Positions 1 through 64,000 of a stretch of 64,000 bases of DNA are shown here, in pieces. Positions within the stretch are counted from its first letter, which is position 1. The number at the start of each line of letters is the position of its first letter. The DNA lies in contig NZ_WKLH01000001.1 in assembly GCF_010882175.1 (NCBI RefSeq), positions 1,758,021 through 1,822,020 on the forward strand. The letters are read 5' to 3'. The notes below the pieces were generated by a model. That model was not told the origin of the DNA. It saw nothing but the letters and a program-made list of their open reading frames with translations, and searched no databases. Both the position numbers and the translations under genes were made by a program. The stretch is from Mangrovibacterium lignilyticum (lineage in GTDB: Bacteria; Bacteroidota; Bacteroidia; Bacteroidales; Prolixibacteraceae).

Positions 1-640
1 TAGCACCTTTCTGCGGACCGTAAACGGCTGAAGCGCCGAGCGGTCCTGTCAGCGGATTATTCACATCGCAGGCAACAAGAATCTCCGTTTTTGCCAACAA
101 AGGATTCACATCACTGGAATCGATTTGTGTAATCAAATGTAACGAACCACCTCCCCAGGAAACCTTATCACCGTTTTTATCCGGGAAACGAAAGCCCAAG
201 GCACGGGCCATTCCCATCCCTCCATCGTTAGTCGCACTTCCGCCAATGCCAATAATAATTTTGGAACACCCTTTTTTCATCGCATCAGCCATTAGCTGAC
301 CGGTGCCATAAGTCGTTGTCAGCAACGGATTTCGCTCCTCTCTTCTCAGCAACTCAATCCCCGACGCAGCAGCCATTTCAATAACAGCTGTTCCATCCGG
401 TAAAATGCCGTAAAAAGCCAGCACCGGCCTCCGTAGCGGATCGAAAACCTGAAGATCGACTCGTTCGCCACCCAAAGCTGAAAGCATGGTTTGCACAAAG
501 CCTTCACCACCATCAGCAACCGGAATGGAGTTGATTTCAGCATCGGGAAGAACACGATGTATTCCTTCAGCAAGGTGGCGCGACACGCTGGCCGCATCCA
601 AACAATCTTTAAATGAATCAGGGGCGATTAATACTTTCAT
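1..640 (-). CDS. Glycerate kinase (type 1 family), 3' part cut by the window edge
   Basis: The gene runs off the left edge. The readable part starts MKVLIAPDSFKDCL and contains the family signatures VADGGEGF (about residues 43-50) and GIGGSATNDGGMGMARALG (about residues 111-129), which are typical of the GarK/GlxK glycerate kinases. The enzyme phosphorylates D-glycerate with ATP to 2- or 3-phosphoglycerate in the cytoplasm. It lies 11 bases behind the glycoside phosphorylase gene and is clearly in the same operon. That neighbour is expected to release free D-glycerate, which this kinase would return to glycolysis. Family assignment is firm; the position phosphorylated is not visible. Confidence 0.9.
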   Translation of the reverse strand, partial: MKVLIAPDSFKDCLDAASVSRHLAEGIHRVLPDAEINSIPVADGGEGFVQTMLSALGGERVDLQVFDPLRRPVLAFYGILPDGTAVIEMAAASGIELLRREERNPLLTTTYGTGQLMADAMKKGCSKIIIGIGGSATNDGGMGMARALGFRFPDKNGDKVSWGGGSLHLITQIDSSDVNPLLAKTEILVACDVNNPLTGPLGASAVYGPQKGA

Positions 641-651
641 AGTTCTTCAGT

Positions 652-2358
652 TTAAAGCATAAAACGGGTACGTAACCACAAACTTTGGTAAGGTTTCAAT
701 TCAATCGAATCGGGATTTAAAAGCTCCCAGGTCAGCACGTCGCGGCAAAATTCCATCAGTCCGGCAGGCAACATCACAGATTGCTTCTGATTGGTCAGGT
801 TGTACAGGCAAACCACCGAGTCTTCCATATGAACTGTTTTCCGCAAAACACAGAAGAATTCATTGCCCAAATCGATAACCAATTGCTGGGTCTCGGGAGA
901 GAAAGCGATCATGTTGCGACGAATGCCGGTTCGTTTATTCAGTTCAGCCAGAATTGCTGAATGCTGCGGATAATCCTCCAACAGGCTGTTGATCTCTTCC
1001 AGGGTAAATTTGCGCCGGTTGATGGAGCGATTAACACCGGTTTCTTTCAATCCTTCATAATCGTTCGGAAGACCAAATAAATTTAAAAAGTAAAAAGCCG
1101 GCACTCCCTGCAACGAAAGCATGATGGTTTGGGAGAGCAAGAAACGCTTCACCTGGTATTCATCAATACCTTCTTTTGTCCCCTTCAGCGCATCAAAGTA
1201 AGTAACATTTATTTCGTACGGCACATGCTTATCACCCAGTTGGCGGGTGGTGACACGAGCTCCAAATTCTTTCAGCTTCTCAATCATCGGCAATTTTTCG
1301 TCATCGGGCATAATGCCTTCAAGCGGACGAACACCAATCCCATCGTGCGATGAGGTGAAATTAAGATAAGTTGTTCCTCTTCGGGGGTCGCTTAACTCTT
1401 TTGCCCAATGGGTCAAATACGATCCATTCCCGGTATGCAGTGCGTGCAAAATAAGTGGCGGAAGGGCAAATTGATAAATGAGGTGAGCCTCGTCACCCAA
1501 ACCGAAATAAGTAATATTCTCGCGATGTGGAACGTTCGTTTCCGTTAGCAGCAAAGCTCCCGGATAACAATAATCCATCACATCGCGAAACAGACTGACG
1601 ATCTCATGAGTTTCATGCTCGTGCATGCAGGATGTTCCCGATGCTTTCCACAAAAAAGCAATCGCATCGAGCCGTACCACCCGAATCCCTTTTTCCATAT
1701 AGAAAAGAAACACATTCAGCATTTCTTTCAGCAATTCCGGATTGGCATAATCCAGATCGACCTGATCGGAGCTAAAGGTTGTCCACACCTCCTTAGGACC
1801 TTGAGCTGTTTCTACCGGAGTCAGCAAAGGGCTGCTTCGCGGGCGGATCACATTCGAAACATCGAAATCAACCGGTGGAACAAAGAAATAATCTTTGCCC
1901 GGAGCCTTTCCTTCTTTGAACTGCCTAAACCACACACCAATACTACTGGCGTGATTGGCTACCAAATCGGCCATCAGAATAAAATCTTCCTCGAGCTTTT
2001 CAATATCATCCCATCCGCCCAGCTCCGGATTCACAGCATAAAAGTCCTCGACGGAAAAACCGTCGTCGCTACTGTACGGAAAGAAAGGCAGAATATGAAT
2101 GGTTGAGATCATCCCTTTCAACCGGTCTAACGCAAAACGGTGCAAGGTTTTCAAAGGAGCTTCGCCCTTCTGCTTTATGACATCGCCGTAGGTAATCAGA
2201 AAAACCTGTTTTTCATCCCAGCCCGGACGGTTACGCGGTGTTTTATTCTTACGTTCATCGATAAACTCACACAGCTCGTCTATCCAATCTTCCGTGAGTG
2301 TTTTCTTGTAAATCCGGTTCAACCGGTTCCGTATTTTCGATTTGGTGCGAATGTCCAT
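652..2358 (-). CDS. GH13_18 phosphorylase, probably glucosylglycerate phosphorylase
   Basis: A 568-residue GH13 enzyme of the sucrose-phosphorylase subfamily. Visible landmarks are DLVANHASS (131-139), RLDAIAF with the presumed nucleophile D231, LTETNVPHREN with acid/base E273, and SSHDGIGVRPLEG with the third Asp at D339. Subfamily members use phosphate to split sucrose, sucrose 6-phosphate, glucosylglycerol or glucosylglycerate. The operon decides here: GpgS and a phosphatase upstream would make glucosylglycerate, and glycerate kinase follows 11 bases downstream. The inferred reaction is glucosylglycerate + Pi to glucose 1-phosphate + D-glycerate. Subfamily is firm; the substrate is inferred from context. 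Confidence 0.85.
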   Translation of the reverse strand: MDIRTKSKIRNRLNRIYKKTLTEDWIDELCEFIDERKNKTPRNRPGWDEKQVFLITYGDVIKQKGEAPLKTLHRFALDRLKGMISTIHILPFFPYSSDDGFSVEDFYAVNPELGGWDDIEKLEEDFILMADLVANHASSIGVWFRQFKEGKAPGKDYFFVPPVDFDVSNVIRPRSSPLLTPVETAQGPKEVWTTFSSDQVDLDYANPELLKEMLNVFLFYMEKGIRVVRLDAIAFLWKASGTSCMHEHETHEIVSLFRDVMDYCYPGALLLTETNVPHRENITYFGLGDEAHLIYQFALPPLILHALHTGNGSYLTHWAKELSDPRRGTTYLNFTSSHDGIGVRPLEGIMPDDEKLPMIEKLKEFGARVTTRQLGDKHVPYEINVTYFDALKGTKEGIDEYQVKRFLLSQTIMLSLQGVPAFYFLNLFGLPNDYEGLKETGVNRSINRRKFTLEEINSLLEDYPQHSAILAELNKRTGIRRNMIAFSPETQQLVIDLGNEFFCVLRKTVHMEDSVVCLYNLTNQKQSVMLPAGLMEFCRDVLTWELLNPDSIELKPYQSLWLRTRFML

Positions 2359-2484
2359 TGTTTCAAATTCAAAGTTTCAAATTACGAATAGAGGGCCCAA
2401 GTAGTTCAAAAGACTACCGAATAAATGAGTTCAAGCTACGAGCTTCAAAACTTACTTCTAATGTTTTTGGCTAATATCTAAGTT

Positions 2485-3711
2485 CTAAACTTCACTATTA
2501 TCCAACTCCACAATCTCATTAAACTGCTCCAACACATCCGGGATAGCATCAATCACCCGTTTCCACGAAGGGATGAACGGGATCAAATCAGGGTTATCCA
2601 GAAAATCGATCCCTGCCCGGTAAATATTTTGTGCAAACATATCAACCGATTGTTCTTCTTTGTGACGATCCATCCCCAGTCCGTTTATCGATGCATCAGC
2701 TGCGTATTGCTCCACCATATCGAGTGCGGTACGCAAATAGACCGCTTTAACGGTTCTGATAACTCCTTTGCTGAAGACTGATCCCTGGGTTGCCAGCTTG
2801 GCAAAAATACTTCGCGCAATGTCGAAACTCATTTTCGACAAACCACGGGTCGGGTCATTATTCGACTCTTCCTGGTGTTTATGGTCGTAAGCATCGGCAA
2901 TTTCAACCTGGCAAATCCGGTTGATCGCATTATTCCGTTGTACTTCCGAAAGGATGCCAACCTCCAGTCCCCAGTCGGACGGAATACGAACCGTTTTCAT
3001 AATATCAGCACGCATCGAAAACTCGCCAGCCAAAATGTATCGGAAATGATCCAGAAAATCGAGGTAATCATTTGCCGGGAAGACCTTTTTCAAGGAGCGG
3101 ATTAACGGAGTTACCATCAGACGGGTTACCCGTCCATTCAGTTTCACCCCATCCGAACGGTAGTAAAACCCCTTACAAAATTTATAGTTGAAAGTCGGAT
3201 CGGCTACCGGATACAGCAGGCGGGACAGCAACTCGCGATTGTAGGTAATCACATCAGCATCGTGCAGGGCAATGGCTTCCGAACGCCCCGAGGCAATCAT
3301 ATAACCAAAACAAAGCCAAACATTCCGTCCTTTTCCGGGATCGCCGATGTAGATCATTTTTTCTTCAAACATCTTGCGCAGTTTCATCATCCGGGGACCA
3401 TCGTTCCAAAGCACCCGGCAACGACATTTCTCCGTACTCAAGTCAGCAAAATACGCTTTGGCATGCTGGTATTGCTTCTTGTTCGCCTGATCCAGACCAA
3501 TCGTGATTTCAGTTAAATAAGGCACTTCCTTTAAGGTGTCGACAATATGTTGCAGTGCCGGTTTTTCGAGTTCTGTATAAAGTGCAGGGATAATCAACCC
3601 CATGTTCCGTTTCTTTGCAAACTTCACCAACTTCTTTTCCAAATATTCAAGACTTGAATAATTCAGATTGTGTAAGGTGGTAATACTTCCGTTTTGATGA
3701 AAATCGCCCAT
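2485..3711 (-). CDS. gpgS: Glucosyl-3-phosphoglycerate synthase (GT81)
   Basis: A 408-residue retaining glycosyltransferase of the GT81 type. Visible motifs are GDPGKGRN (123-130, nucleotide/phosphate contacts), the metal-binding DAD in ALHDADV (151-153), WGLEVG (247-252) and AYDHKHQ (274-280), which supplies a His ligand in this family. GpgS transfers glucose from an NDP-glucose donor to 3-phosphoglycerate, giving glucosyl-3-phosphoglycerate, the first step of glucosylglycerate synthesis. The HAD phosphatase gene lies 24 bases upstream in the same direction and the phosphorylase gene 126 bases downstream. No second glycosyltransferase domain is present. The family is well supported by motifs and context. 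Confidence 0.9.
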   Translation of the reverse strand: MGDFHQNGSITTLHNLNYSSLEYLEKKLVKFAKKRNMGLIIPALYTELEKPALQHIVDTLKEVPYLTEITIGLDQANKKQYQHAKAYFADLSTEKCRCRVLWNDGPRMMKLRKMFEEKMIYIGDPGKGRNVWLCFGYMIASGRSEAIALHDADVITYNRELLSRLLYPVADPTFNYKFCKGFYYRSDGVKLNGRVTRLMVTPLIRSLKKVFPANDYLDFLDHFRYILAGEFSMRADIMKTVRIPSDWGLEVGILSEVQRNNAINRICQVEIADAYDHKHQEESNNDPTRGLSKMSFDIARSIFAKLATQGSVFSKGVIRTVKAVYLRTALDMVEQYAADASINGLGMDRHKEEQSVDMFAQNIYRAGIDFLDNPDLIPFIPSWKRVIDAIPDVLEQFNEIVELDNSEV

Positions 3712-3735
3712 ATCGGTTTATTCTAAGGTTTAAGT

Positions 3736-4638
3736 TTATACTATCTCAAGCAGCTGACCAAGCTCTGTAATGATATAGTCAGGTTTGATTTTTGAGGCTT
3801 GAGGATGGTCTTTCCTCAAGCGGTAAGCACGCATATCGCCGGCATAAAAACAAGTTTTGAATCCCACTTGCTGAGCCGCGTAAATATCTTTCAGCATATC
3901 ATTCCCCACATAAAGCACGTCCTGTGGTTGAAGGCCTCTTTTTGCCAATGGCTCAACCAAAGCTTCATAAACTGCTGTGTCAGGTTTCCCCTTCAACATT
4001 TTATAGCTAAAGATTGAGAGATCGCGTTCGAAACCATCTAAAAATTCTTCGCCGTGAATTTTCCCGCCAAAGAAATAATTCATCATCACCGGCGTGTAAA
4101 ACTGGGCGTTGGAAACAATTCCCAAGGGATAGCCTTTTTGCTTCAGGCCATCAATGGTTTCGGTCATATTTGGCATTGGCCACACCTGGTTACTGCTTAG
4201 TTCGAAAATGAAGGTAAACAGCCGTAAATCGGCATGATCCATTCCTTTGATCAGACCACGGTCTTCGGCCCGGCCTAAGGTTTTCCGCCAAATTTCAACA
4301 ATATTAAGTTCCGGGAAAGGTATTCCGGAAGCCTTCGCTTCATCCTTCCCGTTGGTTACTTCTTCTTCAAAGAGTGAATGAATGGTCATCAGTCCGGCAT
4401 CGGGAACCCGAATTTCGAAGCCGGCAGCATCCAGGGAGCGCTTAAACATAGAAGCATCATAACCGGCTTGCATAATATCGCCGGAAGCTGAAATAATCAG
4501 GGTTCCGTAGATATCGAAAATAACGGCTTTGATACTTTCATCCCGAGCATAAGACGGAGTGGCGCCGGTGGGTATTAACTCCATCGGCTGAATTTGCTTC
4601 AAAAAAGGCTCAAGATGATTGAGATACGATAGATTCAT
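3736..4638 (-). CDS. HAD-superfamily hydrolase, probable glucosyl-3-phosphoglycerate phosphatase
   Basis: A HAD hydrolase of about 300 residues. Motif I is FDIYGTL (the nucleophile is the Asp of DIYGT, about residue 42), motif II is the Ser of IVSNAQ, a Lys lies in KGKPDTAVYEAL, and the acidic motif is VGNDMLKDI. The frame stays open to 4731, but the N-terminal extra 31 residues look non-coding, so the start MNLSYLNHL at 4638 is preferred. It is the first gene of the glucosylglycerate operon, 24 bases before gpgS, and is the natural candidate to dephosphorylate the GpgS product. It is not obviously one of the characterised GpgP sequences, so the substrate is inference. Confidence 0.75.
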   Translation of the reverse strand: MNLSYLNHLEPFLKQIQPMELIPTGATPSYARDESIKAVIFDIYGTLIISASGDIMQAGYDASMFKRSLDAAGFEIRVPDAGLMTIHSLFEEEVTNGKDEAKASGIPFPELNIVEIWRKTLGRAEDRGLIKGMDHADLRLFTFIFELSSNQVWPMPNMTETIDGLKQKGYPLGIVSNAQFYTPVMMNYFFGGKIHGEEFLDGFERDLSIFSYKMLKGKPDTAVYEALVEPLAKRGLQPQDVLYVGNDMLKDIYAAQQVGFKTCFYAGDMRAYRLRKDHPQASKIKPDYIITELGQLLEIV

Positions 4639-4901
4639 GACTGTGGTAACAATTTGAGATTCAAAAGTTGAATCGATTTGAAAATAGAAAACGCAAAGCG
4701 CTTTTAGAGTTGTCCGTCTTGAAGATATCAAAATCTATCGAATATTGGCAGGGCAAAACACAGGAAGTCCGCTTAATTGGTGAAAAATTAACAGAGTTAC
4801 CCCTATTAATTAGGGGCTGAAGTGGTAAAAACAGGGTTTCCAAAGCGAGTTGGTAAATCGTTTTATAAGAACGCAATAACCACTCCCGACTGACCGGACA
4901 G

Positions 4902-5879
4902 TTAGTTTCTAAATCTGCCGAAAGCCCTTCTTATTGGTACTGGAGCAGGTCGCACATCCGGTTCTGTTTTCGCGTTTTCATCTCGCGCTTTACTTTTCGT
5001 GACAATGTAAACACCACAAAACACGAGCATAATCGCCATCAACTTGCGCCAGCCAAAGGTATCGAGCTGCCAAAAAACAGCGGCAAAAGAAGCCACCACG
5101 GGTTGCACATTGTTGTACATGGTAGCCACTGTTGGCCGCAGGAACTTCTGCCCAATGGGAATCATGAGGTAAGCGAAGAAGGTACCTCCAAAAACAACAA
5201 AGGCTATATCGTACAGAATATTGGTTGGAACGGCGCTAAAGTCAGTTGCCAGAATCTGGGGCAGGTTGAACGGCAAATAAATAATGGCGGAGAACAAGAA
5301 CATCCACTTCATCAGCGTAAAGGGATGATAACGGCTGATCAAATTCTTGAACAGGACAAAATAGGTGGCATAAGAAACCTGAGAGAACAAACACAGACCA
5401 ATACCCATCAGGCTTTGATTGCTGTTACCCTCACCACCGGCCGCAGTACTGCTGAGGATCAACAGTAAGGCACCCGACGCACCGACAACAATGCCGGCAA
5501 ACTTCACCCAGGTAATTGGTTCTTTCAGGTACATCGCTGCAATAATCATGGTGACGATCGGCAAGGTGGTCGTTACGATGGATGCATTGATCGGCGAGGT
5601 GAGCGATACTCCGAGAATAAATACTCCCTGGTTCATGATGATCCCGAGCAAGGCTGCAACAGCCATCAAAATCAGATCAGCCTTCGGCACTCGTTCGCGC
5701 TTCAGAAACAAAGAGATGAGCCAAAATGCCAGAGCAGCACCAATCACCCGGAACGAGACCAGCATCCACGAGTTAACCGCCGGGTCACCCATCGCCATTT
5801 TCGACAAAGGAGCCATCAGTCCCCAAGCAATATTCGCTGCAATCATCGCAGCATGCCCTTTCAGTTTATTGCGCTCCAT
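4902..5879 (-). CDS. EamA/DMT-superfamily transporter
   Basis: A 325-residue integral membrane protein with two EamA repeats and about ten hydrophobic helices. The N-terminal repeat begins AAMIAANIAWGLMAPLSKMA, the typical EamA opening, and the second begins near FSQVSYATYFVLFKNLI. Members of this drug/metabolite superfamily export or import small metabolites such as amino acids; nothing here shows the substrate. A -7 promoter element TACATTTG lies just upstream on the minus strand (5895-5902), which supports the start at 5879 and a very short leader. It is probably a single-gene unit, independent of the glucosylglycerate operon downstream. Confidence 0.85.
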   Translation of the reverse strand: MERNKLKGHAAMIAANIAWGLMAPLSKMAMGDPAVNSWMLVSFRVIGAALAFWLISLFLKRERVPKADLILMAVAALLGIIMNQGVFILGVSLTSPINASIVTTTLPIVTMIIAAMYLKEPITWVKFAGIVVGASGALLLILSSTAAGGEGNSNQSLMGIGLCLFSQVSYATYFVLFKNLISRYHPFTLMKWMFLFSAIIYLPFNLPQILATDFSAVPTNILYDIAFVVFGGTFFAYLMIPIGQKFLRPTVATMYNNVQPVVASFAAVFWQLDTFGWRKLMAIMLVFCGVYIVTKSKARDENAKTEPDVRPAPVPIRRAFGRFRN

Positions 5880-6017
5880 CTATTCAAATTTGCGCAAATG
5901 TAACTGATCTGTCTTAGCTGAATACTGCCGAAGAGTGAAGCTATTGTTAATTCGTAAACCGGGAATCAACGGCCGTTCTCGCGGACTCCGTGTTCGCTTT
6001 GAAAATAATGGATGTCG

Positions 6018-7565
6018 CTAACGCATCGGAACAGGCTCCCAGCCACCCAGCACAAAGGATGGCTTCATGTACTCCCTGATTAACTCTTCATCGCCGGGCA
6101 TCGTCAGCTGTTTCGAGAAATCAGCCCGTTGAGAAACATCGGCCGGTTCACCGTCGCTGATAGTGGTGCTGTTGTATTCCCAGTAATGCAGGTCTTTTGT
6201 CTCTTCGCCAACCGGCCCCCAGCCTTCCGGCCGAATGCGATCGATCGCGCAATTGATTAAAACAGCCTCACTGTATGGATAAGAATAAATTCCCTGGTTA
6301 GTTGGCGCCCGGGCAAAAACACTTCCGCCTTCACGAGTGCCGTGAAACAGGCAATTCACAAATACGTTCCCATGATTGGCATCCGTATTGCGAATCCACA
6401 TAAACGGACCGGGAGAATAAAAGTCACAGTCTTTAAAGAAAGCCGGACCACGACCCAAAATCATATCACCGCCACCATCAATCTTTATATTTTCGAAGTA
6501 AGCCGGACCATTGGTCTGCAAGGCATCGCCCGATCCGACGATGTGCACGTTTCGCAGCTGGATCTTGTCGCCGTTGATCAGCAAACCTTCAGCCTGTCCC
6601 TCCAGTAAGGTTTTCACGGTTAGATCCTGAAGCTGAATGTTCGAGCAGTTGTCTATCGCAAAGGCAGCTCTGCGCGAAGGGAAGGTTCCCGGCCACTCGT
6701 TTGTCTTCACATTCCACGGATGAGGATTGAACACCTCGCTGTTGGCATATTGTACAGTCACCCTGTCCCGGCTTTCACCCTGGATAATCAAGTTGGTTTT
6801 ATTCCGGAAATAGATCAACTCTTCATACAAACCATTCCGGATAAAAATGGTGATGGTATCCTCGCTGTTGTCAGGAATAACATCCAATGCTCCCTGCAGT
6901 GTATTGAAATCACCATCGCCCTGATCATCCACCACCAATCGTTTTGCAGCAAGGTCAGGTTCGTGCTCCCGTGTGGTGAAACTCCACACCGACTTATCGT
7001 AAATCCCTTTGAATTCGTGATCCACCGTCTGAATGACTGTGCTATCCATCAACACGTAATAGCGTCTGTCGTATTCAAGCAAATTGTGATGCAGGTAGAT
7101 GGTTGCTGTCGAATCGTGTACGATGATGGGGTAAAAATGAAAGCCATCGGTAAAACCACCGATGATCGTCAACTGGTAATCATCCGGCGTTGGCAAAGCT
7201 GTTCCCGACGGTGTTCCGGGCTTCGTGTTGGCATTGGTAAACTTACCCGATTTGTAGTCGTAAGGCACCGCTGCATAATCAGCCTCCGGGTTTTTCCACG
7301 GTTCGGTCGGGCCCGATGGAATGCTTAAGTCCAGCGAGTCAACCAACTCATCCGTCTCCCAATCATAAACGCGAATCATGCCGCTTTCGCCAGCCTCCGG
7401 AATACTGTTGAAGGTAAGCTTCAAATGGGTATCGGGACTGATCCCGGCTCCACCATTAGCCGGGTAGCTTTGGTAAACTTGCCTGGGCTGATTTGAACAG
7501 GAACAAAGGATGGCAAAGGCAATCCACAAGGTTGGTATCAGTTTAATTGCTTGAGATCGTTTCAT
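6018..7565 (-). CDS. Pectinesterase-like (CE8-fold) lipoprotein with Ig-like N-terminal domain
   Basis: About 515 residues. The start MKRSQAIKL at 7565 gives a lipoprotein signal ending ILCSCS; an upstream in-frame Met is disfavoured because a -7 promoter element lies between the two. After the lipid Cys comes an SbsA-type Ig-like domain (about 25-200), then a right-handed beta-helix opening LVVDDQGDGDFNTLQGALD, the classic pectinesterase entry. By eye alignment one catalytic Asp survives in GGGDMILG, and an Arg sits where LGRPW is expected (VFARAPT). The second Asp, normally in GTVDFIFG, appears replaced (SPGPFMWIRN). Probably exported to the outer membrane or periplasm; real esterase activity is doubtful. 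Confidence 0.8.
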   Translation of the reverse strand: MKRSQAIKLIPTLWIAFAILCSCSNQPRQVYQSYPANGGAGISPDTHLKLTFNSIPEAGESGMIRVYDWETDELVDSLDLSIPSGPTEPWKNPEADYAAVPYDYKSGKFTNANTKPGTPSGTALPTPDDYQLTIIGGFTDGFHFYPIIVHDSTATIYLHHNLLEYDRRYYVLMDSTVIQTVDHEFKGIYDKSVWSFTTREHEPDLAAKRLVVDDQGDGDFNTLQGALDVIPDNSEDTITIFIRNGLYEELIYFRNKTNLIIQGESRDRVTVQYANSEVFNPHPWNVKTNEWPGTFPSRRAAFAIDNCSNIQLQDLTVKTLLEGQAEGLLINGDKIQLRNVHIVGSGDALQTNGPAYFENIKIDGGGDMILGRGPAFFKDCDFYSPGPFMWIRNTDANHGNVFVNCLFHGTREGGSVFARAPTNQGIYSYPYSEAVLINCAIDRIRPEGWGPVGEETKDLHYWEYNSTTISDGEPADVSQRADFSKQLTMPGDEELIREYMKPSFVLGGWEPVPMR

Positions 7566-7607
7566 TGTTTCGGTTTTTGTAATGACGGGAAAAGGTAAAT
7601 GACTATC

Positions 7608-7615
7608 AAAGTTAG
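7608..7615 (-). promoter_or_regulatory. -7 promoter element TAACTTTG
   Basis: On the minus strand TAACTTTG matches the Bacteroidota -7 consensus TAnnTTTG and lies about 45 bases upstream of the pectinesterase-like start at 7565. Because it sits inside the longer open frame that begins near 7625, it argues that translation starts at 7565. No convincing -33 TTTG was found at the usual distance. Confidence 0.45.
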
Positions 7616-7727
7616 ACTTAATCATAAAAATAAAAAGCTTAATCCCGTCTAATTACAAAATCAACCGATACGCGCTAGCCGACAATTAAAAGGATACCAA
7701 CCACTGCAATTGACCCAAAAACAAGGG

Positions 7728-10001
7728 CTAGTTGATCACCAACTCGTCGGTAAACAGAAAAGCTTTTTTGCCGTTGCGCGCAAAGACTTTCACATAGCGG
7801 GCTTTTTCGCCCTGTAATGATCCCTCGAAATTCTTAAAGACCTGCTCCTTGTTCTCCGCCGAGATATCATTCTCGATGTGCAACACACTTTTGAAGTTCA
7901 ACCCGTCTTCCGACAGCGCAACTTCCACGTAATCGGGCATAAACACCCCCGGACCGGCTAGTTGCATAAAGGTTGCCGAAAACGCGTTCAGCGTCTCCGT
8001 TTTACCGAGATCAACCGTTACATCCAGATCATTGGTGAAGCCCTGCCATAGACCATCGTTGTAACTGTCGCCACCCCGAAGACCATCGGTCAACGCTCCG
8101 GCATCGCCGGCCGGGTAGGCCGTATTCCATGGCAGCTGATAGCTCACCGGCTTGCCAAGCGCTTTGTGGTAGTCGACTTGTTTGTGCAGCACCGGCTCGG
8201 TTAATTGACCATCTTTAAAGACAGCTGCACAAATGGCTGCACTCCCGGTTACAAAAAACTGCCCGGTGTACAGATGCGATTCCGTTGTGGGCAACGAACC
8301 GTCGGTGGTATAATAAATCGTTGGCTGGCTGATTTCACTTTCGAAAGTGATCCCGATTTGGTGTTGAATCGTGTCCACATCCATAAATGTTAACAGCTCA
8401 GCTGTCGGCTTGTAGTAATAGTTCACCCCCATGCTGGCCAGCCGCTTCAGCTGCTCACTCACCCGAACTTTGAAGTCATCCCAGTTCAACCGGCTGCTGT
8501 CAGTCCAGGCGCGTTCGGCCAAAGCCAATGCGCGGGGAAAAATCAGCTGATCAGCAACCATCTCCGACGGAACCGTCTCCGCCCAAACGCAAGCTTGCAG
8601 CCCCTTGATCTGATCAACTTTATCGAGCGGGAACTTCGGGCCGTACAGCTTCATGTTATACACGCTAAACAAACGGGTATCAGGACGCGAGAAATACAAA
8701 GGATCACCAGGTGCCAGAATCAGATCATTGCCGTTATTCACCACATTTTCGGGAACATTGGCCACCCAGTTGCGCCAGTACATCACATGCAGGCTTGAAT
8801 CGATGCCACCTTCCAGCGCATCATCCCAAACCACCACTTCCTTCCCTTTAGCTTGCAGGAATTTCGCCACCCGTCCGACAAAGTAGCCTTGCAGATGGTT
8901 GTAGTCCGTAATACCGTGTTCAATCATAAACATGCGGCAAGCCTGCGATTCTTCCCAGCTGATCTTCTCCACCTCGTCGGCACCAATATGAATGTATTTC
9001 GACGGGAAAATGTCCACGACCTCATTCAAAACATTTTCAACAAAGGTGTAAGTGTCCTCACTCACCGGGTTCAGCGGCGTTGAAAAGACGTTGCCCCAGG
9101 CTGCTTTGCCTGTTGTCGCCAGACTTGGAAAAACGTCGATAGCTGCCATCATGTGGCCGGGCATGTCAATTTCAGGAATAATCTCTACATGCCGCTCCTG
9201 CGCATACCTTACCAGTTCGCGCAACTGATCCTGCGTATAAAAACCGCCGTAATACGGAATGCCGTCGCGCATCTCAATATGAGCGGGATCAAGCGCATAA
9301 ATACTGTCTTCCTTCGACTTTGCAATACAAACAGAATCCTGCCCGTTGAATCTTCGCCAGGCACCTTGCGCTGTCAGCCCGGGATACGTTTTAATCTCCA
9401 TCCGCCAGCCCTGGTCATCGGTTAAATGCAGGTGCAGCTTATTCAGTTTATACAAAGCCAGCCGGTCGATATAACGCTCGAGGTAATCAATCGAAAAGAA
9501 GTGGCGCGACACATCCAGGTGCATCCCCCGCCATTCAAATCGGGGCTTATCGTAAATGCTTAAGGCCGGCAACGCGAATTCGGCAGCGCTCTCGCCCGCC
9601 TCAACCGAGGGAGGAAGGAGCTGACGCAGCGTTTCCATGGCATAAAACATTCCGGTTGAATCGCCTGCAGCCAGGAGAATCTTCCCCGAAGTGATTTGGA
9701 TCGCATACGACTCGGGAACCGAAAAGGTATCCGACTGCAGCACCTCAATCGAGCTTCCGCCTTTGTCTTCAGAAAGTTCCTGCCCCAAAGCCCGCCGCAT
9801 GAGCGCCTGCAGAAAGTCAACTTCGTTTCCAAACTTGCCGTTGTCGTTGACAACGAACTGTGTGCCGGGATTCAGCTTGAACTGCCCTTTGCCTGTTTTT
9901 AACTGTGCCGGATAAGGCACTAAGGTTACGTTGGTTCTTTCGGGCTGACTGCAAGCCGAAGCCACCAGTGCCAGAACCACCAGAAAATATATATACTTCA
10001 C
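7728..10001 (-). CDS. Beta-N-acetylhexosaminidase (GH20), lipoprotein
   Basis: A 757-residue GH20 enzyme with signal sequence MKYIYFLVVLALVASACS and lipid Cys17. A GH20b domain (about 25-150) precedes the TIM barrel, which opens RGMHLDVSRHFF (158-169) and contains HLTDDQGWR (192-200) and the catalytic pair in HIGADEVEK (D342, E343). The C-terminus carries a chitobiase-type beta-sandwich (about 550-615, YYTTDGSLPT) and an F5/8-type C carbohydrate-binding domain (about 635-757). It removes terminal GlcNAc/GalNAc from glycans outside the cytoplasm. It sits next to the pectinesterase-like lipoprotein in the same direction, with 162 bases between. No SusC/SusD pair is nearby. Confidence 0.93.
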   Translation of the reverse strand: MKYIYFLVVLALVASACSQPERTNVTLVPYPAQLKTGKGQFKLNPGTQFVVNDNGKFGNEVDFLQALMRRALGQELSEDKGGSSIEVLQSDTFSVPESYAIQITSGKILLAAGDSTGMFYAMETLRQLLPPSVEAGESAAEFALPALSIYDKPRFEWRGMHLDVSRHFFSIDYLERYIDRLALYKLNKLHLHLTDDQGWRMEIKTYPGLTAQGAWRRFNGQDSVCIAKSKEDSIYALDPAHIEMRDGIPYYGGFYTQDQLRELVRYAQERHVEIIPEIDMPGHMMAAIDVFPSLATTGKAAWGNVFSTPLNPVSEDTYTFVENVLNEVVDIFPSKYIHIGADEVEKISWEESQACRMFMIEHGITDYNHLQGYFVGRVAKFLQAKGKEVVVWDDALEGGIDSSLHVMYWRNWVANVPENVVNNGNDLILAPGDPLYFSRPDTRLFSVYNMKLYGPKFPLDKVDQIKGLQACVWAETVPSEMVADQLIFPRALALAERAWTDSSRLNWDDFKVRVSEQLKRLASMGVNYYYKPTAELLTFMDVDTIQHQIGITFESEISQPTIYYTTDGSLPTTESHLYTGQFFVTGSAAICAAVFKDGQLTEPVLHKQVDYHKALGKPVSYQLPWNTAYPAGDAGALTDGLRGGDSYNDGLWQGFTNDLDVTVDLGKTETLNAFSATFMQLAGPGVFMPDYVEVALSEDGLNFKSVLHIENDISAENKEQVFKNFEGSLQGEKARYVKVFARNGKKAFLFTDELVIN

Positions 10002-10023
10002 GGAATAATGATTTAGGTTGCCC

Positions 10024-10031
10024 CAAAGATA
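10024..10031 (-). promoter_or_regulatory. -7 promoter element TATCTTTG
   Basis: The minus-strand octamer TATCTTTG is a perfect TAnnTTTG match 22 bases upstream of the GH20 start codon, implying a leader of only about 15 bases. No clear -33 box was seen at the expected spacing. Confidence 0.5.
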
Positions 10032-10071
10032 AAAAGAAGGTAGAATTACGAAAATCCCAACGGTCGATCGC

Positions 10072-11421
10072 TTAGTTAGACAGGGCGGTCAGTCGTCGCC
10101 ACGATTTAATGAAGACCGGCATTTCGTAAGCCAGCATACAGATCCAGCCAAACAGGCAAGCCAGCGCGATTCCTCTTAAGCCCCAGTACTGCGCCACAAT
10201 ATAAGCCGCGATAACCCGGCCGGTCATTTGCGACAAGGTAGCGTTCAGGGTAATCTTTAACCGCCCTACTCCCCGGAAATACCCCTGAAGAAGGTTGGTT
10301 AGCCCCGGCAGTAAATACAGGAAAGCCATGATCTCCAGGTATTCCACGCCCGGTCCGACAAGCTGCGGGTCTTTATCGGTTACGAAAGCACCAACCAGGT
10401 TGGGCGCGAATGCAAATACAACAACCATCAACAGCGCGGTGTAAATCAGCACCATCTTCAAGCCCGTGATAAATCCCTTCCGCATCCGGTCGGCCTTACC
10501 CGCTCCATGGTTTTGAGCCATAAAGCCGGTGGTGCCATGACCAATATTCTGCTGCACCACCATGATCACATCGTCGATACGGGTGACCGCATTAAAAGCC
10601 CCAATGGTATACACGCCCAGCGGGTTAACAGCTCCCTGAATTAAAAACTTCCCAATCTGAAGCGTTATCTGCTGCATGGCCGCCGTTGCACTGTAGCTAA
10701 CGGTTTGTCGAAACAGTCCCACGTCGAACACAAACTCGCGCCGGCCAAAGCTTAGCATCGGGAACTTTTGATGCACATAAACCATACAGAAAACCGCCGA
10801 CAGGAATTCGGCAATCACTGTTGCAACGGCCGCCCCTTTAATGCCCAAATGCCAAACAGCAACAAAGAGAATATCCATGACAATATTCAATACCGCCGAG
10901 ATAATCAGGAAATAGAGCGACACCCGGGAGTTCCCCATGCTCCGCAAGGTGGAAGCGTAAATGTTATAAATGAAGGAAAACACCAAACCCCCAAAGATGA
11001 TCTGCAGATAGCTTGTTGCATCATCCAAAATCTTCGCGGGGGTACGCATGATCCGAAGAATCGCGTGCGAAAAGAAAAAACCAACCGCCACCACAAGCAG
11101 GGTGAAAATCCCTCCGGCAATCAGCGAGGTGGAGATCTCCCGTTTCAGCTTGGGAATATCGCCGGCACCGAAAAAGTGCCCCATCAGGATCGACATGCCC
11201 AGGCAGATGCCGACCATCAGGAAAAGCATGATGTTCATCACCGGGCTTGCCGCTCCCAGTGCTGCAAGCGCATCGGCCCCGACATAACGCCCAACAATGA
11301 TCGAATCGGCCATGTTGTAGGTCAACACACACAAATTGCCGATAATAAGCGGTACGATGTAATTGATTATTTGTGGCGTAATGGGCCCTTGGGTCATATC
11401 CACAATCTTTCCTCTGCTCAT
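10072..11421 (-). CDS. MATE-family efflux transporter
   Basis: About 449 residues with twelve predicted transmembrane helices in two MatE halves. The first half shows PLIIGNLCVLTYNMADSIIVG, the usual MATE opening, and the second begins near ATAAMQQITLQIGKFLIQ. These proteins export organic cations or drugs using a Na+ or H+ gradient; the substrate here is unknown. An upstream in-frame Met at 11475 is possible, but MSRGKIVDMTQGPI at 11421 is preferred because a TATCTTTG promoter element lies at 11442-11449. The gene is divergent from nudC. Confidence 0.9.
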   Translation of the reverse strand: MSRGKIVDMTQGPITPQIINYIVPLIIGNLCVLTYNMADSIIVGRYVGADALAALGAASPVMNIMLFLMVGICLGMSILMGHFFGAGDIPKLKREISTSLIAGGIFTLLVVAVGFFFSHAILRIMRTPAKILDDATSYLQIIFGGLVFSFIYNIYASTLRSMGNSRVSLYFLIISAVLNIVMDILFVAVWHLGIKGAAVATVIAEFLSAVFCMVYVHQKFPMLSFGRREFVFDVGLFRQTVSYSATAAMQQITLQIGKFLIQGAVNPLGVYTIGAFNAVTRIDDVIMVVQQNIGHGTTGFMAQNHGAGKADRMRKGFITGLKMVLIYTALLMVVVFAFAPNLVGAFVTDKDPQLVGPGVEYLEIMAFLYLLPGLTNLLQGYFRGVGRLKITLNATLSQMTGRVIAAYIVAQYWGLRGIALACLFGWICMLAYEMPVFIKSWRRLTALSN

Positions 11422-11441
11422 CTCAAATCTCCGGTGAACCA

Positions 11442-11449
11442 CAAAGATA
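11442..11449 (-). promoter_or_regulatory. -7 promoter element TATCTTTG for the MATE gene
   Basis: Perfect TAnnTTTG on the minus strand, 21 bases before the preferred start at 11421. It lies inside the longer possible reading frame and so supports the shorter protein. Confidence 0.5.
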
Positions 11450-11637
11450 CGAATCATCCTGCGCAAGCTTTGCAATTGCCGCCGAATTGCGTCTATGTTG
11501 CGTTATTGTTACCGAAGCGGTCTGTTTATTCCCGGTTCCAGGCAACGAATCGCCGGTTGAAACGCCTTGTTTCTGAAGTCTTGTTTAAATGGCCGGGCTG
11601 ATTGGCGATTGTGCGCAGCTTTGCACCGCCGGATGAT

Positions 11638-11645
11638 TAACTTTG
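11638..11645 (+). promoter_or_regulatory. -7 promoter element TAACTTTG for nudC
   Basis: TAACTTTG fits TAnnTTTG and lies 38 bases upstream of the nudC start. A TTTG occurs at 11620-11623, but the spacing (14) is shorter than the usual 19-21. Confidence 0.4.
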
Positions 11646-11682
11646 CCCGACAATTCGGGTTAAACGCAAGAAACAAACACCA

Positions 11683-12552
11683 ATGATACAGGATATCTTT
11701 CCCCACCGGTTCGACAACCAATACCTCGCCAACCAAACGGTGAACGAAGGCGATTGGCTATTTCATTTCCAGGGTAATGAATTGTTAGTAAAGGTTGAAG
11801 GCGACCAGTTTCTGATTCCTCAGAAGAAGGACTTCCCCACCCTTACCATTCAAACAGCGACTTTCCTGTTTACCATCGACGATGCTTCCTGCTTTTTGAT
11901 TGCCGAAAAGCCTGCAACAAATTCCGTCGATTTTGACTTCAAAGACATGAACTTCATGCGGGCCATCGATCAGCCCGACGTTGCGTGGGCCGCACTGGCA
12001 GCCTTTCAGCTGAAGAGCTGGTACGCCCAAAACAAGTTCTGCGGTAAATGCGGATCGCCGATGCAGCACAAAACAGACGAACGGGCTTTAGCGTGCCCTT
12101 CCTGTAAAAACGTGGTTTTCCCGAAGATATCGCCGGCGGTCATCACGGCAATCCTGTGCGACGATAAAATCCTCCTGGCACGTAACGCCAGTTTCACCAA
12201 CAACCGGTTTGCACTCGTTGCCGGTTATGTTGATGTGGGTGAAACGCTGGAGCAGGCTGTTCGGCGCGAGATTAAAGAGGAAGTTGGTCTGGAGATCACC
12301 AAGCTGCGCTATTACAAGAGTCAACCCTGGCCGATGTCCGGTTCGTTGATGGTTGGCTTTGTTGCTGAAGCAGACGACCGGCAGCCGATCGTTATCGATA
12401 ATAAGGAGATTGTTGAAGCCGGTTGGTTTTCGCGGGGCAAGCTGCCAAACCACCCCAACAACACCAGCATTGCCGGCGAAATGATTGCGAAGTTTGAGAA
12501 AGGTGAGCTGCGAGGCTGCGAGTGCATCCCCGACTTTATTCAGCTTCCTTAG
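11683..12552 (+). CDS. nudC: NAD+ diphosphatase / NAD-cap hydrolase NudC
   Basis: A 289-residue Nudix hydrolase with the full NudC architecture: an N-terminal domain (1-110), a zinc ribbon with C120, C123, C138 and C141 (CGKCGSPM...CPSC), the Nudix box GYVDVGETLEQAVRREIKEE (181-200), and the NudC-specific SQPWPMSGSLM (213-223), which distinguishes it from other Nudix families. It hydrolyses NAD(H) to NMN(H) and AMP and can remove NAD caps from RNA. Length is normal for the family. It is a single gene, divergent from the MATE exporter. Confidence 0.95.
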   Translation: MIQDIFPHRFDNQYLANQTVNEGDWLFHFQGNELLVKVEGDQFLIPQKKDFPTLTIQTATFLFTIDDASCFLIAEKPATNSVDFDFKDMNFMRAIDQPDVAWAALAAFQLKSWYAQNKFCGKCGSPMQHKTDERALACPSCKNVVFPKISPAVITAILCDDKILLARNASFTNNRFALVAGYVDVGETLEQAVRREIKEEVGLEITKLRYYKSQPWPMSGSLMVGFVAEADDRQPIVIDNKEIVEAGWFSRGKLPNHPNNTSIAGEMIAKFEKGELRGCECIPDFIQLP

Positions 12553-12688
12553 CGAAGCATGGGCAAAGTTGTTCTCCAATCCATCAGCTTGCCCGGTCCG
12601 ACATCCGAGCAAGCGACTATCAAGATGACTGTAAGCATGCCTGTTAACGGATTCCTGCTTTTTGGTGCAGCTTGTTACCAAACGTCGT

Positions 12689-13153
12689 TTACTTTTTAAT
12701 CTCTAAAAGCTCAGCAATCAATGCCTTATATTTTTGAATATTCTTTTTCGAATTCTTTTGTACATCAATCCACAATCCAATTCCTACCGCTAATAATATT
12801 CCGCCATATACATACATGGCTGAACCGCGACTTATTCCTGCGATTATTGACAATAGACCCAAAACGACAAAAACAGACACATACAATATGGTTAAAAAGT
12901 GCTGCGTGAAAGCGATTTCTACGCCGGTTTCATTGTCAGCGTCTGTTTCTGCCAGCTGCCCGCTTACAATAATCTGATTTTCTCTTATAAAATTCAGATA
13001 ATTCAAACTCCGTTTACGCACTTTAAATGTTACAGAATCGTTTGCTCCGGGATGCATTTTAAAAACAAATCCACCGACAGCTCCCAATGCAGCATCCAGT
13101 TTCTTAGCAATCTCCTGAGGATTGCTGTTTACTTTAAAATTCCATGCTTTCAT
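12689..13153 (-). CDS. Small two-helix membrane protein of unknown function
   Basis: 154 residues. A soluble, possibly beta-rich N-terminal part of about 85 residues precedes two adjacent hydrophobic helices (FLTILYVSVFVVLGLLSIIA and MYVYGGILLAVGIGLWI), ending in a Lys-rich cytoplasmic tail. I do not recognise the family. It is the first of four minus-strand genes that are AT-richer than the flanking core genes and separated by long palindromes. A long imperfect palindrome lies between it and the next gene upstream. Confidence 0.65.
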   Translation of the reverse strand: MKAWNFKVNSNPQEIAKKLDAALGAVGGFVFKMHPGANDSVTFKVRKRSLNYLNFIRENQIIVSGQLAETDADNETGVEIAFTQHFLTILYVSVFVVLGLLSIIAGISRGSAMYVYGGILLAVGIGLWIDVQKNSKKNIQKYKALIAELLEIKK

Positions 13154-13196
13154 ATTCTTGTTTTAAATGTTTTGGTAACGGCAGTCTGACGGTAAA

Positions 13197-13302
13197 TTGT
13201 ATAAGTAGTGGCAGATTGCGGCGTACTTTTTGCTAAGTTACAAAAAGCAAAGGCGTTACAGAACACCGGAATATGCCATAAAACCTGCCATTACTTATGC
13301 AA
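13197..13302. repeat. Long imperfect intergenic palindrome
   Basis: The arms TTGTATAAGTAGTGGCAG (13197-13214) and CTGCCATTACTTATGCAA (13285-13302) are near-perfect reverse complements enclosing about 70 bases; the loop holds a weaker inner pairing (TTTTTG at about 13228, CAAAAA at about 13241). It lies between two AT-rich genes of unknown function. Its size is like an integron attC site or a REP-type element, but the terminal core sequences do not clearly fit attC. Confidence 0.65.
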
Positions 13303-13314
13303 CGTATTTTCCTT

Positions 13315-14466
13315 TTAGCTATTTCTTAACTTCTCATCTTTTATAAAATCTCTCAAATTCTCTACCTCTCTTAAATATTTTTTCTTTGCATCAGGCATTA
13401 GCTCTAATCTATCACAAATATCAGTAGCCTCATTGTAATTCCCCGTCAATATATGCGCTTCGATAATGTTTATTAATAAGGCTTGTTCAACCTCACTGTT
13501 TATTCTGGCTTTTTTATCGGATGGATCTGCTTCATTTAATTCCTGATTCCATTCTTCTATCGACTCTCTCAATTGATTAACTGATTCCTGCTTATCTGTC
13601 AGTAGCGCTTCATATGCCCGCTGAGCTTTTCTTAAGGTTAAAAGGTGTGAATCATATGAATATTTTTTGCCATCACCTTTATAAATCTCGGTATAGCGCT
13701 TTACATTCGAGTAGCCAAACTTATAATTAATAAGGTTGTTTACTTCCGTTGCCAAAGTCTCTAAATAAGCACTTAACTGCGAATTGAAATAAGCAGGCCA
13801 GGTATTTTTAACATAGTTATCCCATTCCGAATCTTTAATTCCCTGTGGAGCCAGAATTTCGTGTTCGTAATTCGACTTTTTTATTACTTCAGTAAACAGA
13901 ACATTTCCATCTGAAGTCATAAGCGATACTTCTACAGGCTGTTGAACCTTAACTTTACGTAATTTATAGTTCTCTCCGTTCTTCTCTTTGGGGGCATCAA
14001 TAGGTGCACTGCAAGCAATTTCTTTATAGGTTACTTTTACTAAAACCGCATCGTCATTCCCTTTATCATATCCATCTAACGAGATTTTCGACTCTAAAAT
14101 GCTAAGCTCTGGAATAGCTAATGTTTCAGGCTTTTTAACAGGACGTTTCTCCGGCTTTTTACCTTCTCCAATCAATGCACGTTCAGCCAATACTTTTCCC
14201 AGAGACTTATTGTTGTAGGTCTCCATCGCAGCCTGATACTCTTCTTCAGCTTTGGCCAGCTCCATTTCATATTCGTCCAGTTTATCTTGTTCGCGTTGTA
14301 TCCATAATATATCTACTTCTACGTCATATTTTTTTATTGAAGCATCAAGTTTCTCAATGGGGTTACGCAAATAAGTATAACTAATCTTTTCCTTATCCAC
14401 GCTTTGAGCTTGTAAAGTTAAAAGTGAAACAAAGGTTAATAATGTAAGTAACAATGGTTTTTTCAT
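13315..14466 (-). CDS. Secreted protein of unknown function with coiled-coil segments
   Basis: 383 residues with a clear signal peptide (MKKPLLLTLLTFVSLLTLQAQS). The mature protein is charged and alpha-helical: one likely coiled coil at about 55-85 (QREQDKLDEYEMELAKAEEE) and another at about 280-320, ending in a TPR-like segment (LINIIEAHILTGNYNEATDI). Probably periplasmic. No family recognised. The upstream 290 bases contain a dispersed repeat, and a long palindrome lies downstream. Confidence 0.75.
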   Translation of the reverse strand: MKKPLLLTLLTFVSLLTLQAQSVDKEKISYTYLRNPIEKLDASIKKYDVEVDILWIQREQDKLDEYEMELAKAEEEYQAAMETYNNKSLGKVLAERALIGEGKKPEKRPVKKPETLAIPELSILESKISLDGYDKGNDDAVLVKVTYKEIACSAPIDAPKEKNGENYKLRKVKVQQPVEVSLMTSDGNVLFTEVIKKSNYEHEILAPQGIKDSEWDNYVKNTWPAYFNSQLSAYLETLATEVNNLINYKFGYSNVKRYTEIYKGDGKKYSYDSHLLTLRKAQRAYEALLTDKQESVNQLRESIEEWNQELNEADPSDKKARINSEVEQALLINIIEAHILTGNYNEATDICDRLELMPDAKKKYLREVENLRDFIKDEKLRNS

Positions 14467-14514
14467 GATTTAAAAATTTATTCTCTATAATTAGTTTAAT
14501 AGTGGTTCATTTTG

Positions 14515-14735
14515 GTATCGCTGGTACAGATTTATAATCCATACCCCGGCCATAGACCGACAAGTTCATTTCAATTCTATCGAATTGCACACCGATTACA
14601 AATCGGCGCGAGCGGAGGGATTTCGGAGAGCGTTTCTGTCCGAAGGACACGGAACTGCGATGCGTGAATCCCTGTCTGACTGCGCAGCCAGGCAGGCGCA
14701 GTTGGCGTACCACAGAACCCCGCCCTGCAATATGT
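14515..14735. repeat. Dispersed-repeat-like intergenic segment
   Basis: About 220 GC-richer, gene-free bases between two AT-rich genes. It includes ACAGATTTATAATCCATACC (about 14525), a palindromic CCGATTACAAATCGG (about 14592-14606), CGCGAGCGGAGGGATTTCGG, and the hairpin-like CCGAAGGACACGG. The composition change and the paired DATTAYAAATC motifs resemble repeats scattered through Bacteroidota genomes. Short open frames here look spurious. Confidence 0.5.
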
Positions 14736-14743
14736 ACATTGTT

Positions 14744-14752
14744 GTAAGGTGC
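14744..14752 (-). other. Integron-like R'' core downstream of the 172-residue gene
   Basis: On the minus strand, just after the stop codon, GCACCTTAC followed by AAC nearly matches (one mismatch) the complement of GTTAGGTGC, which lies just upstream of the same gene (15335-15343). In integron cassettes the R'' core of a cassette is complementary to that cassette's own 5' end, so the pair looks like cassette boundaries. Not modelled by covariance. Confidence 0.35.
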
Positions 14753-14761
14753 TGCCATTTA

Positions 14762-15280
14762 TTATTCAATTATTCCCCCAAGCCAGTTTATTTGAAGAAT
14801 TCCATTTTCAAGTCTTGCAAAATAGGTGTCAGACCATGTTGGTCCTGATGTCTCAAAAATTGCGGTATTCTCCTTAATATATACTGGGTAATTAATTTCT
14901 GTCATTTTTAGGTCAGGGCTATCATAACTTTTAGTACAATCAAGAATCCTTTGTATGGTGTTTTTGTCTAGGAATATTTCTTTGATATTTATTTTATCTG
15001 TCACAAACCCCAAAGTTTGTTTTGAAAGTGCAAGTCCTAGTGAAAAATTTCTAAAATCATTGATGTATTGATATCCAGTTTTTTCAATCAATTTAATTTG
15101 TGTCGAGTCGAGTAACAGAAGTGCTGTGTAATCATATTTATTTTCTAAGCTTTTAATATTCTTTGTTGATTTTAATTCCTCTATTACATCTTCGTAATTG
15201 ATAACTTTTTCTTTTATGAAAGGTTGTCCATAAACCGAGAATTGAGAAATAACCAATATTATAAATAGATATTTCGTCAT
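14762..15280 (-). CDS. Small secreted protein of unknown function, cassette-like
   Basis: 172 residues with a signal peptide (MTKYLFIILVISQFSVYGQ) and a mature part without recognised motifs, containing a YDYTALLLLDSTQIKLIEKTGY stretch near residue 50. The gene is AT-rich compared with the chromosomal core genes. It is bracketed by GTTAGGTGC upstream and near-complementary GCACCTTAC downstream, as a mobile gene cassette would be. Function unknown. Confidence 0.65.
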   Translation of the reverse strand: MTKYLFIILVISQFSVYGQPFIKEKVINYEDVIEELKSTKNIKSLENKYDYTALLLLDSTQIKLIEKTGYQYINDFRNFSLGLALSKQTLGFVTDKINIKEIFLDKNTIQRILDCTKSYDSPDLKMTEINYPVYIKENTAIFETSGPTWSDTYFARLENGILQINWLGGIIE

Positions 15281-15334
15281 AATCGAATCTTTATTTTTTT
15301 ACTTATCAATTTGCAATCTCTCATTCCAATGGTT

Positions 15335-15343
15335 GCACCTAAC
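15335..15343 (-). other. Integron-like R' core GTTAGGTGC
   Basis: On the minus strand AACGTTAGGTGC fits the integron core consensus GTTRRRY and lies about 55 bases upstream of the 172-residue gene, directly after the group II intron remnant. It would be the 3' end of the preceding cassette's attC site. Confidence 0.4.
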
Positions 15344-15349
15344 GTTGAG

Positions 15350-15600
15350 TGATCGAGTAGGCAAGGGGAGTTTCACCCTAAGCCTCTCACAGAACCGGAC
15401 TTGACAGTCTCCCGTCATCCGGCTCTTCTAATATCAGTCATTCGATGAAAAAGCCCGACTGCTGAGGTCTAGCCCGATATCTTATTCCAAAGCGAAAAAC
15501 CCATAATACTTGTTTTGGCTATTAATCCCGGTTCCGTCAGTGGCCGGACAAGGTTCACGTCAACACCGCGTTCAGCCACTGTGCTGCGCACTGGCCGAAC
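15350..15600 (-). mobile_element. Group II intron remnant (domains V and VI) without reverse transcriptase
   Basis: The minus strand carries a 34-nucleotide domain V (positions 15425 down to 15392). It starts with GAGCCGGA, ends with TCCGGTTC pairing to it, and has an upper stem GACGG/CTGTC closed by a GAGA tetraloop; the AGC triad is present. Domain VI follows (about 15389-15356: GAGAGGCTTAGGG...CTCCCCTTGCCTACTC). The roughly 170 bases 5' of domain V contain no reverse-transcriptase frame, so only an ORF-less, internally deleted intron remains. It interrupts what looks like an integron attC site. Domain V identification is strong; the 5' limit is uncertain. Confidence 0.7.
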
Positions 15601-15616
15601 GCTTAATTGTTATGCT
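15570..15616 (-). other. attC-like hairpin with R'' core GCATAAC
   Basis: Just after the stop of the ATPase gene the minus strand reads GCATAAC (15616-15610), then AATTAA, then a near-perfect hairpin: GCGTTCGGCCA and TGGCTGAACGC around a GC-rich loop. GCATAAC is the exact complement of GTTATGC, found just before the ATPase start codon (16963-16969). This is the arrangement expected for an integron cassette. The other half of the site is displaced by the group II intron remnant. Confidence 0.45.
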
Positions 15617-15623
15617 TAGTTTT

Positions 15624-16946
15624 TTATAGTTCTTCAATATAAACGTCATATTCATCAGTGATATCCTTTTCAATAATTTCTAAAAGTCTATCAATAACTT
15701 TTTGGTCTGTTCTGTTTCTTATATTTAAGACATCTTCTTTTTCTTTTCGAAATTGCATTAACGCCCAATTTTTAAGGAATAAATTATTGAAACGGTAGAG
15801 ATTCGAATTATCATCATGTATTAATAATTCTCCTCTGTCGGTTCTGCAAAGTTGAGTTAGTTTGGATTCAATTTCTTTGCTGGGAATATCTTTAAATTCA
15901 ATATGGTATTTAATGTCATCAAACGAAAATTCATCTTTATTAACTTTTAAAGCTGCCTTGATAATAGCTTTCGGAACATTTCTTAATGATTTATTCGGAA
16001 CTTTTATTGCTTTGTCAAAATCAGCTTTAAAGGAGTCTGATTTTTCGTCAGCGAATTTTTCAATTGCTTTTTCAAAGTCACCCATTTTCAAATATGTTGT
16101 CTCTTTTTGCGTTTGGTATATGTTTCTGTTAGTGCACATATTTAAACATAACTGATGACAAATCGAGGGCAAACCACAAGAATAAGTTACAATCTTTTCT
16201 GAAATCTTTTCTGGAAATCGTAAGTCTAAAAGTTTTTCTCCACTAATAATAATTGATTCAATTTCATCATCGCTCATATACGGAACAAATACTTCCGATA
16301 CCCGATTGTTCATTTCATTATCATATTCGACAACTTGCCTTGCAGTCCCTACTGCACCAATTGCAATTAATTTTAAGTCGGAGTATTCAAGTGACATATC
16401 CATAAAAACTTTCATTATTTGTGAAGCTCTTGTTTTTTCCTCACCCTTTATTTTATGAAAGTCTTCCAAAACCCAGCAAGATTTAGACTCTCCAAAAAAA
16501 CGAGCTAATCTTTGTGGCGTAAGTTGAGGCGGTACAAATTCTTTTTGTGTGATTGTCTTAGATTTATTTAACTCGACTAATTTAAGTGAAGCCTTTATAT
16601 CATTGTAGCTTAAATTAATTTCTGGTGCAATTTTAAATCCATTTGTTTTAGTCTCAACGGAATAAAATCGTCCTAACTGGTCAAATGCATCAAGAATGAG
16701 ACTTTCAAATGTCATTCCTTTCATGCATCTTGTAATTATAGTATTTTCATAAACTTGGTTTAGTTTATTAATAATGAGAGTTGATTTTCCACAACCTGAA
16801 TGACCATAAATTACTACTTGTTTCCCTGGTGTTCTCAAAGAATCTACAAGATGATTATTTACTTTAATATCCCTTTCAATAAAAGTATTTATTGCGGGTT
16901 GAGTAGGAGTAAATACTTTATATGTATCGTAGATTTCTTTTTTCAT
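15624..16946 (-). CDS. AAA/ORC-like P-loop ATPase, cassette-borne
   Basis: 440 residues. The Walker A motif is GHSGCGKST (48-56), Walker B is CWVLEDFHK (157-165), a sensor-1-like strand is LKLIAIGAVGTAR (191-203), and a possible arginine finger is R215 in MNNRVSEVF. The C-terminal third is helical and could be a winged-helix region (about 305-400). The fold resembles Orc1/ExeA/TniB-type AAA ATPases used as switches in DNA transactions or defence; no partner gene is next to it. It is AT-rich, flanked by integron-like cores, and probably acquired horizontally. The specific role is unknown. Confidence 0.75.
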   Translation of the reverse strand: MKKEIYDTYKVFTPTQPAINTFIERDIKVNNHLVDSLRTPGKQVVIYGHSGCGKSTLIINKLNQVYENTIITRCMKGMTFESLILDAFDQLGRFYSVETKTNGFKIAPEINLSYNDIKASLKLVELNKSKTITQKEFVPPQLTPQRLARFFGESKSCWVLEDFHKIKGEEKTRASQIMKVFMDMSLEYSDLKLIAIGAVGTARQVVEYDNEMNNRVSEVFVPYMSDDEIESIIISGEKLLDLRFPEKISEKIVTYSCGLPSICHQLCLNMCTNRNIYQTQKETTYLKMGDFEKAIEKFADEKSDSFKADFDKAIKVPNKSLRNVPKAIIKAALKVNKDEFSFDDIKYHIEFKDIPSKEIESKLTQLCRTDRGELLIHDDNSNLYRFNNLFLKNWALMQFRKEKEDVLNIRNRTDQKVIDRLLEIIEKDITDEYDVYIEEL

Positions 16947-16962
16947 CGTTTTTTTTTAATTA

Positions 16963-17000
16963 AGCATAACGTCTGGCTATATGTACTGGTACATATAGCC
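16963..17000 (-). repeat. Perfect palindrome plus GTTATGC core upstream of the ATPase
   Basis: GGCTATATGTAC (16975-16986) and GTACATATAGCC (16989-17000) form a perfect 12-bp inverted repeat with a two-base loop. On the minus strand it is followed by AGAC and GTTATGC, then the start region of the ATPase gene. This is like the 3' half of an attC site of a preceding, now missing, cassette; it could also act as a terminator or operator. Confidence 0.5.
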
Positions 17001-17179
17001 CCCTATTCTATTTTTAGTTTTCCGTTGCAATCAATCCGGAACCAACTTCCAAACAGAATTGTCCAAGGTACGAAATACCGACCAACAAATAATTCATTTT
17101 GTAAGTCAGAATGAATCTAAAATACTGTTCAGTACCAATTCGGTATTTATCGATTTCTAAAATTATGCTCCAGAACATT

Positions 17180-17721
17180 AAATTAAGTACGCAACTGTAC
17201 AGATGCGACTTGACTTTCGTAGTTAACCGCTGTAATTTTATTTCCGAATTGCACAGGACTTTGATTATCAATTTATTTCTACTCGTGAAAAACCAATCGA
17301 CTGAACATACTAATACCTATTATGCCCGCAATGGAGCGAAACAAACCGGTTGCGCCGCTTCCCTAACAAAGGATGCCACCGGTCCATTCGACACCACTAT
17401 CCAACCGGTTAATTACACCTTACGCCCCATGAAACGCACAACGGAAATGTACAGTTATGTCACGCAACTGTACAGTTCCGTTCCACAACAAAACAGATGC
17501 GTCGTGCAAATGCACAGTTCCGTCACGCATCTGTACAAATGTGTGACGTTGTTAACGCGTTCCGTCATGCAACTGGACTGTTTTGTGCCATTGCAAGCTT
17601 GTTCCGTGACGCATCTGTACTGTTTCATGACGTTGCAAGCTTGTTCCGTGACGCATCTGTACTGTTTCGTGACGTTGCAAGCTTGTTCCGTGACGCATCT
17701 GTACTGTTGCAACATGCCCAG
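17180..17721. repeat. 21-bp tandem repeat array (minisatellite)
   Basis: From 17449 to about 17721 the sequence divides into 13 consecutive 21-base units. Good examples are AGCTTGTTCCGTGACGCATC+T (17596, 17638, 17680) and GTACTGTTTCGTGACGTTGC+A (17659); the best-conserved part alternates these two into 42-base dimers. Earlier units are degenerate (GTACAGTTATGTCACGCAAC+T at 17449). A detached 14-base match, ACGCAACTGTACAG, occurs at 17189, so decayed copies may extend back to there. The core CGTSACG is itself palindromic. Because 21 is a multiple of 3 and stops are rare, frames stay open on both strands, but they look spurious (Cys-rich heptads, no start signals). Units abut with no spacers, so it is not CRISPR. 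Confidence 0.85.
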
Positions 17722-18138
17722 AACAAGCCAAATAAACCCTATAGCCCTATATAACAATATCTTACACCAAATAGTGAACTGCTTCGGCAAGCAACGGGCT
17801 TACCAATGGGCAGCCAAATTGGCAGTGTGCCTTGGGCTGCTTCAAAACGATGCTTATGCTTGCTTCGGCTTAGTTCCGTCAGTACAAAATTTGATAACTC
17901 AAAAAAGGGGAATATGCGTTCCGGCTATTGCTATCGTCCGGATCAGCACCAACGATACAGAGCATCGCTGGCCCCTGCATTTATGAGTCCCGCTTTTCGG
18001 ATTGCTTAATCCTTACAAACCGGGGCGCCACATCGCCCCAACCCGAATTCCGCTTTTCTCTTCTCCCGGCAAATTACTCCGGTTAATCCGGCGTAATTGA
18101 TACGAAATAAACTTATCTGATTCCAAGAAAATTTGATC
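17722..18138. other. Gene-free stretch between the 21-bp array and the next gene
   Basis: About 400 bases. An open frame crosses it from the array but resembles no protein and lacks a start signal. I see no RNA gene and no clear promoter; the last 20 bases before 18139 are AT-rich, as usual ahead of genes in this genome. Confidence 0.4.
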
Positions 18139-18813
18139 ATGATAAAATATTCTTTTGCAATCCCCCGGATGCTTGCTGAGCAGTTCAGCTTTCAACGGAC
18201 ACTGGTGCAGTTGCTGGCCGAAAAAGCCCTGGCATGGAGTGTCCCCGAAGTCGTGGTAGCCACAGTGACGGGGCAGAGCAATACCTATGAAAACAGGTAT
18301 GAGGTATCGGGCAACAGCCAGACACAAAGTCCGGCGTTGACCGTTGCCCGCAACGATGCCTGGGCGACCCTCGAGACAACGATCTATAGCATCTATAATC
18401 GTTACCTCCTCTACAATGATGCCATCTCGGCCGAAGACCGGGATACCCTGCATATTAGCGAAGTACACATTGGTGGCCGCACCGGTTATGATGCTCCTAC
18501 GGTTTCTCCCGCTGTTAACCTGAGTTCGGAGGATGTGTCGACCTTGCATGTGAACTATACGACATCGATTATGAGCAGTTCGCACCGGAAACCCGTGGGT
18601 GTCGCTTTTTGTGAACTGGCCTGTAAAATCGGCGGCGAGCCTCCCTTCACCATCGAAGAGTGTCAATCGCACTACTTTGTATCGCGTTCGCATCAGGAAC
18701 TTGTTTTTAATCCGGAACAACGGGGAAACACCGTTTACGCCTTTGCCCGCTGGGTAAACCGCAACGGCAAAACAGGGCCCTGGGGTAACCGAATTACAGC
18801 AATAGTCCCCTAA
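18139..18813 (+). CDS. Conserved-type protein of unknown function with Fn3-like C-terminus
   Basis: 224 residues starting MIKYSFAIPRMLAEQ. The C-terminal part (ECQSHYFVSRSHQELVFNPE, FARWVNRNGKTGPWGN) has the look of a short beta-sandwich seen at the end of many uncharacterised Bacteroidota proteins; the N-terminal half may be helical. No signal peptide is visible. A longer frame exists on the opposite strand (18013-18864), but its protein looks random while this strand gives a plausible protein-like sequence, so the plus strand is called. Function unknown. Confidence 0.6.
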   Translation: MIKYSFAIPRMLAEQFSFQRTLVQLLAEKALAWSVPEVVVATVTGQSNTYENRYEVSGNSQTQSPALTVARNDAWATLETTIYSIYNRYLLYNDAISAEDRDTLHISEVHIGGRTGYDAPTVSPAVNLSSEDVSTLHVNYTTSIMSSSHRKPVGVAFCELACKIGGEPPFTIEECQSHYFVSRSHQELVFNPEQRGNTVYAFARWVNRNGKTGPWGNRITAIVP

Positions 18814-18819
18814 GCCAGC

Positions 18820-18912
18820 AAGAGGCTGTCCAAAAAGTTCAGTAAGTTTTTTCGGTACTAACAATTTGTAAGTAGACAGAAACTGGAATCTACTTTTGGG
18901 ACAGCCTCTTTT
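18820..18912. terminator. Long hairpin: terminator or miniature element end
   Basis: AAGAGGCTGTCCAAAA (18820-18835) and TTTTGGGACAGCCTCTT (18894-18910) are near-perfect reverse complements about 58 bases apart, followed by a T run. It directly follows the stop at 18813 and would work as a terminator. The large loop is unusual and could instead mark a miniature mobile element with terminal inverted repeats. Confidence 0.6.
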
Positions 18913-19105
18913 TTTAACCCACTCCCCGCCTGCCGGACAGGCTGCACTGTCCGCTTAATTGATTGGGACATTTAAAGAAGCTTGCTTATCGGGCTGCTGC
19001 CGAATCGCCCTGACGGGCTGTTTTTTATAAGCCAAAGCAATTGCTCGTTGCGACTGTACGAAAGGATCCGCCCGTTGAAGGGGCTTCAACTGCTCGCGAA
19101 TTCGA

Positions 19106-19762
19106 TTAACGCCTGGAAGGGAAATGATACCCCAGGTTGATGCCGAAATTGACCCCTCTGGCATCGCCGGAGTAGGCAATGTTGTAGTCGACGAACGGAG
19201 ACACCACAAAGCGTTTGAAGTAGTTATTGATCTCGAGGCCGACGCTAAAACAAACCGGACTTTGAAAGTCATCGGAGTTGACCGATTCGTCGTATACCGA
19301 TAACTGCTTAAACCTTAAAAAACTGACATACGGGGAAATAGTCATCCGACTGCTGGCCGGAATATGATAAGCCATATGCTCGGCCGACATGAGCATTAGA
19401 GCTCCCATAAGCAAAAACTCGGTTAATGTTTCTTTATCTTCGACCACGAAACTCATACCCAGCAACCAGATGGGTATTCCCAGTGTTCCTATACCAAACT
19501 GACCATGATCCTTGCCAAACAAAAAGCCGGAATCGAAGCTGAAACGTTCACCCAGAAACATCCGGATCTTTATGCCACCGGCATAAGTCGACTGATAGGG
19601 ATCGTTAATGCCCAAATGACCGGCCGATAAAAATAAAGTAAACGCTTTTCTCGGAGGTCCCGACGGCTCATCAAAGAGATTGCTTGTGTCGAACTCTGAT
19701 TGCCCGCACAGCAGAACCGGCAGGCAAATCGCAACCAAAAGTGCTCTTACTTTCCTTTTCAT
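19106..19762 (-). CDS. Outer-membrane beta-barrel-like protein, unknown function
   Basis: 218 residues with a signal peptide (MKRKVRALLVAICLPVLLCGQ). The rest alternates hydrophobic and polar residues with repeated aromatic-ended strands and ends NFGINLGYHFPSRR, consistent with a small outer-membrane barrel. No specific family is recognised. It stands alone between repeat-rich stretches on both sides, so no role can be read from its neighbours. Confidence 0.65.
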   Translation of the reverse strand: MKRKVRALLVAICLPVLLCGQSEFDTSNLFDEPSGPPRKAFTLFLSAGHLGINDPYQSTYAGGIKIRMFLGERFSFDSGFLFGKDHGQFGIGTLGIPIWLLGMSFVVEDKETLTEFLLMGALMLMSAEHMAYHIPASSRMTISPYVSFLRFKQLSVYDESVNSDDFQSPVCFSVGLEINNYFKRFVVSPFVDYNIAYSGDARGVNFGINLGYHFPSRR

Positions 19763-19859
19763 GAGATCGTTTTTTACTTGTTATAAATTACGAAACAAAT
19801 TTCAGGGAAACAATACGCTATCCAACAAGGGATTGGGACACCCGCAATCCCCTCTGGCC

Positions 19860-20035
19860 CTTAGCAAGCTCGTTGACTACCCTCCGGTCTCCTGAAGAGC
19901 TTGCTTCTCCGTTCACCCGACAGCTTGCCGTATTCGAAGAGCTTGCTTCTCCGGCTATGGCCGAATCGCAATGACGGGCGTCTTTTTAAATCAGATAGTG
20001 TCGGGGCGGCTGCCCCGCCCTGACACTATCGCTTG
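19860..20035. repeat. Palindromic dispersed repeats and a strong hairpin
   Basis: GAAGAGCTTGCTTCTCCG occurs twice (about 19894 and 19938), the second followed by GCCGAATCGCAATGACGGGC. A related copy (AGCTTGCTTATCGGGCTGCT, CCGAATCGCCCTGACGGGCT) lies at about 18975-19020, after the other end of the barrel gene. The GTCATTGCGA-type motif is a widely dispersed bacterial intergenic repeat. A GC-rich hairpin, GATAGTGTC...GACACTATC with GGGCGG inside, occupies 19993-20030. Confidence 0.6.
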
Positions 20036-20177
20036 TTCTCCCGCTGCTTTTATGTTGTATATATGCAGATCTGTAACTCTTAAAAGTGAACTTTTGTTTT
20101 ATTAACCGACATCCGCCCGGTGGGTTAAGTAAAGTTTAAATAAAGCCTTCCCGAGAATATCAACTTTCTTATTTGCA

Positions 20178-20185
20178 TATCTTTG
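20178..20185 (+). promoter_or_regulatory. -7 promoter element TATCTTTG
   Basis: Perfect TAnnTTTG match 86 bases upstream of the 68-residue protein gene. It would give an AT-rich leader of about 80 bases, long compared with other genes in the window. No good -33 box was found. Confidence 0.4.
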
Positions 20186-20270
20186 GACTATCAATATACT
20201 TCCAAAGTAGAGATGATCTTAATTCTAATATCATTAAACTAAAATTGTTACTTTATTAAATTTAAAAATT

Positions 20271-20477
20271 ATGAAAGGTGTTGTTAAAAAAACTCGTTTA
20301 GATGGTTTTTATGAAGTTCAGACGGACAGTATTGTATCTGTTTTCGAACTCGTTGGTTGTTCAATCGTCAACGTTGGCGACGAGATAGAAGGAGGTTTAG
20401 ATAGCCTGGGTGGTAAAGAACTTACGAATATCACTCAAAATGACGTGTTTGATGCAGTTATCCAGGAAATAAACTAA
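20271..20477 (+). CDS. Small acidic protein, possibly OB-like, unknown function
   Basis: 68 residues starting MKGVVKKTRLDGFYEVQ. The pattern of short beta strands with the turn VNVGDEIEGGLDSLGGKEL suggests a compact OB- or SH3-like barrel, but this is judgement by eye. An AT-rich leader and a good -7 promoter element precede it, and codon use looks ordinary, so a real gene is likely. It stands alone, followed by a region of imperfect repeats (AAGCAATTGTAAGC near 20499, AATTGCTTACTT near 20530). Confidence 0.6.
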   Translation: MKGVVKKTRLDGFYEVQTDSIVSVFELVGCSIVNVGDEIEGGLDSLGGKELTNITQNDVFDAVIQEIN

Positions 20478-20607
20478 GCAATAGCTGTTACAGCAAAGTA
20501 AGCAATTGTAAGCCCGATGGCGGACGTACGAATTGCTTACTTCGCAATAAATTAGAACCAGTTCTTAGATTGGCTGCCGCAAGGCGACCGGAAGAGAATA
20601 CGATTTA

Positions 20608-21606
20608 CTATTCATTATACCTGACGTTCACATTGCCACCTGATGCGTGCATGTAAACCGGGATACCGCCACCGTTCATGCTGCCTTTCACGCGGTTCTT
20701 TTCGGAAGTACCGGAGAAATTAGACAGGTCGATATGGACATGATCGGAACGCAGATCGAGATCGAGGCCAAGCTTGTCGCCTCCGTGAATCACCGCATCG
20801 ACGCCACCGCCACTCGATTCGAGGTACAGTTCCCCGGTCAGCTTACGAATGTCCACTTTCACAGGGCCACCGCTCGATTTGGCTTTCACATAGCCTGCTT
20901 CGCCGCTAACGCTTACACCTCCGCCACTGCTCGAAGCATCGGCATCGCCATGAATGTCATTCAGGTGCACGCCACCACCCGAACTGCGGGCGTAAACGCT
21001 GCCCTGTGCTCCATCGACCGTAACGCCGCCGCCGCTCGAACTTAAGCGGGCATCACCATGCTGGTTGGTCGCTTTCACGCCGCCACCCGACGACTTCGCT
21101 TCGGTTGTACCGCTCACATTAACCAGCTGCACGCCACCGCCACTGCTCGAGAACACGTGTGCACCTTCAACCCCGTCGATTTTTAACCCGCCACCACTTG
21201 ATGAAACGTTACACGACATTTGTTGCGGAAGCGTAATGGTTAATGAGATGCCGATATTATTCCAGAAGTTCATCCGCATCTTGCGCTTCACATCGGCGGT
21301 GATCACCGATCCGCTTTTCGAGAAGTCCAGCTCGAACGCTTCCAGTATTTCCTCCAGCGCATCGTCGGAAGGTGACAACAGGTGCCCGTTTTTACGTACG
21401 TAGGCCTGGATCACCACCGTGGGCTGATCGTGCGTTTGAACAACAATCCCGCCACCCGACGAGGAGGCGTTGAGCGTTCCCGGTTGATTCATATCAAAGG
21501 TTTTCGTAATAGTCGGCTCATCGGCTTTGGCAAATCCATTCAGAGACAGCAGCGTGATAAACAGCGTTGTCATCGCGTACATTTTAAGTTTCATCGGTGT
21601 TTTCAT
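20608..21606 (-). CDS. Secreted Ser-Gly-rich beta-strand repeat protein (DUF4097-like)
   Basis: 332 residues with a signal peptide ending GFAKA. From about residue 45 on, the motif SSSGGG(I/V/L) recurs about every 20 residues (GTLNASSSGGGIVV, CNVSSSGGGLKI, HVFSSSGGGVQL, ARLSSSGGGVTV and more), alternating with short beta strands. This fits a DUF4097-type beta-helix in which each SSGGG forms a turn. Probably located in the periplasm or on the surface. The DNA is repetitive in parallel, so it may vary in copy number. Molecular function unknown. Confidence 0.8.
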   Translation of the reverse strand: MKTPMKLKMYAMTTLFITLLSLNGFAKADEPTITKTFDMNQPGTLNASSSGGGIVVQTHDQPTVVIQAYVRKNGHLLSPSDDALEEILEAFELDFSKSGSVITADVKRKMRMNFWNNIGISLTITLPQQMSCNVSSSGGGLKIDGVEGAHVFSSSGGGVQLVNVSGTTEAKSSGGGVKATNQHGDARLSSSGGGVTVDGAQGSVYARSSGGGVHLNDIHGDADASSSGGGVSVSGEAGYVKAKSSGGPVKVDIRKLTGELYLESSGGGVDAVIHGGDKLGLDLDLRSDHVHIDLSNFSGTSEKNRVKGSMNGGGIPVYMHASGGNVNVRYNE

Positions 21607-21725
21607 AGTGCGTTTTTTAATGGTTGAATCAGGCTTATCTTACCTATGACGTTTAACTTTTCAATCCGTTACAGCTTTTCACTCATATCTGAATCAGGAT
21701 TGTGATGATTTAAAGATTAGCAGGA

Positions 21726-21951
21726 TCAGTGTTTTCGAAACAGTCGCTTGACCTCCAAACTTGTCGAGCCAAAGTTGACGAGCAGGCTCCGGTCTATTTG
21801 ATAGGCCGTTAAATAATTGAGCCCCTGCGCCAGGTGAACATTTTCCAATGCTACCAAAGCCCTTAATTCAACCATCACCCAACGTATTGTGTCCTTTCAT
21901 CGCACACCCAATGATCGGGTAAGTCAGTTCGTCGTTTATTTTTGTATTCAT
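21726..21951 (-). pseudogene. Decayed GxxExxY-family gene
   Basis: The minus strand starts MNTKINDELTYPIIGCAM at 21951, matching the N-terminus of GxxExxY proteins (NELSYxIIGxAxEVHxxLGPG), but stops after 27 codons. In another frame the C-terminus follows: ELRALVALENVHLAQGLNYL, then LLVNFGSTSLEVKRLF, ending at 21726. The middle, including most of the conserved core, is deleted. Full proteins are about 120-130 residues. This is a remnant, not an active gene. Confidence 0.8.
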
Positions 21952-22009
21952 GATCGGCCCATTACCATCTTGTTAATCATTTCATCCGGTAAATCCTGAT
22001 TCGGACAAT

Positions 22010-24454
22010 TTATTCATATCGCAAAGCTTCCACCGGGTTCCGCGTAGCGGCCCGCCAGCTTTGCCAGCTCACGGTGAGCAGTGCAATGCTCAAGGCCAGC
22101 AATCCGGCCAGGGCGAAGATCCACCAGCTGAGGTTCGTTTTATAGGCGAAGTTCTCGAGCCATTTGCTCATGGCGTAGTACGCCATGGGTGTCGCGATCA
22201 CAAAGGCAATCAATACCCATTTTACAAAGTCGCGATTGAGCATTGCCATCACCTCCGATACTTTTGCGCCATTCACTTTACGGATGCCGATTTCTTTTGC
22301 CCGTTGTCCGGCTATGTGCATCGAAATGGCGAACAAGCCCAACACGGCAATAAAAATAGCAATCCCCGTAAATAACAGGATAAAAGTCTTCAAGCTGGCT
22401 TCCCGGTTATATTGTGCTTCGAATTTCTTATCCAGAAATGAATAACTGAATGGTGCATCCGGATAGCTTCCAATCCACTTTTCTTTGATGAAATTTAAAG
22501 TTGAAGCAATTTGTCCCGGTTTTACCTGAACGGATACATAATTGTGGAACTGATCAAACAAAATGGCAAATGGCCGGATCGATTTGTAGTAGCTTTCAAA
22601 ATGAATATCTTTTACCACGCCGATAATATCCAGCCGGGTCAATTGTTCCTGGTTGGCACGAATTTCACTATCGTAAATGAATGTTCCTACGGGATCTTTC
22701 AATCCCAGGCTTCGAACAGCAGATTCACTCAACATGATGCTGTGACTGTCATCGTAACTTTTAGCAAAGGTCCTTCCGGCAATTAGTTGCAAGCCGATGG
22801 TTGGCAAAAAATCATAACTCCCCCGGTAGGGAATAACCATGTGATTGGAAGGATCTCCGGGCTTTTTCAGGTATAGCGGTGTATTGTAATCACCATCTCC
22901 GGGAACAGTACTCGACGTTGTAACTGAAATAATATCGGGAGACTCCAGCAATTCGGATTTGAAGCTCTCAAAGTTCTGCCTCAATCCCCATACCGGAGCG
23001 TCGAAAACCAACACATGCTCCTGGTCGTAACCGGGATCTTTCTGAATTAAGAAATGTAACTGTCGGCTTACCAAAATCGAGACGGAGATCAGGATCATGG
23101 CAATAACAAACTGCCCGGTGACAACTAGTTGGCGAGCAGTAGCCCTGCTACTGAAAACAGCCTGGTTCTTCATGAGTGAAATGTCGTTTCCAATCGCCAG
23201 CTTAATGGCCGAAAATAATCCGCCTCCCAGACCTACTGCAATAACCAGCCCGATTGGGAATAGAAAGGTTAGCGGCCGGAAAAGAGCCAATTCTTTTATT
23301 CCCGGAGAAATCGCCTCCAGGTTTTGATAGCCAATTCCTGATACAACTAATGCCAGGATCATTCCCATGAAAGCAATTCCCAACGATTCGAAAAGAAACC
23401 CCCAAACAATGTTTTTGCGAGCGGCTCCTGAAATTCTCCGCAATGCAATTTCTTTTGCCCTTCCCAAATTACCTACTGTAAACAGGTTTATGAAGTTTAG
23501 CACTGCAACAATCAGGACCAAAAGAGCAATTCCTACAGCGATAAAAATATTGCGCATATTGCTATTGGGTTTCAACTCGCTTTCAAAATTGGAATTCAAA
23601 TGAATGGAAGTTACTGGTTGTAACAAAAAATGCCAATAATCCTGCCCGGCATTTGCTGTGGTAACAAATTCTTTGTTGTAGCCCCCGTTGATGTATTTCT
23701 CCACCAGCCGCCCCATTTTACCTTCAACCAGTTTAGGGTCTGCTCCTGCAGATAGCATGGCGTATGTGTAATAGGTGTTATTCAGCCAGTGGTTGGTGTT
23801 GCTGTCCGGATCTCCACTACTTGCAAACAAAATATCGAAACTGAAATGGGTTTGTTCTTTTGGTGACTCACAAATCCCCGTTATTTCATATGGACGGTAC
23901 CTACCCCATATTTTTAACGCTAGCGATTTACCGACGACCAACCCTTTGCCATAATCCTCCAACCCAAAATATTTAATCGCCGTTTCTCTGGTCAGGACAA
24001 TCGAACGAGGATTTTTCAGAACAGTTCTCGTATCTCCCTGAATGAGTTTAAATTGAAAAACATCAAAAAAATTAGAGTCGGCCTCAACAACGTGCTTTTC
24101 ATTGAATGCCAGAATATCGTCAACATCAAGTTCATTTTTTACTGAAATATTGGGCCATTGCCACAAGCGAGTCGCTTTTTCGACTTCAGGGATTTCGCGA
24201 ACCAGGGTTTTAGCCAGCGGTGGCGGTGCCATCGCCGAACTGAAATCGATACCGTTCATTTCAATTTTAGCTGCAACCCGAAATAAGCGGTCATGTTTGC
24301 TATACCAACGATCATAACTGGTCTCGTTGACAACGTAGATGCAAACCAGCAAGCAACATGCAAAAGCGATCGTCAGCCCCAGCAAGTTAATGCCTGAAAC
24401 AAATTTGTTTTTCAGAAAACCCCGCCGGGCAAATTTCAAGAGTAGTCTAAACAT
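22010..24454 (-). CDS. ABC transporter permease, MacB/FtsX type
   Basis: 814 residues: an N-terminal helix (about 20-42), a MacB-PCD periplasmic domain, three FtsX helices (about 290-420), a second periplasmic domain, and a final FtsX block of three helices with GQRAKEIGIRKVNGAKVSEV near residue 720. Such permeases do not move substrate across the membrane but transmit force to a periplasmic adaptor and TolC. It is the last gene of the efflux operon, 33 bases after its paralogue. The last about 85 residues are almost identical to those of the paralogue although the rest is diverged. Confidence 0.9.
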   Translation of the reverse strand: MFRLLLKFARRGFLKNKFVSGINLLGLTIAFACCLLVCIYVVNETSYDRWYSKHDRLFRVAAKIEMNGIDFSSAMAPPPLAKTLVREIPEVEKATRLWQWPNISVKNELDVDDILAFNEKHVVEADSNFFDVFQFKLIQGDTRTVLKNPRSIVLTRETAIKYFGLEDYGKGLVVGKSLALKIWGRYRPYEITGICESPKEQTHFSFDILFASSGDPDSNTNHWLNNTYYTYAMLSAGADPKLVEGKMGRLVEKYINGGYNKEFVTTANAGQDYWHFLLQPVTSIHLNSNFESELKPNSNMRNIFIAVGIALLVLIVAVLNFINLFTVGNLGRAKEIALRRISGAARKNIVWGFLFESLGIAFMGMILALVVSGIGYQNLEAISPGIKELALFRPLTFLFPIGLVIAVGLGGGLFSAIKLAIGNDISLMKNQAVFSSRATARQLVVTGQFVIAMILISVSILVSRQLHFLIQKDPGYDQEHVLVFDAPVWGLRQNFESFKSELLESPDIISVTTSSTVPGDGDYNTPLYLKKPGDPSNHMVIPYRGSYDFLPTIGLQLIAGRTFAKSYDDSHSIMLSESAVRSLGLKDPVGTFIYDSEIRANQEQLTRLDIIGVVKDIHFESYYKSIRPFAILFDQFHNYVSVQVKPGQIASTLNFIKEKWIGSYPDAPFSYSFLDKKFEAQYNREASLKTFILLFTGIAIFIAVLGLFAISMHIAGQRAKEIGIRKVNGAKVSEVMAMLNRDFVKWVLIAFVIATPMAYYAMSKWLENFAYKTNLSWWIFALAGLLALSIALLTVSWQSWRAATRNPVEALRYE

Positions 24455-24487
24455 GGTCCGTTTCTTTTTGTAGATTGAATTTAGCGG

Positions 24488-26917
24488 TTACTCATATCTG
24501 AGTGCTTCAACCGGATTTCGCGTAGCTGCCTTCCAGCTTTGCCAGCTTACGGTTAGCAGCGCAATACCCAGCGCCAGCATACCGGCCAGGGCGAAGATCC
24601 ACCAGCTGAGGTTGGTTTTATAGGCGAAGTTTTCGAGCCATTTGCTCATGGCATAATATGCAACAGGGGTGGCGATCACAAAAGCAATCACAATCCATTT
24701 TATAAAGTCTTTATTAAGCATGGTAAGTATCTCCGACACTTTGGCACCATTCACTTTGCGGATGCCGATTTCCTTCACTCGAGCCAAAGAAATCAGCAAG
24801 GCAATAGAAAACAGGTTGATAACACTGATAAAAATGGCAACAATAATAAACAAACGGAATATTTTTACAAGTTGAATTTCTTTGTCGAACTGCCTGTTGT
24901 AATAGTCCTCAACAATTAAATATTCGAAGGGATAATTGGGGAAAGTTTGGGTGAATTTTTCCTTAATAAAGGGGATGACAGAAGCAAAATCGGAACTGGC
25001 AATTTTTATCGAGTAATTTCCCCAGATCATATTTTCAGTCCAGTTGATAAGAACAATGGGTTTGTGATTTTCTTTTGTATCGCTAAAATCCACGTTTTCA
25101 ACAACTCCAACCACAGACACCTCGAACTTTTGCATGCCACTCTCGTCTTCCATTTTTATCTGCCTGCCAATAGCTTCTTCGGGATTTTGGAAACCAAGAT
25201 ATTGTAACCCGGCGCGATTGATAATACACGAATTATTATGGGCTGAAGTAGTTTTCCCCCGGAAATTTGTTCCGGCCAAAAGAGGAATATTATAATTCCT
25301 AATAAAATTGTCGTCGGCAACAATAAGCGCAGCCTTGCCTCCTTTTCCCGACAATGCCTCCGTAAAACTAAAGTTATAGGCTGATAAATCTCCCGGAATC
25401 ACGTTTGAGCTCGAAAATCCCAGTATCACACTATTACTCAACAGCTCTTCTTCAAAGGCATGCAGGTTATTAATTCGCATTGATGTTTTTCGAATATTCT
25501 TAGGCACCTTAATAACCAAGGTGTTTTTCACATCGAAACCTTTGTCTTTATCCATCAAAAAATTAACCTGCTTACTAACCCCTGCAATACCGGCAACAAT
25601 GGCGATAACAATGGCAAACTGAGCAACAACAACTACCTGTCTAAAAGAAAATCCATTGGCCACTTGCTTATATCTTAATTTAAAAAGTTCGAGACTATTA
25701 AAACGGTTAATCATTAATGCGGGAACAATGCCACCGATTAAAATGCTGATTAATACAATTGCAAATAGCATCGACAGAAAAAGCGGACTAACAAACACCG
25801 GTCGCAGATAAATTCCAAACTGGTTTTTCATGACAGGTATAAGTAACCACCCAACACCCAGCGAAATGAGGATGGCACAGAAATGAATAATCAACGATTC
25901 GGAGAGGGTCCCGCCCAGGATTTCGTGGCGTGTTGCACCGCATACTTTTTTGATTCCTGTTTTTTTTGCCGAGTTAATCAAACTGGAAAAGGTAAACTGG
26001 ATATAATTAAATCCCGATGCACAAAAAATCAATAATCCGATTATAAAAATGAGTGTTACATATTGGGCGCGCGAACCTGTCTCCAGTTCGTTTTTCATTT
26101 CCGAATGAAGATGAATCGCATTCAGTGGCTGTAGATGATACAAATGGCTGACCTTGCTTTTTTCGAATTGTATCTTTTTATTCTCGCTAACGATAGTGTT
26201 TATTGCTAACTCAATCTGTTTTACATCTACATTTCCATCCAGTTTCAGGTAGGTGTAAAACCCCGTTTCACCCCACTGTGCTTTAGCAGGTGGTGGAAGA
26301 TGCATATCGTCGTGAAACGAAAGTAAAACTTCAGCAGAGAAATGGGCCTGTGCCGGAATATCTCTAAAAACGCCTTCAATGGTATATTCAAATGACGGAT
26401 ACTTAAATAAAATTTGCCCGACAGGATTGGTATCTCCAAAATATTTTTGAGCGGTACTTTCCGAAATAATTGCCGTGTACGGCCGGGTTAACACTTCCTG
26501 TTTATTTCCTTGCAAGAACGCAATTGAAAACACATCGAGGAATCCCGCTGAGGCATGATAGATATGACTATTAGAAAAAATTTCGTCGCCAATTTTATAT
26601 TGCGGGTTGTTTGTTTCGGTGAGGAAACCAGCTGACACAACCTGGGGATATTTCTCTTTTAATGTGGTTGCCACACCTCGTTCACATTGAGGGATGGAAA
26701 TACTCAACTCATTTCCGCTGTAAATATCGGTTCTTACCCTGTAAATTTTTTGGTTGTCGGGAAATACACGGTCGAATCCTCTTTCGTAAAAAACATAGCC
26801 CGAAACGAGCATAAACGTAATCAGTCCAATACAAAGGGAAATGAGAAGAAAAGCTGAATTTTTCATCTCCCGGGTGAGGCTTCTGAATGCTATTTTAAGA
26901 TGATAAAATTGTCTCAT
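24488..26917 (-). CDS. ABC transporter permease, MacB/FtsX type (paralogue)
   Basis: 809 residues with the same layout as the next gene: an N-terminal helix (FLLISLCIGLITFMLVSGYV), a periplasmic MacB-PCD domain, an FtsX helix block near 280-410, a second periplasmic domain and C-terminal helices with RVKEIGIRKVNGAKVSEIL. It lies in the operon behind the ATPase gene and a degraded third permease end. It probably pairs with the ATPase and with the HlyD/TolC partners upstream. Substrate unknown; peptides, lipids or antimicrobials are typical for MacB systems. Confidence 0.9.
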   Translation of the reverse strand: MRQFYHLKIAFRSLTREMKNSAFLLISLCIGLITFMLVSGYVFYERGFDRVFPDNQKIYRVRTDIYSGNELSISIPQCERGVATTLKEKYPQVVSAGFLTETNNPQYKIGDEIFSNSHIYHASAGFLDVFSIAFLQGNKQEVLTRPYTAIISESTAQKYFGDTNPVGQILFKYPSFEYTIEGVFRDIPAQAHFSAEVLLSFHDDMHLPPPAKAQWGETGFYTYLKLDGNVDVKQIELAINTIVSENKKIQFEKSKVSHLYHLQPLNAIHLHSEMKNELETGSRAQYVTLIFIIGLLIFCASGFNYIQFTFSSLINSAKKTGIKKVCGATRHEILGGTLSESLIIHFCAILISLGVGWLLIPVMKNQFGIYLRPVFVSPLFLSMLFAIVLISILIGGIVPALMINRFNSLELFKLRYKQVANGFSFRQVVVVAQFAIVIAIVAGIAGVSKQVNFLMDKDKGFDVKNTLVIKVPKNIRKTSMRINNLHAFEEELLSNSVILGFSSSNVIPGDLSAYNFSFTEALSGKGGKAALIVADDNFIRNYNIPLLAGTNFRGKTTSAHNNSCIINRAGLQYLGFQNPEEAIGRQIKMEDESGMQKFEVSVVGVVENVDFSDTKENHKPIVLINWTENMIWGNYSIKIASSDFASVIPFIKEKFTQTFPNYPFEYLIVEDYYNRQFDKEIQLVKIFRLFIIVAIFISVINLFSIALLISLARVKEIGIRKVNGAKVSEILTMLNKDFIKWIVIAFVIATPVAYYAMSKWLENFAYKTNLSWWIFALAGMLALGIALLTVSWQSWKAATRNPVEALRYE

Positions 26918-26977
26918 CTCTGATTAGGTTTTTATTGGTTTATGCTTCATTCTTATTCGGGAACCCTATGCTTCTAT

Positions 26978-27170
26978 CTATTCATACCGCAGCGCTTCCA
27001 CCGGATTTCGCGTGGATGGTTTCCAACTTTGCCAGCTCACCGTCAGCAGGGCAATGCCCAAGGCCAGCAAACCGGCCAGGGCGGAGATCCACCAACTCAG
27101 GTTGGATTTGTAGGCGAAACTCTCGAGTCCTTTCTTCACGGCGTAGTAAGCGATGGTGTTTCGATCACCA
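26978..27170 (-). pseudogene. C-terminal remnant of a third MacB-like permease
   Basis: The minus strand encodes VKKGLESFAYKSNLSWWI, then LAGLLALGIALLTVSWQSWK and ends NPVEALRYE, the same tail as the two downstream permeases. There is no upstream body, and the start of the match (about 27160-27170) is also frameshifted (VIETP, then a different frame for AYYA). It lies directly between the ATPase stop codon and the intact permeases, so the original permease next to the ATPase was lost or replaced. Confidence 0.85.
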
Positions 27171-27192
27171 TCAGAGTGCGATACACAGCTAC

Positions 27193-27891
27193 TTAAAGCA
27201 ACACTTCGCCCAGCTGCTTCTTGACTTCTTCGGTTATGATTTGTCCGTCGAACAGGTTGACAACCCGATGTGCAAACTCGGAGTCGTGCAAGGAGTGGGT
27301 CACCATCACGATGGTTGTTCCTTCCCGGTTCAGTTCCGTGAGCAGGTTCATCACCTCCAAGCCGTTTTTTGAATCGAGGTTACCGGTTGGCTCATCGGCC
27401 AAAATGAGTTTGGGATTGGCCACCACGGCTCGCGCAATGGCCACACGCTGCTGCTGCCCACCGGACAATTGCTGTGGGAAGTGTTTGCGCCGATGACTGA
27501 TTTTCATGCGCTCAAGCACCTTTTCGACCATGGCTTTTCGCTCACTGGCTTTCAACTTCAGGTAGATGAGTGGCAGCTCCACATTTTCGTACACATTCAG
27601 CTCGTCAATCAGGTTGAAGCTTTGAAATACGAAGCCGATGTTGCCTTTGCGCAGCTGGGTCCGGTTCCGTTCTTTCAGGTGACCAACTTCCTGTGCATCG
27701 AAGAAATACTCTCCTCCCGAAGGATTATCGAGCAAGCCGATAATGTTCAGCAGCGTTGATTTTCCACAACCCGACGGCCCCATGATGGCTACAAATTCGC
27801 CTTTTTGTACATGAAGGTTGACTTGATCCAGTGCACTGGTTTCAATCTCTTCCGTGCGGAATACTTTGGTTAGGTTTGATGTCCGTATCAT
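27193..27891 (-). CDS. ABC transporter ATP-binding protein, MacB/LolD type
   Basis: 232 residues from the start MIRTSNLTKVFRTEEIET (an upstream Met exists at 27921 but adds a low-complexity Lys/Asn tail). It contains Walker A GPSGCGKST, Q-loop FVFQSFNLI, signature LSGGQQQR, Walker B LILADEPTGNLDS and the switch His in MVTHSLHD. It belongs to the family that works with FtsX-type permeases. It is cytoplasmic and powers the tripartite efflux system formed with the flanking HlyD, TolC and permease genes. Confidence 0.95.
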   Translation of the reverse strand: MIRTSNLTKVFRTEEIETSALDQVNLHVQKGEFVAIMGPSGCGKSTLLNIIGLLDNPSGGEYFFDAQEVGHLKERNRTQLRKGNIGFVFQSFNLIDELNVYENVELPLIYLKLKASERKAMVEKVLERMKISHRRKHFPQQLSGGQQQRVAIARAVVANPKLILADEPTGNLDSKNGLEVMNLLTELNREGTTIVMVTHSLHDSEFAHRVVNLFDGQIITEEVKKQLGEVLL

Positions 27892-28065
27892 TTTGCGTTT
27901 TGTTTTATTGTCGTTTTTCAAAATTTCAGAATTTACAAATTCCTTGCTACTTACATTCTTTTCAAACGGAGCAATTTGTGAAACTCTTCTTAAACCCGGT
28001 GCAACTCAGTGGTTGCATTCTTAAAGTTTAATCACAGCTCTTTACGCCAGGCTCTCTGCTCTTTG

Positions 28066-29322
28066 CTACTTCAGCACGATTTTATCGTTATCCCCAAACA
28101 GTTCGTAGCTGGAGGTAATGACTTGCTCACCCGCTTGCAATCCTTCCAGCACTTCGTAATATTGCGGGTTCTGTTTGCCAATCCGGATGGAGCGTTTCAC
28201 CGCTTCGGATCCGCTTTCGTTCAGCACAAACACCCACTGTCCGCCGGTGCTCTGGAAAAAGCCGCCACGAGGCAACAGCAGTGCGCTTTCGCTTTGTCCC
28301 AGTTCCAACTTAACATGATAGGTTTGCCCGGCCCGGATATTTTCCGGTGTTTCGCCGACAAACAACAAATCGATTTCAAATTGACCGTCACGAACTTCCG
28401 GATACACCTTTTTGACAACCATCCTGTAATTTACACCATTCCGTTCAAAAGAAGCAGCCAAATCGCGACGAACCCGATCAATATAGTGCTCATCAATTTG
28501 CGCTTTCACTTTAAAGCTGGTCAGCACATGAATCATCCCGATTCGTTGACCCTGTGAAATGGATTGCCCAATTTCGGCATCCAACATGCCTAATTGCCCG
28601 TCAACCGGTGCTTTTACATTCAGGTTATCCAACCGCTCTCTCACCAGACCAAGCATTTGCCGCATTTTTAGCAAGTCGGTTTCCAATGTCTTCATCGATG
28701 TCAGTTGAATCAGCGAGTCATTTTTTGCTTTCAGCTTATTAATTTCCAACAGCTTCACTTCATAGGTGTAATCTTCTTGCGACTGCAGGTAATCTTCCTT
28801 CGAAATCAGATCTTCCCGATACAGTTTCTCATACTGTTCGAAATTCCGTTTTTTCCGGGTCAGGCGATACTCGTTGTCCAGAATATTGCGCCGAGATTGA
28901 ATCAACTCAGTTTCGAAGTTGATTCGGGTTTGCCGCAGGTAGTTCTCCTTTTCTGCCAAATCGGTTTCACTGTTCAGAATTGTTTGGTATAGTTGCCGAT
29001 TTTCCAGCCTCAAAATCACATCGCCTTGTTTAACCATTGAGCCTTCCTCAATCAACCGCTCTTCCACCCGACCGCCTTCTTCGGCATCGAGATAAATCGT
29101 CGTAATGGGCTCAACCTGACCAATGATAGTGATGTAGTCGTTGAACTGGCTGTTTTCAACCGTGCTGATCGTTAATTTATCCCGTTCGGCCCGGAAAACC
29201 GAATCGTGACTGGCAAAAAGGATTTGGTACAGTAACAGCATAAGCACAACGACTCCGGCTCCCCACAACAGGTGCTTGGGTTTCAATCCTTTTTTCTTCT
29301 CTATGACGCGATCCATTGACAT
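28066..29322 (-). CDS. Efflux periplasmic adaptor (HlyD/MacA-like membrane fusion protein)
   Basis: 418 residues: a cytoplasmic N-terminus, one anchor helix (WGAGVVVLMLLLYQILF, about 20-36), a lipoyl half-motif (YLDAEEGGRVEERLIEEGSM), a long coiled-coil hairpin (about 105-230), the second lipoyl half (KAPVDGQLGMLDAEIGQSIS), a beta-barrel and a C-terminal membrane-proximal domain. It bridges the inner-membrane permease/ATPase and the TolC channel. It sits between the tolC-like gene and the ATPase gene in the same operon. Confidence 0.92.
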   Translation of the reverse strand: MSMDRVIEKKKGLKPKHLLWGAGVVVLMLLLYQILFASHDSVFRAERDKLTISTVENSQFNDYITIIGQVEPITTIYLDAEEGGRVEERLIEEGSMVKQGDVILRLENRQLYQTILNSETDLAEKENYLRQTRINFETELIQSRRNILDNEYRLTRKKRNFEQYEKLYREDLISKEDYLQSQEDYTYEVKLLEINKLKAKNDSLIQLTSMKTLETDLLKMRQMLGLVRERLDNLNVKAPVDGQLGMLDAEIGQSISQGQRIGMIHVLTSFKVKAQIDEHYIDRVRRDLAASFERNGVNYRMVVKKVYPEVRDGQFEIDLLFVGETPENIRAGQTYHVKLELGQSESALLLPRGGFFQSTGGQWVFVLNESGSEAVKRSIRIGKQNPQYYEVLEGLQAGEQVITSSYELFGDNDKIVLK

Positions 29323-29394
29323 ATGCTAAAGTTTCAAGTTTTTAGTTCAAAGTTTTAAGTTGAGCACTCTTCGTCCCATGCTCTTTGCACTTCG

Positions 29395-30741
29395 CTATTC
29401 CTGTTCCCAGAAGCGAATACCCTTGTAAAAATTAATCACTTTTTCTTTGATGGTGTATTTCAATCGGGCTGATAAGAGGGAAGCTTTCACTTCGGCCAGC
29501 CGGTTTTTCACCGTCAGCAAATCGATGACATTCAAAATACCTTCATCGTATTTGCGCTGCGCCGCCCGAAAAGCCAACTCTTCAGCTTCATATTGCTTAC
29601 CGGTTTGGGTATACTGCTGATAGAGCGCTTGCAGTTCGCGGCTGTTATTCATCAACTCGTAGTACACCGCTTGCCGGTACGTTTCCAATTCCGTTTGGGC
29701 CGCTTCTTTTGCCAGCTTAGCCTGCTGAACACTGCTGCGCATCTGATTTTTGCTGAAAATCGGGATCGACAGTGAAGCACCCACATATTGCCCCAGGTTA
29801 TTGTCGAGCTGCGTGTGGAATGACGTTACATTTCCGTCCACATCCAGATCTGTTTCCGAATAACTGCTCCCAAGCGAGGCATTCAAATACAGCGAAGGCG
29901 CATACTGCCCGCGGGCAATCGCCAGCCGTTTTGATGCTGCCTTCAATTGAGCCTCGGCAATTTTCACATAGGGCGATTGCAGCACATAAGCCCGGTAAAG
30001 CGAATCGGCTTCAGGCTGTGCTGTTGCCACAATCAACGAATCAGACTCCTTCTGAAGCACGTCAATCGACTGCCCGGTTGGCAAGTTTAAATATTGAACC
30101 AGTTTCAAGCGGGCTTCTTCTGCTTTGTTTTCAGCTTGCATCCGATTCAGCTTTTCCTTCTCATAAGTAGCCTGCATCTCGGCCAGGTCTGTTTTCGCTT
30201 TGAGGCCTGTTTCGATTAGTTTTGCTGTTTTCCGCACGTTATATTCCGACAATTCCAGCTGTTCCTGTGCAATCAGAACCAGTCCTTCGTAATAAATCAG
30301 ATCATAGTATGCGATCATCACGTTGAAAGCCAAATCATCGGCATGGTTCACCCGCTGCCATTTTTCAGCTTCCAACTGGTATTTACTGTAACCCATTCTG
30401 TTTTGAAGAATGAACCCCTGGAAAACCGCTATGCTTGCTCGTAAATCGAACGAACTATTGAAGAAATCCGTATTAATGACGTCGTACGAACTGGGGTCGA
30501 CTGCGCGTCCATAACTAACTCCCGCATTGGATGAAGCAGACAGCGACGGCAGTAAATTCAGCTTTGCTTGCCGCACAGAAACAACCGATGACTGTTCACT
30601 CAACGCATATTGATAATGCTCCAGGTTGTGCGCGAGCGCTTGCTGAATGCATTCGGTTAAACTCCAGGCCCCGGTGGCAGGCAAAACAACCGGCAGGCAA
30701 CCGAGACACAGCGCCAATAAGATGGATTTAGTTCTATTCAT
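29395..30741 (-). CDS. TolC-family outer-membrane efflux channel
   Basis: 448 residues with a signal peptide (about 1-25, ending PATGAWS). It has two TolC/OEP repeats with heptad-rich helices (LTECIQQALAHNLEHYQYAL at the first, LYRAYVLQSPYVKIAEAQLK at the second) and a C-terminal KYDEGILNVIDLLTVKNRLAE, typical of the family. It forms the trimeric exit duct. It is the first gene of the efflux operon, divergent from the regulator pair, with a 177-base control region between. Confidence 0.92.
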   Translation of the reverse strand: MNRTKSILLALCLGCLPVVLPATGAWSLTECIQQALAHNLEHYQYALSEQSSVVSVRQAKLNLLPSLSASSNAGVSYGRAVDPSSYDVINTDFFNSSFDLRASIAVFQGFILQNRMGYSKYQLEAEKWQRVNHADDLAFNVMIAYYDLIYYEGLVLIAQEQLELSEYNVRKTAKLIETGLKAKTDLAEMQATYEKEKLNRMQAENKAEEARLKLVQYLNLPTGQSIDVLQKESDSLIVATAQPEADSLYRAYVLQSPYVKIAEAQLKAASKRLAIARGQYAPSLYLNASLGSSYSETDLDVDGNVTSFHTQLDNNLGQYVGASLSIPIFSKNQMRSSVQQAKLAKEAAQTELETYRQAVYYELMNNSRELQALYQQYTQTGKQYEAEELAFRAAQRKYDEGILNVIDLLTVKNRLAEVKASLLSARLKYTIKEKVINFYKGIRFWEQE

Positions 30742-30844
30742 TACTCAATAATTCTAATTGGAAACATCGAGAACAATGCCAAAACTATAATCGACTGGCT
30801 TCCTGTACCCTAAAATTACAAGCCAACAGTTTTCGTCAAATATA

Positions 30845-30862
30845 TTGACAATTAGCTGTCAA
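30845..30862. promoter_or_regulatory. 18-bp palindrome, possible regulator binding site
   Basis: TTGACA-ATTAGC-TGTCAA is a perfect 6+6 inverted repeat in the divergent region, 104 bases upstream of the tolC-like start codon and 17 bases upstream of the -33 box of the regulator promoter. This is where an NtrC-type activator would bind as an enhancer for the efflux operon, and close enough to affect its own gene. A weak sigma54-like box (TGGCATTGTTCTCGAT, minus strand, about 30782-30767) lies between it and the efflux genes. Binding is inferred. Confidence 0.5.
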
Positions 30863-30878
30863 ATATTTTTACATCTTA

Positions 30879-30909
30879 TTGCGTTCCAAATTCCAGTCGT
30901 CTACCTTTG
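30879..30909 (+). promoter_or_regulatory. Promoter of the two-component genes
   Basis: TTG (30879-30881) and TACCTTTG (30902-30909) are 20 bases apart, which fits the Bacteroidota -33/-7 promoter. Transcription would begin only a few bases before the ATG at 30919. Confidence 0.6.
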
Positions 30910-30918
30910 AAATAAAAA

Positions 30919-32283
30919 ATGCCCAAAGGGAATATTCTGATTGTCGACGACAACAAAAGTGTCCTCAGTGCGCTCGACTTTTTGTTAACACCCGAGTTTG
31001 ATAAGGTTGAATGTCTTTCCTCGCCCAACCAGCTGATCAGCGAGTTGCGGAAAAACACTTATCACCTGGTGATGCTGGATATGAATTTCAAGGCCGGCGT
31101 AAATACCGGCAACGAAGGCATTTACTGGCTGAACCAAATCAAGGAAAACTATCCGGAGATTTCGGTGGTATTGATTACGGCCTACGGCGATGTGGAACTG
31201 GCGGTAAAAGCGTTGAAAACCGGCGCCACCGATTTCATTTTAAAACCCTGGGACAACACCAAACTGCTGGCCACTGTTCGTTCGGCGATACAGCTGAGCA
31301 TGTCGCGCGAAGAAGTCAAAAGTCTGAAGCAAAAAGAAAAAGCCCTTAAACGGGAAATCAACCGGGACGAGAACTTCATCATCGGCTCGTCGCCCCAATT
31401 GATGCAGGTTCTGAATATTGTCCGTAAAGTAGCCAAAACCGATACCAATGTGCTGATTACCGGCGAAAACGGCACGGGCAAAGAGCTGATTGCACGGGAA
31501 ATTCACCGTTTGTCGAACCGTAGTGCCGAGATGCTGGTGAGTGTTGATATGGGTGCGCTAAGCGAATCGCTGTTCGAGAGTGAGCTTTTTGGGCACGTGA
31601 AAGGCGCCTTTACCGATGCACGTGAAAACCGAACCGGGAAGTTCGAGGTCGCCAATAAGGGCTCGCTGTTCTTAGATGAAATCGGAAACCTTTCCTTTCA
31701 CCTGCAGGCGAAATTGCTGGCCGCCCTGCAAAACCGCGAGATCACCCGTATTGGTTCCAACCAGGCCATTCCGATTGACATCCGCTTAATTTGTGCGACC
31801 AATAAAAACCTTCCGGAACTGGTGGAGAAAGGACTCTTCCGGGAAGATCTTCTCTATAGGATTAACACCATTCAGATTGAGATCCCGCCACTGCGCGATC
31901 GGGGCAACGACATTCTGGTGCTCGCAGACTTCTTCCTGAAAAAATATGCCTGGAAATACGACAAACAATCACTAAAAATCAACAATCAGGCCCAGGAAAA
32001 ACTGCTGAAGTACAACTGGCCGGGCAATATCCGCGAACTGGAACACAGCATCGAAAAAGCGGTCATCTTAAGTGAGAACAATGTGTTGAAAGCAGACGAT
32101 TTTTTCCTGCGTCCGGTCACCGGAACAAAAAACGACACCGAAAGCCTGAAGCTCGAGGAGATGGAAAAACGCCTCATTCTGGCAGCCCTTGAAAAAAGCC
32201 CCGGCAACATCAGTGCGGCGGCCGACATGCTGGGGATCACCCGGCAAACCCTGTACAACAAACTCAAAAAATTCGGACTCTGA
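30919..32283 (+). CDS. NtrC-type sigma54-dependent response regulator
   Basis: 454 residues. Receiver domain (about 5-120) with phosphoacceptor D54 in VMLDMNF and K109; AAA+ domain with Walker A TGENGTGKE (181-189), the sigma54 contact loop as GAFTDA (229-234) instead of the classical GAFTGA, and Walker B in SLFLDEIGN; C-terminal Fis-type helix-turn-helix (ISAAADMLGITRQTLYNKLK). It activates sigma54 promoters after phosphorylation. Its stop overlaps the kinase start by one base. The divergent efflux operon is the likely target, judged from position and the nearby palindrome. Confidence 0.93.
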   Translation: MPKGNILIVDDNKSVLSALDFLLTPEFDKVECLSSPNQLISELRKNTYHLVMLDMNFKAGVNTGNEGIYWLNQIKENYPEISVVLITAYGDVELAVKALKTGATDFILKPWDNTKLLATVRSAIQLSMSREEVKSLKQKEKALKREINRDENFIIGSSPQLMQVLNIVRKVAKTDTNVLITGENGTGKELIAREIHRLSNRSAEMLVSVDMGALSESLFESELFGHVKGAFTDARENRTGKFEVANKGSLFLDEIGNLSFHLQAKLLAALQNREITRIGSNQAIPIDIRLICATNKNLPELVEKGLFREDLLYRINTIQIEIPPLRDRGNDILVLADFFLKKYAWKYDKQSLKINNQAQEKLLKYNWPGNIRELEHSIEKAVILSENNVLKADDFFLRPVTGTKNDTESLKLEEMEKRLILAALEKSPGNISAAADMLGITRQTLYNKLKKFGL

Positions 32284-33635
32284 TGTTTCGATCCTATCGC
32301 TCCCAAGTTGGTTTAAAAGTCGTCCTTGTCGCTGGCTGGGCCTTTGTCCTTTCCTGGTCTGTTTTCACCGGTCAACATGTACTTTGGCCCATCCTGATTG
32401 GTTTGGCGCTGCTGTTCCAAATCGTCCATCTTGTCCACTATCAAAACCAGCTGACCGAGCGGATCAACTACTTCTTCGAGTCGATCAGGAACGAAGACTT
32501 CAGCCAAAACTTCGAGCCGCGCGACAAGAGTTCGGTGATTCGCAGCCTGCACCAAAATATGCAGTTAATCAACGAATACATCCAGCGCGTTAAGATTGAA
32601 TCGCACCAGCAGGAACACTATTTCCGCGCCCTGATTGAGCATGTCGGCACCGGAATTCTCACCTACAACGAGAAAGGTTTTGTGCTACACGCCAACCAAA
32701 GTCTGAAAAAGCTGCTCGGACTGGAACAACTCACCCACCTGAAACAATTGGAGAAGGTTGATCACAAACTGGCAAACGTGCTGCAACAATTGCAACCGAA
32801 CGAACAAAAACTGGTGCAATTCAACGGGAAACAAGGGACGACAACTTTGCTTATTAAATCGGGAGCTTTTAAAAATCAGAAAGACCAGCTCAGCTTGCTG
32901 TCCATCCAGGATATCAACCGCGAACTGGATGAAAAAGAGCTGGACTCGTGGCTGAAACTGATCCGTGTGCTGACCCACGAAATTATGAATTCCATTGCCC
33001 CGGTCACCTCACTTTCGGAAAGCCTCAGCAATTATTACCAAAAAGAAGGTGTGCCAATTCCTGCCTCAACAGTGGATGACAAACTCATTCGAAACACCAT
33101 CCGTGGTTTGGACATCATCAAAGAGCAAGGCAGAGGACTGATCAACTTTGTGGAATCGTACCGCAAGTTTACCCGCCTACCAAAGCCGGAGAAGAAACTG
33201 GTTGCCGTCGGTGATTTGCTGGAAAAAACAGCCCTCCTGCGACGCGCTGCCCTCCCCGACGATCACACGCGCATTACGGTGAAAAAGCCGGATGAGAAGT
33301 TGCTGGTTTTAGCCGACGAAAAACTGATTTCCCAGGTACTGATTAACCTGGTGAAAAATGCCGTGGAAGCGCTGGACAAGCAGGAAAGCGGCGAGATTCA
33401 ATTGATTGGCCGGGAAAACTCGTCGGGGCAGGTTGAAATACTGGTTCGCGATAACGGCCCCGGCATTCCGACAGACATCATGGAAGAAATCTTTGTCCCC
33501 TTTTTCACGACCCGCGAAAACGGATCGGGAATCGGGCTCAGCCTGTCGCGCCAAATTATGCGGCTGCACGGTGGCAGCCTGAAAGCCAGCTCTGTTCCGG
33601 GAAAGGAAACGGCCTTCACCCTGCTGTTCAACTGA
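32283..33635 (+). CDS. Sensor histidine kinase, NtrB-like, membrane-bound
   Basis: 450 residues: two N-terminal helices with a very short external loop (about 11-50), a linker, a PAS-like domain (about 112-210), the H-box LTHEIMNSIAP with H232, and a HATPase_c domain with N-box LINLVKNAVEAL, DNGPGIP and GSGIGLSLSRQI. The tiny periplasmic loop suggests it senses a membrane or cytoplasmic signal rather than a soluble external ligand. Translationally coupled (ATGA-type overlap) to the preceding NtrC-type regulator, its evident partner. Confidence 0.93.
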   Translation: MFRSYRSQVGLKVVLVAGWAFVLSWSVFTGQHVLWPILIGLALLFQIVHLVHYQNQLTERINYFFESIRNEDFSQNFEPRDKSSVIRSLHQNMQLINEYIQRVKIESHQQEHYFRALIEHVGTGILTYNEKGFVLHANQSLKKLLGLEQLTHLKQLEKVDHKLANVLQQLQPNEQKLVQFNGKQGTTTLLIKSGAFKNQKDQLSLLSIQDINRELDEKELDSWLKLIRVLTHEIMNSIAPVTSLSESLSNYYQKEGVPIPASTVDDKLIRNTIRGLDIIKEQGRGLINFVESYRKFTRLPKPEKKLVAVGDLLEKTALLRRAALPDDHTRITVKKPDEKLLVLADEKLISQVLINLVKNAVEALDKQESGEIQLIGRENSSGQVEILVRDNGPGIPTDIMEEIFVPFFTTRENGSGIGLSLSRQIMRLHGGSLKASSVPGKETAFTLLFN

Positions 33636-33812
33636 AACCGGAAACTGATTTTACCCCAGAATTTGCCACAGCGGAATCATTAACTTCACGGTTCAAAGTC
33701 AACCATTCTGAACCAATCGACGCATTTTCCAGGGCAATTTGTAATGATTACCCGAAAAAGAAGACCTATCATGTTATAGAAACAGATTCATTTTACATAC
33801 AACTTTACAACT

Positions 33813-35942
33813 ATGAAACGAGTTCTTTATCTTCCGGCGGTATTCATCGTGTTGCTGGCGACAGCATGCGGCCCCAATCAACAAACACAAAACAACGAAG
33901 CAATGGGAGACAATCCGTTACTGAGCCCGAGTAGTTTACCCTACGGGGCGCCAGACTTTACAGTCATTAAAAATGAACATTTCCAGCCTGCTATTGAAGC
34001 GGGAATGGCGGAACACCTGGCTGAAATTGAAAAAATAGCCAACAATACAGAGGCACCGACCTTCGAGAACACCCTGGTCGAAATGGAAAAAAGCGGCGAG
34101 TTACTCAGCCGGGCACAGGGCGTTTTTGGCTTGCTTGCAGGAGCCAACACCAACCCCGAAATTCAACGCATTGAAGAAGAAGAAGCACCCAAACTGGCGG
34201 CTCACAGAGATGCGATTTACATGAATGACAAGTTATTTCAACGTGTAAAAACGATTTACGAAAACCGTGAAAGCCTCGGTTTGGATACCGAAGCGTTGAA
34301 ACTGGTTGAAGAATACTACCAACGCTTTGAGCTGGCAGGTGCTAATTTGTCGAATGAAGACAAAGAGCAAATGAAAGTGCTGAATGGCGAAGAGGCAACG
34401 CTGAACACCAAGTTCACCAACATGATGCTGGCAGCCGCCAAAGCAAGTGCGTTGGTTGTCGATACCAAAGAAGAGCTGGACGGGCTTTCGGACGGCGAGA
34501 TTGCTGCAGCAGCCCAAAAAGCGGAAGATGCAGGCCTCCCGGGTAAATACCTGATTCCGATTCTGAATACCACCCAGCAACCGGCTCTGCAGTCGCTGAC
34601 AAACCGTGCAACGCGTCAAAAGTTGTTCGAAGCATCGTGGAACCGTGCCGAAAAAGGCGACGAAAACGACACCCGTCAAATGATTCTTCGCCTGGCGGAA
34701 CTTCGTGCTCAAAAGGCCAGTTTAATGGGCTTCAGCAGTTATGCCGAGTGGAAACTGCAAAACCAAATGGCTAAAACTCCCGAAGCTGCCGAAGGATTAT
34801 TGAACAAGCTGGCTCCGCAAGCCATTGCCAAAGCCAAGGTCGAAGCTGCCGACATTCAGCAGTTGATTGACAAACAAGGCGGCAACTTCAAACTGGAAGC
34901 CTGGGATTGGGACTTCTATGCCGAACAGGTTCGCAAAGAGAAATACGATTTGGACGAAAGCCAGATCAAGCCTTATTTCGAAATGTACAATGTAATGGAA
35001 AACGGCGTGTTCTACGCGGCTACCCAATTGTACGGCATCACCTTTAAAGAGCGGAAAGACATTCCGGTTTATAACAACGATGTGCGGGTGTTCGAGATCT
35101 TCAACGAAGACGGCTCAGCGGTTGGCTTGTTCTATGTCGACTATTACAAACGCGACAATAAGTCGGGTGGCGCCTGGATGGGCAACATCGTTGAGCAATC
35201 GAAACTGCTGGGCGAGAAACCGGTTATTTACAATGTGTGCAACTTTGCCAAACCGGCACCGGGCGAACCGGCACTGATCAGCTACGACGATGTAACAACC
35301 ATGTTCCACGAGTTTGGTCACGCGCTGCACGGCTTGTTTGCCAACCAGGAATATCCAAGTCTTTCGGGCACCAACGTATCGCGCGACTTTGTGGAGCTTC
35401 CTTCACAATTTAACGAACACTGGGCGCTTAACCCAACGGTTTTTGCCAACTACGCCAAGCATTACAAAACCGGCGAACCGATGCCCAAAGAGCTGGTCGA
35501 AAAAATTAAGAAATCGGCGACCTTCAACCAGGGTTATGCATTCAGCGAGTTCCTCGAAGCAGCGATTCTGGATATGCAATGGCACACACTGAGCACTGCC
35601 GATCAAGTAGCCGATGCCGGTGTTTTTGAAGTGGAAGCCCTGAAAAAGAACGGCGCATACATGGAGCAGGTTCCTTCGCGTTACCGTTCAACCTACTTCA
35701 AACACGTTTGGGGTGGCGGTTACGCAGCCGGTTACTATGCTTATTGCTGGGCCGAGGTGCTCGACAACGATGCCTTTGCCTGGTTTGAAGAAAACGGTGG
35801 ACTGAACCGCGAAAACGGTCAGCGCTTCCGCGACATGATCCTGTCGCGTGGCAACAGCGAAGATTTAGGTCAGCTGTTCCGCGACTTCCGTGGTCAGGAT
35901 CCGGACATCAAGCCGTTGTTGAAAAACCGTGGATTGATTTAA
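33813..35942 (+). CDS. M3-family zinc metallopeptidase (Dcp-like), lipoprotein
   Basis: 709 residues. It starts with a lipoprotein signal (MKRVLYLPAVFIVLLATACG), so it is anchored in an envelope membrane, unlike the cytoplasmic E. coli OpdA/Dcp. The zinc site is MFHEFGHALHG (HEFGH at about 499-503) with the third ligand in the FVELPSQ region. The closing motif ILSRGNSEDLGQLFRDFRG is typical of peptidyl-dipeptidase Dcp. It cleaves short peptides, probably dipeptides from C-termini. Single gene followed by a hairpin terminator. Confidence 0.93.
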   Translation: MKRVLYLPAVFIVLLATACGPNQQTQNNEAMGDNPLLSPSSLPYGAPDFTVIKNEHFQPAIEAGMAEHLAEIEKIANNTEAPTFENTLVEMEKSGELLSRAQGVFGLLAGANTNPEIQRIEEEEAPKLAAHRDAIYMNDKLFQRVKTIYENRESLGLDTEALKLVEEYYQRFELAGANLSNEDKEQMKVLNGEEATLNTKFTNMMLAAAKASALVVDTKEELDGLSDGEIAAAAQKAEDAGLPGKYLIPILNTTQQPALQSLTNRATRQKLFEASWNRAEKGDENDTRQMILRLAELRAQKASLMGFSSYAEWKLQNQMAKTPEAAEGLLNKLAPQAIAKAKVEAADIQQLIDKQGGNFKLEAWDWDFYAEQVRKEKYDLDESQIKPYFEMYNVMENGVFYAATQLYGITFKERKDIPVYNNDVRVFEIFNEDGSAVGLFYVDYYKRDNKSGGAWMGNIVEQSKLLGEKPVIYNVCNFAKPAPGEPALISYDDVTTMFHEFGHALHGLFANQEYPSLSGTNVSRDFVELPSQFNEHWALNPTVFANYAKHYKTGEPMPKELVEKIKKSATFNQGYAFSEFLEAAILDMQWHTLSTADQVADAGVFEVEALKKNGAYMEQVPSRYRSTYFKHVWGGGYAAGYYAYCWAEVLDNDAFAWFEENGGLNRENGQRFRDMILSRGNSEDLGQLFRDFRGQDPDIKPLLKNRGLI

Positions 35943-35972
35943 TCGAAGTTTCCCTGTCACAACCACTATAAC

Positions 35973-35999
35973 GAGCCCGGTTACCCTGTAGCCGGGCTC
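35973..35999. terminator. Hairpin after the M3 peptidase
   Basis: GAGCCCGG and CCGGGCTC flank an 11-base loop, 30 bases after the stop codon. No strong T run follows, so termination efficiency is uncertain. Confidence 0.55.
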
Positions 36000-36190
36000 G
36001 CTGCATAATAGCCAAACCGGTTACACCTGCAGACGCTTCCGCTGAGCCCCAGGCCCGGTAGTTACACCTGCAGCCGACCTCCCTGCGACGTAGGGAACGA
36101 AAAAACACCTGTTGCCGGTTTCGCTGCGGTTTTTTGACGTGATTTTTATCCGGGATGACAAGCAAAGGCAAAAGAGAGCATTTCCCCGGG
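36000..36190. other. Gene-free stretch with short direct repeat
   Basis: Between the M3 hairpin and the next terminator there is no convincing gene. GTTACACCTGCAG occurs twice (about 36019 and 36061) with similar flanks (CCGG upstream, CAGACGC or CAGCCGAC downstream). Nothing else was recognised. Confidence 0.4.
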
Positions 36191-36192
36191 AT

Positions 36193-36234
36193 CGCAACAA
36201 AAAAAATCCGGCCTCTTGGGGGAGAACCGGATTT
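36193..36234 (-). terminator. Terminator of the PspC/PadR operon
   Basis: On the minus strand AAATCCGG and CCGGATTT form a stem followed by eight T residues, a textbook intrinsic terminator 44 bases after the small PspC gene. Confidence 0.8.
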
Positions 36235-36277
36235 CTTGCTTGCTGTTTAACGGATAAATTATCGCTGTTTGTTGTGC

Positions 36278-36478
36278 CTATTTCGACTGGATGGGTTCGG
36301 CTGTGGGCATCACCAACGCCAGGATAAAATAGACGAGAATTAAAACCGGGTTGAAAAAACTGAATATTCCCCACAATAAGCGAATGATCAGCGGATCGAG
36401 ATCCGGGTTGATGTACTCGGCTATTCCGCCGCAAACGCCGGCTAAAACACGGTCGTAAGATTTTATTAATCGTTTCAT
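36278..36478 (-). CDS. Small stand-alone PspC-domain membrane protein
   Basis: 66 residues that are essentially one PspC domain: RVLAGVCGGIAEYINPDLDP, then a hydrophobic helix (LIIRLLWGIFSFFNPVLILVYFILALVMP). PspC domains are membrane-stress proteins of the phage-shock type. It is the last gene of the operon, 18 bases after the DUF4252 gene and just before a strong terminator. The operon also contains a large PspC protein, so this is a second, minimal copy. Confidence 0.88.
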   Translation of the reverse strand: MKRLIKSYDRVLAGVCGGIAEYINPDLDPLIIRLLWGIFSFFNPVLILVYFILALVMPTAEPIQSK

Positions 36479-36496
36479 AGTGACTGGGTTTTAAGG

Positions 36497-36994
36497 TTAA
36501 TTGTCTGAAGCCATTTCGTGGCTAATCGATTTGATTCCATCCAGGTCTTTCAGCTTAAAATCACCATAGAACGAAATCCAAAAGCTCATATCGGTTGCAT
36601 CATCACCGCTAATCAGAACATGAAATTCCCGGGCTTTTTTACTATTGCCAAGCATCCAGATTTTAGCATCATCGCTATCGTCCGATTCAACTAACTTGTA
36701 GGCACCGGGTAATAAATTGCTCGATTTGCGACAGAATTCCTTCACGCCAAGCTCGCCTTTACCGGGGTTGTACGACATGAAACGGATTTCCTGCAGATCG
36801 CCTTCAACCGACTTTCCTTCATCATCCAGATCAATGTTGAAGGCATCGTTCATATTTTTGCTGAATGCGAAATACATCACCCCCGGTTTGTTCCGGAAGG
36901 TATCGAACAACTTATCGGATTTGCTTTGTGCCGCGAGGCTCCCGCTAAGGAACATTAAGGCAACCAGCAGAAGAATGTTATTTGTTGTTTTCAT
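36497..36994 (-). CDS. DUF4252-like secreted protein
   Basis: 165 residues with a signal peptide (MKTTNNILLLVALMFLSGSLAAQ). The rest resembles DUF4252: a strand-rich domain starting LFDTFRNKPGVMYFAFSKNM and ending FYGDFKLKDLDGIKSISHEM. Function of the family is unknown. It is located in the PadR/PspC operon between the two PspC genes, which points to a role in envelope homeostasis, though this is only context. Confidence 0.75.
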   Translation of the reverse strand: MKTTNNILLLVALMFLSGSLAAQSKSDKLFDTFRNKPGVMYFAFSKNMNDAFNIDLDDEGKSVEGDLQEIRFMSYNPGKGELGVKEFCRKSSNLLPGAYKLVESDDSDDAKIWMLGNSKKAREFHVLISGDDATDMSFWISFYGDFKLKDLDGIKSISHEMASDN

Positions 36995-37083
36995 CGTCGT
37001 TATTGTTATGAATTGTGCCCTGCCGGAGGTCAGCCGAAGCCTCCCTCCGGGTATAAAACATCAGGACACAAATCGGGTATGAT

Positions 37084-38691
37084 TTATTCGTTTAATTCTT
37101 TCATGGTCAACCCATCCGGCGTCATTTCCCAGTATTTACCAACCATATCGCCATCCCAGGTATTCGAGACGTTTTCAATATCGTAGATAATTTTCACCAT
37201 ATCCTTATCCAGGAAAATTGCTTTGCCTTCCGGCACTTTCAAGGTCAAATCCACTTCCTGACCCAACCAACGGTTGCCTTCTTGCAGCGTGTAATACGGA
37301 TCGAAGTTGAGGGTGGAATCTGACTGGCTGAAATTGTAGACAATTTCCTGCACCTTCTGCCCCGCTTCCTCTTCACTTCCTCCGCGCGATTTTTTGCGGA
37401 TAACCAGGACGAAATCATCGTTGTTGCTCTTTTCAACATCGAACCGCGGACGACCGAGCAAGATGGCTTCACCGTCCTGTTCAACCATTTTCATGCGGTC
37501 TAAATCGAGCGAACGGTTGAAGTTGTGTTTATAATGATCATCGTTCATTTCGAGATAGAGGGTATGAAAGTCTTGCTGCTCGAGCACAACATTCTGACTA
37601 ACCGTGGTGCGCTCGCTATAATCATCCAGCTGCCCAACTGATACGATAACGATGGTGATTAAAGCCACCAGCCATACGCCTAAACTGGACAGGAATATGA
37701 TTTTGTTGTTCGACTTGTAGCGGAAGACAATTTTGGTTCCGATGTACAACACTGCCAACAAAGGAATAGCGACCAAAAAGGCTAAAGCGATCATCAATAC
37801 AGTCATCGATGCAGGCGCTATAAAGAAATGAGCCATTTCGGGCACGGCAACATGGCCACTCCAATGTCCGATCCATGGCGCTGAGCTGAGCACTGAGTGC
37901 CCAACCATCATGGAAATCAGGAATCCGAGCAAGCCTAAAAATCCAACCAAAATCATTAGTGCTCCAAGGACAACGCCGACTATTTTCAAAAATACTTTCA
38001 CAACACTGTAGAACATCTCGCCAAAGCGCGATACGTTTTCACGCCCTTTGTTATATGAATCGGAACTTCGGAAGCGATTATAACTTTCTTTCACTTCCTT
38101 TACTTCCTCCTTTATTGACTTTTCTATGTTGGATACGGTGGCCTCCCTTCCACGCATTTCCAGGCGCTGGGCCGTTGTTTTAGCTTTAGGGACAGCGATC
38201 CACAGGATAATGTAGATAATCAGCGCTGTTCCGAACGACGCAAATAATAAGATGACAAAGATGATTCGCAAAACAACCGGATCAATGCTGAAGTAAGCAC
38301 CCATCCCGGCGCAAACTCCTCCCAACACCCGATGATCGGGATCGCGGTACATGCGACGTTTTACGCGTCCCTGAGTTGAATCTGCCTCAGCTCCCAGACC
38401 TTTATCTTCAACTTCTTCGCCTTCGGCTTCCAGGAAATCTTCGGGTTTACCCATCCGGACAATCACCTCGTCAACCCAACTTTCATTAACAACATCTTTC
38501 TCTTCTTCAGCCATTTTTTTACTGAATAATTCAGCAATGCGGGCTTCGATATCCTGCAATATTTCGCGGCCATCGGCATCGGTACCAAAATGGCTGGTCA
38601 GCATGTGCAGGTAATCTTGTAATTTTCCATATGCATCCTCATCGATGTGAAAAACACTGCCGCTTATATTTATTGTGAATGTCTTTTTCAT
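37084..38691 (-). CDS. Large PspC-domain membrane protein
   Basis: 535 residues. The N-terminal 110 residues are charged and helical (a putative cytoplasmic region, DIEARIAELFSKKMAEEEKD). A PspC domain follows (RDPDHRVLGGVCAGMGAYFS, about 117-170), then three more hydrophobic helices (about 230-265, 290-320, 330-355) and a C-terminal beta-rich domain of about 170 residues. This is the usual partner of PadR regulators in Bacteroidota. It lies 39 bases after the padR-like gene. Likely role: membrane-stress response. Confidence 0.9.
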   Translation of the reverse strand: MKKTFTINISGSVFHIDEDAYGKLQDYLHMLTSHFGTDADGREILQDIEARIAELFSKKMAEEEKDVVNESWVDEVIVRMGKPEDFLEAEGEEVEDKGLGAEADSTQGRVKRRMYRDPDHRVLGGVCAGMGAYFSIDPVVLRIIFVILLFASFGTALIIYIILWIAVPKAKTTAQRLEMRGREATVSNIEKSIKEEVKEVKESYNRFRSSDSYNKGRENVSRFGEMFYSVVKVFLKIVGVVLGALMILVGFLGLLGFLISMMVGHSVLSSAPWIGHWSGHVAVPEMAHFFIAPASMTVLMIALAFLVAIPLLAVLYIGTKIVFRYKSNNKIIFLSSLGVWLVALITIVIVSVGQLDDYSERTTVSQNVVLEQQDFHTLYLEMNDDHYKHNFNRSLDLDRMKMVEQDGEAILLGRPRFDVEKSNNDDFVLVIRKKSRGGSEEEAGQKVQEIVYNFSQSDSTLNFDPYYTLQEGNRWLGQEVDLTLKVPEGKAIFLDKDMVKIIYDIENVSNTWDGDMVGKYWEMTPDGLTMKELNE

Positions 38692-38730
38692 TGTTTCGTA
38701 TTTTGTGTATTCAGTTTTGTTCCTGTTTCT

Positions 38731-39066
38731 TTATACTGCTTTACGCGACTTGATCGTTTCAACAGCATCAACTAATTCATTCCACGATCCACCTAAGCCT
38801 TCCAGAAATTGCTTTCCTTCATCGGTCAATTCATAATATTTTCGCGGCGGTCCTTGTGTTGATTCTTCCCAGTTGTAGGCAAGCAAGCCATCGTTTTTTA
38901 AGCGGGTCAACAAAGGATAAAGTGTTCCTTCCACAACAATCATCTTCGAGTTTTTCAATTCGTCGATGATGTCACTAGCGTAGAGGGGCTTGCCATCCAG
39001 CACCAGCAAGATGCAGTACTCCAAAACCCCTTTACGCATTTGTGCTTTTGTATTCTCAATTTTCAT
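38731..39066 (-). CDS. PadR-family transcriptional regulator
   Basis: 111 residues, normal for the short PadR group. The winged helix is clear: KGVLEYCILLVLDGKPLYAS, IVVEGTLYPLLTRLKNDGLL, and GPPRKYYELTDEGKQFL. PadR proteins are dimeric repressors that usually control their own operon. A palindrome overlapping the promoter upstream of the first gene (39775-39801) is the likely operator. It sits between the small WMT-repeat gene and the large PspC gene. Confidence 0.93.
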   Translation of the reverse strand: MKIENTKAQMRKGVLEYCILLVLDGKPLYASDIIDELKNSKMIVVEGTLYPLLTRLKNDGLLAYNWEESTQGPPRKYYELTDEGKQFLEGLGGSWNELVDAVETIKSRKAV

Positions 39067-39126
39067 AGTTATTCCCCTTTCTTCGTCAGTATATATTTCT
39101 CTTTCATTCCCTCGTGCAATGCTCGT

Positions 39127-39576
39127 TTAAAAGTAACTTGAATCGCACATCCAAGCTTCCAATTCCAACTCTTTCTCTTGTTCTTCAGCATAACGGCTTG
39201 TAAAGAATTCGGCGTCTGTCATCCAGCTTTCAATTTCCAGTGGTGATTCTTCTTCAACCTGGGTGAAAACATTGGCTGAACCGAAATAAGTGTCATTGGT
39301 CATCCAACTTTCAACATTCAACGGTGCATCGGTTTCTTCTTCGATTGCGAAGTTAGCAGCGGTTGCTGCTTCCGAAGCCTCTTCTGTCTCGGAATTATCG
39401 ACCATGATTAATGCCATTTTACCAAAACTGTTGTAACTCAGTAATTCTTTAATAAGATCTTGTGCGCTTACGGTGAAGCTTAATAGAACCACGCTGACCA
39501 AAACTGCAGCTGTACGTAACAATACTCCTGATAATTGATTGTTCCTGTTTTCTGTTTTTTCGTTTTTAGTTTTCAT
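39127..39576 (-). CDS. Small exported protein with three ExWMT-type repeats
   Basis: 149 residues. A hydrophobic helix (about 19-37) ends SFTVSAQ, a signal peptide or anchor after a long charged N-terminus. The mature part is very acidic and has three copies of a short motif: LNVESWMTNDTYF (86-98), LEIESWMTDAEFF (113-125) and LELEAWMCDSSYF (137-149), the last forming the exact C-terminus. I recognise no named family. It is the first gene of the PadR/PspC operon and has the promoter with the palindrome, so it should share their regulation. Confidence 0.8.
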   Translation of the reverse strand: MKTKNEKTENRNNQLSGVLLRTAAVLVSVVLLSFTVSAQDLIKELLSYNSFGKMALIMVDNSETEEASEAATAANFAIEEETDAPLNVESWMTNDTYFGSANVFTQVEEESPLEIESWMTDAEFFTSRYAEEQEKELELEAWMCDSSYF

Positions 39577-39756
39577 GATCTTGCCTCCTGTTTGTTTCGT
39601 TTGTTTTCCTGATGTTTAATTGTTCTTTCTTGTTTTGCTTTGAGACTTTGCTTGTTTTCTGTTTCTGTCTTTAAGACGACTGTTTTTTCGTTTCGTTACA
39701 CTTGATATAGAACTTTTTTTAAACTATTTCTATTCTTTACCTTGAATTCGGTTATA

Positions 39757-39801
39757 CAAATATACAAACATTAAATACTACTTTGCAATACATAGTAGTA
39801 T
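39757..39801 (-). promoter_or_regulatory. Promoter of the PadR/PspC operon with overlapping palindrome
   Basis: On the minus strand TTG (39788-39786) and TATATTTG (39764-39757) are 21 bases apart, matching the -33/-7 consensus. The palindrome ATACTACT...AGTAGTAT (39775-39782 and 39794-39801, 11-base spacer) covers the -33 box. A repressor bound there would block the promoter; PadR of the same operon is the obvious candidate. The leader to the first gene is about 175 bases. Confidence 0.6.
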
Positions 39802-40336
39802 ATTTTTTAAAATTATTTTTAGGCGCAGCATATACCACATTGTCTTACTGTGTTTTAAGCTTTATAGTAAAATCAAAAAAAATTGGTGGTAAAAGTAAAA
39901 ATGAGTGAACAAGCCTGTTTTACGACGTGTATTCGCTCTGAAAAAGATTGAAATTCAACCTTCGGAATCCACAATTTGAACATGTAATGTTGAAATTAAC
40001 AGGCAGACTTTAGCAAAATCGCAACAAATGTTTAATCAATCTGATTCCAGTTTGCTATAAACTGTTATTTAAAATGATTCTAGACTTAACCAACAGTTAA
40101 CATTTCTTTCATTATAAGTAAGTTATTTTGTTTGACCTATTAACCCGGAACCATTCTTAACCTACCGTTAACTGTTTATGCACTGTTGATAAAAACCTAT
40201 GTTCTAAACGAGTTTTTGATTTTCAATTTTTTTAACTTGAAAGTACATTTCATTACACGAAAACTTACACTTACACTATCATAAAAATAGAAAACTCTCT
40301 ATGTTTTATTTTAAGCTTACAACAAACACTATCAAC
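39802..40336. other. AT-rich intergenic region before the TonB receptor
   Basis: More than 500 gene-free bases, strongly AT-rich. Two GTTAA-centred motifs occur, CAACAGTTAACA (about 40090) and CCGTTAACTGTT (about 40164), which could be a binding-site pair. No clear TAnnTTTG promoter for the receptor was identified. Confidence 0.4.
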
Positions 40337-43300
40337 ATGAAAAATTTATTTCGGATTGTGATGTGCCTAAGTTTTTTCATGGCACTGTTTAGCTACAAGG
40401 GCTATTCACAGCTTACGACCTCTGCAATCAGGGGGCAAGTAACAACAACGACCAACGAGACTTTACCTGGAGCCTCGGTCGTTATGGTTCACGAACCTAC
40501 CGGTTCTCAATATGGAACCACTACGAATGAATCGGGCACTTACAACCTGGCGAACCTGAACCCGGGAGGCCCTTACACCTTAACCGTTTCTTTTGTTGGG
40601 TACAACAAATACGAGAAAAAAGAGATCTTTCTGACGCTTGGACAAACCTTGCAAATTAATGCTACAATTAGCGAGAATACTTCAGAGTTAGAAGAGGTTT
40701 TAGTCATTGCAAATACCAGCGGAGTGTTCGACGGTAACACAACCGGTTCAAAAACAACTGTTTCTGCGGAACGAATTGAAGCGATGCCTACAGTTACCAG
40801 AGGAATTAGTGACATTGCCCGCTTGACTCCTCAAGCAAAAATCAACGCCGATGGAGGAATCGAAATTGCAGGACAAAACAGCCGCTACAACTCATTCACG
40901 ATCGATGGTGCTGTTCAAAACGACGTCTTCGGCTTGGCAAGCAATGGTACAAACGGCGGACAAATAGGTGTTAACCCAATGAGCATGGACATTATTGACC
41001 AGTTAACTATTTCCTTGTCGCCCTATGATGTCACTCAAAGTGGATTTGCCGGTGCCGGTATTAATGCCGTAACCAAAAGCGGTACCAATCAATTCAAAGG
41101 ATCTGTCTTCGACTATTTCCGCAATGAAAAGCTTGCAGGTAAAACGCCTACAGACAACCCTTATATTGAACGTGAAAGATTGGATAAATTCACTTCAAAC
41201 ACGACTGGGTTCACCTTGGGTGGTCCAATCATCAAGAACAAAGTCTTCTTCTTTGTAAGTGGGGAACTCCAGCGTGATAAAACGCCTAAACCATACGATT
41301 TTGCGGACTATGGAGGAACAGCAACCCGTGCAGAGGTTGATGCTTTAAAAACAAAGTTGATCAACGATTATGGTTACGATCCAGGCACTTACGAAAAAAC
41401 CGAAGAAAGTCTTGACGCGGAAAAAGTGTTTGCAAAAATTGACTGGAACATCAGCCGAAATCACAAATTATCTGTTCGCCATCAATACTCTAATGGTAAA
41501 AGCTTAAGCCCGAGCACCTCTAGCTCTAGCCGTATTTACTTTTCGAATTCTGGTATTGACTTCACCTCAAAAACAAACGCGACTACAGCGGAATTGAAAA
41601 GTCTTTTTAGTAATAAGTTTGCCAATAAGCTGATGATCGGTTATACTAATGTGGACGATAACCGTGATCCTATGGGGGACCCGTTTCCATACCTGTATCT
41701 GCGTAGTGAAGCAATTTACCTGGGAAGCGAACAATATTCTACTGCAAACCGGTTGAAACAAAAAGTATGGACGTTCACCGACGACTTCAATATTTATTCG
41801 GGTAACCATAACTTCACCTTGGGTATGCATCACGAATATTACGACATGTTCAATGTTTTTATTCGGCAGAATTACGGTTCTTATTCATACGACGACTTAG
41901 CAACCTTTATGAACAACGGAAATGCTTATCAGTATGACCGCAGTTTCTCGAATGTTGATAATATTGCAGGCGATAACACTGCCGCTGCCGCTGCATTTAA
42001 GTTCTTACAGTTGGGATTCTATGCACAAGACAGCTACCAGGTTACCGATAAACTGAACCTGACATACGGTATCCGAGTTGACATCCCAATTTTTACGGAA
42101 GACCCAATGGAAAACACGGACTTCAACAACAACGTGATCCCATACCTGGAAAACACTTACAGGGCAGATTTCGCTGGTGCAAAAACGGGGCAAATGCCTG
42201 ATGCAAAGCCGTTATTTTCGCCCCGGGTTGGATTCAACTATGATATTAATGGAGACAAGACCCTCCAACTTCGAGGTGGTGTCGGTCTGTTCACCAGTCG
42301 TATTCCATTTGTATGGCCAGGAGGATCGTACAACAACAACGGTATGATGATTGGCGGTATGAGACTAAGAAGCAGCAGCGGAGATGTTATTCCTTTTAAC
42401 GGTGACTGGCAAGATCAACCATCGGTAACCGGAGCTCCTTCGGGACAAATCGACTTGTTCGCGAAAGATTTCAAAATGCCACAGGTGCTGAGAACAAACC
42501 TTGCACTGGACAAGAAATTCGAAAACGGAATAATCGCAACAGTTGACGTCACTTACACCAAAAACGTAAACAACGTCATCTACGACAACCTACTGGTACA
42601 AGAAACAGGCAATAGCCTTACAGGTACAGGCGACAATCGTGCTATCTGGGAAGACGTTTCAGGCGATGTAAACAGTAACAGCGGCGCAACAGGTAGCTAT
42701 ACCGGTATCTATCTGGGCGATAATACCAGCAAAGGACACAGTTTCAACATCATGGCACAAGCCGAAAAAGATTTTGCAAACGGCCTTTACACATCTATCG
42801 CATATAACTACGGAGTAGCAAAATCGCTGAACGACGGCCAATCATCACAAAACAGCTCACAATGGCGCGTACCAAACACCTATGGACGTAACGACCTTAC
42901 TTTAGGCTATTCTGCATACGACTTAGGCCACCGTATTATGGCGAACGTTTCATACAAATGGGAATACAGTCAATTTGCCAATACAACCTTTACTATCTTC
43001 TACAACGGACAATCAGGGAGCCGTTTTTCATACGGATATGACAATGGTTCAACTGACGGCCCAATCGGTGATAATGTTGACGGCCGCGACATGACCTTGG
43101 TCTATGTGCCGGAAAACCAAAATGACATTATTTTAGTTGACGATGAAGATTATGGCACAGCTGCTGAGCAATGGGCAAGTCTAAACAGCTTCATTGAAGG
43201 CAATGACTACCTGAGTGATCGCCGTGGTAAATTCGTCGAAAAAAATGGCGACCGCATGCCATTCGAACATACAATCGACCTGAAAATCATGCAGGAGTTC

Positions 43301-43576
43301 AAATTTAAGGTATCTCCTACGCGCGAAAACAAAATCCAGGTTGGACTGGATATCTTCAACTTCACAAATATGCTGAACAAAAAATGGGGTAGAACTTACT
43401 ATTCAATTGGAGACTATGGCAACTATCCATTACTGGAATTTGCCGGCTACCAAAACGGTACAACCCCTACTTACATTTATACAAATACCAGAGGAGAGGA
43501 TACCTGGGGGATCGACGACGCAGGCCTTCAGAGCTCTCGTTGGCAAGCCCAGTTAACGCTGCGCTATATTTTCTAA
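40337..43576 (+). CDS. TonB-dependent receptor with carboxypeptidase-like N-domain (Oar-like)
   Basis: About 1079 residues from MKNLFRIVMCLSFFMALFSY (an upstream in-frame Met at 40301 would bury the signal peptide). Signal peptide, then a CarboxypepD_reg-like domain (IRGQVTTTTNETLPGASVVM), a plug (SRYNSFTIDGAVQNDVFGLA, then GAGINAVTKSGTNQFKGSVF) and a large barrel ending TLRYIF. The plug wording GGIEIAGQNSRYNSF is Oar-like rather than SusC. No SusD follows, so this is not a standard polysaccharide locus. Substrate unknown. A strong terminator follows. Confidence 0.92.
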   Translation: MKNLFRIVMCLSFFMALFSYKGYSQLTTSAIRGQVTTTTNETLPGASVVMVHEPTGSQYGTTTNESGTYNLANLNPGGPYTLTVSFVGYNKYEKKEIFLTLGQTLQINATISENTSELEEVLVIANTSGVFDGNTTGSKTTVSAERIEAMPTVTRGISDIARLTPQAKINADGGIEIAGQNSRYNSFTIDGAVQNDVFGLASNGTNGGQIGVNPMSMDIIDQLTISLSPYDVTQSGFAGAGINAVTKSGTNQFKGSVFDYFRNEKLAGKTPTDNPYIERERLDKFTSNTTGFTLGGPIIKNKVFFFVSGELQRDKTPKPYDFADYGGTATRAEVDALKTKLINDYGYDPGTYEKTEESLDAEKVFAKIDWNISRNHKLSVRHQYSNGKSLSPSTSSSSRIYFSNSGIDFTSKTNATTAELKSLFSNKFANKLMIGYTNVDDNRDPMGDPFPYLYLRSEAIYLGSEQYSTANRLKQKVWTFTDDFNIYSGNHNFTLGMHHEYYDMFNVFIRQNYGSYSYDDLATFMNNGNAYQYDRSFSNVDNIAGDNTAAAAAFKFLQLGFYAQDSYQVTDKLNLTYGIRVDIPIFTEDPMENTDFNNNVIPYLENTYRADFAGAKTGQMPDAKPLFSPRVGFNYDINGDKTLQLRGGVGLFTSRIPFVWPGGSYNNNGMMIGGMRLRSSSGDVIPFNGDWQDQPSVTGAPSGQIDLFAKDFKMPQVLRTNLALDKKFENGIIATVDVTYTKNVNNVIYDNLLVQETGNSLTGTGDNRAIWEDVSGDVNSNSGATGSYTGIYLGDNTSKGHSFNIMAQAEKDFANGLYTSIAYNYGVAKSLNDGQSSQNSSQWRVPNTYGRNDLTLGYSAYDLGHRIMANVSYKWEYSQFANTTFTIFYNGQSGSRFSYGYDNGSTDGPIGDNVDGRDMTLVYVPENQNDIILVDDEDYGTAAEQWASLNSFIEGNDYLSDRRGKFVEKNGDRMPFEHTIDLKIMQEFKFKVSPTRENKIQVGLDIFNFTNMLNKKWGRTYYSIGDYGNYPLLEFAGYQNGTTPTYIYTNTRGEDTWGIDDAGLQSSRWQAQLTLRYIF

Positions 43577-43595
43577 AAAGATTCCAAATCGATAT

Positions 43596-43631
43596 AAAAA
43601 CCCTCTTCGGCGAAGCTGAAGAGGGTTTTTT
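43596..43631 (+). terminator. Terminator of the TonB receptor gene
   Basis: AAAAACCCTCTTC and GAAGAGGGTTTTTT form a perfect stem with a six-base T tail, 20 bases after the stop. Confidence 0.88.
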
Positions 43632-43724
43632 AATTAAGTGCTATAATAATACGAATTTGTGACAACTGCTCTACTCCATTCTTGCTATTTTGCAGCTGGT
43701 CTTCTGAACCAAATCGTTTAGTAA

Positions 43725-46952
<3,228 letters not shown>

Positions 46953-46970
46953 AAAATTAACTTTCGAAGA

Positions 46971-47010
46971 AAAGGTCCCAAATCTAAAAGAATTCGGGGC
47001 CTTTCTTTTT
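46971..47010 (+). terminator. Terminator of the GH2 gene
   Basis: AAAGGTCCC and GGGGCCTTT (one G-T pair) with a T run CTTTTT follow the stop by about 20 bases. Confidence 0.75.
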
Positions 47011-47094
47011 ACCAACACGCAGGTTCGTCACAATTTGAAGACCTTGAAAAAGAAAACATTTAGGACGGTTATGTGTTTTTTTAATTGGAATTCG

Positions 47095-47102
47095 TAATTT
47101 TG
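47095..47102 (+). promoter_or_regulatory. -7 promoter element TAATTTTG for nadA
   Basis: TAATTTTG fits TAnnTTTG and lies 33 bases before the nadA start; an AAAGGA Shine-Dalgarno-like string lies between them. Confidence 0.45.
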
Positions 47103-47134
47103 CGCCCACATTTTTCAGCAAAGGAAACAAGCAC

Positions 47135-48127
47135 ATGGAAAGAGAACAGGTACAAATCATGTTAGAACAAAACGGCCACATTGTTGAACCAATTGATCCA
47201 ACCGTCAAATTGGTTGAAGAAATCAACCGTTTGAAGAAGGAGAAAAACGCTGTCATCCTAAGCCATTACTATGTTGATGCCGACTTGCAGGACATCGCTG
47301 ATTATGTTGGCGATAGTTTGCAGTTAGCTCAGGAAGCCGAGAAGACGGAGGCCGACATGATTGTGTTTGTTGGGGTTCATTTCATGGCCGAAACAGCCAA
47401 AATTATCAATCCATCCAAAAAAGTGATCCTTCCTGACCTAAAAGCGGGTTGCTCGCTTGCCGACTCAGCCCCGATTGATAAGTTCAAGGAATTTAAAGCC
47501 AAATATCCCGACCACAAGGTCATCTCATACATTAACTGTACGGCCGACTTAAAAACAGAGACCGATGTGGTTTGTACCTCATCGAATGCTGTAAAAATCG
47601 TCAACAGTTTTCCTGAAGATGCTAAGTTGATCTTCGCTCCCGACAAAAACCTGGGAAACTACCTCAATAGCATTACCGGACGCGATATGGTACTTTGGGA
47701 CGGTGCCTGCATGGTACACGAGCAATATTCAGTCGAAAAAATCATCGACTTGATGGAACAACACAAAGACGCCGATTTCATTGCTCACCCCGAATGCGAA
47801 AAACCGGTACTTTTGCTGGCCAAACACATTGGTTCAACATCATCGTTATTGCAATATGTGCAGGATAGCCCGGCTAATAAGTTCATTGTAGCGACTGAGA
47901 GCGGTATTTTGCACCAAATGAAGAAAGCTTGCCCCAATAAAATCTTTATTCCGGCGCCTTCAAACGATTCAACTTGTGCCTGTAACGATTGTTCATACAT
48001 GAAGCTGAACAACTTACAGAAACTGTACATCTGCATGAAACACGAACAACCTGAAATACAGCTCCCTGCAGATATTATCGAAGAAGCGCAGAAACCAATT
48101 AAACGTATGTTGGAAATCTCGAAATAA
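47135..48127 (+). CDS. nadA: Quinolinate synthase NadA
   Basis: 330 residues. It condenses iminoaspartate with dihydroxyacetone phosphate to quinolinate in de novo NAD synthesis, using a [4Fe-4S] cluster. Visible motifs: NAVILSHYYVDADLQDIADY, GVHFMAETAKIINPSK, the cluster Cys in DLKAGCSLADS and in GACMVHEQ, and a Cys-rich C-terminal segment (STCACNDCSYMKLN). Length and order are normal. No nadB or nadC is adjacent, so it is a lone gene here. A second possible Met (MLEQNGHIVE) lies ten codons in. Confidence 0.95.
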   Translation: MEREQVQIMLEQNGHIVEPIDPTVKLVEEINRLKKEKNAVILSHYYVDADLQDIADYVGDSLQLAQEAEKTEADMIVFVGVHFMAETAKIINPSKKVILPDLKAGCSLADSAPIDKFKEFKAKYPDHKVISYINCTADLKTETDVVCTSSNAVKIVNSFPEDAKLIFAPDKNLGNYLNSITGRDMVLWDGACMVHEQYSVEKIIDLMEQHKDADFIAHPECEKPVLLLAKHIGSTSSLLQYVQDSPANKFIVATESGILHQMKKACPNKIFIPAPSNDSTCACNDCSYMKLNNLQKLYICMKHEQPEIQLPADIIEEAQKPIKRMLEISK

Positions 48128-48301
48128 GAGATAAATTCCTCTCCTTTTTGTGTTCACTTGCCCATTCTGACTCTAAACGAGCTTGTAAAGCGATGGGTTA
48201 CAAAGGGTTTTGAACAGCAATTTGTTAATTAGTTTTTTTGCGAACGGTCCAAGACCCTTTCCCGATTTCGTAACTTCGTAATAACAGAAAATTTTGCGAT
48301 T

Positions 48302-49030
48302 ATGCCGTACAGAAGGTTACCGAACACAGATCAGGCCAGGATGCGAGCAATAGAAGCTGCGTTGGAAAAAGGGAAACGTGTGCCTATGAAAGACCTGGCT
48401 TTTAGCTACCTGAGCTTAGAAAAACTTCAGGCCATTTACCCGCGTCTTTCCGGGTCGATCCGCCAGTTGAATTCCGCCAAACAAAACCAGTTTGATAAAT
48501 CCCGCGAATACGGGGAAATCTTTAAGAAAGCCAAATTATATTTAAGCCACTTTGTTCAGGTAATGACCTTCGCAATCATCCGCGAAGAGATGAAGCCTGA
48601 CATCCGTGCTTTTTACGGGCTCGAAGTTAATTCGCAACGCCTGCCTGCCCTCAACCTCGAAAAAGATGTGTTGGAATGGGGGGAACGGATTATTAAAGGG
48701 GAACAGCAGCGCTGCATGAAAGGTGGCAGTCCGATTTACAGTCCGTCGATCGCGCTGGTCAAAGTACACTTCGAATCATTTATCGAAGCTTACCGCCATC
48801 AAAAAATGCTTCAGAATATCACCAACCGGGCATCGGAACAAATGAACCAGGTGCGCGATGAAGCCGACAAGCTCATTCAGGAAGTCTGGAATGAAGTCGA
48901 AGAACGATTCAACGTATTTTCAGAAGATGTGAAACGTGAAAAGGCCACCGATTACGGCGTCACCTACGTGTATCGTCCCGCAGAATTAAAGAAAATGGAG
49001 GCTGATAAACTGCAAACCAATTTGTTTTAA
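48302..49030 (+). CDS. Conserved-type cytoplasmic protein of unknown function
   Basis: 242 residues, no signal peptide or membrane segment. Highly charged and mostly alpha-helical, with KLYLSHFVQVMTFAIIREEM in the middle and a probable coiled coil at about 185-225 (ASEQMNQVRDEADKLIQEVW). It starts MPYRRLPNTDQARMRAIEAA. I cannot name a family. A TAACTTCG near 48269 is a one-mismatch -7 element. It stands alone between nadA and a convergent CPBP protease gene. Confidence 0.8.
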   Translation: MPYRRLPNTDQARMRAIEAALEKGKRVPMKDLAFSYLSLEKLQAIYPRLSGSIRQLNSAKQNQFDKSREYGEIFKKAKLYLSHFVQVMTFAIIREEMKPDIRAFYGLEVNSQRLPALNLEKDVLEWGERIIKGEQQRCMKGGSPIYSPSIALVKVHFESFIEAYRHQKMLQNITNRASEQMNQVRDEADKLIQEVWNEVEERFNVFSEDVKREKATDYGVTYVYRPAELKKMEADKLQTNLF

Positions 49031-49136
49031 CCACGTTCAGCCGACACAAAAAAGAAGCCGTTGAAGAGATTTGGAAACATTTATTTTCAGCGGCATATCA
49101 TTTCCAGCCGTTTGCAGGTTGAACGGTAAACCGCCG

Positions 49137-50102
49137 TTAAGCCACTAGCTCATCCGGTTCGTCTAAGCCGGCAACAGTTGCCACCCGGTGCTTTTTCATC
49201 AAAAGAACCAAGCTGACGGTCACAATCAAACTAACAATTGCAAGCGGCCAATAGTAAGCAATTCCGGCAGTAAAGTCGGGATCAATCACCTTCTCCAGTT
49301 CACTGTCGCCGTTCGATCCCGAGTACAGGGCAAACACGCCAAGTGCATTATTCAGAAAGTGAGCGGTTACCGGAATCCAGATCGATCCGCTGTAAACCAG
49401 AAAATAACCGAACAAAGCCCCCAGAAGCATTCGCGGAACGAAACCAAAGAACTGCATATGCAGCGCACTAAACAGGAAAGCCGAGATCCAGATGCCCCAG
49501 TGGTAATTGCGGGTCATCTTGGTAAATATCTGTTGAATCACGCCGCGAAACAGGAACTCCTCGCCTAAAGACGGTATAACCGCAATCATGAACAGGTTGA
49601 ACAACAAACCACCGGAACCCTGCACTTCAATAAACTTCTGAATGGTTACCTCCGCCTGATTTTCCATGGCCCGCATCCAGCTTTCAACCCCGCCCAACCA
49701 ATCAGGCAAACTCATCTCCTGGTTCAGAAAACCAACGACCGAAACAAAAGGCGTAACAACCACCAAAGCCAGCAGCGCCAGCAATAATAGGTAGCCTTTG
49801 ACGGGGCCTTTCATCGAAAGGTAGACTTTATAATCGGCAGCGTACAACCACCCAATAACAAACGGGGGCAACACGAACATCCCAACCGATTGCGTGGTTT
49901 GCAGGTATTTCAACACAAGAATATGCTCCGGGTTATTGAGATCGGCGGCCGAAAGCGTGCCGATTAAACTATCGAAACCAAAAATGGGAATACCAATCAA
50001 AATCGATACAACCAGGGTCGCAAGTACACAAACCAAAACAACAAACAGAGCCATAAAAAACTGGGACACAGAGCCCATTCCGCGGAAAGCTGTAAAAGAC
50101 AT
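49137..50102 (-). CDS. CPBP-family intramembrane metalloprotease
   Basis: 321 residues with about eight hydrophobic helices. The family motif EEFLFRG (about 181-187) contains the Glu pair of CAAX-protease/ABI enzymes, followed by the later HMQFFGF and HFLNNALGV motifs with the expected His residues. Members cleave prenylated or other membrane proteins, or act in bacteriocin immunity. The neighbours do not indicate the substrate. A TATCTTTG promoter element precedes it (50126-50133). Confidence 0.92.
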   Translation of the reverse strand: MSFTAFRGMGSVSQFFMALFVVLVCVLATLVVSILIGIPIFGFDSLIGTLSAADLNNPEHILVLKYLQTTQSVGMFVLPPFVIGWLYAADYKVYLSMKGPVKGYLLLLALLALVVVTPFVSVVGFLNQEMSLPDWLGGVESWMRAMENQAEVTIQKFIEVQGSGGLLFNLFMIAVIPSLGEEFLFRGVIQQIFTKMTRNYHWGIWISAFLFSALHMQFFGFVPRMLLGALFGYFLVYSGSIWIPVTAHFLNNALGVFALYSGSNGDSELEKVIDPDFTAGIAYYWPLAIVSLIVTVSLVLLMKKHRVATVAGLDEPDELVA

Positions 50103-50125
50103 GCTGAGGAATTTTATTTTGATCT

Positions 50126-50133
50126 CAAAGATA
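50126..50133 (-). promoter_or_regulatory. -7 promoter element TATCTTTG for the CPBP gene
   Basis: Perfect TAnnTTTG on the minus strand, 24 bases upstream of the start codon. Confidence 0.5.
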
Positions 50134-50290
50134 AAGAAAGCGGGATTAAAATGGCTTTTTCAGGTCGAAAAGGCAACATCGTGGCAACAAGCAGCGGGAA
50201 TGGAAGACTTTCCTACAACCTCAAAACAAAAAAACGATGCTTCATGATTCGTATGAAGCACCGTTTCAAGCGTGTATTTTCGGCAAGCAA

Positions 50291-50401
50291 TTAGTTCCGC
50301 GACTTACTTGCTTTCTTTTCCTTCTTTTCAAGTCGCTTCTCTTTCAACGACTTTGTTGCTTCCTTTTTCTCGCTTTTCTTGGCATCATGTGCTTTTGTCA
50401 T
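50291..50401 (-). CDS. 36-residue lysine-rich basic protein
   Basis: A short reading frame on the minus strand starts MTKAHDAKKSEKKEAT and ends KKEKKASKSRN. It is almost entirely Lys, Glu, Ala and Ser, predicted as a charged helix. Very similar tiny basic proteins (M-x-KAHDxKK-x-x-KK) are, from memory, common in Bacteroidota, so a real gene is likely. Role unknown; nucleic-acid or ribosome binding would fit the charge. It stands alone, with an AT-rich upstream region. Confidence 0.7.
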   Translation of the reverse strand: MTKAHDAKKSEKKEATKSLKEKRLEKKEKKASKSRN

Positions 50402-50601
50402 CGCTTCTATTTTTAAGTTCTACACTAAAAATTAAACCCAAATAATCTGATGAAAATTACGGCATTTTTTAATGCGTTGTTACTTGTCGGCCATTCTTTC
50501 AACGAAAAATTTTTCAGCACTGCTCTGATCCGGTCCTTTTAAAAAGACCGAGTCCTTGTTCTCCCTTATTTTATCTGCTTTCTATCAATGCCATAAACTG
50601 C

Positions 50602-50609
50602 TATCTTTG
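50602..50609 (+). promoter_or_regulatory. -7 promoter element TATCTTTG for dusB
   Basis: TATCTTTG lies 25 bases before the GTG codon at 50634 but within the longer frame that opens with ATG at 50556. It therefore favours GTG as the true start. Confidence 0.55.
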
Positions 50610-50633
50610 TACCGAAACAAAAGCAAAGAAAAC

Positions 50634-51647
50634 GTGAAGATTGGATCGATTGAATTGGAAGGGACGCCGTTATTTCTGGCTCCGATGGAAGATGTGACTT
50701 ACAAGTCGTTTCGCCACATTTGCAAACAAAATGGGGTCGATGTGATGTACACTGAATTTGTATCCTCCGAAGCATTAATCCGCGATGTAGAGAAGACCAA
50801 AATGAAGATGGAAATCACCGACGAAGACCGGCCCATTGCCATTCAGATATATGGTTACGATGTTGAATCGATGGCCAGTGCAGCCCGTGCTGCCGAAGCC
50901 ATGGGCCCCGATTTTATCGATATCAACTTTGGCTGTCCGATGAAAAAAATCGTGAAGAAAGGTGCCTGTTCTGCCCTGCTGCAAGATCTGCCCAAGATGC
51001 AGCAAATGGCTGCTGAAGTGGTAAAAAACGTTTCGTTGCCGGTTACCGCGAAAACCCGCCTGGGATGGGACGAGAACTCGAAAGTCATTCTCGAAGCGAC
51101 CGAACGCTTGCAGGATGTTGGCATTTCAGCTCTGGCCATTCACGGACGAACACGCAGCCAGTTATACACCGGCGAAGCAGACTGGACCATGATCGGCGAA
51201 GTAAAGAACAGTTCACATATCCACATCCCGATTATTGGCAACGGCGATATTAACGGCCCAGAAAAGGCCGCCGAGCTTCTCAAAATAAGCGGGGTCGACG
51301 GGCTAATGATCGGACGGGGAGCCATTGGCCGCCCATGGATTTTTAACGAGATCAAACATTACCTGAAAACCGGCGAGCTTCTTCCCCCGCCGAGTGTCAC
51401 GGAAATCATTCAGCAAATAAAAAATCAATTACAGGTAACCAGCGAATGGAGAGGCAACGAAGTCAGCGCGATCCTGATGATGCGCCGCCACTTTGCTCGC
51501 TATTTTCCGGGTGTACCGAACTTCCGCTATCACCGTATAAAGATGTTACAAGCAGCAAATCGAAATGATTTGGATGAAATTATGCAGGAAATCGTTGAAC
51601 TCTACGGCGATTTACGGGTTGATTATACAAACATGAGTCTTAAATGA
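50634..51647 (+). CDS. dusB: tRNA-dihydrouridine synthase, DusB type
   Basis: About 337 residues with GTG start (VKIGSIELEGTPLFLAPMED). It shows FLAPMEDVTYKSFR, the FMN-binding barrel, the catalytic Cys in FGCPMKKIVKKGACSALL, NGDINGPEKA and GRGAIGRPWIF, the standard Dus signatures. It reduces specific uridines in the tRNA D-loop with NADPH and FMN. The ATG at 50556 would add 26 residues that overlap the promoter. The stop overlaps the next gene by 4 bases. Confidence 0.93.
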   Translation: MKIGSIELEGTPLFLAPMEDVTYKSFRHICKQNGVDVMYTEFVSSEALIRDVEKTKMKMEITDEDRPIAIQIYGYDVESMASAARAAEAMGPDFIDINFGCPMKKIVKKGACSALLQDLPKMQQMAAEVVKNVSLPVTAKTRLGWDENSKVILEATERLQDVGISALAIHGRTRSQLYTGEADWTMIGEVKNSSHIHIPIIGNGDINGPEKAAELLKISGVDGLMIGRGAIGRPWIFNEIKHYLKTGELLPPPSVTEIIQQIKNQLQVTSEWRGNEVSAILMMRRHFARYFPGVPNFRYHRIKMLQAANRNDLDEIMQEIVELYGDLRVDYTNMSLK

Positions 51648-52027
51648 CCAATTTGGGATACAAGAAATATTTTTCTGAAAGCTCTTTTAAAGAGAAAGTT
51701 CAGACAATGGCCAAACAGGCAGGTGCAAAAGTGATCTATGCCGCATTTTTGCTCTACTACCTGATGAAGGACCCGCTTGTACCCACCAAAGTCAAAATTA
51801 CCATCGCAGCCGCTTTAGGCTATTTTATTCTTCCAACCGATGCGATTCCGGATATTGCACCGCTGGTAGGCTTCAGCGACGATTTGGGCGTGCTCGTTTT
51901 TGTTTTGAACCAAATCAGCGACTACATCACACCCGAAACCAAGATCAAAGCCATTCAGCAACTGCAGCGTCTGTTCAAAAGTCTGAAGAAAGAAGACATT
52001 CACGATCTGGAACACAAAGTTTTTTGA
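51644..52027 (+). CDS. YkvA/DUF1232-family protein
   Basis: 127 residues. The DUF1232 core is VIYAAFLLYYLMKDPLVPTK...AALGYFILPTDAIPDIAPLVG with the typical FILPTDAIPD motif. It probably associates with the membrane through one or two helices. Family function is unknown. It overlaps dusB by 4 bases (ATGA), so the two are translationally coupled. Confidence 0.9.
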   Translation: MTNLGYKKYFSESSFKEKVQTMAKQAGAKVIYAAFLLYYLMKDPLVPTKVKITIAAALGYFILPTDAIPDIAPLVGFSDDLGVLVFVLNQISDYITPETKIKAIQQLQRLFKSLKKEDIHDLEHKVF

Positions 52028-52189
52028 TTCAGAAGATTTGCCGAAGAAGTAATTTATTGGCAACTTAAAGCCTGTTTTCGGTTCGACCGTTTAACAACAA
52101 ACATTTACACTTATTAAACATTCTGTCTTTTCGCCGGAAACAATGTGGCATTGTTTTTGGGTCTGTATAGCAGATCATTGATGGAGCCC

Positions 52190-52519
52190 ATGAAAAAAGT
52201 TGCCGTGATCGTGTTCTTTACCATAACAGGATGGCTGATTAGCAGCCAGAGTAGCAGCGCGCAGGTGGTCGTGGAGAAAAAGCCCAGCCCCCCGGAACAA
52301 TATATGATTCCGCCACCCAAGCCGGCAATGGGTTACGTGCTCATTCCCGGACATTGGATATGGTCGCGCCAGCATAAAATGTATGTTTGGGTTGTTCCCG
52401 GATGGGTACCACCAAAAGAAGACCACGAATGGAGCCCCGGCTATTGGAAAGAAGTGCCGAGAGGATGGAAATGGGTACCCGGACACTGGGACAGAATTGA
52501 TAAAAAAAGATGGTTCTAG
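52190..52519 (+). CDS. YXWGXW-type secreted protein
   Basis: About 109 residues from MKKVAVIVFFTITGWLISSQ (earlier in-frame Met codons at 52145 and 52181 are possible). The signal peptide ends SSSAQ. The mature part is Trp- and Pro-rich with repeated GHW/GYW segments: LIPGHWIWSRQHKMYVWVVP, WSPGYWKEVPRGWKWVPGHW, as in YXWGXW proteins. Small exported protein of unknown function. Stop followed by about 140 bases and a terminator. Confidence 0.82.
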   Translation: MKKVAVIVFFTITGWLISSQSSSAQVVVEKKPSPPEQYMIPPPKPAMGYVLIPGHWIWSRQHKMYVWVVPGWVPPKEDHEWSPGYWKEVPRGWKWVPGHWDRIDKKRWF

Positions 52520-52660
52520 AAGTAAGTTGTTCAAACTTACCAGAAACCGAATAACGATAGTTGATTGATTGAAGAGAGGAATATTGAAAGAGAGACCTTT
52601 CAGTTACCATATTTCCAAAAATTAATCAATGCTTGTTTGTTTCAAATGTTTAATTGATGG

Positions 52661-52692
52661 AGAAGGCCGGACTTAGTTCGGCCTTCTTTTTT
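52661..52692 (+). terminator. Intrinsic terminator before the TSUP gene
   Basis: AGAAGGCCGGA and TTCGGCCTTCTTTTTT form a strong stem with T tail. It sits about 140 bases after the YXWGXW stop codon and 28 bases before the TSUP start, so that gene must have its own promoter, perhaps TACCTTTA at 52693-52700. Confidence 0.85.
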
Positions 52693-52719
52693 ACCTTTAC
52701 CCCACCGAAACAAACAACA

Positions 52720-53472
52720 ATGGATTTCCTGCTCTCAGACCTTAGTTGGTATCAAATAACTCTGTTAGCCCTATGTGCCATGCTTAGCGGCATGTCAAAG
52801 GTTGGGGTTCCCGGTGTCTCCATGATCGTGGTTCCCATCCTGGCAATCATCTTCGGAGGCAAGCAATCAACCGGTGTCTTGCTCCCTATCCTGATGATGG
52901 CTGATTTGTTTGGCGTGCTCTATTACCGCCGCCATGCGCAATGGTCGTATGTGTTGAAGATTGTTCCTTGGGCCTTTATTGGCATCGGGCTTGCCCTTTG
53001 GGTCGGCGAAGTGGTCAACGACGAGCAATTCAAAAACATTATTGCCATTCTGGTTTTCCTGTGCATTGGCTTGATGCTTTGGCAGGACCGAAAAAGAGGA
53101 AAACAATTTTTTCCCGACCGTTGGTGGTTTGCAGCAAGCATGGGTATATTGGGAGGCTTTGCCACCATGATTGGCAATGTAGCCGGACCCATTTTTGCCA
53201 TTTACCTGTTGGCGATGCACTTGCCAAAAAACAGTTTCATCGGCACGTCCGCCTGGTTCTTTCTCATAGTCAACTACTGTAAATTCCCTTTGCATATTTT
53301 CATTTGGAAAACCATCAGCTGGCAGTCACTCGCCCTTGACTTCTGCACCCTCCCGGCAATTGCATTAGGTGCTTTTTTAGGTATTAAGCTCGTCAAAGTC
53401 CTGCCCGAAAAAATCTACCGGACTGCGGTGATTGTCCTTACAGCGTTGTCTGCCTTTTTGTTGTTGGTGTAA
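52720..53472 (+). CDS. TSUP/TauE-SafE family transporter
   Basis: About 250 residues from MDFLLSDLSWYQ; the longer frame from 52654 runs through the terminator and is rejected. About eight helices in two repeats, the first with ALCAMLSGMSKVGVPGVSMI and the second with SMGILGGFATMIGNVAGPIF, both TSUP signatures. The family exports or imports sulfite, sulfoacetate or related organic acids. Neighbours give no substrate hint. Confidence 0.9.
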   Translation: MDFLLSDLSWYQITLLALCAMLSGMSKVGVPGVSMIVVPILAIIFGGKQSTGVLLPILMMADLFGVLYYRRHAQWSYVLKIVPWAFIGIGLALWVGEVVNDEQFKNIIAILVFLCIGLMLWQDRKRGKQFFPDRWWFAASMGILGGFATMIGNVAGPIFAIYLLAMHLPKNSFIGTSAWFFLIVNYCKFPLHIFIWKTISWQSLALDFCTLPAIALGAFLGIKLVKVLPEKIYRTAVIVLTALSAFLLLV

Positions 53473-53552
53473 GAATCAGTGGCGAACTTGCGGCTCACAT
53501 TAAAAATCGGTTCAGAGACCTGCACAGTCGCTAATCAAGAGCCATTTTTTGC

Positions 53553-53560
53553 TACTTTTG
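53553..53560 (+). promoter_or_regulatory. -7 promoter element TACTTTTG for dnaG
   Basis: TACTTTTG ends only 6 bases before the preferred dnaG ATG at 53567, which would make the transcript leaderless or nearly so. It also overlaps the upstream ATG at 53549, arguing against that start. Confidence 0.45.
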
Positions 53561-53566
53561 TGGTTC

Positions 53567-55552
53567 ATGATTGACCAAGCCACGATAGATCGAATTATTG
53601 ATGCTGCCGAGATTTCAGAGGTAGTCGGCGAATTTGTTACCCTCAAACGCCGTGGGGTAAACATGCTCGGAAACTGCCCTTTCCACAACGAGAAAACCCC
53701 ATCATTTACGGTGTCGCCGGCCAAGGGTATTTTCAAGTGTTTTGGTTGCGGCAAAGGAGGCAACGCGGTCAATTTCATCATGGAGCACGAAACACTTTCG
53801 TATCCTGAGGCATTGAAATGGCTGGCCAAAAAATACCACATCGACGTTAAGGAGGAAGAAGAAAGCCCGGAACAAATTAAACAGAAGGACGATCGCGAGA
53901 GCATGATGATCGTTTCGGCCTGGGCTCAAAAATATTTCACCCGCTACCTGCATCACGAAGATGAAGGCCGTACTATTGGTCTGAGTTATTTGCGTGAACG
54001 TAGCATCCGCGACGAGATTATCCAAAAATTCGAGCTAGGCTTTTGCCCCGACGGGAAAGACAGCTTCACCCAAAGTGCCCAAAAGCAGGGTTACAAAATG
54101 GAATACCTGGAGCGAACCGGCTTAACCATTAAACGGGACGATTGGGTTCGCGACCGTTTTGCAGGTCGGGTCATGTTTCCCATCCACAACATAGCCGGTC
54201 GGGTCATTGCTTTTGGCGGGCGAACGCTGAAAAGTGATAAAAACACGGCTAAATACCTCAACTCTCCCGAGTCGGATATTTACCACAAAAGCCGTGTGCT
54301 TTACGGTATCTACCAGGCAAAGCGCGAAATAACCCGGCACGACAAGTGTTATTTAGTGGAAGGTTACACCGATGTACTTTCGTTGCACCAGGCCGGCATT
54401 GAGAATGTTGTAGCTTCATCGGGAACTGCCCTCACGCACGACCAGATCAGGCTGATCAAGCGCTTCACCCCGAATATCACCATTCTTTACGATGGCGATG
54501 CCGCCGGTATCAAAGCGTCATTGCGGGGAATCGATCTTGTGCTGGAAGAAGGCGTCAACGTCAAAGTGCTTCTGCTTCCCGAAGGTGAAGATCCGGATTC
54601 CTTCGCACGTTCCATGAGCTCAAGCCAGCTAACAGCTTATATTGAAGAGAACGAAACCGACTTCATTCGTTTTAAAACCAAGCTGCTCATGAAAAGCGCA
54701 GCCAATGATCCAATTGAAAAATCCCGGCTGGTCAACGATATCGTCCGCTCAATAGCGATCGTTCCGGATGCCATTACCCGGTCCATCTACATTCAGGATT
54801 GCAGCCGTCTCATGGATGTTCGCGAGGAAGTTTTGTACACACAAGTGCGCAAAATCATCCAAAAACAAACGGAAGATCTTCGCAACAAGGGCTATCGTGA
54901 TAACAATTACCGGCCGCAATTTGAACCGCAGTCAGAACCTAATTTCGCATTGGATGCGACGCCGGGCAGACCTGCCGAAGCTCCCAAACCCAAGTACACC
55001 TGCGAGATTGAGGAGCGGGAGATTATCCGTATTTTGCTGAAATACTTCAACGAAGAGGTTTTTGAGGAAGAAGATGAAAATGGTGAAAAATTTACGTTCA
55101 GCGTTGGGCAATTTGTCCTGGAAGAAATTGAAAACGACGGCCTAAGCTCTGACAATGAACTAATAAACAGGGTACTTGCCTTGTTTGCCGATAACCTTGA
55201 AAATCCCGATTTTAAACCAACATCCTATTTTATTCACCACAGCGACCCTCATATCAGCCACCTGGCAACCGACTTACTGGCCGACAAATACATTGAAAGC
55301 AAACGCTGGAAAAAAGGTGGTGCTTTTGTAGAAGAGGAGCATGAGATTCTGGACTTGATTGTTCCCAAGATCGTTCAGGAATACAAATTGAGTAAAGTAC
55401 GTCATATGTTACGCGCACTCGAAACTCAGATCCAAACTGCCGGTAAAAATGCAAATTGGGAAGCCCTCATGGAATTACAAAATCAATATATCAACCTGAA
55501 GAAAGTTGCCAAATACCTGAGCGAACAACTAGGTAACCGAACAGTATTTTAA
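53567..55552 (+). CDS. dnaG: DNA primase DnaG
   Basis: About 661 residues from MIDQATIDRIIDAAEISEVV. The CHC2 zinc-binding domain shows GNCPFHNEKTPSF and FKCFGCGKGG (C37, H40, C58, C61). The TOPRIM core follows: FGGRTLK, CYLVEGYTDVLSLHQAGIEN, and ITILYDGDAAGIKASLRG with the metal-binding acidic residues. The C-terminal helicase-binding domain is present (about 440-660). It makes RNA primers for replication. It is followed after 17 bases by a small flavin/heme-protein-like gene, so they may be co-transcribed. Confidence 0.97.
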   Translation: MIDQATIDRIIDAAEISEVVGEFVTLKRRGVNMLGNCPFHNEKTPSFTVSPAKGIFKCFGCGKGGNAVNFIMEHETLSYPEALKWLAKKYHIDVKEEEESPEQIKQKDDRESMMIVSAWAQKYFTRYLHHEDEGRTIGLSYLRERSIRDEIIQKFELGFCPDGKDSFTQSAQKQGYKMEYLERTGLTIKRDDWVRDRFAGRVMFPIHNIAGRVIAFGGRTLKSDKNTAKYLNSPESDIYHKSRVLYGIYQAKREITRHDKCYLVEGYTDVLSLHQAGIENVVASSGTALTHDQIRLIKRFTPNITILYDGDAAGIKASLRGIDLVLEEGVNVKVLLLPEGEDPDSFARSMSSSQLTAYIEENETDFIRFKTKLLMKSAANDPIEKSRLVNDIVRSIAIVPDAITRSIYIQDCSRLMDVREEVLYTQVRKIIQKQTEDLRNKGYRDNNYRPQFEPQSEPNFALDATPGRPAEAPKPKYTCEIEEREIIRILLKYFNEEVFEEEDENGEKFTFSVGQFVLEEIENDGLSSDNELINRVLALFADNLENPDFKPTSYFIHHSDPHISHLATDLLADKYIESKRWKKGGAFVEEEHEILDLIVPKIVQEYKLSKVRHMLRALETQIQTAGKNANWEALMELQNQYINLKKVAKYLSEQLGNRTVF

Positions 55553-55569
55553 ACCATCAACCCCAAACG

Positions 55570-56061
55570 ATGAGAACACATTTTATAGAAGACCGAAAAG
55601 AAATTGACGAAGTTATCCGCGCATGCAAAACATGCTACGTCGCGATGAGCGATGACGGAATGCCTTATATCCTGCCGATGAACTTTGGTTACGATGGCAC
55701 CACAGTTATCCTTCACTCAGCGCAACATGGACGCATGTGGGAAACCATTCAAAAGAACCCTAAAATATGTATTAACTGGACGCTTGGCGAAGAACTGGCC
55801 TGGCAGGACGTGCAGGTAGGATGCAGTTACCGCGTGAAATCCAAATCAGTTTTGGTTGAAGGTACCGTTGAATTCGTTGAAGATTTTGATGAGAAAGTTA
55901 CCTGCCTGAAAGAAACCATGTGCCAATACAGCGATCGTGAATTCAAATTCAGCAAACCATCAGTCGTCAATGTCGGAATCATGAAAGTTCATATTGACAA
56001 GATTGTTGGGAAAGAATTCGGCGCCAAAGCGGTCACTCCCTGGAAGACCAACAAGGATTAA
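55570..56061 (+). CDS. Pyridoxamine-phosphate-oxidase-like (NimA-type) protein
   Basis: 163 residues forming one split-barrel flavin-binding domain: CYVAMSDDGMPYILPMNFGY at the start and VILHSAQHGRMWETIQKNPK with the conserved His that in related proteins binds FMN or heme. Relatives include NimA-type nitroimidazole reductases and general FMN proteins; no PNPOx substrate residues could be checked. It begins 17 bases after dnaG in the same direction. Confidence 0.88.
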   Translation: MRTHFIEDRKEIDEVIRACKTCYVAMSDDGMPYILPMNFGYDGTTVILHSAQHGRMWETIQKNPKICINWTLGEELAWQDVQVGCSYRVKSKSVLVEGTVEFVEDFDEKVTCLKETMCQYSDREFKFSKPSVVNVGIMKVHIDKIVGKEFGAKAVTPWKTNKD

Positions 56062-56229
56062 GCAGTTCACAGGACTTGAAACGCTCATCCATTGTGCTGA
56101 AATTTGAACAAGATCATTATTTTTGTCTGAGAACCATCAATAAAGCGCATTCATGAATCTCCGTGGAAACAGCATATTTTTCCAACAAAATCAATTTTGT
56201 CCGCTTACTAAACGAGAAGGAGGTAAACG

Positions 56230-57285
56230 ATGATTTTCATAACAGGAGGAACAGGTCTGGTCGGATCACATGTGCTTTTCAACCTGCTGCAGTCAGGGCA
56301 ACAAGTGAAAGCGCTTAAACGTCACAGTAGCAACCTGAAACTGGTATTAAAAGTATTCTCGTACTATTCCGATCAGGCGGAAGAACTCTTTCAGCAAATA
56401 GAATGGGTCGAAGGAGATATTCTGAACTACCACAGCATGGAAGAGTCGTTAGCCGGCGTAACCGATGTATATCATTGCGCCGCCATGGTGTCGTTTCACC
56501 CGAACGATAGCGACAGCATACTCAACAGTAATGTGAAGGGAACAGCGAACCTGATCGATGCAGCCATTTACAACAAGGTAAAACGCTTTTGCCATGTCAG
56601 TTCAATTGCTGCTTTAGGAAAAACGCAGGATGGGACCGAAATTGATGAAGAAACTTACTGGACGCCTTCGAAACAAAAATCGACCTACAGCCTAAGTAAG
56701 TTTTTCTCGGAAATGGAAGTTTGGCGAGGCATTGAAGAAGGACTGGATGCCGTTATTGTAAACCCTTCAATCATTCTGGGACCGGGAAACTGGGACATTG
56801 GAAGCCCGAAACTATTTCAATCAATCTGGAAAGGACTGAAATACTACACCAAAGGAGAAACCGGATTTGTAGACGTTCGGGACGTTACAACAGCCATGAC
56901 CCGACTAATGGATCCGGACGTTTTTAACGACCACAAAAATCAGCGGTTTATTTTGAATGCCGGCAATCTGGGCTACCAGGAATTTTTCAATCGAATTGCA
57001 GATGCCCTGCAACGTCCGCGGCCGAAAACCTACGCGTCGGATCTCATTTTACAACTTGCCTGGAGATCGGCGCGCTTAGCCAGCTTTTTCTCCGGGAAAC
57101 GCCCTGTTATTACGAAAGATGCGGTATCCGGGACCAACCGGATTTCCCACTACAACGGTAGTAAAATTAGCAACAGCATTGGCTTCCAATACCGCAGCCT
57201 CGATTCAACCATTCAGGATATTGCCCAACTTTTCCTAAAAGATGTTGAATCGCTGACTCCCACTGCCAAAACCAAAAAAGTCTGA
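56230..57285 (+). CDS. NAD-dependent epimerase/dehydratase family protein
   Basis: 351 residues of the extended SDR type. The nucleotide-binding motif is ITGGTGLVGSHVLFNLL (3-19), followed by GDILNY, HCAAMVSFHP, the active-site STYSLSKFFSE with Tyr-x-x-x-Lys, and VNPSIILGPG. It oxidises, reduces or epimerises a sugar nucleotide or isoprenoid/steroid-type substrate; the substrate cannot be told. A TATTTTTG element lies upstream (56118-56125). An AGGAGG Shine-Dalgarno-like string precedes the ATG, which is unusual for this genome. Confidence 0.9.
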   Translation: MIFITGGTGLVGSHVLFNLLQSGQQVKALKRHSSNLKLVLKVFSYYSDQAEELFQQIEWVEGDILNYHSMEESLAGVTDVYHCAAMVSFHPNDSDSILNSNVKGTANLIDAAIYNKVKRFCHVSSIAALGKTQDGTEIDEETYWTPSKQKSTYSLSKFFSEMEVWRGIEEGLDAVIVNPSIILGPGNWDIGSPKLFQSIWKGLKYYTKGETGFVDVRDVTTAMTRLMDPDVFNDHKNQRFILNAGNLGYQEFFNRIADALQRPRPKTYASDLILQLAWRSARLASFFSGKRPVITKDAVSGTNRISHYNGSKISNSIGFQYRSLDSTIQDIAQLFLKDVESLTPTAKTKKV

Positions 57286-57292
57286 CTCAACA

Positions 57293-57326
57293 GCACAAAA
57301 AAGGGAGCTTCAAAATGAAACTCCCT
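57293..57326 (-). terminator. Terminator of the ROK gene
   Basis: AGGGAG and CTCCCT with an inner TTC/GAA pairing form a hairpin; on the minus strand it is followed by six T residues. It also lies just after the convergent epimerase gene. Confidence 0.7.
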
Positions 57327-57349
57327 CTAACTATCTTAACTAAATTCGA

Positions 57350-58330
57350 TTACTTATCCAATTCTTTCCACGCTAACGCGCTGGCACCAACAATCGCGGC
57401 ATCACCAGGCTTCAGCTCTGAAGGAAGAATTTTGATTTTATTCTTAAAGATCGGCAACAAGTGAGCTTCCATACTCGCTAAAGTTGGCTTGAAGATGTAA
57501 TCTCCCGCAGCAGTTGGCCCGCCAAACAGGAAGATTGCTTCCGGACTCAGATGGTGAACGGTATCAGCCAACCCTTGGCCCAACCATTTTCCGGTTTGCT
57601 CAAACACTTCCAGAGCTACCTTATCACCTTTTTCTGCCGCATCATAAATCATTTTAGAGTTGAGATCTTTAAATGATTTGTCTGCCAACAAACTGTCTCC
57701 GGCATTCTCACGAGCCATAATCTCAAAGGCAGTCCGTTTCATACCAGGTGCCGAACAATAAGCTTCCAGGTGACCTCTTGCACCGCATCCGCAGGCACGT
57801 CCGCCCGGGATCAAGGTGGTATGACCACACTCACCGGCAAAACCATCGTGACCATATACCAGGTCACCATTCACTACAACACCGCTTCCAACACCTGTTC
57901 CCAACGTGTACATCACGAAGTTTTTAATGTTTTTGGCACCTCCATAGATCATCTCACCAATAGCGGCAGCATTGGCATCGTTAGTTAAAGCAACAGCTTG
58001 AAGATCAGGAAATTTCTCGCGCAATAAGGAAACGAAGTGAATCACACCTTTAAACGACAGGTTTGGCGCGTACTCAATGGTTCCGTTGTAATAGTTTCCA
58101 TTAGGAGCACCAACCCCGATCCCCAAAATTTCAATTTCAGGATTGACTACTTTAACTGATTTAATAAGTGCTTTGATGGCATTAGCAAGATCTGTAATAT
58201 ACTGATCGATATCTCCGTGGGAAGGAGTTTCAATATTATCTTTTACCAATACATTTCCGATAGCATCCACAATTCCGATGGCAGTGTTTGTTCCACCAAC
58301 ATCAACTCCGACAGTGGCTTTCCTATTCAT
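57350..58330 (-). CDS. ROK-family sugar kinase, probable glucokinase
   Basis: 326 residues starting MNRKATVGVDVGGTNTAIG, the phosphate-1 ATP-binding motif of sugar kinases. The ROK zinc site is visible as ECGHTTLIPGGRACGCGARG with HLEAYCS. Phosphate-2 is FVMYTLGTGVGSGVVVNG. No helix-turn-helix, so it is a kinase and not a repressor. ROK kinases in Bacteroidota usually phosphorylate glucose or mannose/GlcNAc. The preferred sugar is not visible. It is a lone gene with its own terminator. Confidence 0.92.
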   Translation of the reverse strand: MNRKATVGVDVGGTNTAIGIVDAIGNVLVKDNIETPSHGDIDQYITDLANAIKALIKSVKVVNPEIEILGIGVGAPNGNYYNGTIEYAPNLSFKGVIHFVSLLREKFPDLQAVALTNDANAAAIGEMIYGGAKNIKNFVMYTLGTGVGSGVVVNGDLVYGHDGFAGECGHTTLIPGGRACGCGARGHLEAYCSAPGMKRTAFEIMARENAGDSLLADKSFKDLNSKMIYDAAEKGDKVALEVFEQTGKWLGQGLADTVHHLSPEAIFLFGGPTAAGDYIFKPTLASMEAHLLPIFKNKIKILPSELKPGDAAIVGASALAWKELDK

Positions 58331-58507
58331 TTTTATACAAGATTTAGTGGTTTAAGTAAAAAAAAAATAACGATTCTAAAATCGGCTTGTAAAGATAACA
58401 AAATGGGGCAAGCAGAAAAGAAGACGACCGATCATGTTTAGTAAATCGGTCCAATTTTTATGATTTTTAACGAATACAGCAAGCAGAGTTTAAATTCATT
58501 CTTTAAA

Positions 58508-59392
58508 CTACTCTTTATCACTGCCATTACCCATAAAAGGAGAATGAATCTTCCTCCCTCCAAAATCGTACCGCGAACTCATATAGCTGATAATTTCATT
58601 GGCCGACGACTCCACCGGTTTGTTCGTGACCGGAATCACTGTAAACCTTCCTTTGAGAAAAACCAGGTTGGCGAAGCGGATTTCCTCGTTTATCTTTTGC
58701 TCATCCACGTAGCTGGTATTTTCCGTATTCTTAAAGTTGCGCAACCGCTTTACCCGGTGTGACAACAGCTGCCCTTTACTGATCTGCAAGCCGAAAACCC
58801 GACCGGGATCAATTTGGAATAACTCTTCGGGTGGCTGTATGCCTGGTACTAACGGAACGTTGGCTACTTTCCATCCATACAAGGCCAGGTAAACGCTCAA
58901 CGGCGTTTTTCCCGAACGCGACAGTCCGCACAAAACAATTTCAGCCTCACTCAATCGCTGAGGACTCAACCCATCATCATGATCCAGGGTAAACTCAATG
59001 GCATCTATGCGTTCGAAATACTGCTGTTTGATCTCCCTAAAAAGCCCCGGCATCTGCAAGGAAGGTATTTCCAGCTTCTCGTCCAGATACTCCGCCAAAG
59101 GCCCCATAAAATCAATCTGTGGCACACCATGCTCAGCGGCGAGCTCAATCAGGCGACGCCGCATACTATGCTGAACCATCGTATGGGTGATCAAGCCGCC
59201 ATCTTCCTTCGCTTTCAGAACCGTATCTAAGATCTGACTTTCGTCGACAACATGTGGCACCAAGATGACTGCTACATTGTTATTGGGGTACTGAATCAGC
59301 ATGGATTGCACCATATTATTTCCGGCAAGTCCTTTCCCTCCCGAAACAACATAGATGGGGGAAGGTCGATTGGAGTTATCTTTAGTAGTCAT
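58508..59392 (-). CDS. Pyruvate phosphate dikinase / PEP synthetase regulatory protein (DUF299)
   Basis: 294 residues. The DUF299 core is visible: IYVVSGGKGLAGNNMVQSML at the start, the P-loop-like CGLSRSGKTPLSVYLALYG (about residues 159-177), and the strand KVANVPLVPGIQPPEEL. These proteins phosphorylate and dephosphorylate PPDK or PEP synthetase with ADP and Pi, switching the gluconeogenic step. No ppdK/ppsA is in the window. The C-terminal tail (SRYDFGGRKIHSPFMGNG) lies beyond the core. Divergent from the aldo/keto reductase. Confidence 0.92.
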   Translation of the reverse strand: MTTKDNSNRPSPIYVVSGGKGLAGNNMVQSMLIQYPNNNVAVILVPHVVDESQILDTVLKAKEDGGLITHTMVQHSMRRRLIELAAEHGVPQIDFMGPLAEYLDEKLEIPSLQMPGLFREIKQQYFERIDAIEFTLDHDDGLSPQRLSEAEIVLCGLSRSGKTPLSVYLALYGWKVANVPLVPGIQPPEELFQIDPGRVFGLQISKGQLLSHRVKRLRNFKNTENTSYVDEQKINEEIRFANLVFLKGRFTVIPVTNKPVESSANEIISYMSSRYDFGGRKIHSPFMGNGSDKE

Positions 59393-59444
59393 AAATTGGT
59401 TTTTCCTTTTATGCTAAAATACATACTTCTATCCACTTTACCTT

Positions 59445-59474
59445 TTTGTTATTGAACATGAACTTCTATCTTTG
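59445..59474 (+). promoter_or_regulatory. Promoter of the aldo/keto reductase gene
   Basis: TTTG (59445-59448) and TATCTTTG (59467-59474) are 18 bases apart, close to the ideal -33/-7 spacing, with the ATG 28 bases further on. Confidence 0.6.
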
Positions 59475-59501
59475 ATTACCGACAAATTAATCCGTTGAAC
59501 C

Positions 59502-60491
59502 ATGATTTACACTGCAAAATCCGATCGTTACGATAGCATGCCCTACAAACGCTGCGGACGATCCGGCATTAAACTTTCTGCCTTTTCTCTGGGCCTCTGG
59601 CATAACTTCGGTGGTGTTGACGTTTTTGAGAACGGACGCGCCATGATTCACCGTGCCTTCGATTTGGGGATTACACACTTCGACTTAGCCAATAATTACG
59701 GACCGCCTCCCGGATCGGCTGAAGAAACGTTCGGTAAAATATTGAAACAGGATCTTTCGGCCTATCGCGATGAACTGATCATATCGACCAAAGCAGGTTA
59801 TTTGATGTGGCCCGGCCCCTATGGCGAATGGGGAAGCCGCAAATACATGTTATCGAGTCTCGACCAAAGTTTAAAACGCATGGGACTGGAATATGTCGAT
59901 ATTTTCTATCACCACCGTCCGGATCCTGATACCCCGTTGGAGGAAAGTATGATGGCGCTCGATCATGCTGTTCGGCAAGGGAAAGCTTTATACGCCGGTA
60001 TTTCGAACTACCCGGCCGATAAAGCCCGTGAAGCAGCAAAAATATTGCGCGAACTGGGAACTCCCTGTTTAATTCATCAACCCAAATACAGCATGTTTGA
60101 GCGTTGGGTTGAAGGTGGACTGCTGGATGTTCTGGAGGAAGAAGGAATCGGGTGTATTCCGTTCTCCCCATTGGCACAAGGCTTGTTAACGAACAAATAC
60201 CTGCACGGAATTCCGGAAGGTTCACGAGCGTCGAAATCATGGGGCTTCCTGAAACCACACATGGTTGAACCTGCTTTGGCAAAAGTTAAAAAATTGAATA
60301 AACTGGCGGGGCAACGTGAACAAACCCTGGCACAAATGGCCTTAGCCTGGTTACTGAAAGACCCTCGGGTAACTTCAGTTCTGATCGGTGCAAGCTCGGT
60401 GAAACAACTGGAAGACAATGTAGCTGCGATCAACAACCTTGAGTTTACGGGCGACGAGCTCCGGACGATTGAAGACATTCTAAAAGACTAA
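59502..60491 (+). CDS. Aldo/keto reductase, YghZ/Gpr-like
   Basis: 329 residues, TIM barrel. Catalytic tetrad visible as D61 and Y66 in HFDLANNYGPPPGSAEE, K97 in STKAGYLMWPGPYGEWGSRK and H137 in DIFYHHRPDPDTP. NADPH-site motifs lie near the C-terminus (VTSVLIGASSVKQLEDN). The YGPPPGSAEE and YLMWPGPYG wording is close to E. coli YghZ, the L-glyceraldehyde 3-phosphate reductase. It probably detoxifies small aldehydes in the cytoplasm. Single gene with its own promoter and terminator. Confidence 0.93.
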   Translation: MIYTAKSDRYDSMPYKRCGRSGIKLSAFSLGLWHNFGGVDVFENGRAMIHRAFDLGITHFDLANNYGPPPGSAEETFGKILKQDLSAYRDELIISTKAGYLMWPGPYGEWGSRKYMLSSLDQSLKRMGLEYVDIFYHHRPDPDTPLEESMMALDHAVRQGKALYAGISNYPADKAREAAKILRELGTPCLIHQPKYSMFERWVEGGLLDVLEEEGIGCIPFSPLAQGLLTNKYLHGIPEGSRASKSWGFLKPHMVEPALAKVKKLNKLAGQREQTLAQMALAWLLKDPRVTSVLIGASSVKQLEDNVAAINNLEFTGDELRTIEDILKD

Positions 60492-60509
60492 TCACTCACA
60501 CAACAGCAT

Positions 60510-60541
60510 AAAAAAATCCGGCTCGAAGGCCGGATTTTTAT
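60510..60541. terminator. Bidirectional terminator between AKR and clpP
   Basis: AAAAAAATCCGGC and GGCCGGATTTTTAT form a stem with T runs on both strands, serving the two convergent genes. Confidence 0.88.
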
Positions 60542-60561
60542 ATCTAGTGATTTCGATAGAA

Positions 60562-61116
60562 TCAAAGTTCTGTTTTAATGCCGTCAACGATACCGTATTC
60601 CAACGATTCTTCAGCAGACATCCAGTAGTCGCGATTAAAATCTTTCATAATACGCTCGAACGGTTGACCACAGTTGTCGGCCAAAATTTGGGCACCTAAC
60701 TTTTTGGTCTTGATGATCTCATTCATCTGAATTTCAATATCAGAAGCCGGACCACCGGCACCACCACTGGGCTGGTGAATCATCACCCGGCCATGAGGCA
60801 TTACAAAGCGACGGCCTTTTTCTCCCGCTGAAAGCAGAATTGAACCCATCGATGCAGCCAAACCCGTACAAATTGTCGAAACGGGGCTGCTAATGCTTCT
60901 CATTGCATCATAAATTGTGAAACCTGAAGTTACGTATCCACCAGGACTGTTGATGATCAATTGGATCTCTTTACCGGGATCTTCCATGTCTAGGAATAAC
61001 AAACGTTCAACCACATGTTTGGCTGAATGGTCATCAACCTGTCCCCATAAAAATACCTTGCGTTCGCCCAATAATTTGGCGTCTATTTGGTCTTGTAATT
61101 TTGATTTACCACTCAT
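60562..61116 (-). CDS. clpP: ATP-dependent Clp protease proteolytic subunit
   Basis: 184 residues. The catalytic triad is visible: S89 in LAASMGSILL, H114 in VMIHQPSGG and D163 in FNRDYWMSAEE, together with NSPGGYVTSGFTIYDAM. It lacks the longer N-terminus of many ClpP proteins and has no tig, clpX or lon neighbour, so it may be a second, stand-alone copy rather than the housekeeping one; the rest of the genome would show this. It forms the 14-subunit chamber fed by ClpX or ClpA/C. Confidence 0.93.
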   Translation of the reverse strand: MSGKSKLQDQIDAKLLGERKVFLWGQVDDHSAKHVVERLLFLDMEDPGKEIQLIINSPGGYVTSGFTIYDAMRSISSPVSTICTGLAASMGSILLSAGEKGRRFVMPHGRVMIHQPSGGAGGPASDIEIQMNEIIKTKKLGAQILADNCGQPFERIMKDFNRDYWMSAEESLEYGIVDGIKTEL

Positions 61117-61342
61117 GTATCTTCGTTTTAAAAATATTCTTCAACAATATTACATTATTTTCTACCAAAACGGAAAACGACAACCCATTTGCCGGCAGAA
61201 AATTAACACTTGTGCATCCTGTTTTTCCAATTGGGGATTATTGAGTCGTTGTTTGTCCAGGTTTTTCTCCTTCCTTAGAACCTTCACCCAATCAACATCA
61301 CCATGTTAAACCAAACCATCACGTATAACAAAAGTATTGATC

Positions 61343-61750
61343 TCAGGCAACGGAACTAACTTTCTCCTGCAAGAAAACGTTGAGCTCTTTTCGTCTATCC
61401 GGATCAGCTTCATCCAGATCAAGAACCAACTGCTCACCATCCTGCAAGTCTATTTGCAGCAATCCATTTTCAATTTTGATGTGCTCAATCTGGTTAAACC
61501 AAATTGATTTTCGGGAAAGTTTCCCGATACTGATAAACATTCGTTTCGACGTGTAGCCAATATAATTACGACGAAATAGTTTCAGGTAGAAAAACGCCAG
61601 CACCAATATTCCTATTCCAATCAGCCGTGTATTCCATTCGCCGTATTTCATGGGGATCAAGTCGAGACTCCCTGAAGTCAACATTGCAATTGCGAGAACA
61701 ATAAGCAATACATTTTTCGCACTTCTCAAATTTTCAATACGTATTTCCAT
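61343..61750 (-). CDS. Small membrane protein with PH-like C-terminus
   Basis: 135 residues: two hydrophobic helices (about 12-30 and 42-60), then a basic linker (KLFRRNYIGYTSKRMFISIG) and a short beta-rich domain (WFNQIEHIKIENGLLQIDLQ) resembling a PH/YdbT-like fold. No family name is certain. It lies 6 bases downstream of a lipoprotein gene on the same strand, probably co-transcribed. Confidence 0.7.
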   Translation of the reverse strand: MEIRIENLRSAKNVLLIVLAIAMLTSGSLDLIPMKYGEWNTRLIGIGILVLAFFYLKLFRRNYIGYTSKRMFISIGKLSRKSIWFNQIEHIKIENGLLQIDLQDGEQLVLDLDEADPDRRKELNVFLQEKVSSVA

Positions 61751-61755
61751 TTCTC

Positions 61756-62217
61756 TTATGGTTGAACTAAAATTGAATAAATACCGGTTGAAGAATCATA
61801 CTCAAATTCAGCATCATCAATCCGTGTTTCTTTATAATCTGTGAAAGAGCAGCAATCCCCGTTCTTGCGCTCGGCATCAACATAAAACGTCAGCAGATGT
61901 TCTCCTCCTACGCTCACTTCAAGGTTAACAATTTCAGTTTTCCATCCAACCGAATAAATCGCCAACAAGTCAATACTATTTTCATCAATAAAGCTGAATT
62001 CATAGGATTCATTATTCAAGGTATTCACAACCTCGATTTCTGACGCATCAAAAGTACCATTGGTAAATAAATTTTCACCCGAACTTATGTCGATGATTTG
62101 AAAAGTGAATAATTCGGGTGGCGTAAAGCAGGCTATGTCTTCGCAATCATTCTTGTTACCACATCCAAAAGCAATTACCAGCGTAAGAAGAAGCAAAATC
62201 CTGTAGAGACGTTTCAT
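61756..62217 (-). CDS. Small lipoprotein of unknown function
   Basis: 153 residues with a lipoprotein signal, MKRLYRILLLLTLVIAFGCG, and then an unusually Cys-containing N-terminus (NKNDCEDIACF) and a later NGDCCSFTDY, so disulfide bonds are likely. The rest is beta-rich and acidic. No recognised family. Co-directional with the next small membrane protein, 6 bases apart. Confidence 0.78.
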   Translation of the reverse strand: MKRLYRILLLLTLVIAFGCGNKNDCEDIACFTPPELFTFQIIDISSGENLFTNGTFDASEIEVVNTLNNESYEFSFIDENSIDLLAIYSVGWKTEIVNLEVSVGGEHLLTFYVDAERKNGDCCSFTDYKETRIDDAEFEYDSSTGIYSILVQP

Positions 62218-62383
62218 ATTTAGGGGTTAGATAATTTACAAATGCTAATAAAACAGGACCAGCCCTGTTTATCGGGAATGTTCATTTTCAGCTGGCAAGT
62301 TAAGAAATAGTATGTTAACAAGAAATACTCAAGAACCGTAAAATTAGATTTATACGGAATTTACTTAGTTGGCTTTCACCTTA

Positions 62384-62416
62384 AAAAAACAAAGCCGGAC
62401 TGCAACTCCGGCTTTA
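62384..62416 (-). terminator. Terminator of the coiled-coil gene
   Basis: On the minus strand AAAGCCGGA and TCCGGCTTT enclose a seven-base loop and are followed by GTTTTTTT, 27 bases after the stop at 62443. Confidence 0.85.
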
Positions 62417-62442
62417 ACTATTGTTCACTATCTTTTTTTCGT

Positions 62443-63363
62443 TTACTTCTTAAACGAGAAGGTTGCGGTTCCAATGTTACTGCCGTCAGCAAAAATGTCA
62501 ATCGTGTAATCGCCAGTCATAAAACCATCAAAGCCGGTGTTATCCCAATAAATATTCACGGGCAATTCATTCCCCTCGTAGGTTATTTCCCGCATAGCCG
62601 AATACGGTATTCTCAAATCTTCAAATTGAAAAAGGTCATTCTTCGACTGCACCAGCAAAATCTGGTCAGGCCGTAAAATCCGAACATAAAGATTCTTTGC
62701 GCCACGTTTCGCAGTGATATTTTTACTCAATGTGAAGCTAATCATCAGTTGTTCCGCTTTAGAGCTGTTGTTAACTTCCTTCCCCTTCCGGTTAATTCCG
62801 ATAACCTGTAAATTTAATGCTTCGAGCATCGCAGCCCGTTCAACCCGTTGCGACAATTGTTTCTTCTCCTGCTCCAACGCCCTGTTCTTGCTTTCGACTT
62901 CCATATAATCCTGCTTCACCTGCTGATTTTCGGCCATCAGTTGCTGGTTACGCTGGTTCAACGAATCTACCTGCACAATATAATTCCGCATAATCTTGCG
63001 CAACGAACCAACTTCTTCCTGGTAACGCGATATTTGATCATAGCTGGCCTTTTTAATCTGACCAACTTCGAGCAACAAGTTTTTTACTTTAGCCTGCGCC
63101 ACAAACAACTCATGATTTAGCGTGTCATTATCGGTTTTCAGCGAATCGTAGTTTTGCACCATCTGGTTCAGTTCGGTTTGAATGGTGTTTTTCTCCAGGT
63201 TCAACGATTCCATAATCATCTTGTGCTCACTGCGCTGCTGAAATAATAGCACGACAACAATCACTAAAAGGACTCCCAGGAAAACAACTATTAAATTATT
63301 CCGTCTTTCTTTTTCCGTTTTCCCGAATGAGAATTTTTTCTTCTTTTGTTCCAGTTCTGTCAT
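62443..63363 (-). CDS. Single-anchor coiled-coil envelope protein
   Basis: 306 residues: a basic cytoplasmic N-terminus (KKKKFSFGKTEKERRN), one helix (NLIVVFLGVLLVIVVVLLFQ), a long coiled coil (about 50-180, rich in Glu, Gln, Asn and Lys) and a globular beta domain (about 185-306) ending GTATFSFKK. Probably anchored in the inner membrane with the coiled coil reaching into the periplasm. Family not recognised; it is a single gene with its own terminator. Confidence 0.82.
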   Translation of the reverse strand: MTELEQKKKKFSFGKTEKERRNNLIVVFLGVLLVIVVVLLFQQRSEHKMIMESLNLEKNTIQTELNQMVQNYDSLKTDNDTLNHELFVAQAKVKNLLLEVGQIKKASYDQISRYQEEVGSLRKIMRNYIVQVDSLNQRNQQLMAENQQVKQDYMEVESKNRALEQEKKQLSQRVERAAMLEALNLQVIGINRKGKEVNNSSKAEQLMISFTLSKNITAKRGAKNLYVRILRPDQILLVQSKNDLFQFEDLRIPYSAMREITYEGNELPVNIYWDNTGFDGFMTGDYTIDIFADGSNIGTATFSFKK

Positions 63364-63721
63364 AAATCAAGCATGTTTCAGGCCCTAAAAACCGTGTTTA
63401 TTTGTGGTATATTTTGCCGCTCAGAAACCTTCTTATTCAGTTCGAAGCCGCAAAATTCGCCCGTAAAAATAGTATTATTTTATGGGCAGTCAAATTATTC
63501 GAAGGGTACAGTTCGCTACTAATCAGGACTAAAATCCGCACTGCCGCTTCATTCCCTGATTCATACGAAAATTCAGGCGGCCATTGCTGGTAGGGTTGTC
63601 GATTGCCCGAGAATTAAATTGCATTCCCACAAGAGTCGCTATACAGCAAAAGGGCTAAAAACTGAGCTACGACTTTGATCAGAACCGGACAAAAGGAAAC
63701 CCCGGGATACTGATACTTTTT
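63364..63721. other. Gene-free stretch before the last gene
   Basis: About 360 bases between divergent genes. Short open frames are present but look spurious. No hairpin or repeat stands out. Confidence 0.4.
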
Positions 63722-63729
63722 TATCTTTG
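63722..63729 (+). promoter_or_regulatory. -7 promoter element TATCTTTG
   Basis: Perfect TAnnTTTG 34 bases before the TTG start of the DUF3859 gene. Confidence 0.5.
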
Positions 63730-63762
63730 CATCGTATTAAAGAGAGTAAAAAGAACTGAAAA

Positions 63763-64000
63763 TTGAGCAAAAAGAAATTTGACATTACGCTGTATAGCTG
63801 GGGCGAATACTCCAGCTGGGACAAACAAAGCAAAGCTCTTCCCAAAATTCTGAATATTACCAATACCATTGAATCAGACATCGGAACAGAATTTGGCTAT
63901 GTGTTGAAGATCAAAAAAGCGAAAGGCTACAAGCTGGATTTCAGGGTAATCCATCCTTCTTTTAACGATGAATTTGGCGAACCGATGGACGACTTCACCG
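63763..64000 (+). CDS. DUF3859-like protein, cut by the window edge
   Basis: The reading frame opens with TTG at 63763, immediately after an in-frame stop, and runs off the right edge. The protein starts SKKKFDITLYSWGEYSSWDK and continues SDIGTEFGYVLKIKKAKGYK, LDFRVIHPSF, which matches the DUF3859 pattern as I remember it (YSxGxYxxWD, EFGxxLxIKKAKGxxL). A TATCTTTG promoter lies upstream. Family function unknown; probably cytoplasmic because no signal peptide is visible. Confidence 0.72.
   Translation, partial: MSKKKFDITLYSWGEYSSWDKQSKALPKILNITNTIESDIGTEFGYVLKIKKAKGYKLDFRVIHPSFNDEFGEPMDDFT

Follow-up and report, generated by a model that had tools for sequence, protein, structure and literature searches.

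A putative operon for making and recycling glucosylglycerate in Bacteroidota, with an unusual HAD protein at the phosphatase position

Four adjoining genes in the window (the whole stretch of DNA analysed, 64,000 nucleotides) probably form an operon for the synthesis and recycling of the compatible solute 2-O-alpha-glucosylglycerate (GG), a reading to which we assign a probability of about 0.8. The make-and-recover logic put forward in the original prediction is supported by the protein families, the gene order and the specificity marks of the phosphorylase. In the list of open reading frames the genes are collinear on the minus strand, in the order HAD hydrolase, GpgS, GH13_18 phosphorylase and glycerate kinase, and the gaps between them are of 24, 126 and 11 bases, as had been described. 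The features are as follows.

4639 to 4901, minus strand: intergenic region upstream of the operon, in which a DNA alignment of four congeneric loci shows conserved blocks
3736 to 4638, minus strand: HAD-IA type hydrolase of 300 aa, with PF00702 and PF13419 matches; putative glucosyl-3-phosphoglycerate phosphatase
2485 to 3711, minus strand: GpgS, a glucosyl-3-phosphoglycerate synthase-like glycosyltransferase of 408 aa, by NF040724.1 match and identity to Pseudoalteromonas GpgS
652 to 2358, minus strand: GH13_18 phosphorylase of 568 aa, predicted to be a 2-O-alpha-glucosylglycerate phosphorylase (GGaP) by motifs, tree and profile scores
1 to 640, minus strand: glycerate kinase (TIGR00045), first 213 of 377 codons; the rest lies beyond the window edge, and the whole gene is L002:7527-8660

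Gene order and the proposed cycle

In the proposed cycle, GpgS would join NDP-glucose and 3-phosphoglycerate, and the HAD-IA protein would dephosphorylate the product to GG. Once the cell has no further need of GG, phosphorolysis by the GH13_18 enzyme would yield alpha-glucose 1-phosphate and D-glycerate, and the glycerate kinase would turn glycerate into phosphoglycerate, which could go back to glycolysis. Each of these reactions is predicted for this organism from sequence, and a dynamic osmolyte cycle is a plausible role for the operon. The presence of a phosphorylase gene within such an operon would make the in vivo role of GGaP, called open in the available part of PMC7178133, directly testable.

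The order of the four genes was kept in all seven loci of this short form (the genome of the window, three congeners and three genomes of a sister genus), and since it is present in every one of them it is more than a chance arrangement; the search for the same order in related genomes that had been proposed was thus positive. A single transcript for the four genes and its regulation may be presumed from this layout, and the region from 4639 to 4901 is likely the promoter/operator. Matches to promoter-like and terminator-like consensus sequences in the operon region did not exceed those in shuffled sequences (7 against a mean of 9.3, and 6 against a mean of 7.3, respectively), which counts against the reading as a GG operon. 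The 126-base gap could leave room for a second promoter. The reading frame of the HAD gene is also open farther upstream, to a TTG at 4731; however, a one-base difference in a congener (L017) just before the ATG at 4638 alters the reading of the upstream part, so that the start at 4638, implied by the original prediction, is the better one.

It had been claimed that pairing both directions in one gene cluster is unusual, and this notion must be corrected. The pairing of genes for GG synthesis and phosphorolysis is already described in the accessible portions of PMC7178133 and PMC10873239. Moreover, in 57 of the best 80 of at least 571 loci scanned GpgS is followed by the phosphorylase gene on the same strand, which is the commonest arrangement there; these loci were ranked by similarity to the GpgS of the window, and the shares are not population frequencies. 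In marine gammaproteobacteria (Pseudoalteromonas plasmid L011; Marinobacter L026, L028-L031) the HAD gene lies upstream of gpgS and the GGaP gene downstream on the same strand, as in the window, but the HAD protein there is of the HAD-IIB type whereas that of the window is HAD-IA. The same difference separates the window from Synechococcus PCC 7002 A2021-A2023, which likewise pairs synthesis with phosphorolysis, the three genes having neighbouring locus numbers in the portion of PMC10873239 available. The glycerate kinase gene is part of the operon of the window, whereas none was found in the non-Bacteroidota loci of the scan with this kinase as the query (E 1e-4, at least 40% of the query). 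Downstream of ycjM in E. coli come genes for an ABC transporter and a kojibiose phosphorylase, and the 20 kb viewed contain no annotated gpgS, while in the window gpgS adjoins the phosphorylase gene. The arrangement belongs to an operon type already known, of which it is the Bacteroidota form, with a HAD protein of another class at the phosphatase position.

The kinase was correctly assigned to its family from the sequence, the whole protein scoring 478 bits on TIGR00045 over residues 2-372 (cut-off 168), although the gene runs past the window edge and encodes 377 aa when complete. Both the 2-kinase and the 3-kinase equivalogs scored below their cut-offs, and the only match to this query in its own genome was the protein itself.

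Specificity of the phosphorylase and the synthase

The phosphorylase has its catalytic positions at D231, E273 and D339, and carries both published marks of GGaP, N275 in the TETN motif and E382 in loop A (HVPYE). PMC7178133 names these Asn and Glu residues as hallmarks of GGaP and describes a severe drop in activity when Asn275 and Glu383 of the M. silvanus enzyme are substituted. GGaPs (EC 2.4.1.352; M. silvanus, S. thermophila, E. coli YcjM) share the GH13_18 family, TETN and the loop A Glu with the enzyme of the window. For the alignment, 93 of 100 candidate loci with a match above 1500 bases passed a length filter of 480-640 aa, seven being discarded; together with 13 named sequences they gave 106 rows and 102 different sequences, the window being present twice (as itself and as L002). 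All 99 rows on the GGaP side have the TETN-position Asn and the loop A Glu, and all seven on the side of the sucrose/glucosylglycerol phosphorylases have His and Gln, respectively. In the tree, the two sides are split at 100% SH-aLRT and the enzyme of the window falls with YcjM, to which it is about 40% identical; the split is a long branch obtained by a quick method, with YcjM as the one published GGaP and a set of named enzymes that leaves aside the sucrose 6F-phosphate phosphorylases. YcjM is annotated as GGaP in its record and counted among the characterised GGaPs in the accessible part of PMC8950772. Thus, the tree check and the motifs both favour the glucosylglycerate specificity that had been anticipated.

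That the enzyme is instead a sucrose, sucrose 6F-phosphate or glucosylglycerol phosphorylase is highly improbable. Its best matches among solved structures are indeed named as phosphorylases of sucrose or glucosylglycerol (one carries just the name Aamy-domain protein), and the name glucosylglycerate phosphorylase is absent from the 50 matching PDB chains listed. However, the four sucrose/glucosylglycerol phosphorylase chains aligned have a loop A Gln and a PEIH/PEVH motif that are missing from it, its score on the sucrose phosphorylase profile TIGR03852 is 193.9 bits against a cut-off of 334.4, and its gene has GpgS and glycerate kinase genes as neighbours. On the same profile two annotated gtfA proteins pass (882 and 434) and YcjM fails (221). 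Some activity of the predicted GGaP on sucrose is nevertheless conceivable, since XpGP, a GGaP active on sucrose, is reported in the available part of PMC11009771. In this tree, where the forks are open, the Bacteroidota rows are not recovered as a single clade, so that neither a single origin nor a transfer of the whole cassette finds support in it.

The assignment of the second gene to the GpgS family also agrees with our data. The protein scored 352 bits on NF040724.1 (E 3e-105; cut-off 700) and 68 bits on NF010496 (cut-off 262), and these values below the NCBIfam equivalog cut-offs count against the GG operon. Two gammaproteobacterial GpgS-like proteins from gpgP-gpgS-GGaP clusters also fall below the NF040724 cut-off (367 and 386), so that it seems to be lineage-bound. 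The GpgS of the window aligns over its full length with the GpgS-like proteins encoded in HAD-IIB gpgS clusters, which are 41-93% identical to it, and shares 57% identity with Pseudoalteromonas GpgS. The DxD (D151/D153) and GKGxN (G126-K127-G128/N130) motifs are invariant in the nine sequences aligned. Solved structures gave one weak match, uninformative as to specificity.

The HAD-IA protein at the phosphatase position

A phosphatase gene had been predicted upstream of gpgS, and a HAD gene is indeed present there; what had been missed is that its product differs from the known GpgP, which is of the HAD-IIB type, in being a HAD-IA protein whose motif I is altered, and for this reason we infer the phosphatase step from linkage. 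Among 21 families listed for this protein none of the HAD-IIB/MPGP families (TIGR01486, NF001216, NF001218) was found, whereas HAD-IIB proteins from two gpgS clusters matched MPGP families in a comparison search. A HAD-IIB GpgP query found nothing in the genome of the window or in three other Bacteroidota genomes, while all four positive-control genomes were found. Mycobacterial GpgP, in turn, is a histidine phosphatase.

The motifs of the protein (DxY-GT with D42 and Y44, S176-N177, K218, N246-D247...D251) do not vary among the 38 Bacteroidota sequences compared, 29 selected by GpgS and nine by HAD. The motif II Ser (S176), the motif III Lys (K218) and the acidic motif IV (D247, D251) are those expected, but motif I reads DxYGT in all of them and departs from the DxDx(T/V) of HAD phosphatases. 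Moreover, N246 takes the place of the first motif IV Asp of two solved HADs of phosphatase type. Both changes count against the reading as a GG operon, and so do the L-2-haloacid dehalogenases, which came first, ahead of phosphatases, in a fold search with a model of the protein. Dehalogenases use DxY. The model was built on three sequences, with a mean pLDDT of 77.1 and two of five models below 55, and the query-normalised TM-scores, 0.42-0.51 across the 50 rows listed, single out no function.

According to these data, the HAD-IA protein might have another job, as a non-phosphatase hydrolase or in regulation, with a housekeeping phosphatase acting on glucosyl-3-phosphoglycerate. The invariant DxY and the dehalogenase-like modelled fold would fit this, as would the DxD found in both solved HADs with a printed motif I (2hoq and 4ygq, of four found by profile); in the accessible text of PMC8069645, HAD phosphatases carry DxD in motif I, the second Asp being the general acid-base. 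We nevertheless regard it as unlikely, since the linkage to GpgS is so regular. A HAD-IA protein occurs at 29 of 29 GpgS-selected Bacteroidota loci (GpgS was found in 30 genomes or contigs, and gene order was taken from all except G510, of genus g11), including the short-form loci, which have no second glycosyltransferase gene alongside. Among 393 genomes of the order, GpgS was found in ten and HAD in eleven, and all ten GpgS carriers were HAD carriers; the sample is taken as the same in both searches because the numbers are equal and such names as are listed agree. The genome of the eleventh HAD carrier (G808) is fragmentary, its HAD gene sitting on a contig of 3 kb, and in another carrier (G775) GpgS lies on a different contig from HAD. 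In addition, the acidic DxxxD of motif IV is retained in 38 of 38 sequences, and the position upstream of GpgS is that of the HAD-IIB (GpgP/MpgP-type) gene in 77 of the best 80 of at least 571 scanned loci. The protein is therefore better taken as a candidate glucosyl-3-phosphoglycerate phosphatase. If so, searches based on HAD-IIB miss a class of GpgP, and the Bacteroidota producers of glucosylglycerate would be under-counted.

The longer cassette of other Bacteroidota

Most Bacteroidota loci examined have a longer cassette with two GT4-like glycosyltransferases, in the full order GT4a-HAD-GT4b-GpgS-GGaP(-glycerate kinase), whereas in the genus of the window and one sister genus the operon lacks adjoining GT4-like genes. 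The best NCBIfam match of GT4b and GT4a is mannosylglucosylglycerate (MGG) synthase, at 65 and 34 bits, far under the cut-off of 640, a weak resemblance to the MGG pathway of Petrotoga and Rhodopirellula; GT4b has no matching solved structure. One published MGG route begins with GpgS; the MGG phosphatase is named MggB. An end product larger than GG, as perhaps in these relatives, is very improbable for the operon of the window: of the 36 Bacteroidota loci whose cluster includes GpgS, 29 do have GT4b adjoining it, and the family match, however weak, points the same way, but a genome-wide search with GT4b alone found no match in any of the seven short-form genomes, that of the window included, with four of four positive controls found.

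A loss of the GT4 genes is the favoured, though not proven, origin of the short form, because its neighbours in the GpgS tree (88/80, with an open fork) and in the HAD tree (100/97) are long-form loci. A wider proposal, tentative when all its parts are taken jointly, is that the GpgS clusters of Bacteroidota represent an undescribed pathway. The HAD-IA protein, with Tyr for the acid-base Asp, would dephosphorylate (glycosyl)glucosyl-3-phosphoglycerate and so add another independent solution for this step to those of HAD-IIB and the histidine phosphatase of mycobacteria; the full cassette would lead to a larger glucosylglycerate-based solute, and the genus of the window would have a reduced form that stops at glucosylglycerate. 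Neither a Bacteroidota glucosylglycerate cassette nor a HAD-IA GpgP was found in the titles and abstract beginnings of the open-licence PMC papers listed in searches on these subjects. The long cassette of the relatives offers a concrete gene set for seeking a further sugar-glycerate osmolyte. At one long locus (L134) an ORF of 719-722 aa joins GT4a and HAD; a gene fusion was considered and rejected, and the ORF is probably due to an indel merging the frames, since GT4a and HAD overlap out of frame with each other at most of the remaining long loci, and the GT4a tail of L134 reads unlike that of L021.

Organization of the operon and proposed pathway

The four genes lie on the minus strand of a 5.6 Mb genome in 16 contigs, and the gaps of 24, 126 and 11 bases given in the original prediction agree with the ORF coordinates.

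Genes of the operon, in order of transcription
4638-3736, minus strand: HAD hydrolase, first ORF
3711-2485, minus strand: GpgS-like glycosyltransferase, second ORF
2358-652, minus strand: GH13_18 protein, third ORF
640 onward, truncated by the window edge, minus strand: glycerate kinase, fourth ORF (entire gene, 377 aa)

Beyond the glycerate kinase gene, an ABC permease and an ATPase were read from the sequence. The nearest upstream neighbour is an EamA transporter gene on the same strand, with 263 bases between its end and the start of the HAD gene. It is present at the loci of three congeners, but since it is absent from the sister-genus locus L020 it was excluded from the operon unit.

The glycerate kinase scores 478 bits on TIGR00045 (cut-off 168) and falls below cut-off on both equivalog models, for the 2- and the 3-kinase; in a search of its genome with the protein itself, it is the sole match. 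The GpgS-like protein (glucosyl-3-phosphoglycerate synthase) reaches 352 bits on NF040724, against a cut-off of 700. This cut-off appears to be tuned to another lineage, because GpgS-like proteins from the Pseudoalteromonas and Marinobacter gpgP-gpgS-GGaP clusters score only 367 and 386 bits.

The GH13_18 protein scores 194 on the sucrose phosphorylase model TIGR03852 (cut-off 334), similar to the 221 of Escherichia coli YcjM; two annotated gtfA proteins score 882 and 434. Two marks have been described for glucosylglycerate phosphorylase (GGaP), (T/S)ETN at beta-strand 5 and a loop A Glu replacing Gln (Franceus and Desmet 2020, PMC7178133), and the window enzyme has both, as TETN (N275) and PYE (E382). 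In a 106-row alignment every row keeps the three catalytic residues (Asp, Glu, Asp). Asn and Glu occupy the two positions in all 99 rows of the GGaP side, and His and Gln do so in all 7 rows of the opposite side, which consists of four PDB chains plus three gtfA proteins from plasmids. A tree groups the window phosphorylase with YcjM, apart from the sucrose-side gtfA and PDB sequences, at 100% SH-aLRT, the separating branch being long, the method quick and the rows including no sucrose 6F-phosphate phosphorylase.

It is likely (probability about 0.8) that the operon encodes a pathway for synthesis and recycling of 2-O-alpha-glucosylglycerate. GpgS and the phosphatase would make the compound, which would be stored as an osmolyte; phosphorolysis would recover it, with glucose retained as glucose 1-phosphate, and the kinase would return glycerate. 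Both halves active at once would be a futile cycle, and therefore control of the enzymes' activity, or a promoter for each half, is to be expected. The 126-base gap is long enough to hold an internal promoter, and sequence comparison of four congeneric loci gives conserved upstream blocks as regulatory candidates.

The HAD-IA protein upstream of gpgS

The first gene had been called a phosphatase. A HAD hydrolase gene does stand upstream of gpgS, but its product is of the HAD-IA type (Pfam Hydrolase/HAD_2) and had no match to MPGP/HAD-IIB families in a family search, whereas two HAD-IIB genes from other gpgS clusters did. The window and the Bacteroidota loci thus differ from HAD-IIB gpgS clusters in the protein carried at this position: the HAD-IA family was found at all 29 Bacteroidota loci selected by GpgS, and a HAD-IIB query matched nothing in the window's genome or in three other GpgS-carrying Bacteroidota genomes (positive controls found in 4/4). 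Among 393 genomes sampled from the order, the HAD occurs in 11 (E 1e-30) and GpgS in 10 (E 1e-10), all 10 falling within the 11. The eleventh HAD carrier is a fragmentary genome of 660 contigs (G808), with the HAD on a 3-kb contig.

Because of this linkage to GpgS and its location upstream of gpgS, the HAD-IA protein is probably the phosphatase of the pathway. However, motif I reads DxYGT in all 38 Bacteroidota sequences, where HAD phosphatases as a rule have DxD, the second Asp acting as acid-base (PMC8069645), and motif IV reads GNDxxxD, its Asn aligning with the first motif IV Asp of solved HADs in a profile alignment. The best folds for a structure model built from 3 sequences (pLDDT 77.1) are L-2-haloacid dehalogenases; a pyrophosphatase, epoxysuccinate hydrolases and phosphatases rank after them. 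The phosphatase role therefore stays inferred.

Synthesis and phosphorolysis genes in other bacteria

The pairing of both directions, which had been considered unusual, is already in print. Glycerate kinase, GpgS or GpgP (phosphatase) genes often accompany GGaP genes (PMC7178133); in Synechococcus PCC 7002, A2021, A2022 and A2023 are GpgS, GGaP and GpgP, and all three occur in 198 of 250 Marinobacter isolates (PMC10873239). We also scanned public genomes with a GpgS alignment and analysed the best 80 of at least 571 loci, ranked by similarity to the window GpgS, so that shares are not population frequencies. In 77 of these 80 a same-strand HAD-IIB gene precedes gpgS at a distance of no more than about 540 bases. 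GGaP follows gpgS on the same strand with a gap of at most 400 bases in 57, is convergent and close in 3, and is further off on the opposite strand in 7; the examined stretch had no GGaP in 11, and the contig was too short in 2.

A Pseudoalteromonas plasmid record carries the same HAD-IIB-gpgS-GGaP trio, Leisingera and Qingshengfaniella plasmid records a convergent version, and a Psychrobacter plasmid record HAD-IIB and gpgS only. The Pseudoalteromonas HAD-IIB gene (L011:5263-7008) encodes 581 aa with an extra N-terminal region that has weak kinase-like matches (uridine and pantothenate kinase models), possibly a fused kinase-phosphatase. A Desulfobacteraceae GpgS (L024:1274-2485) is placed amid Bacteroidota rows in the GpgS tree; HAD and GGaP are absent from its available stretch.

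Long and short cassettes in Bacteroidota

GpgS is patchy in relatives: counting the window's own genome, its carriers number 7 among 61 near relatives, 27 among 140 genomes from the family and 10 among 393 from the order, and in an even phylum sample of 395 it was found in that genome alone (E 1e-10). The four-gene order HAD-GpgS-GGaP-kinase, the short form, stands at 7 of the 38 Bacteroidota loci (four of the window genus, the window's own among them, and three of one sister genus). The other 31 have a long cassette, in which the HAD-IA gene adjoins a GT4-like glycosyltransferase gene, GT4b, with GT4a also present in 30. GpgS and GGaP are each present in 29 of the 31. The exceptions are a contig that stops short of both genes, a second that breaks off ahead of GGaP, and a cassette with no GpgS. 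Glycerate kinase lies within the stretch of 8/31 long-form and 7/7 short-form loci.

Loci with the long cassette GT4a-HAD(IA)-GT4b-GpgS-GGaP(-glycerate kinase)
L021, L022, L025, L126-L138, L140-L143, L155-L160

A genome-wide search found no GT4b in the seven short-form genomes (positive controls found in 4/4). The short form is one clade beside long-form loci in the GpgS tree (88/80, an open fork) and the HAD tree (100/97), a placement in favour of the short form having lost the GT4 genes. The GT4-like label rests on Pfam Glycos_transf_1 matches slightly below the gathering score. The best NCBIfam match of GT4b and GT4a is mannosylglucosylglycerate synthase (65 and 34 bits, cut-off 640), a hint, no more, that relatives with the long cassette may make a larger glucosylglycerate derivative. 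A literature search (titles and abstract starts of open-licence PMC papers) found no paper on such a Bacteroidota cassette.

GT4a and HAD overlap by tens of bases in most long-cassette loci. Locus L161 (genome G775) has a GT4a-HAD-GT4b-GGaP cassette without GpgS; the GpgS of G775 is on a different contig and is 40% identical to that of the window, in a match that includes one stop. Directly after GGaP, four long-cassette loci have small opposite-strand genes of about 170 aa, resembling YfiR by look alone.

Small opposite-strand genes after GGaP
L023:5621-6771
L025:11967-12479
L155:13936-14442
L161:13024-14103
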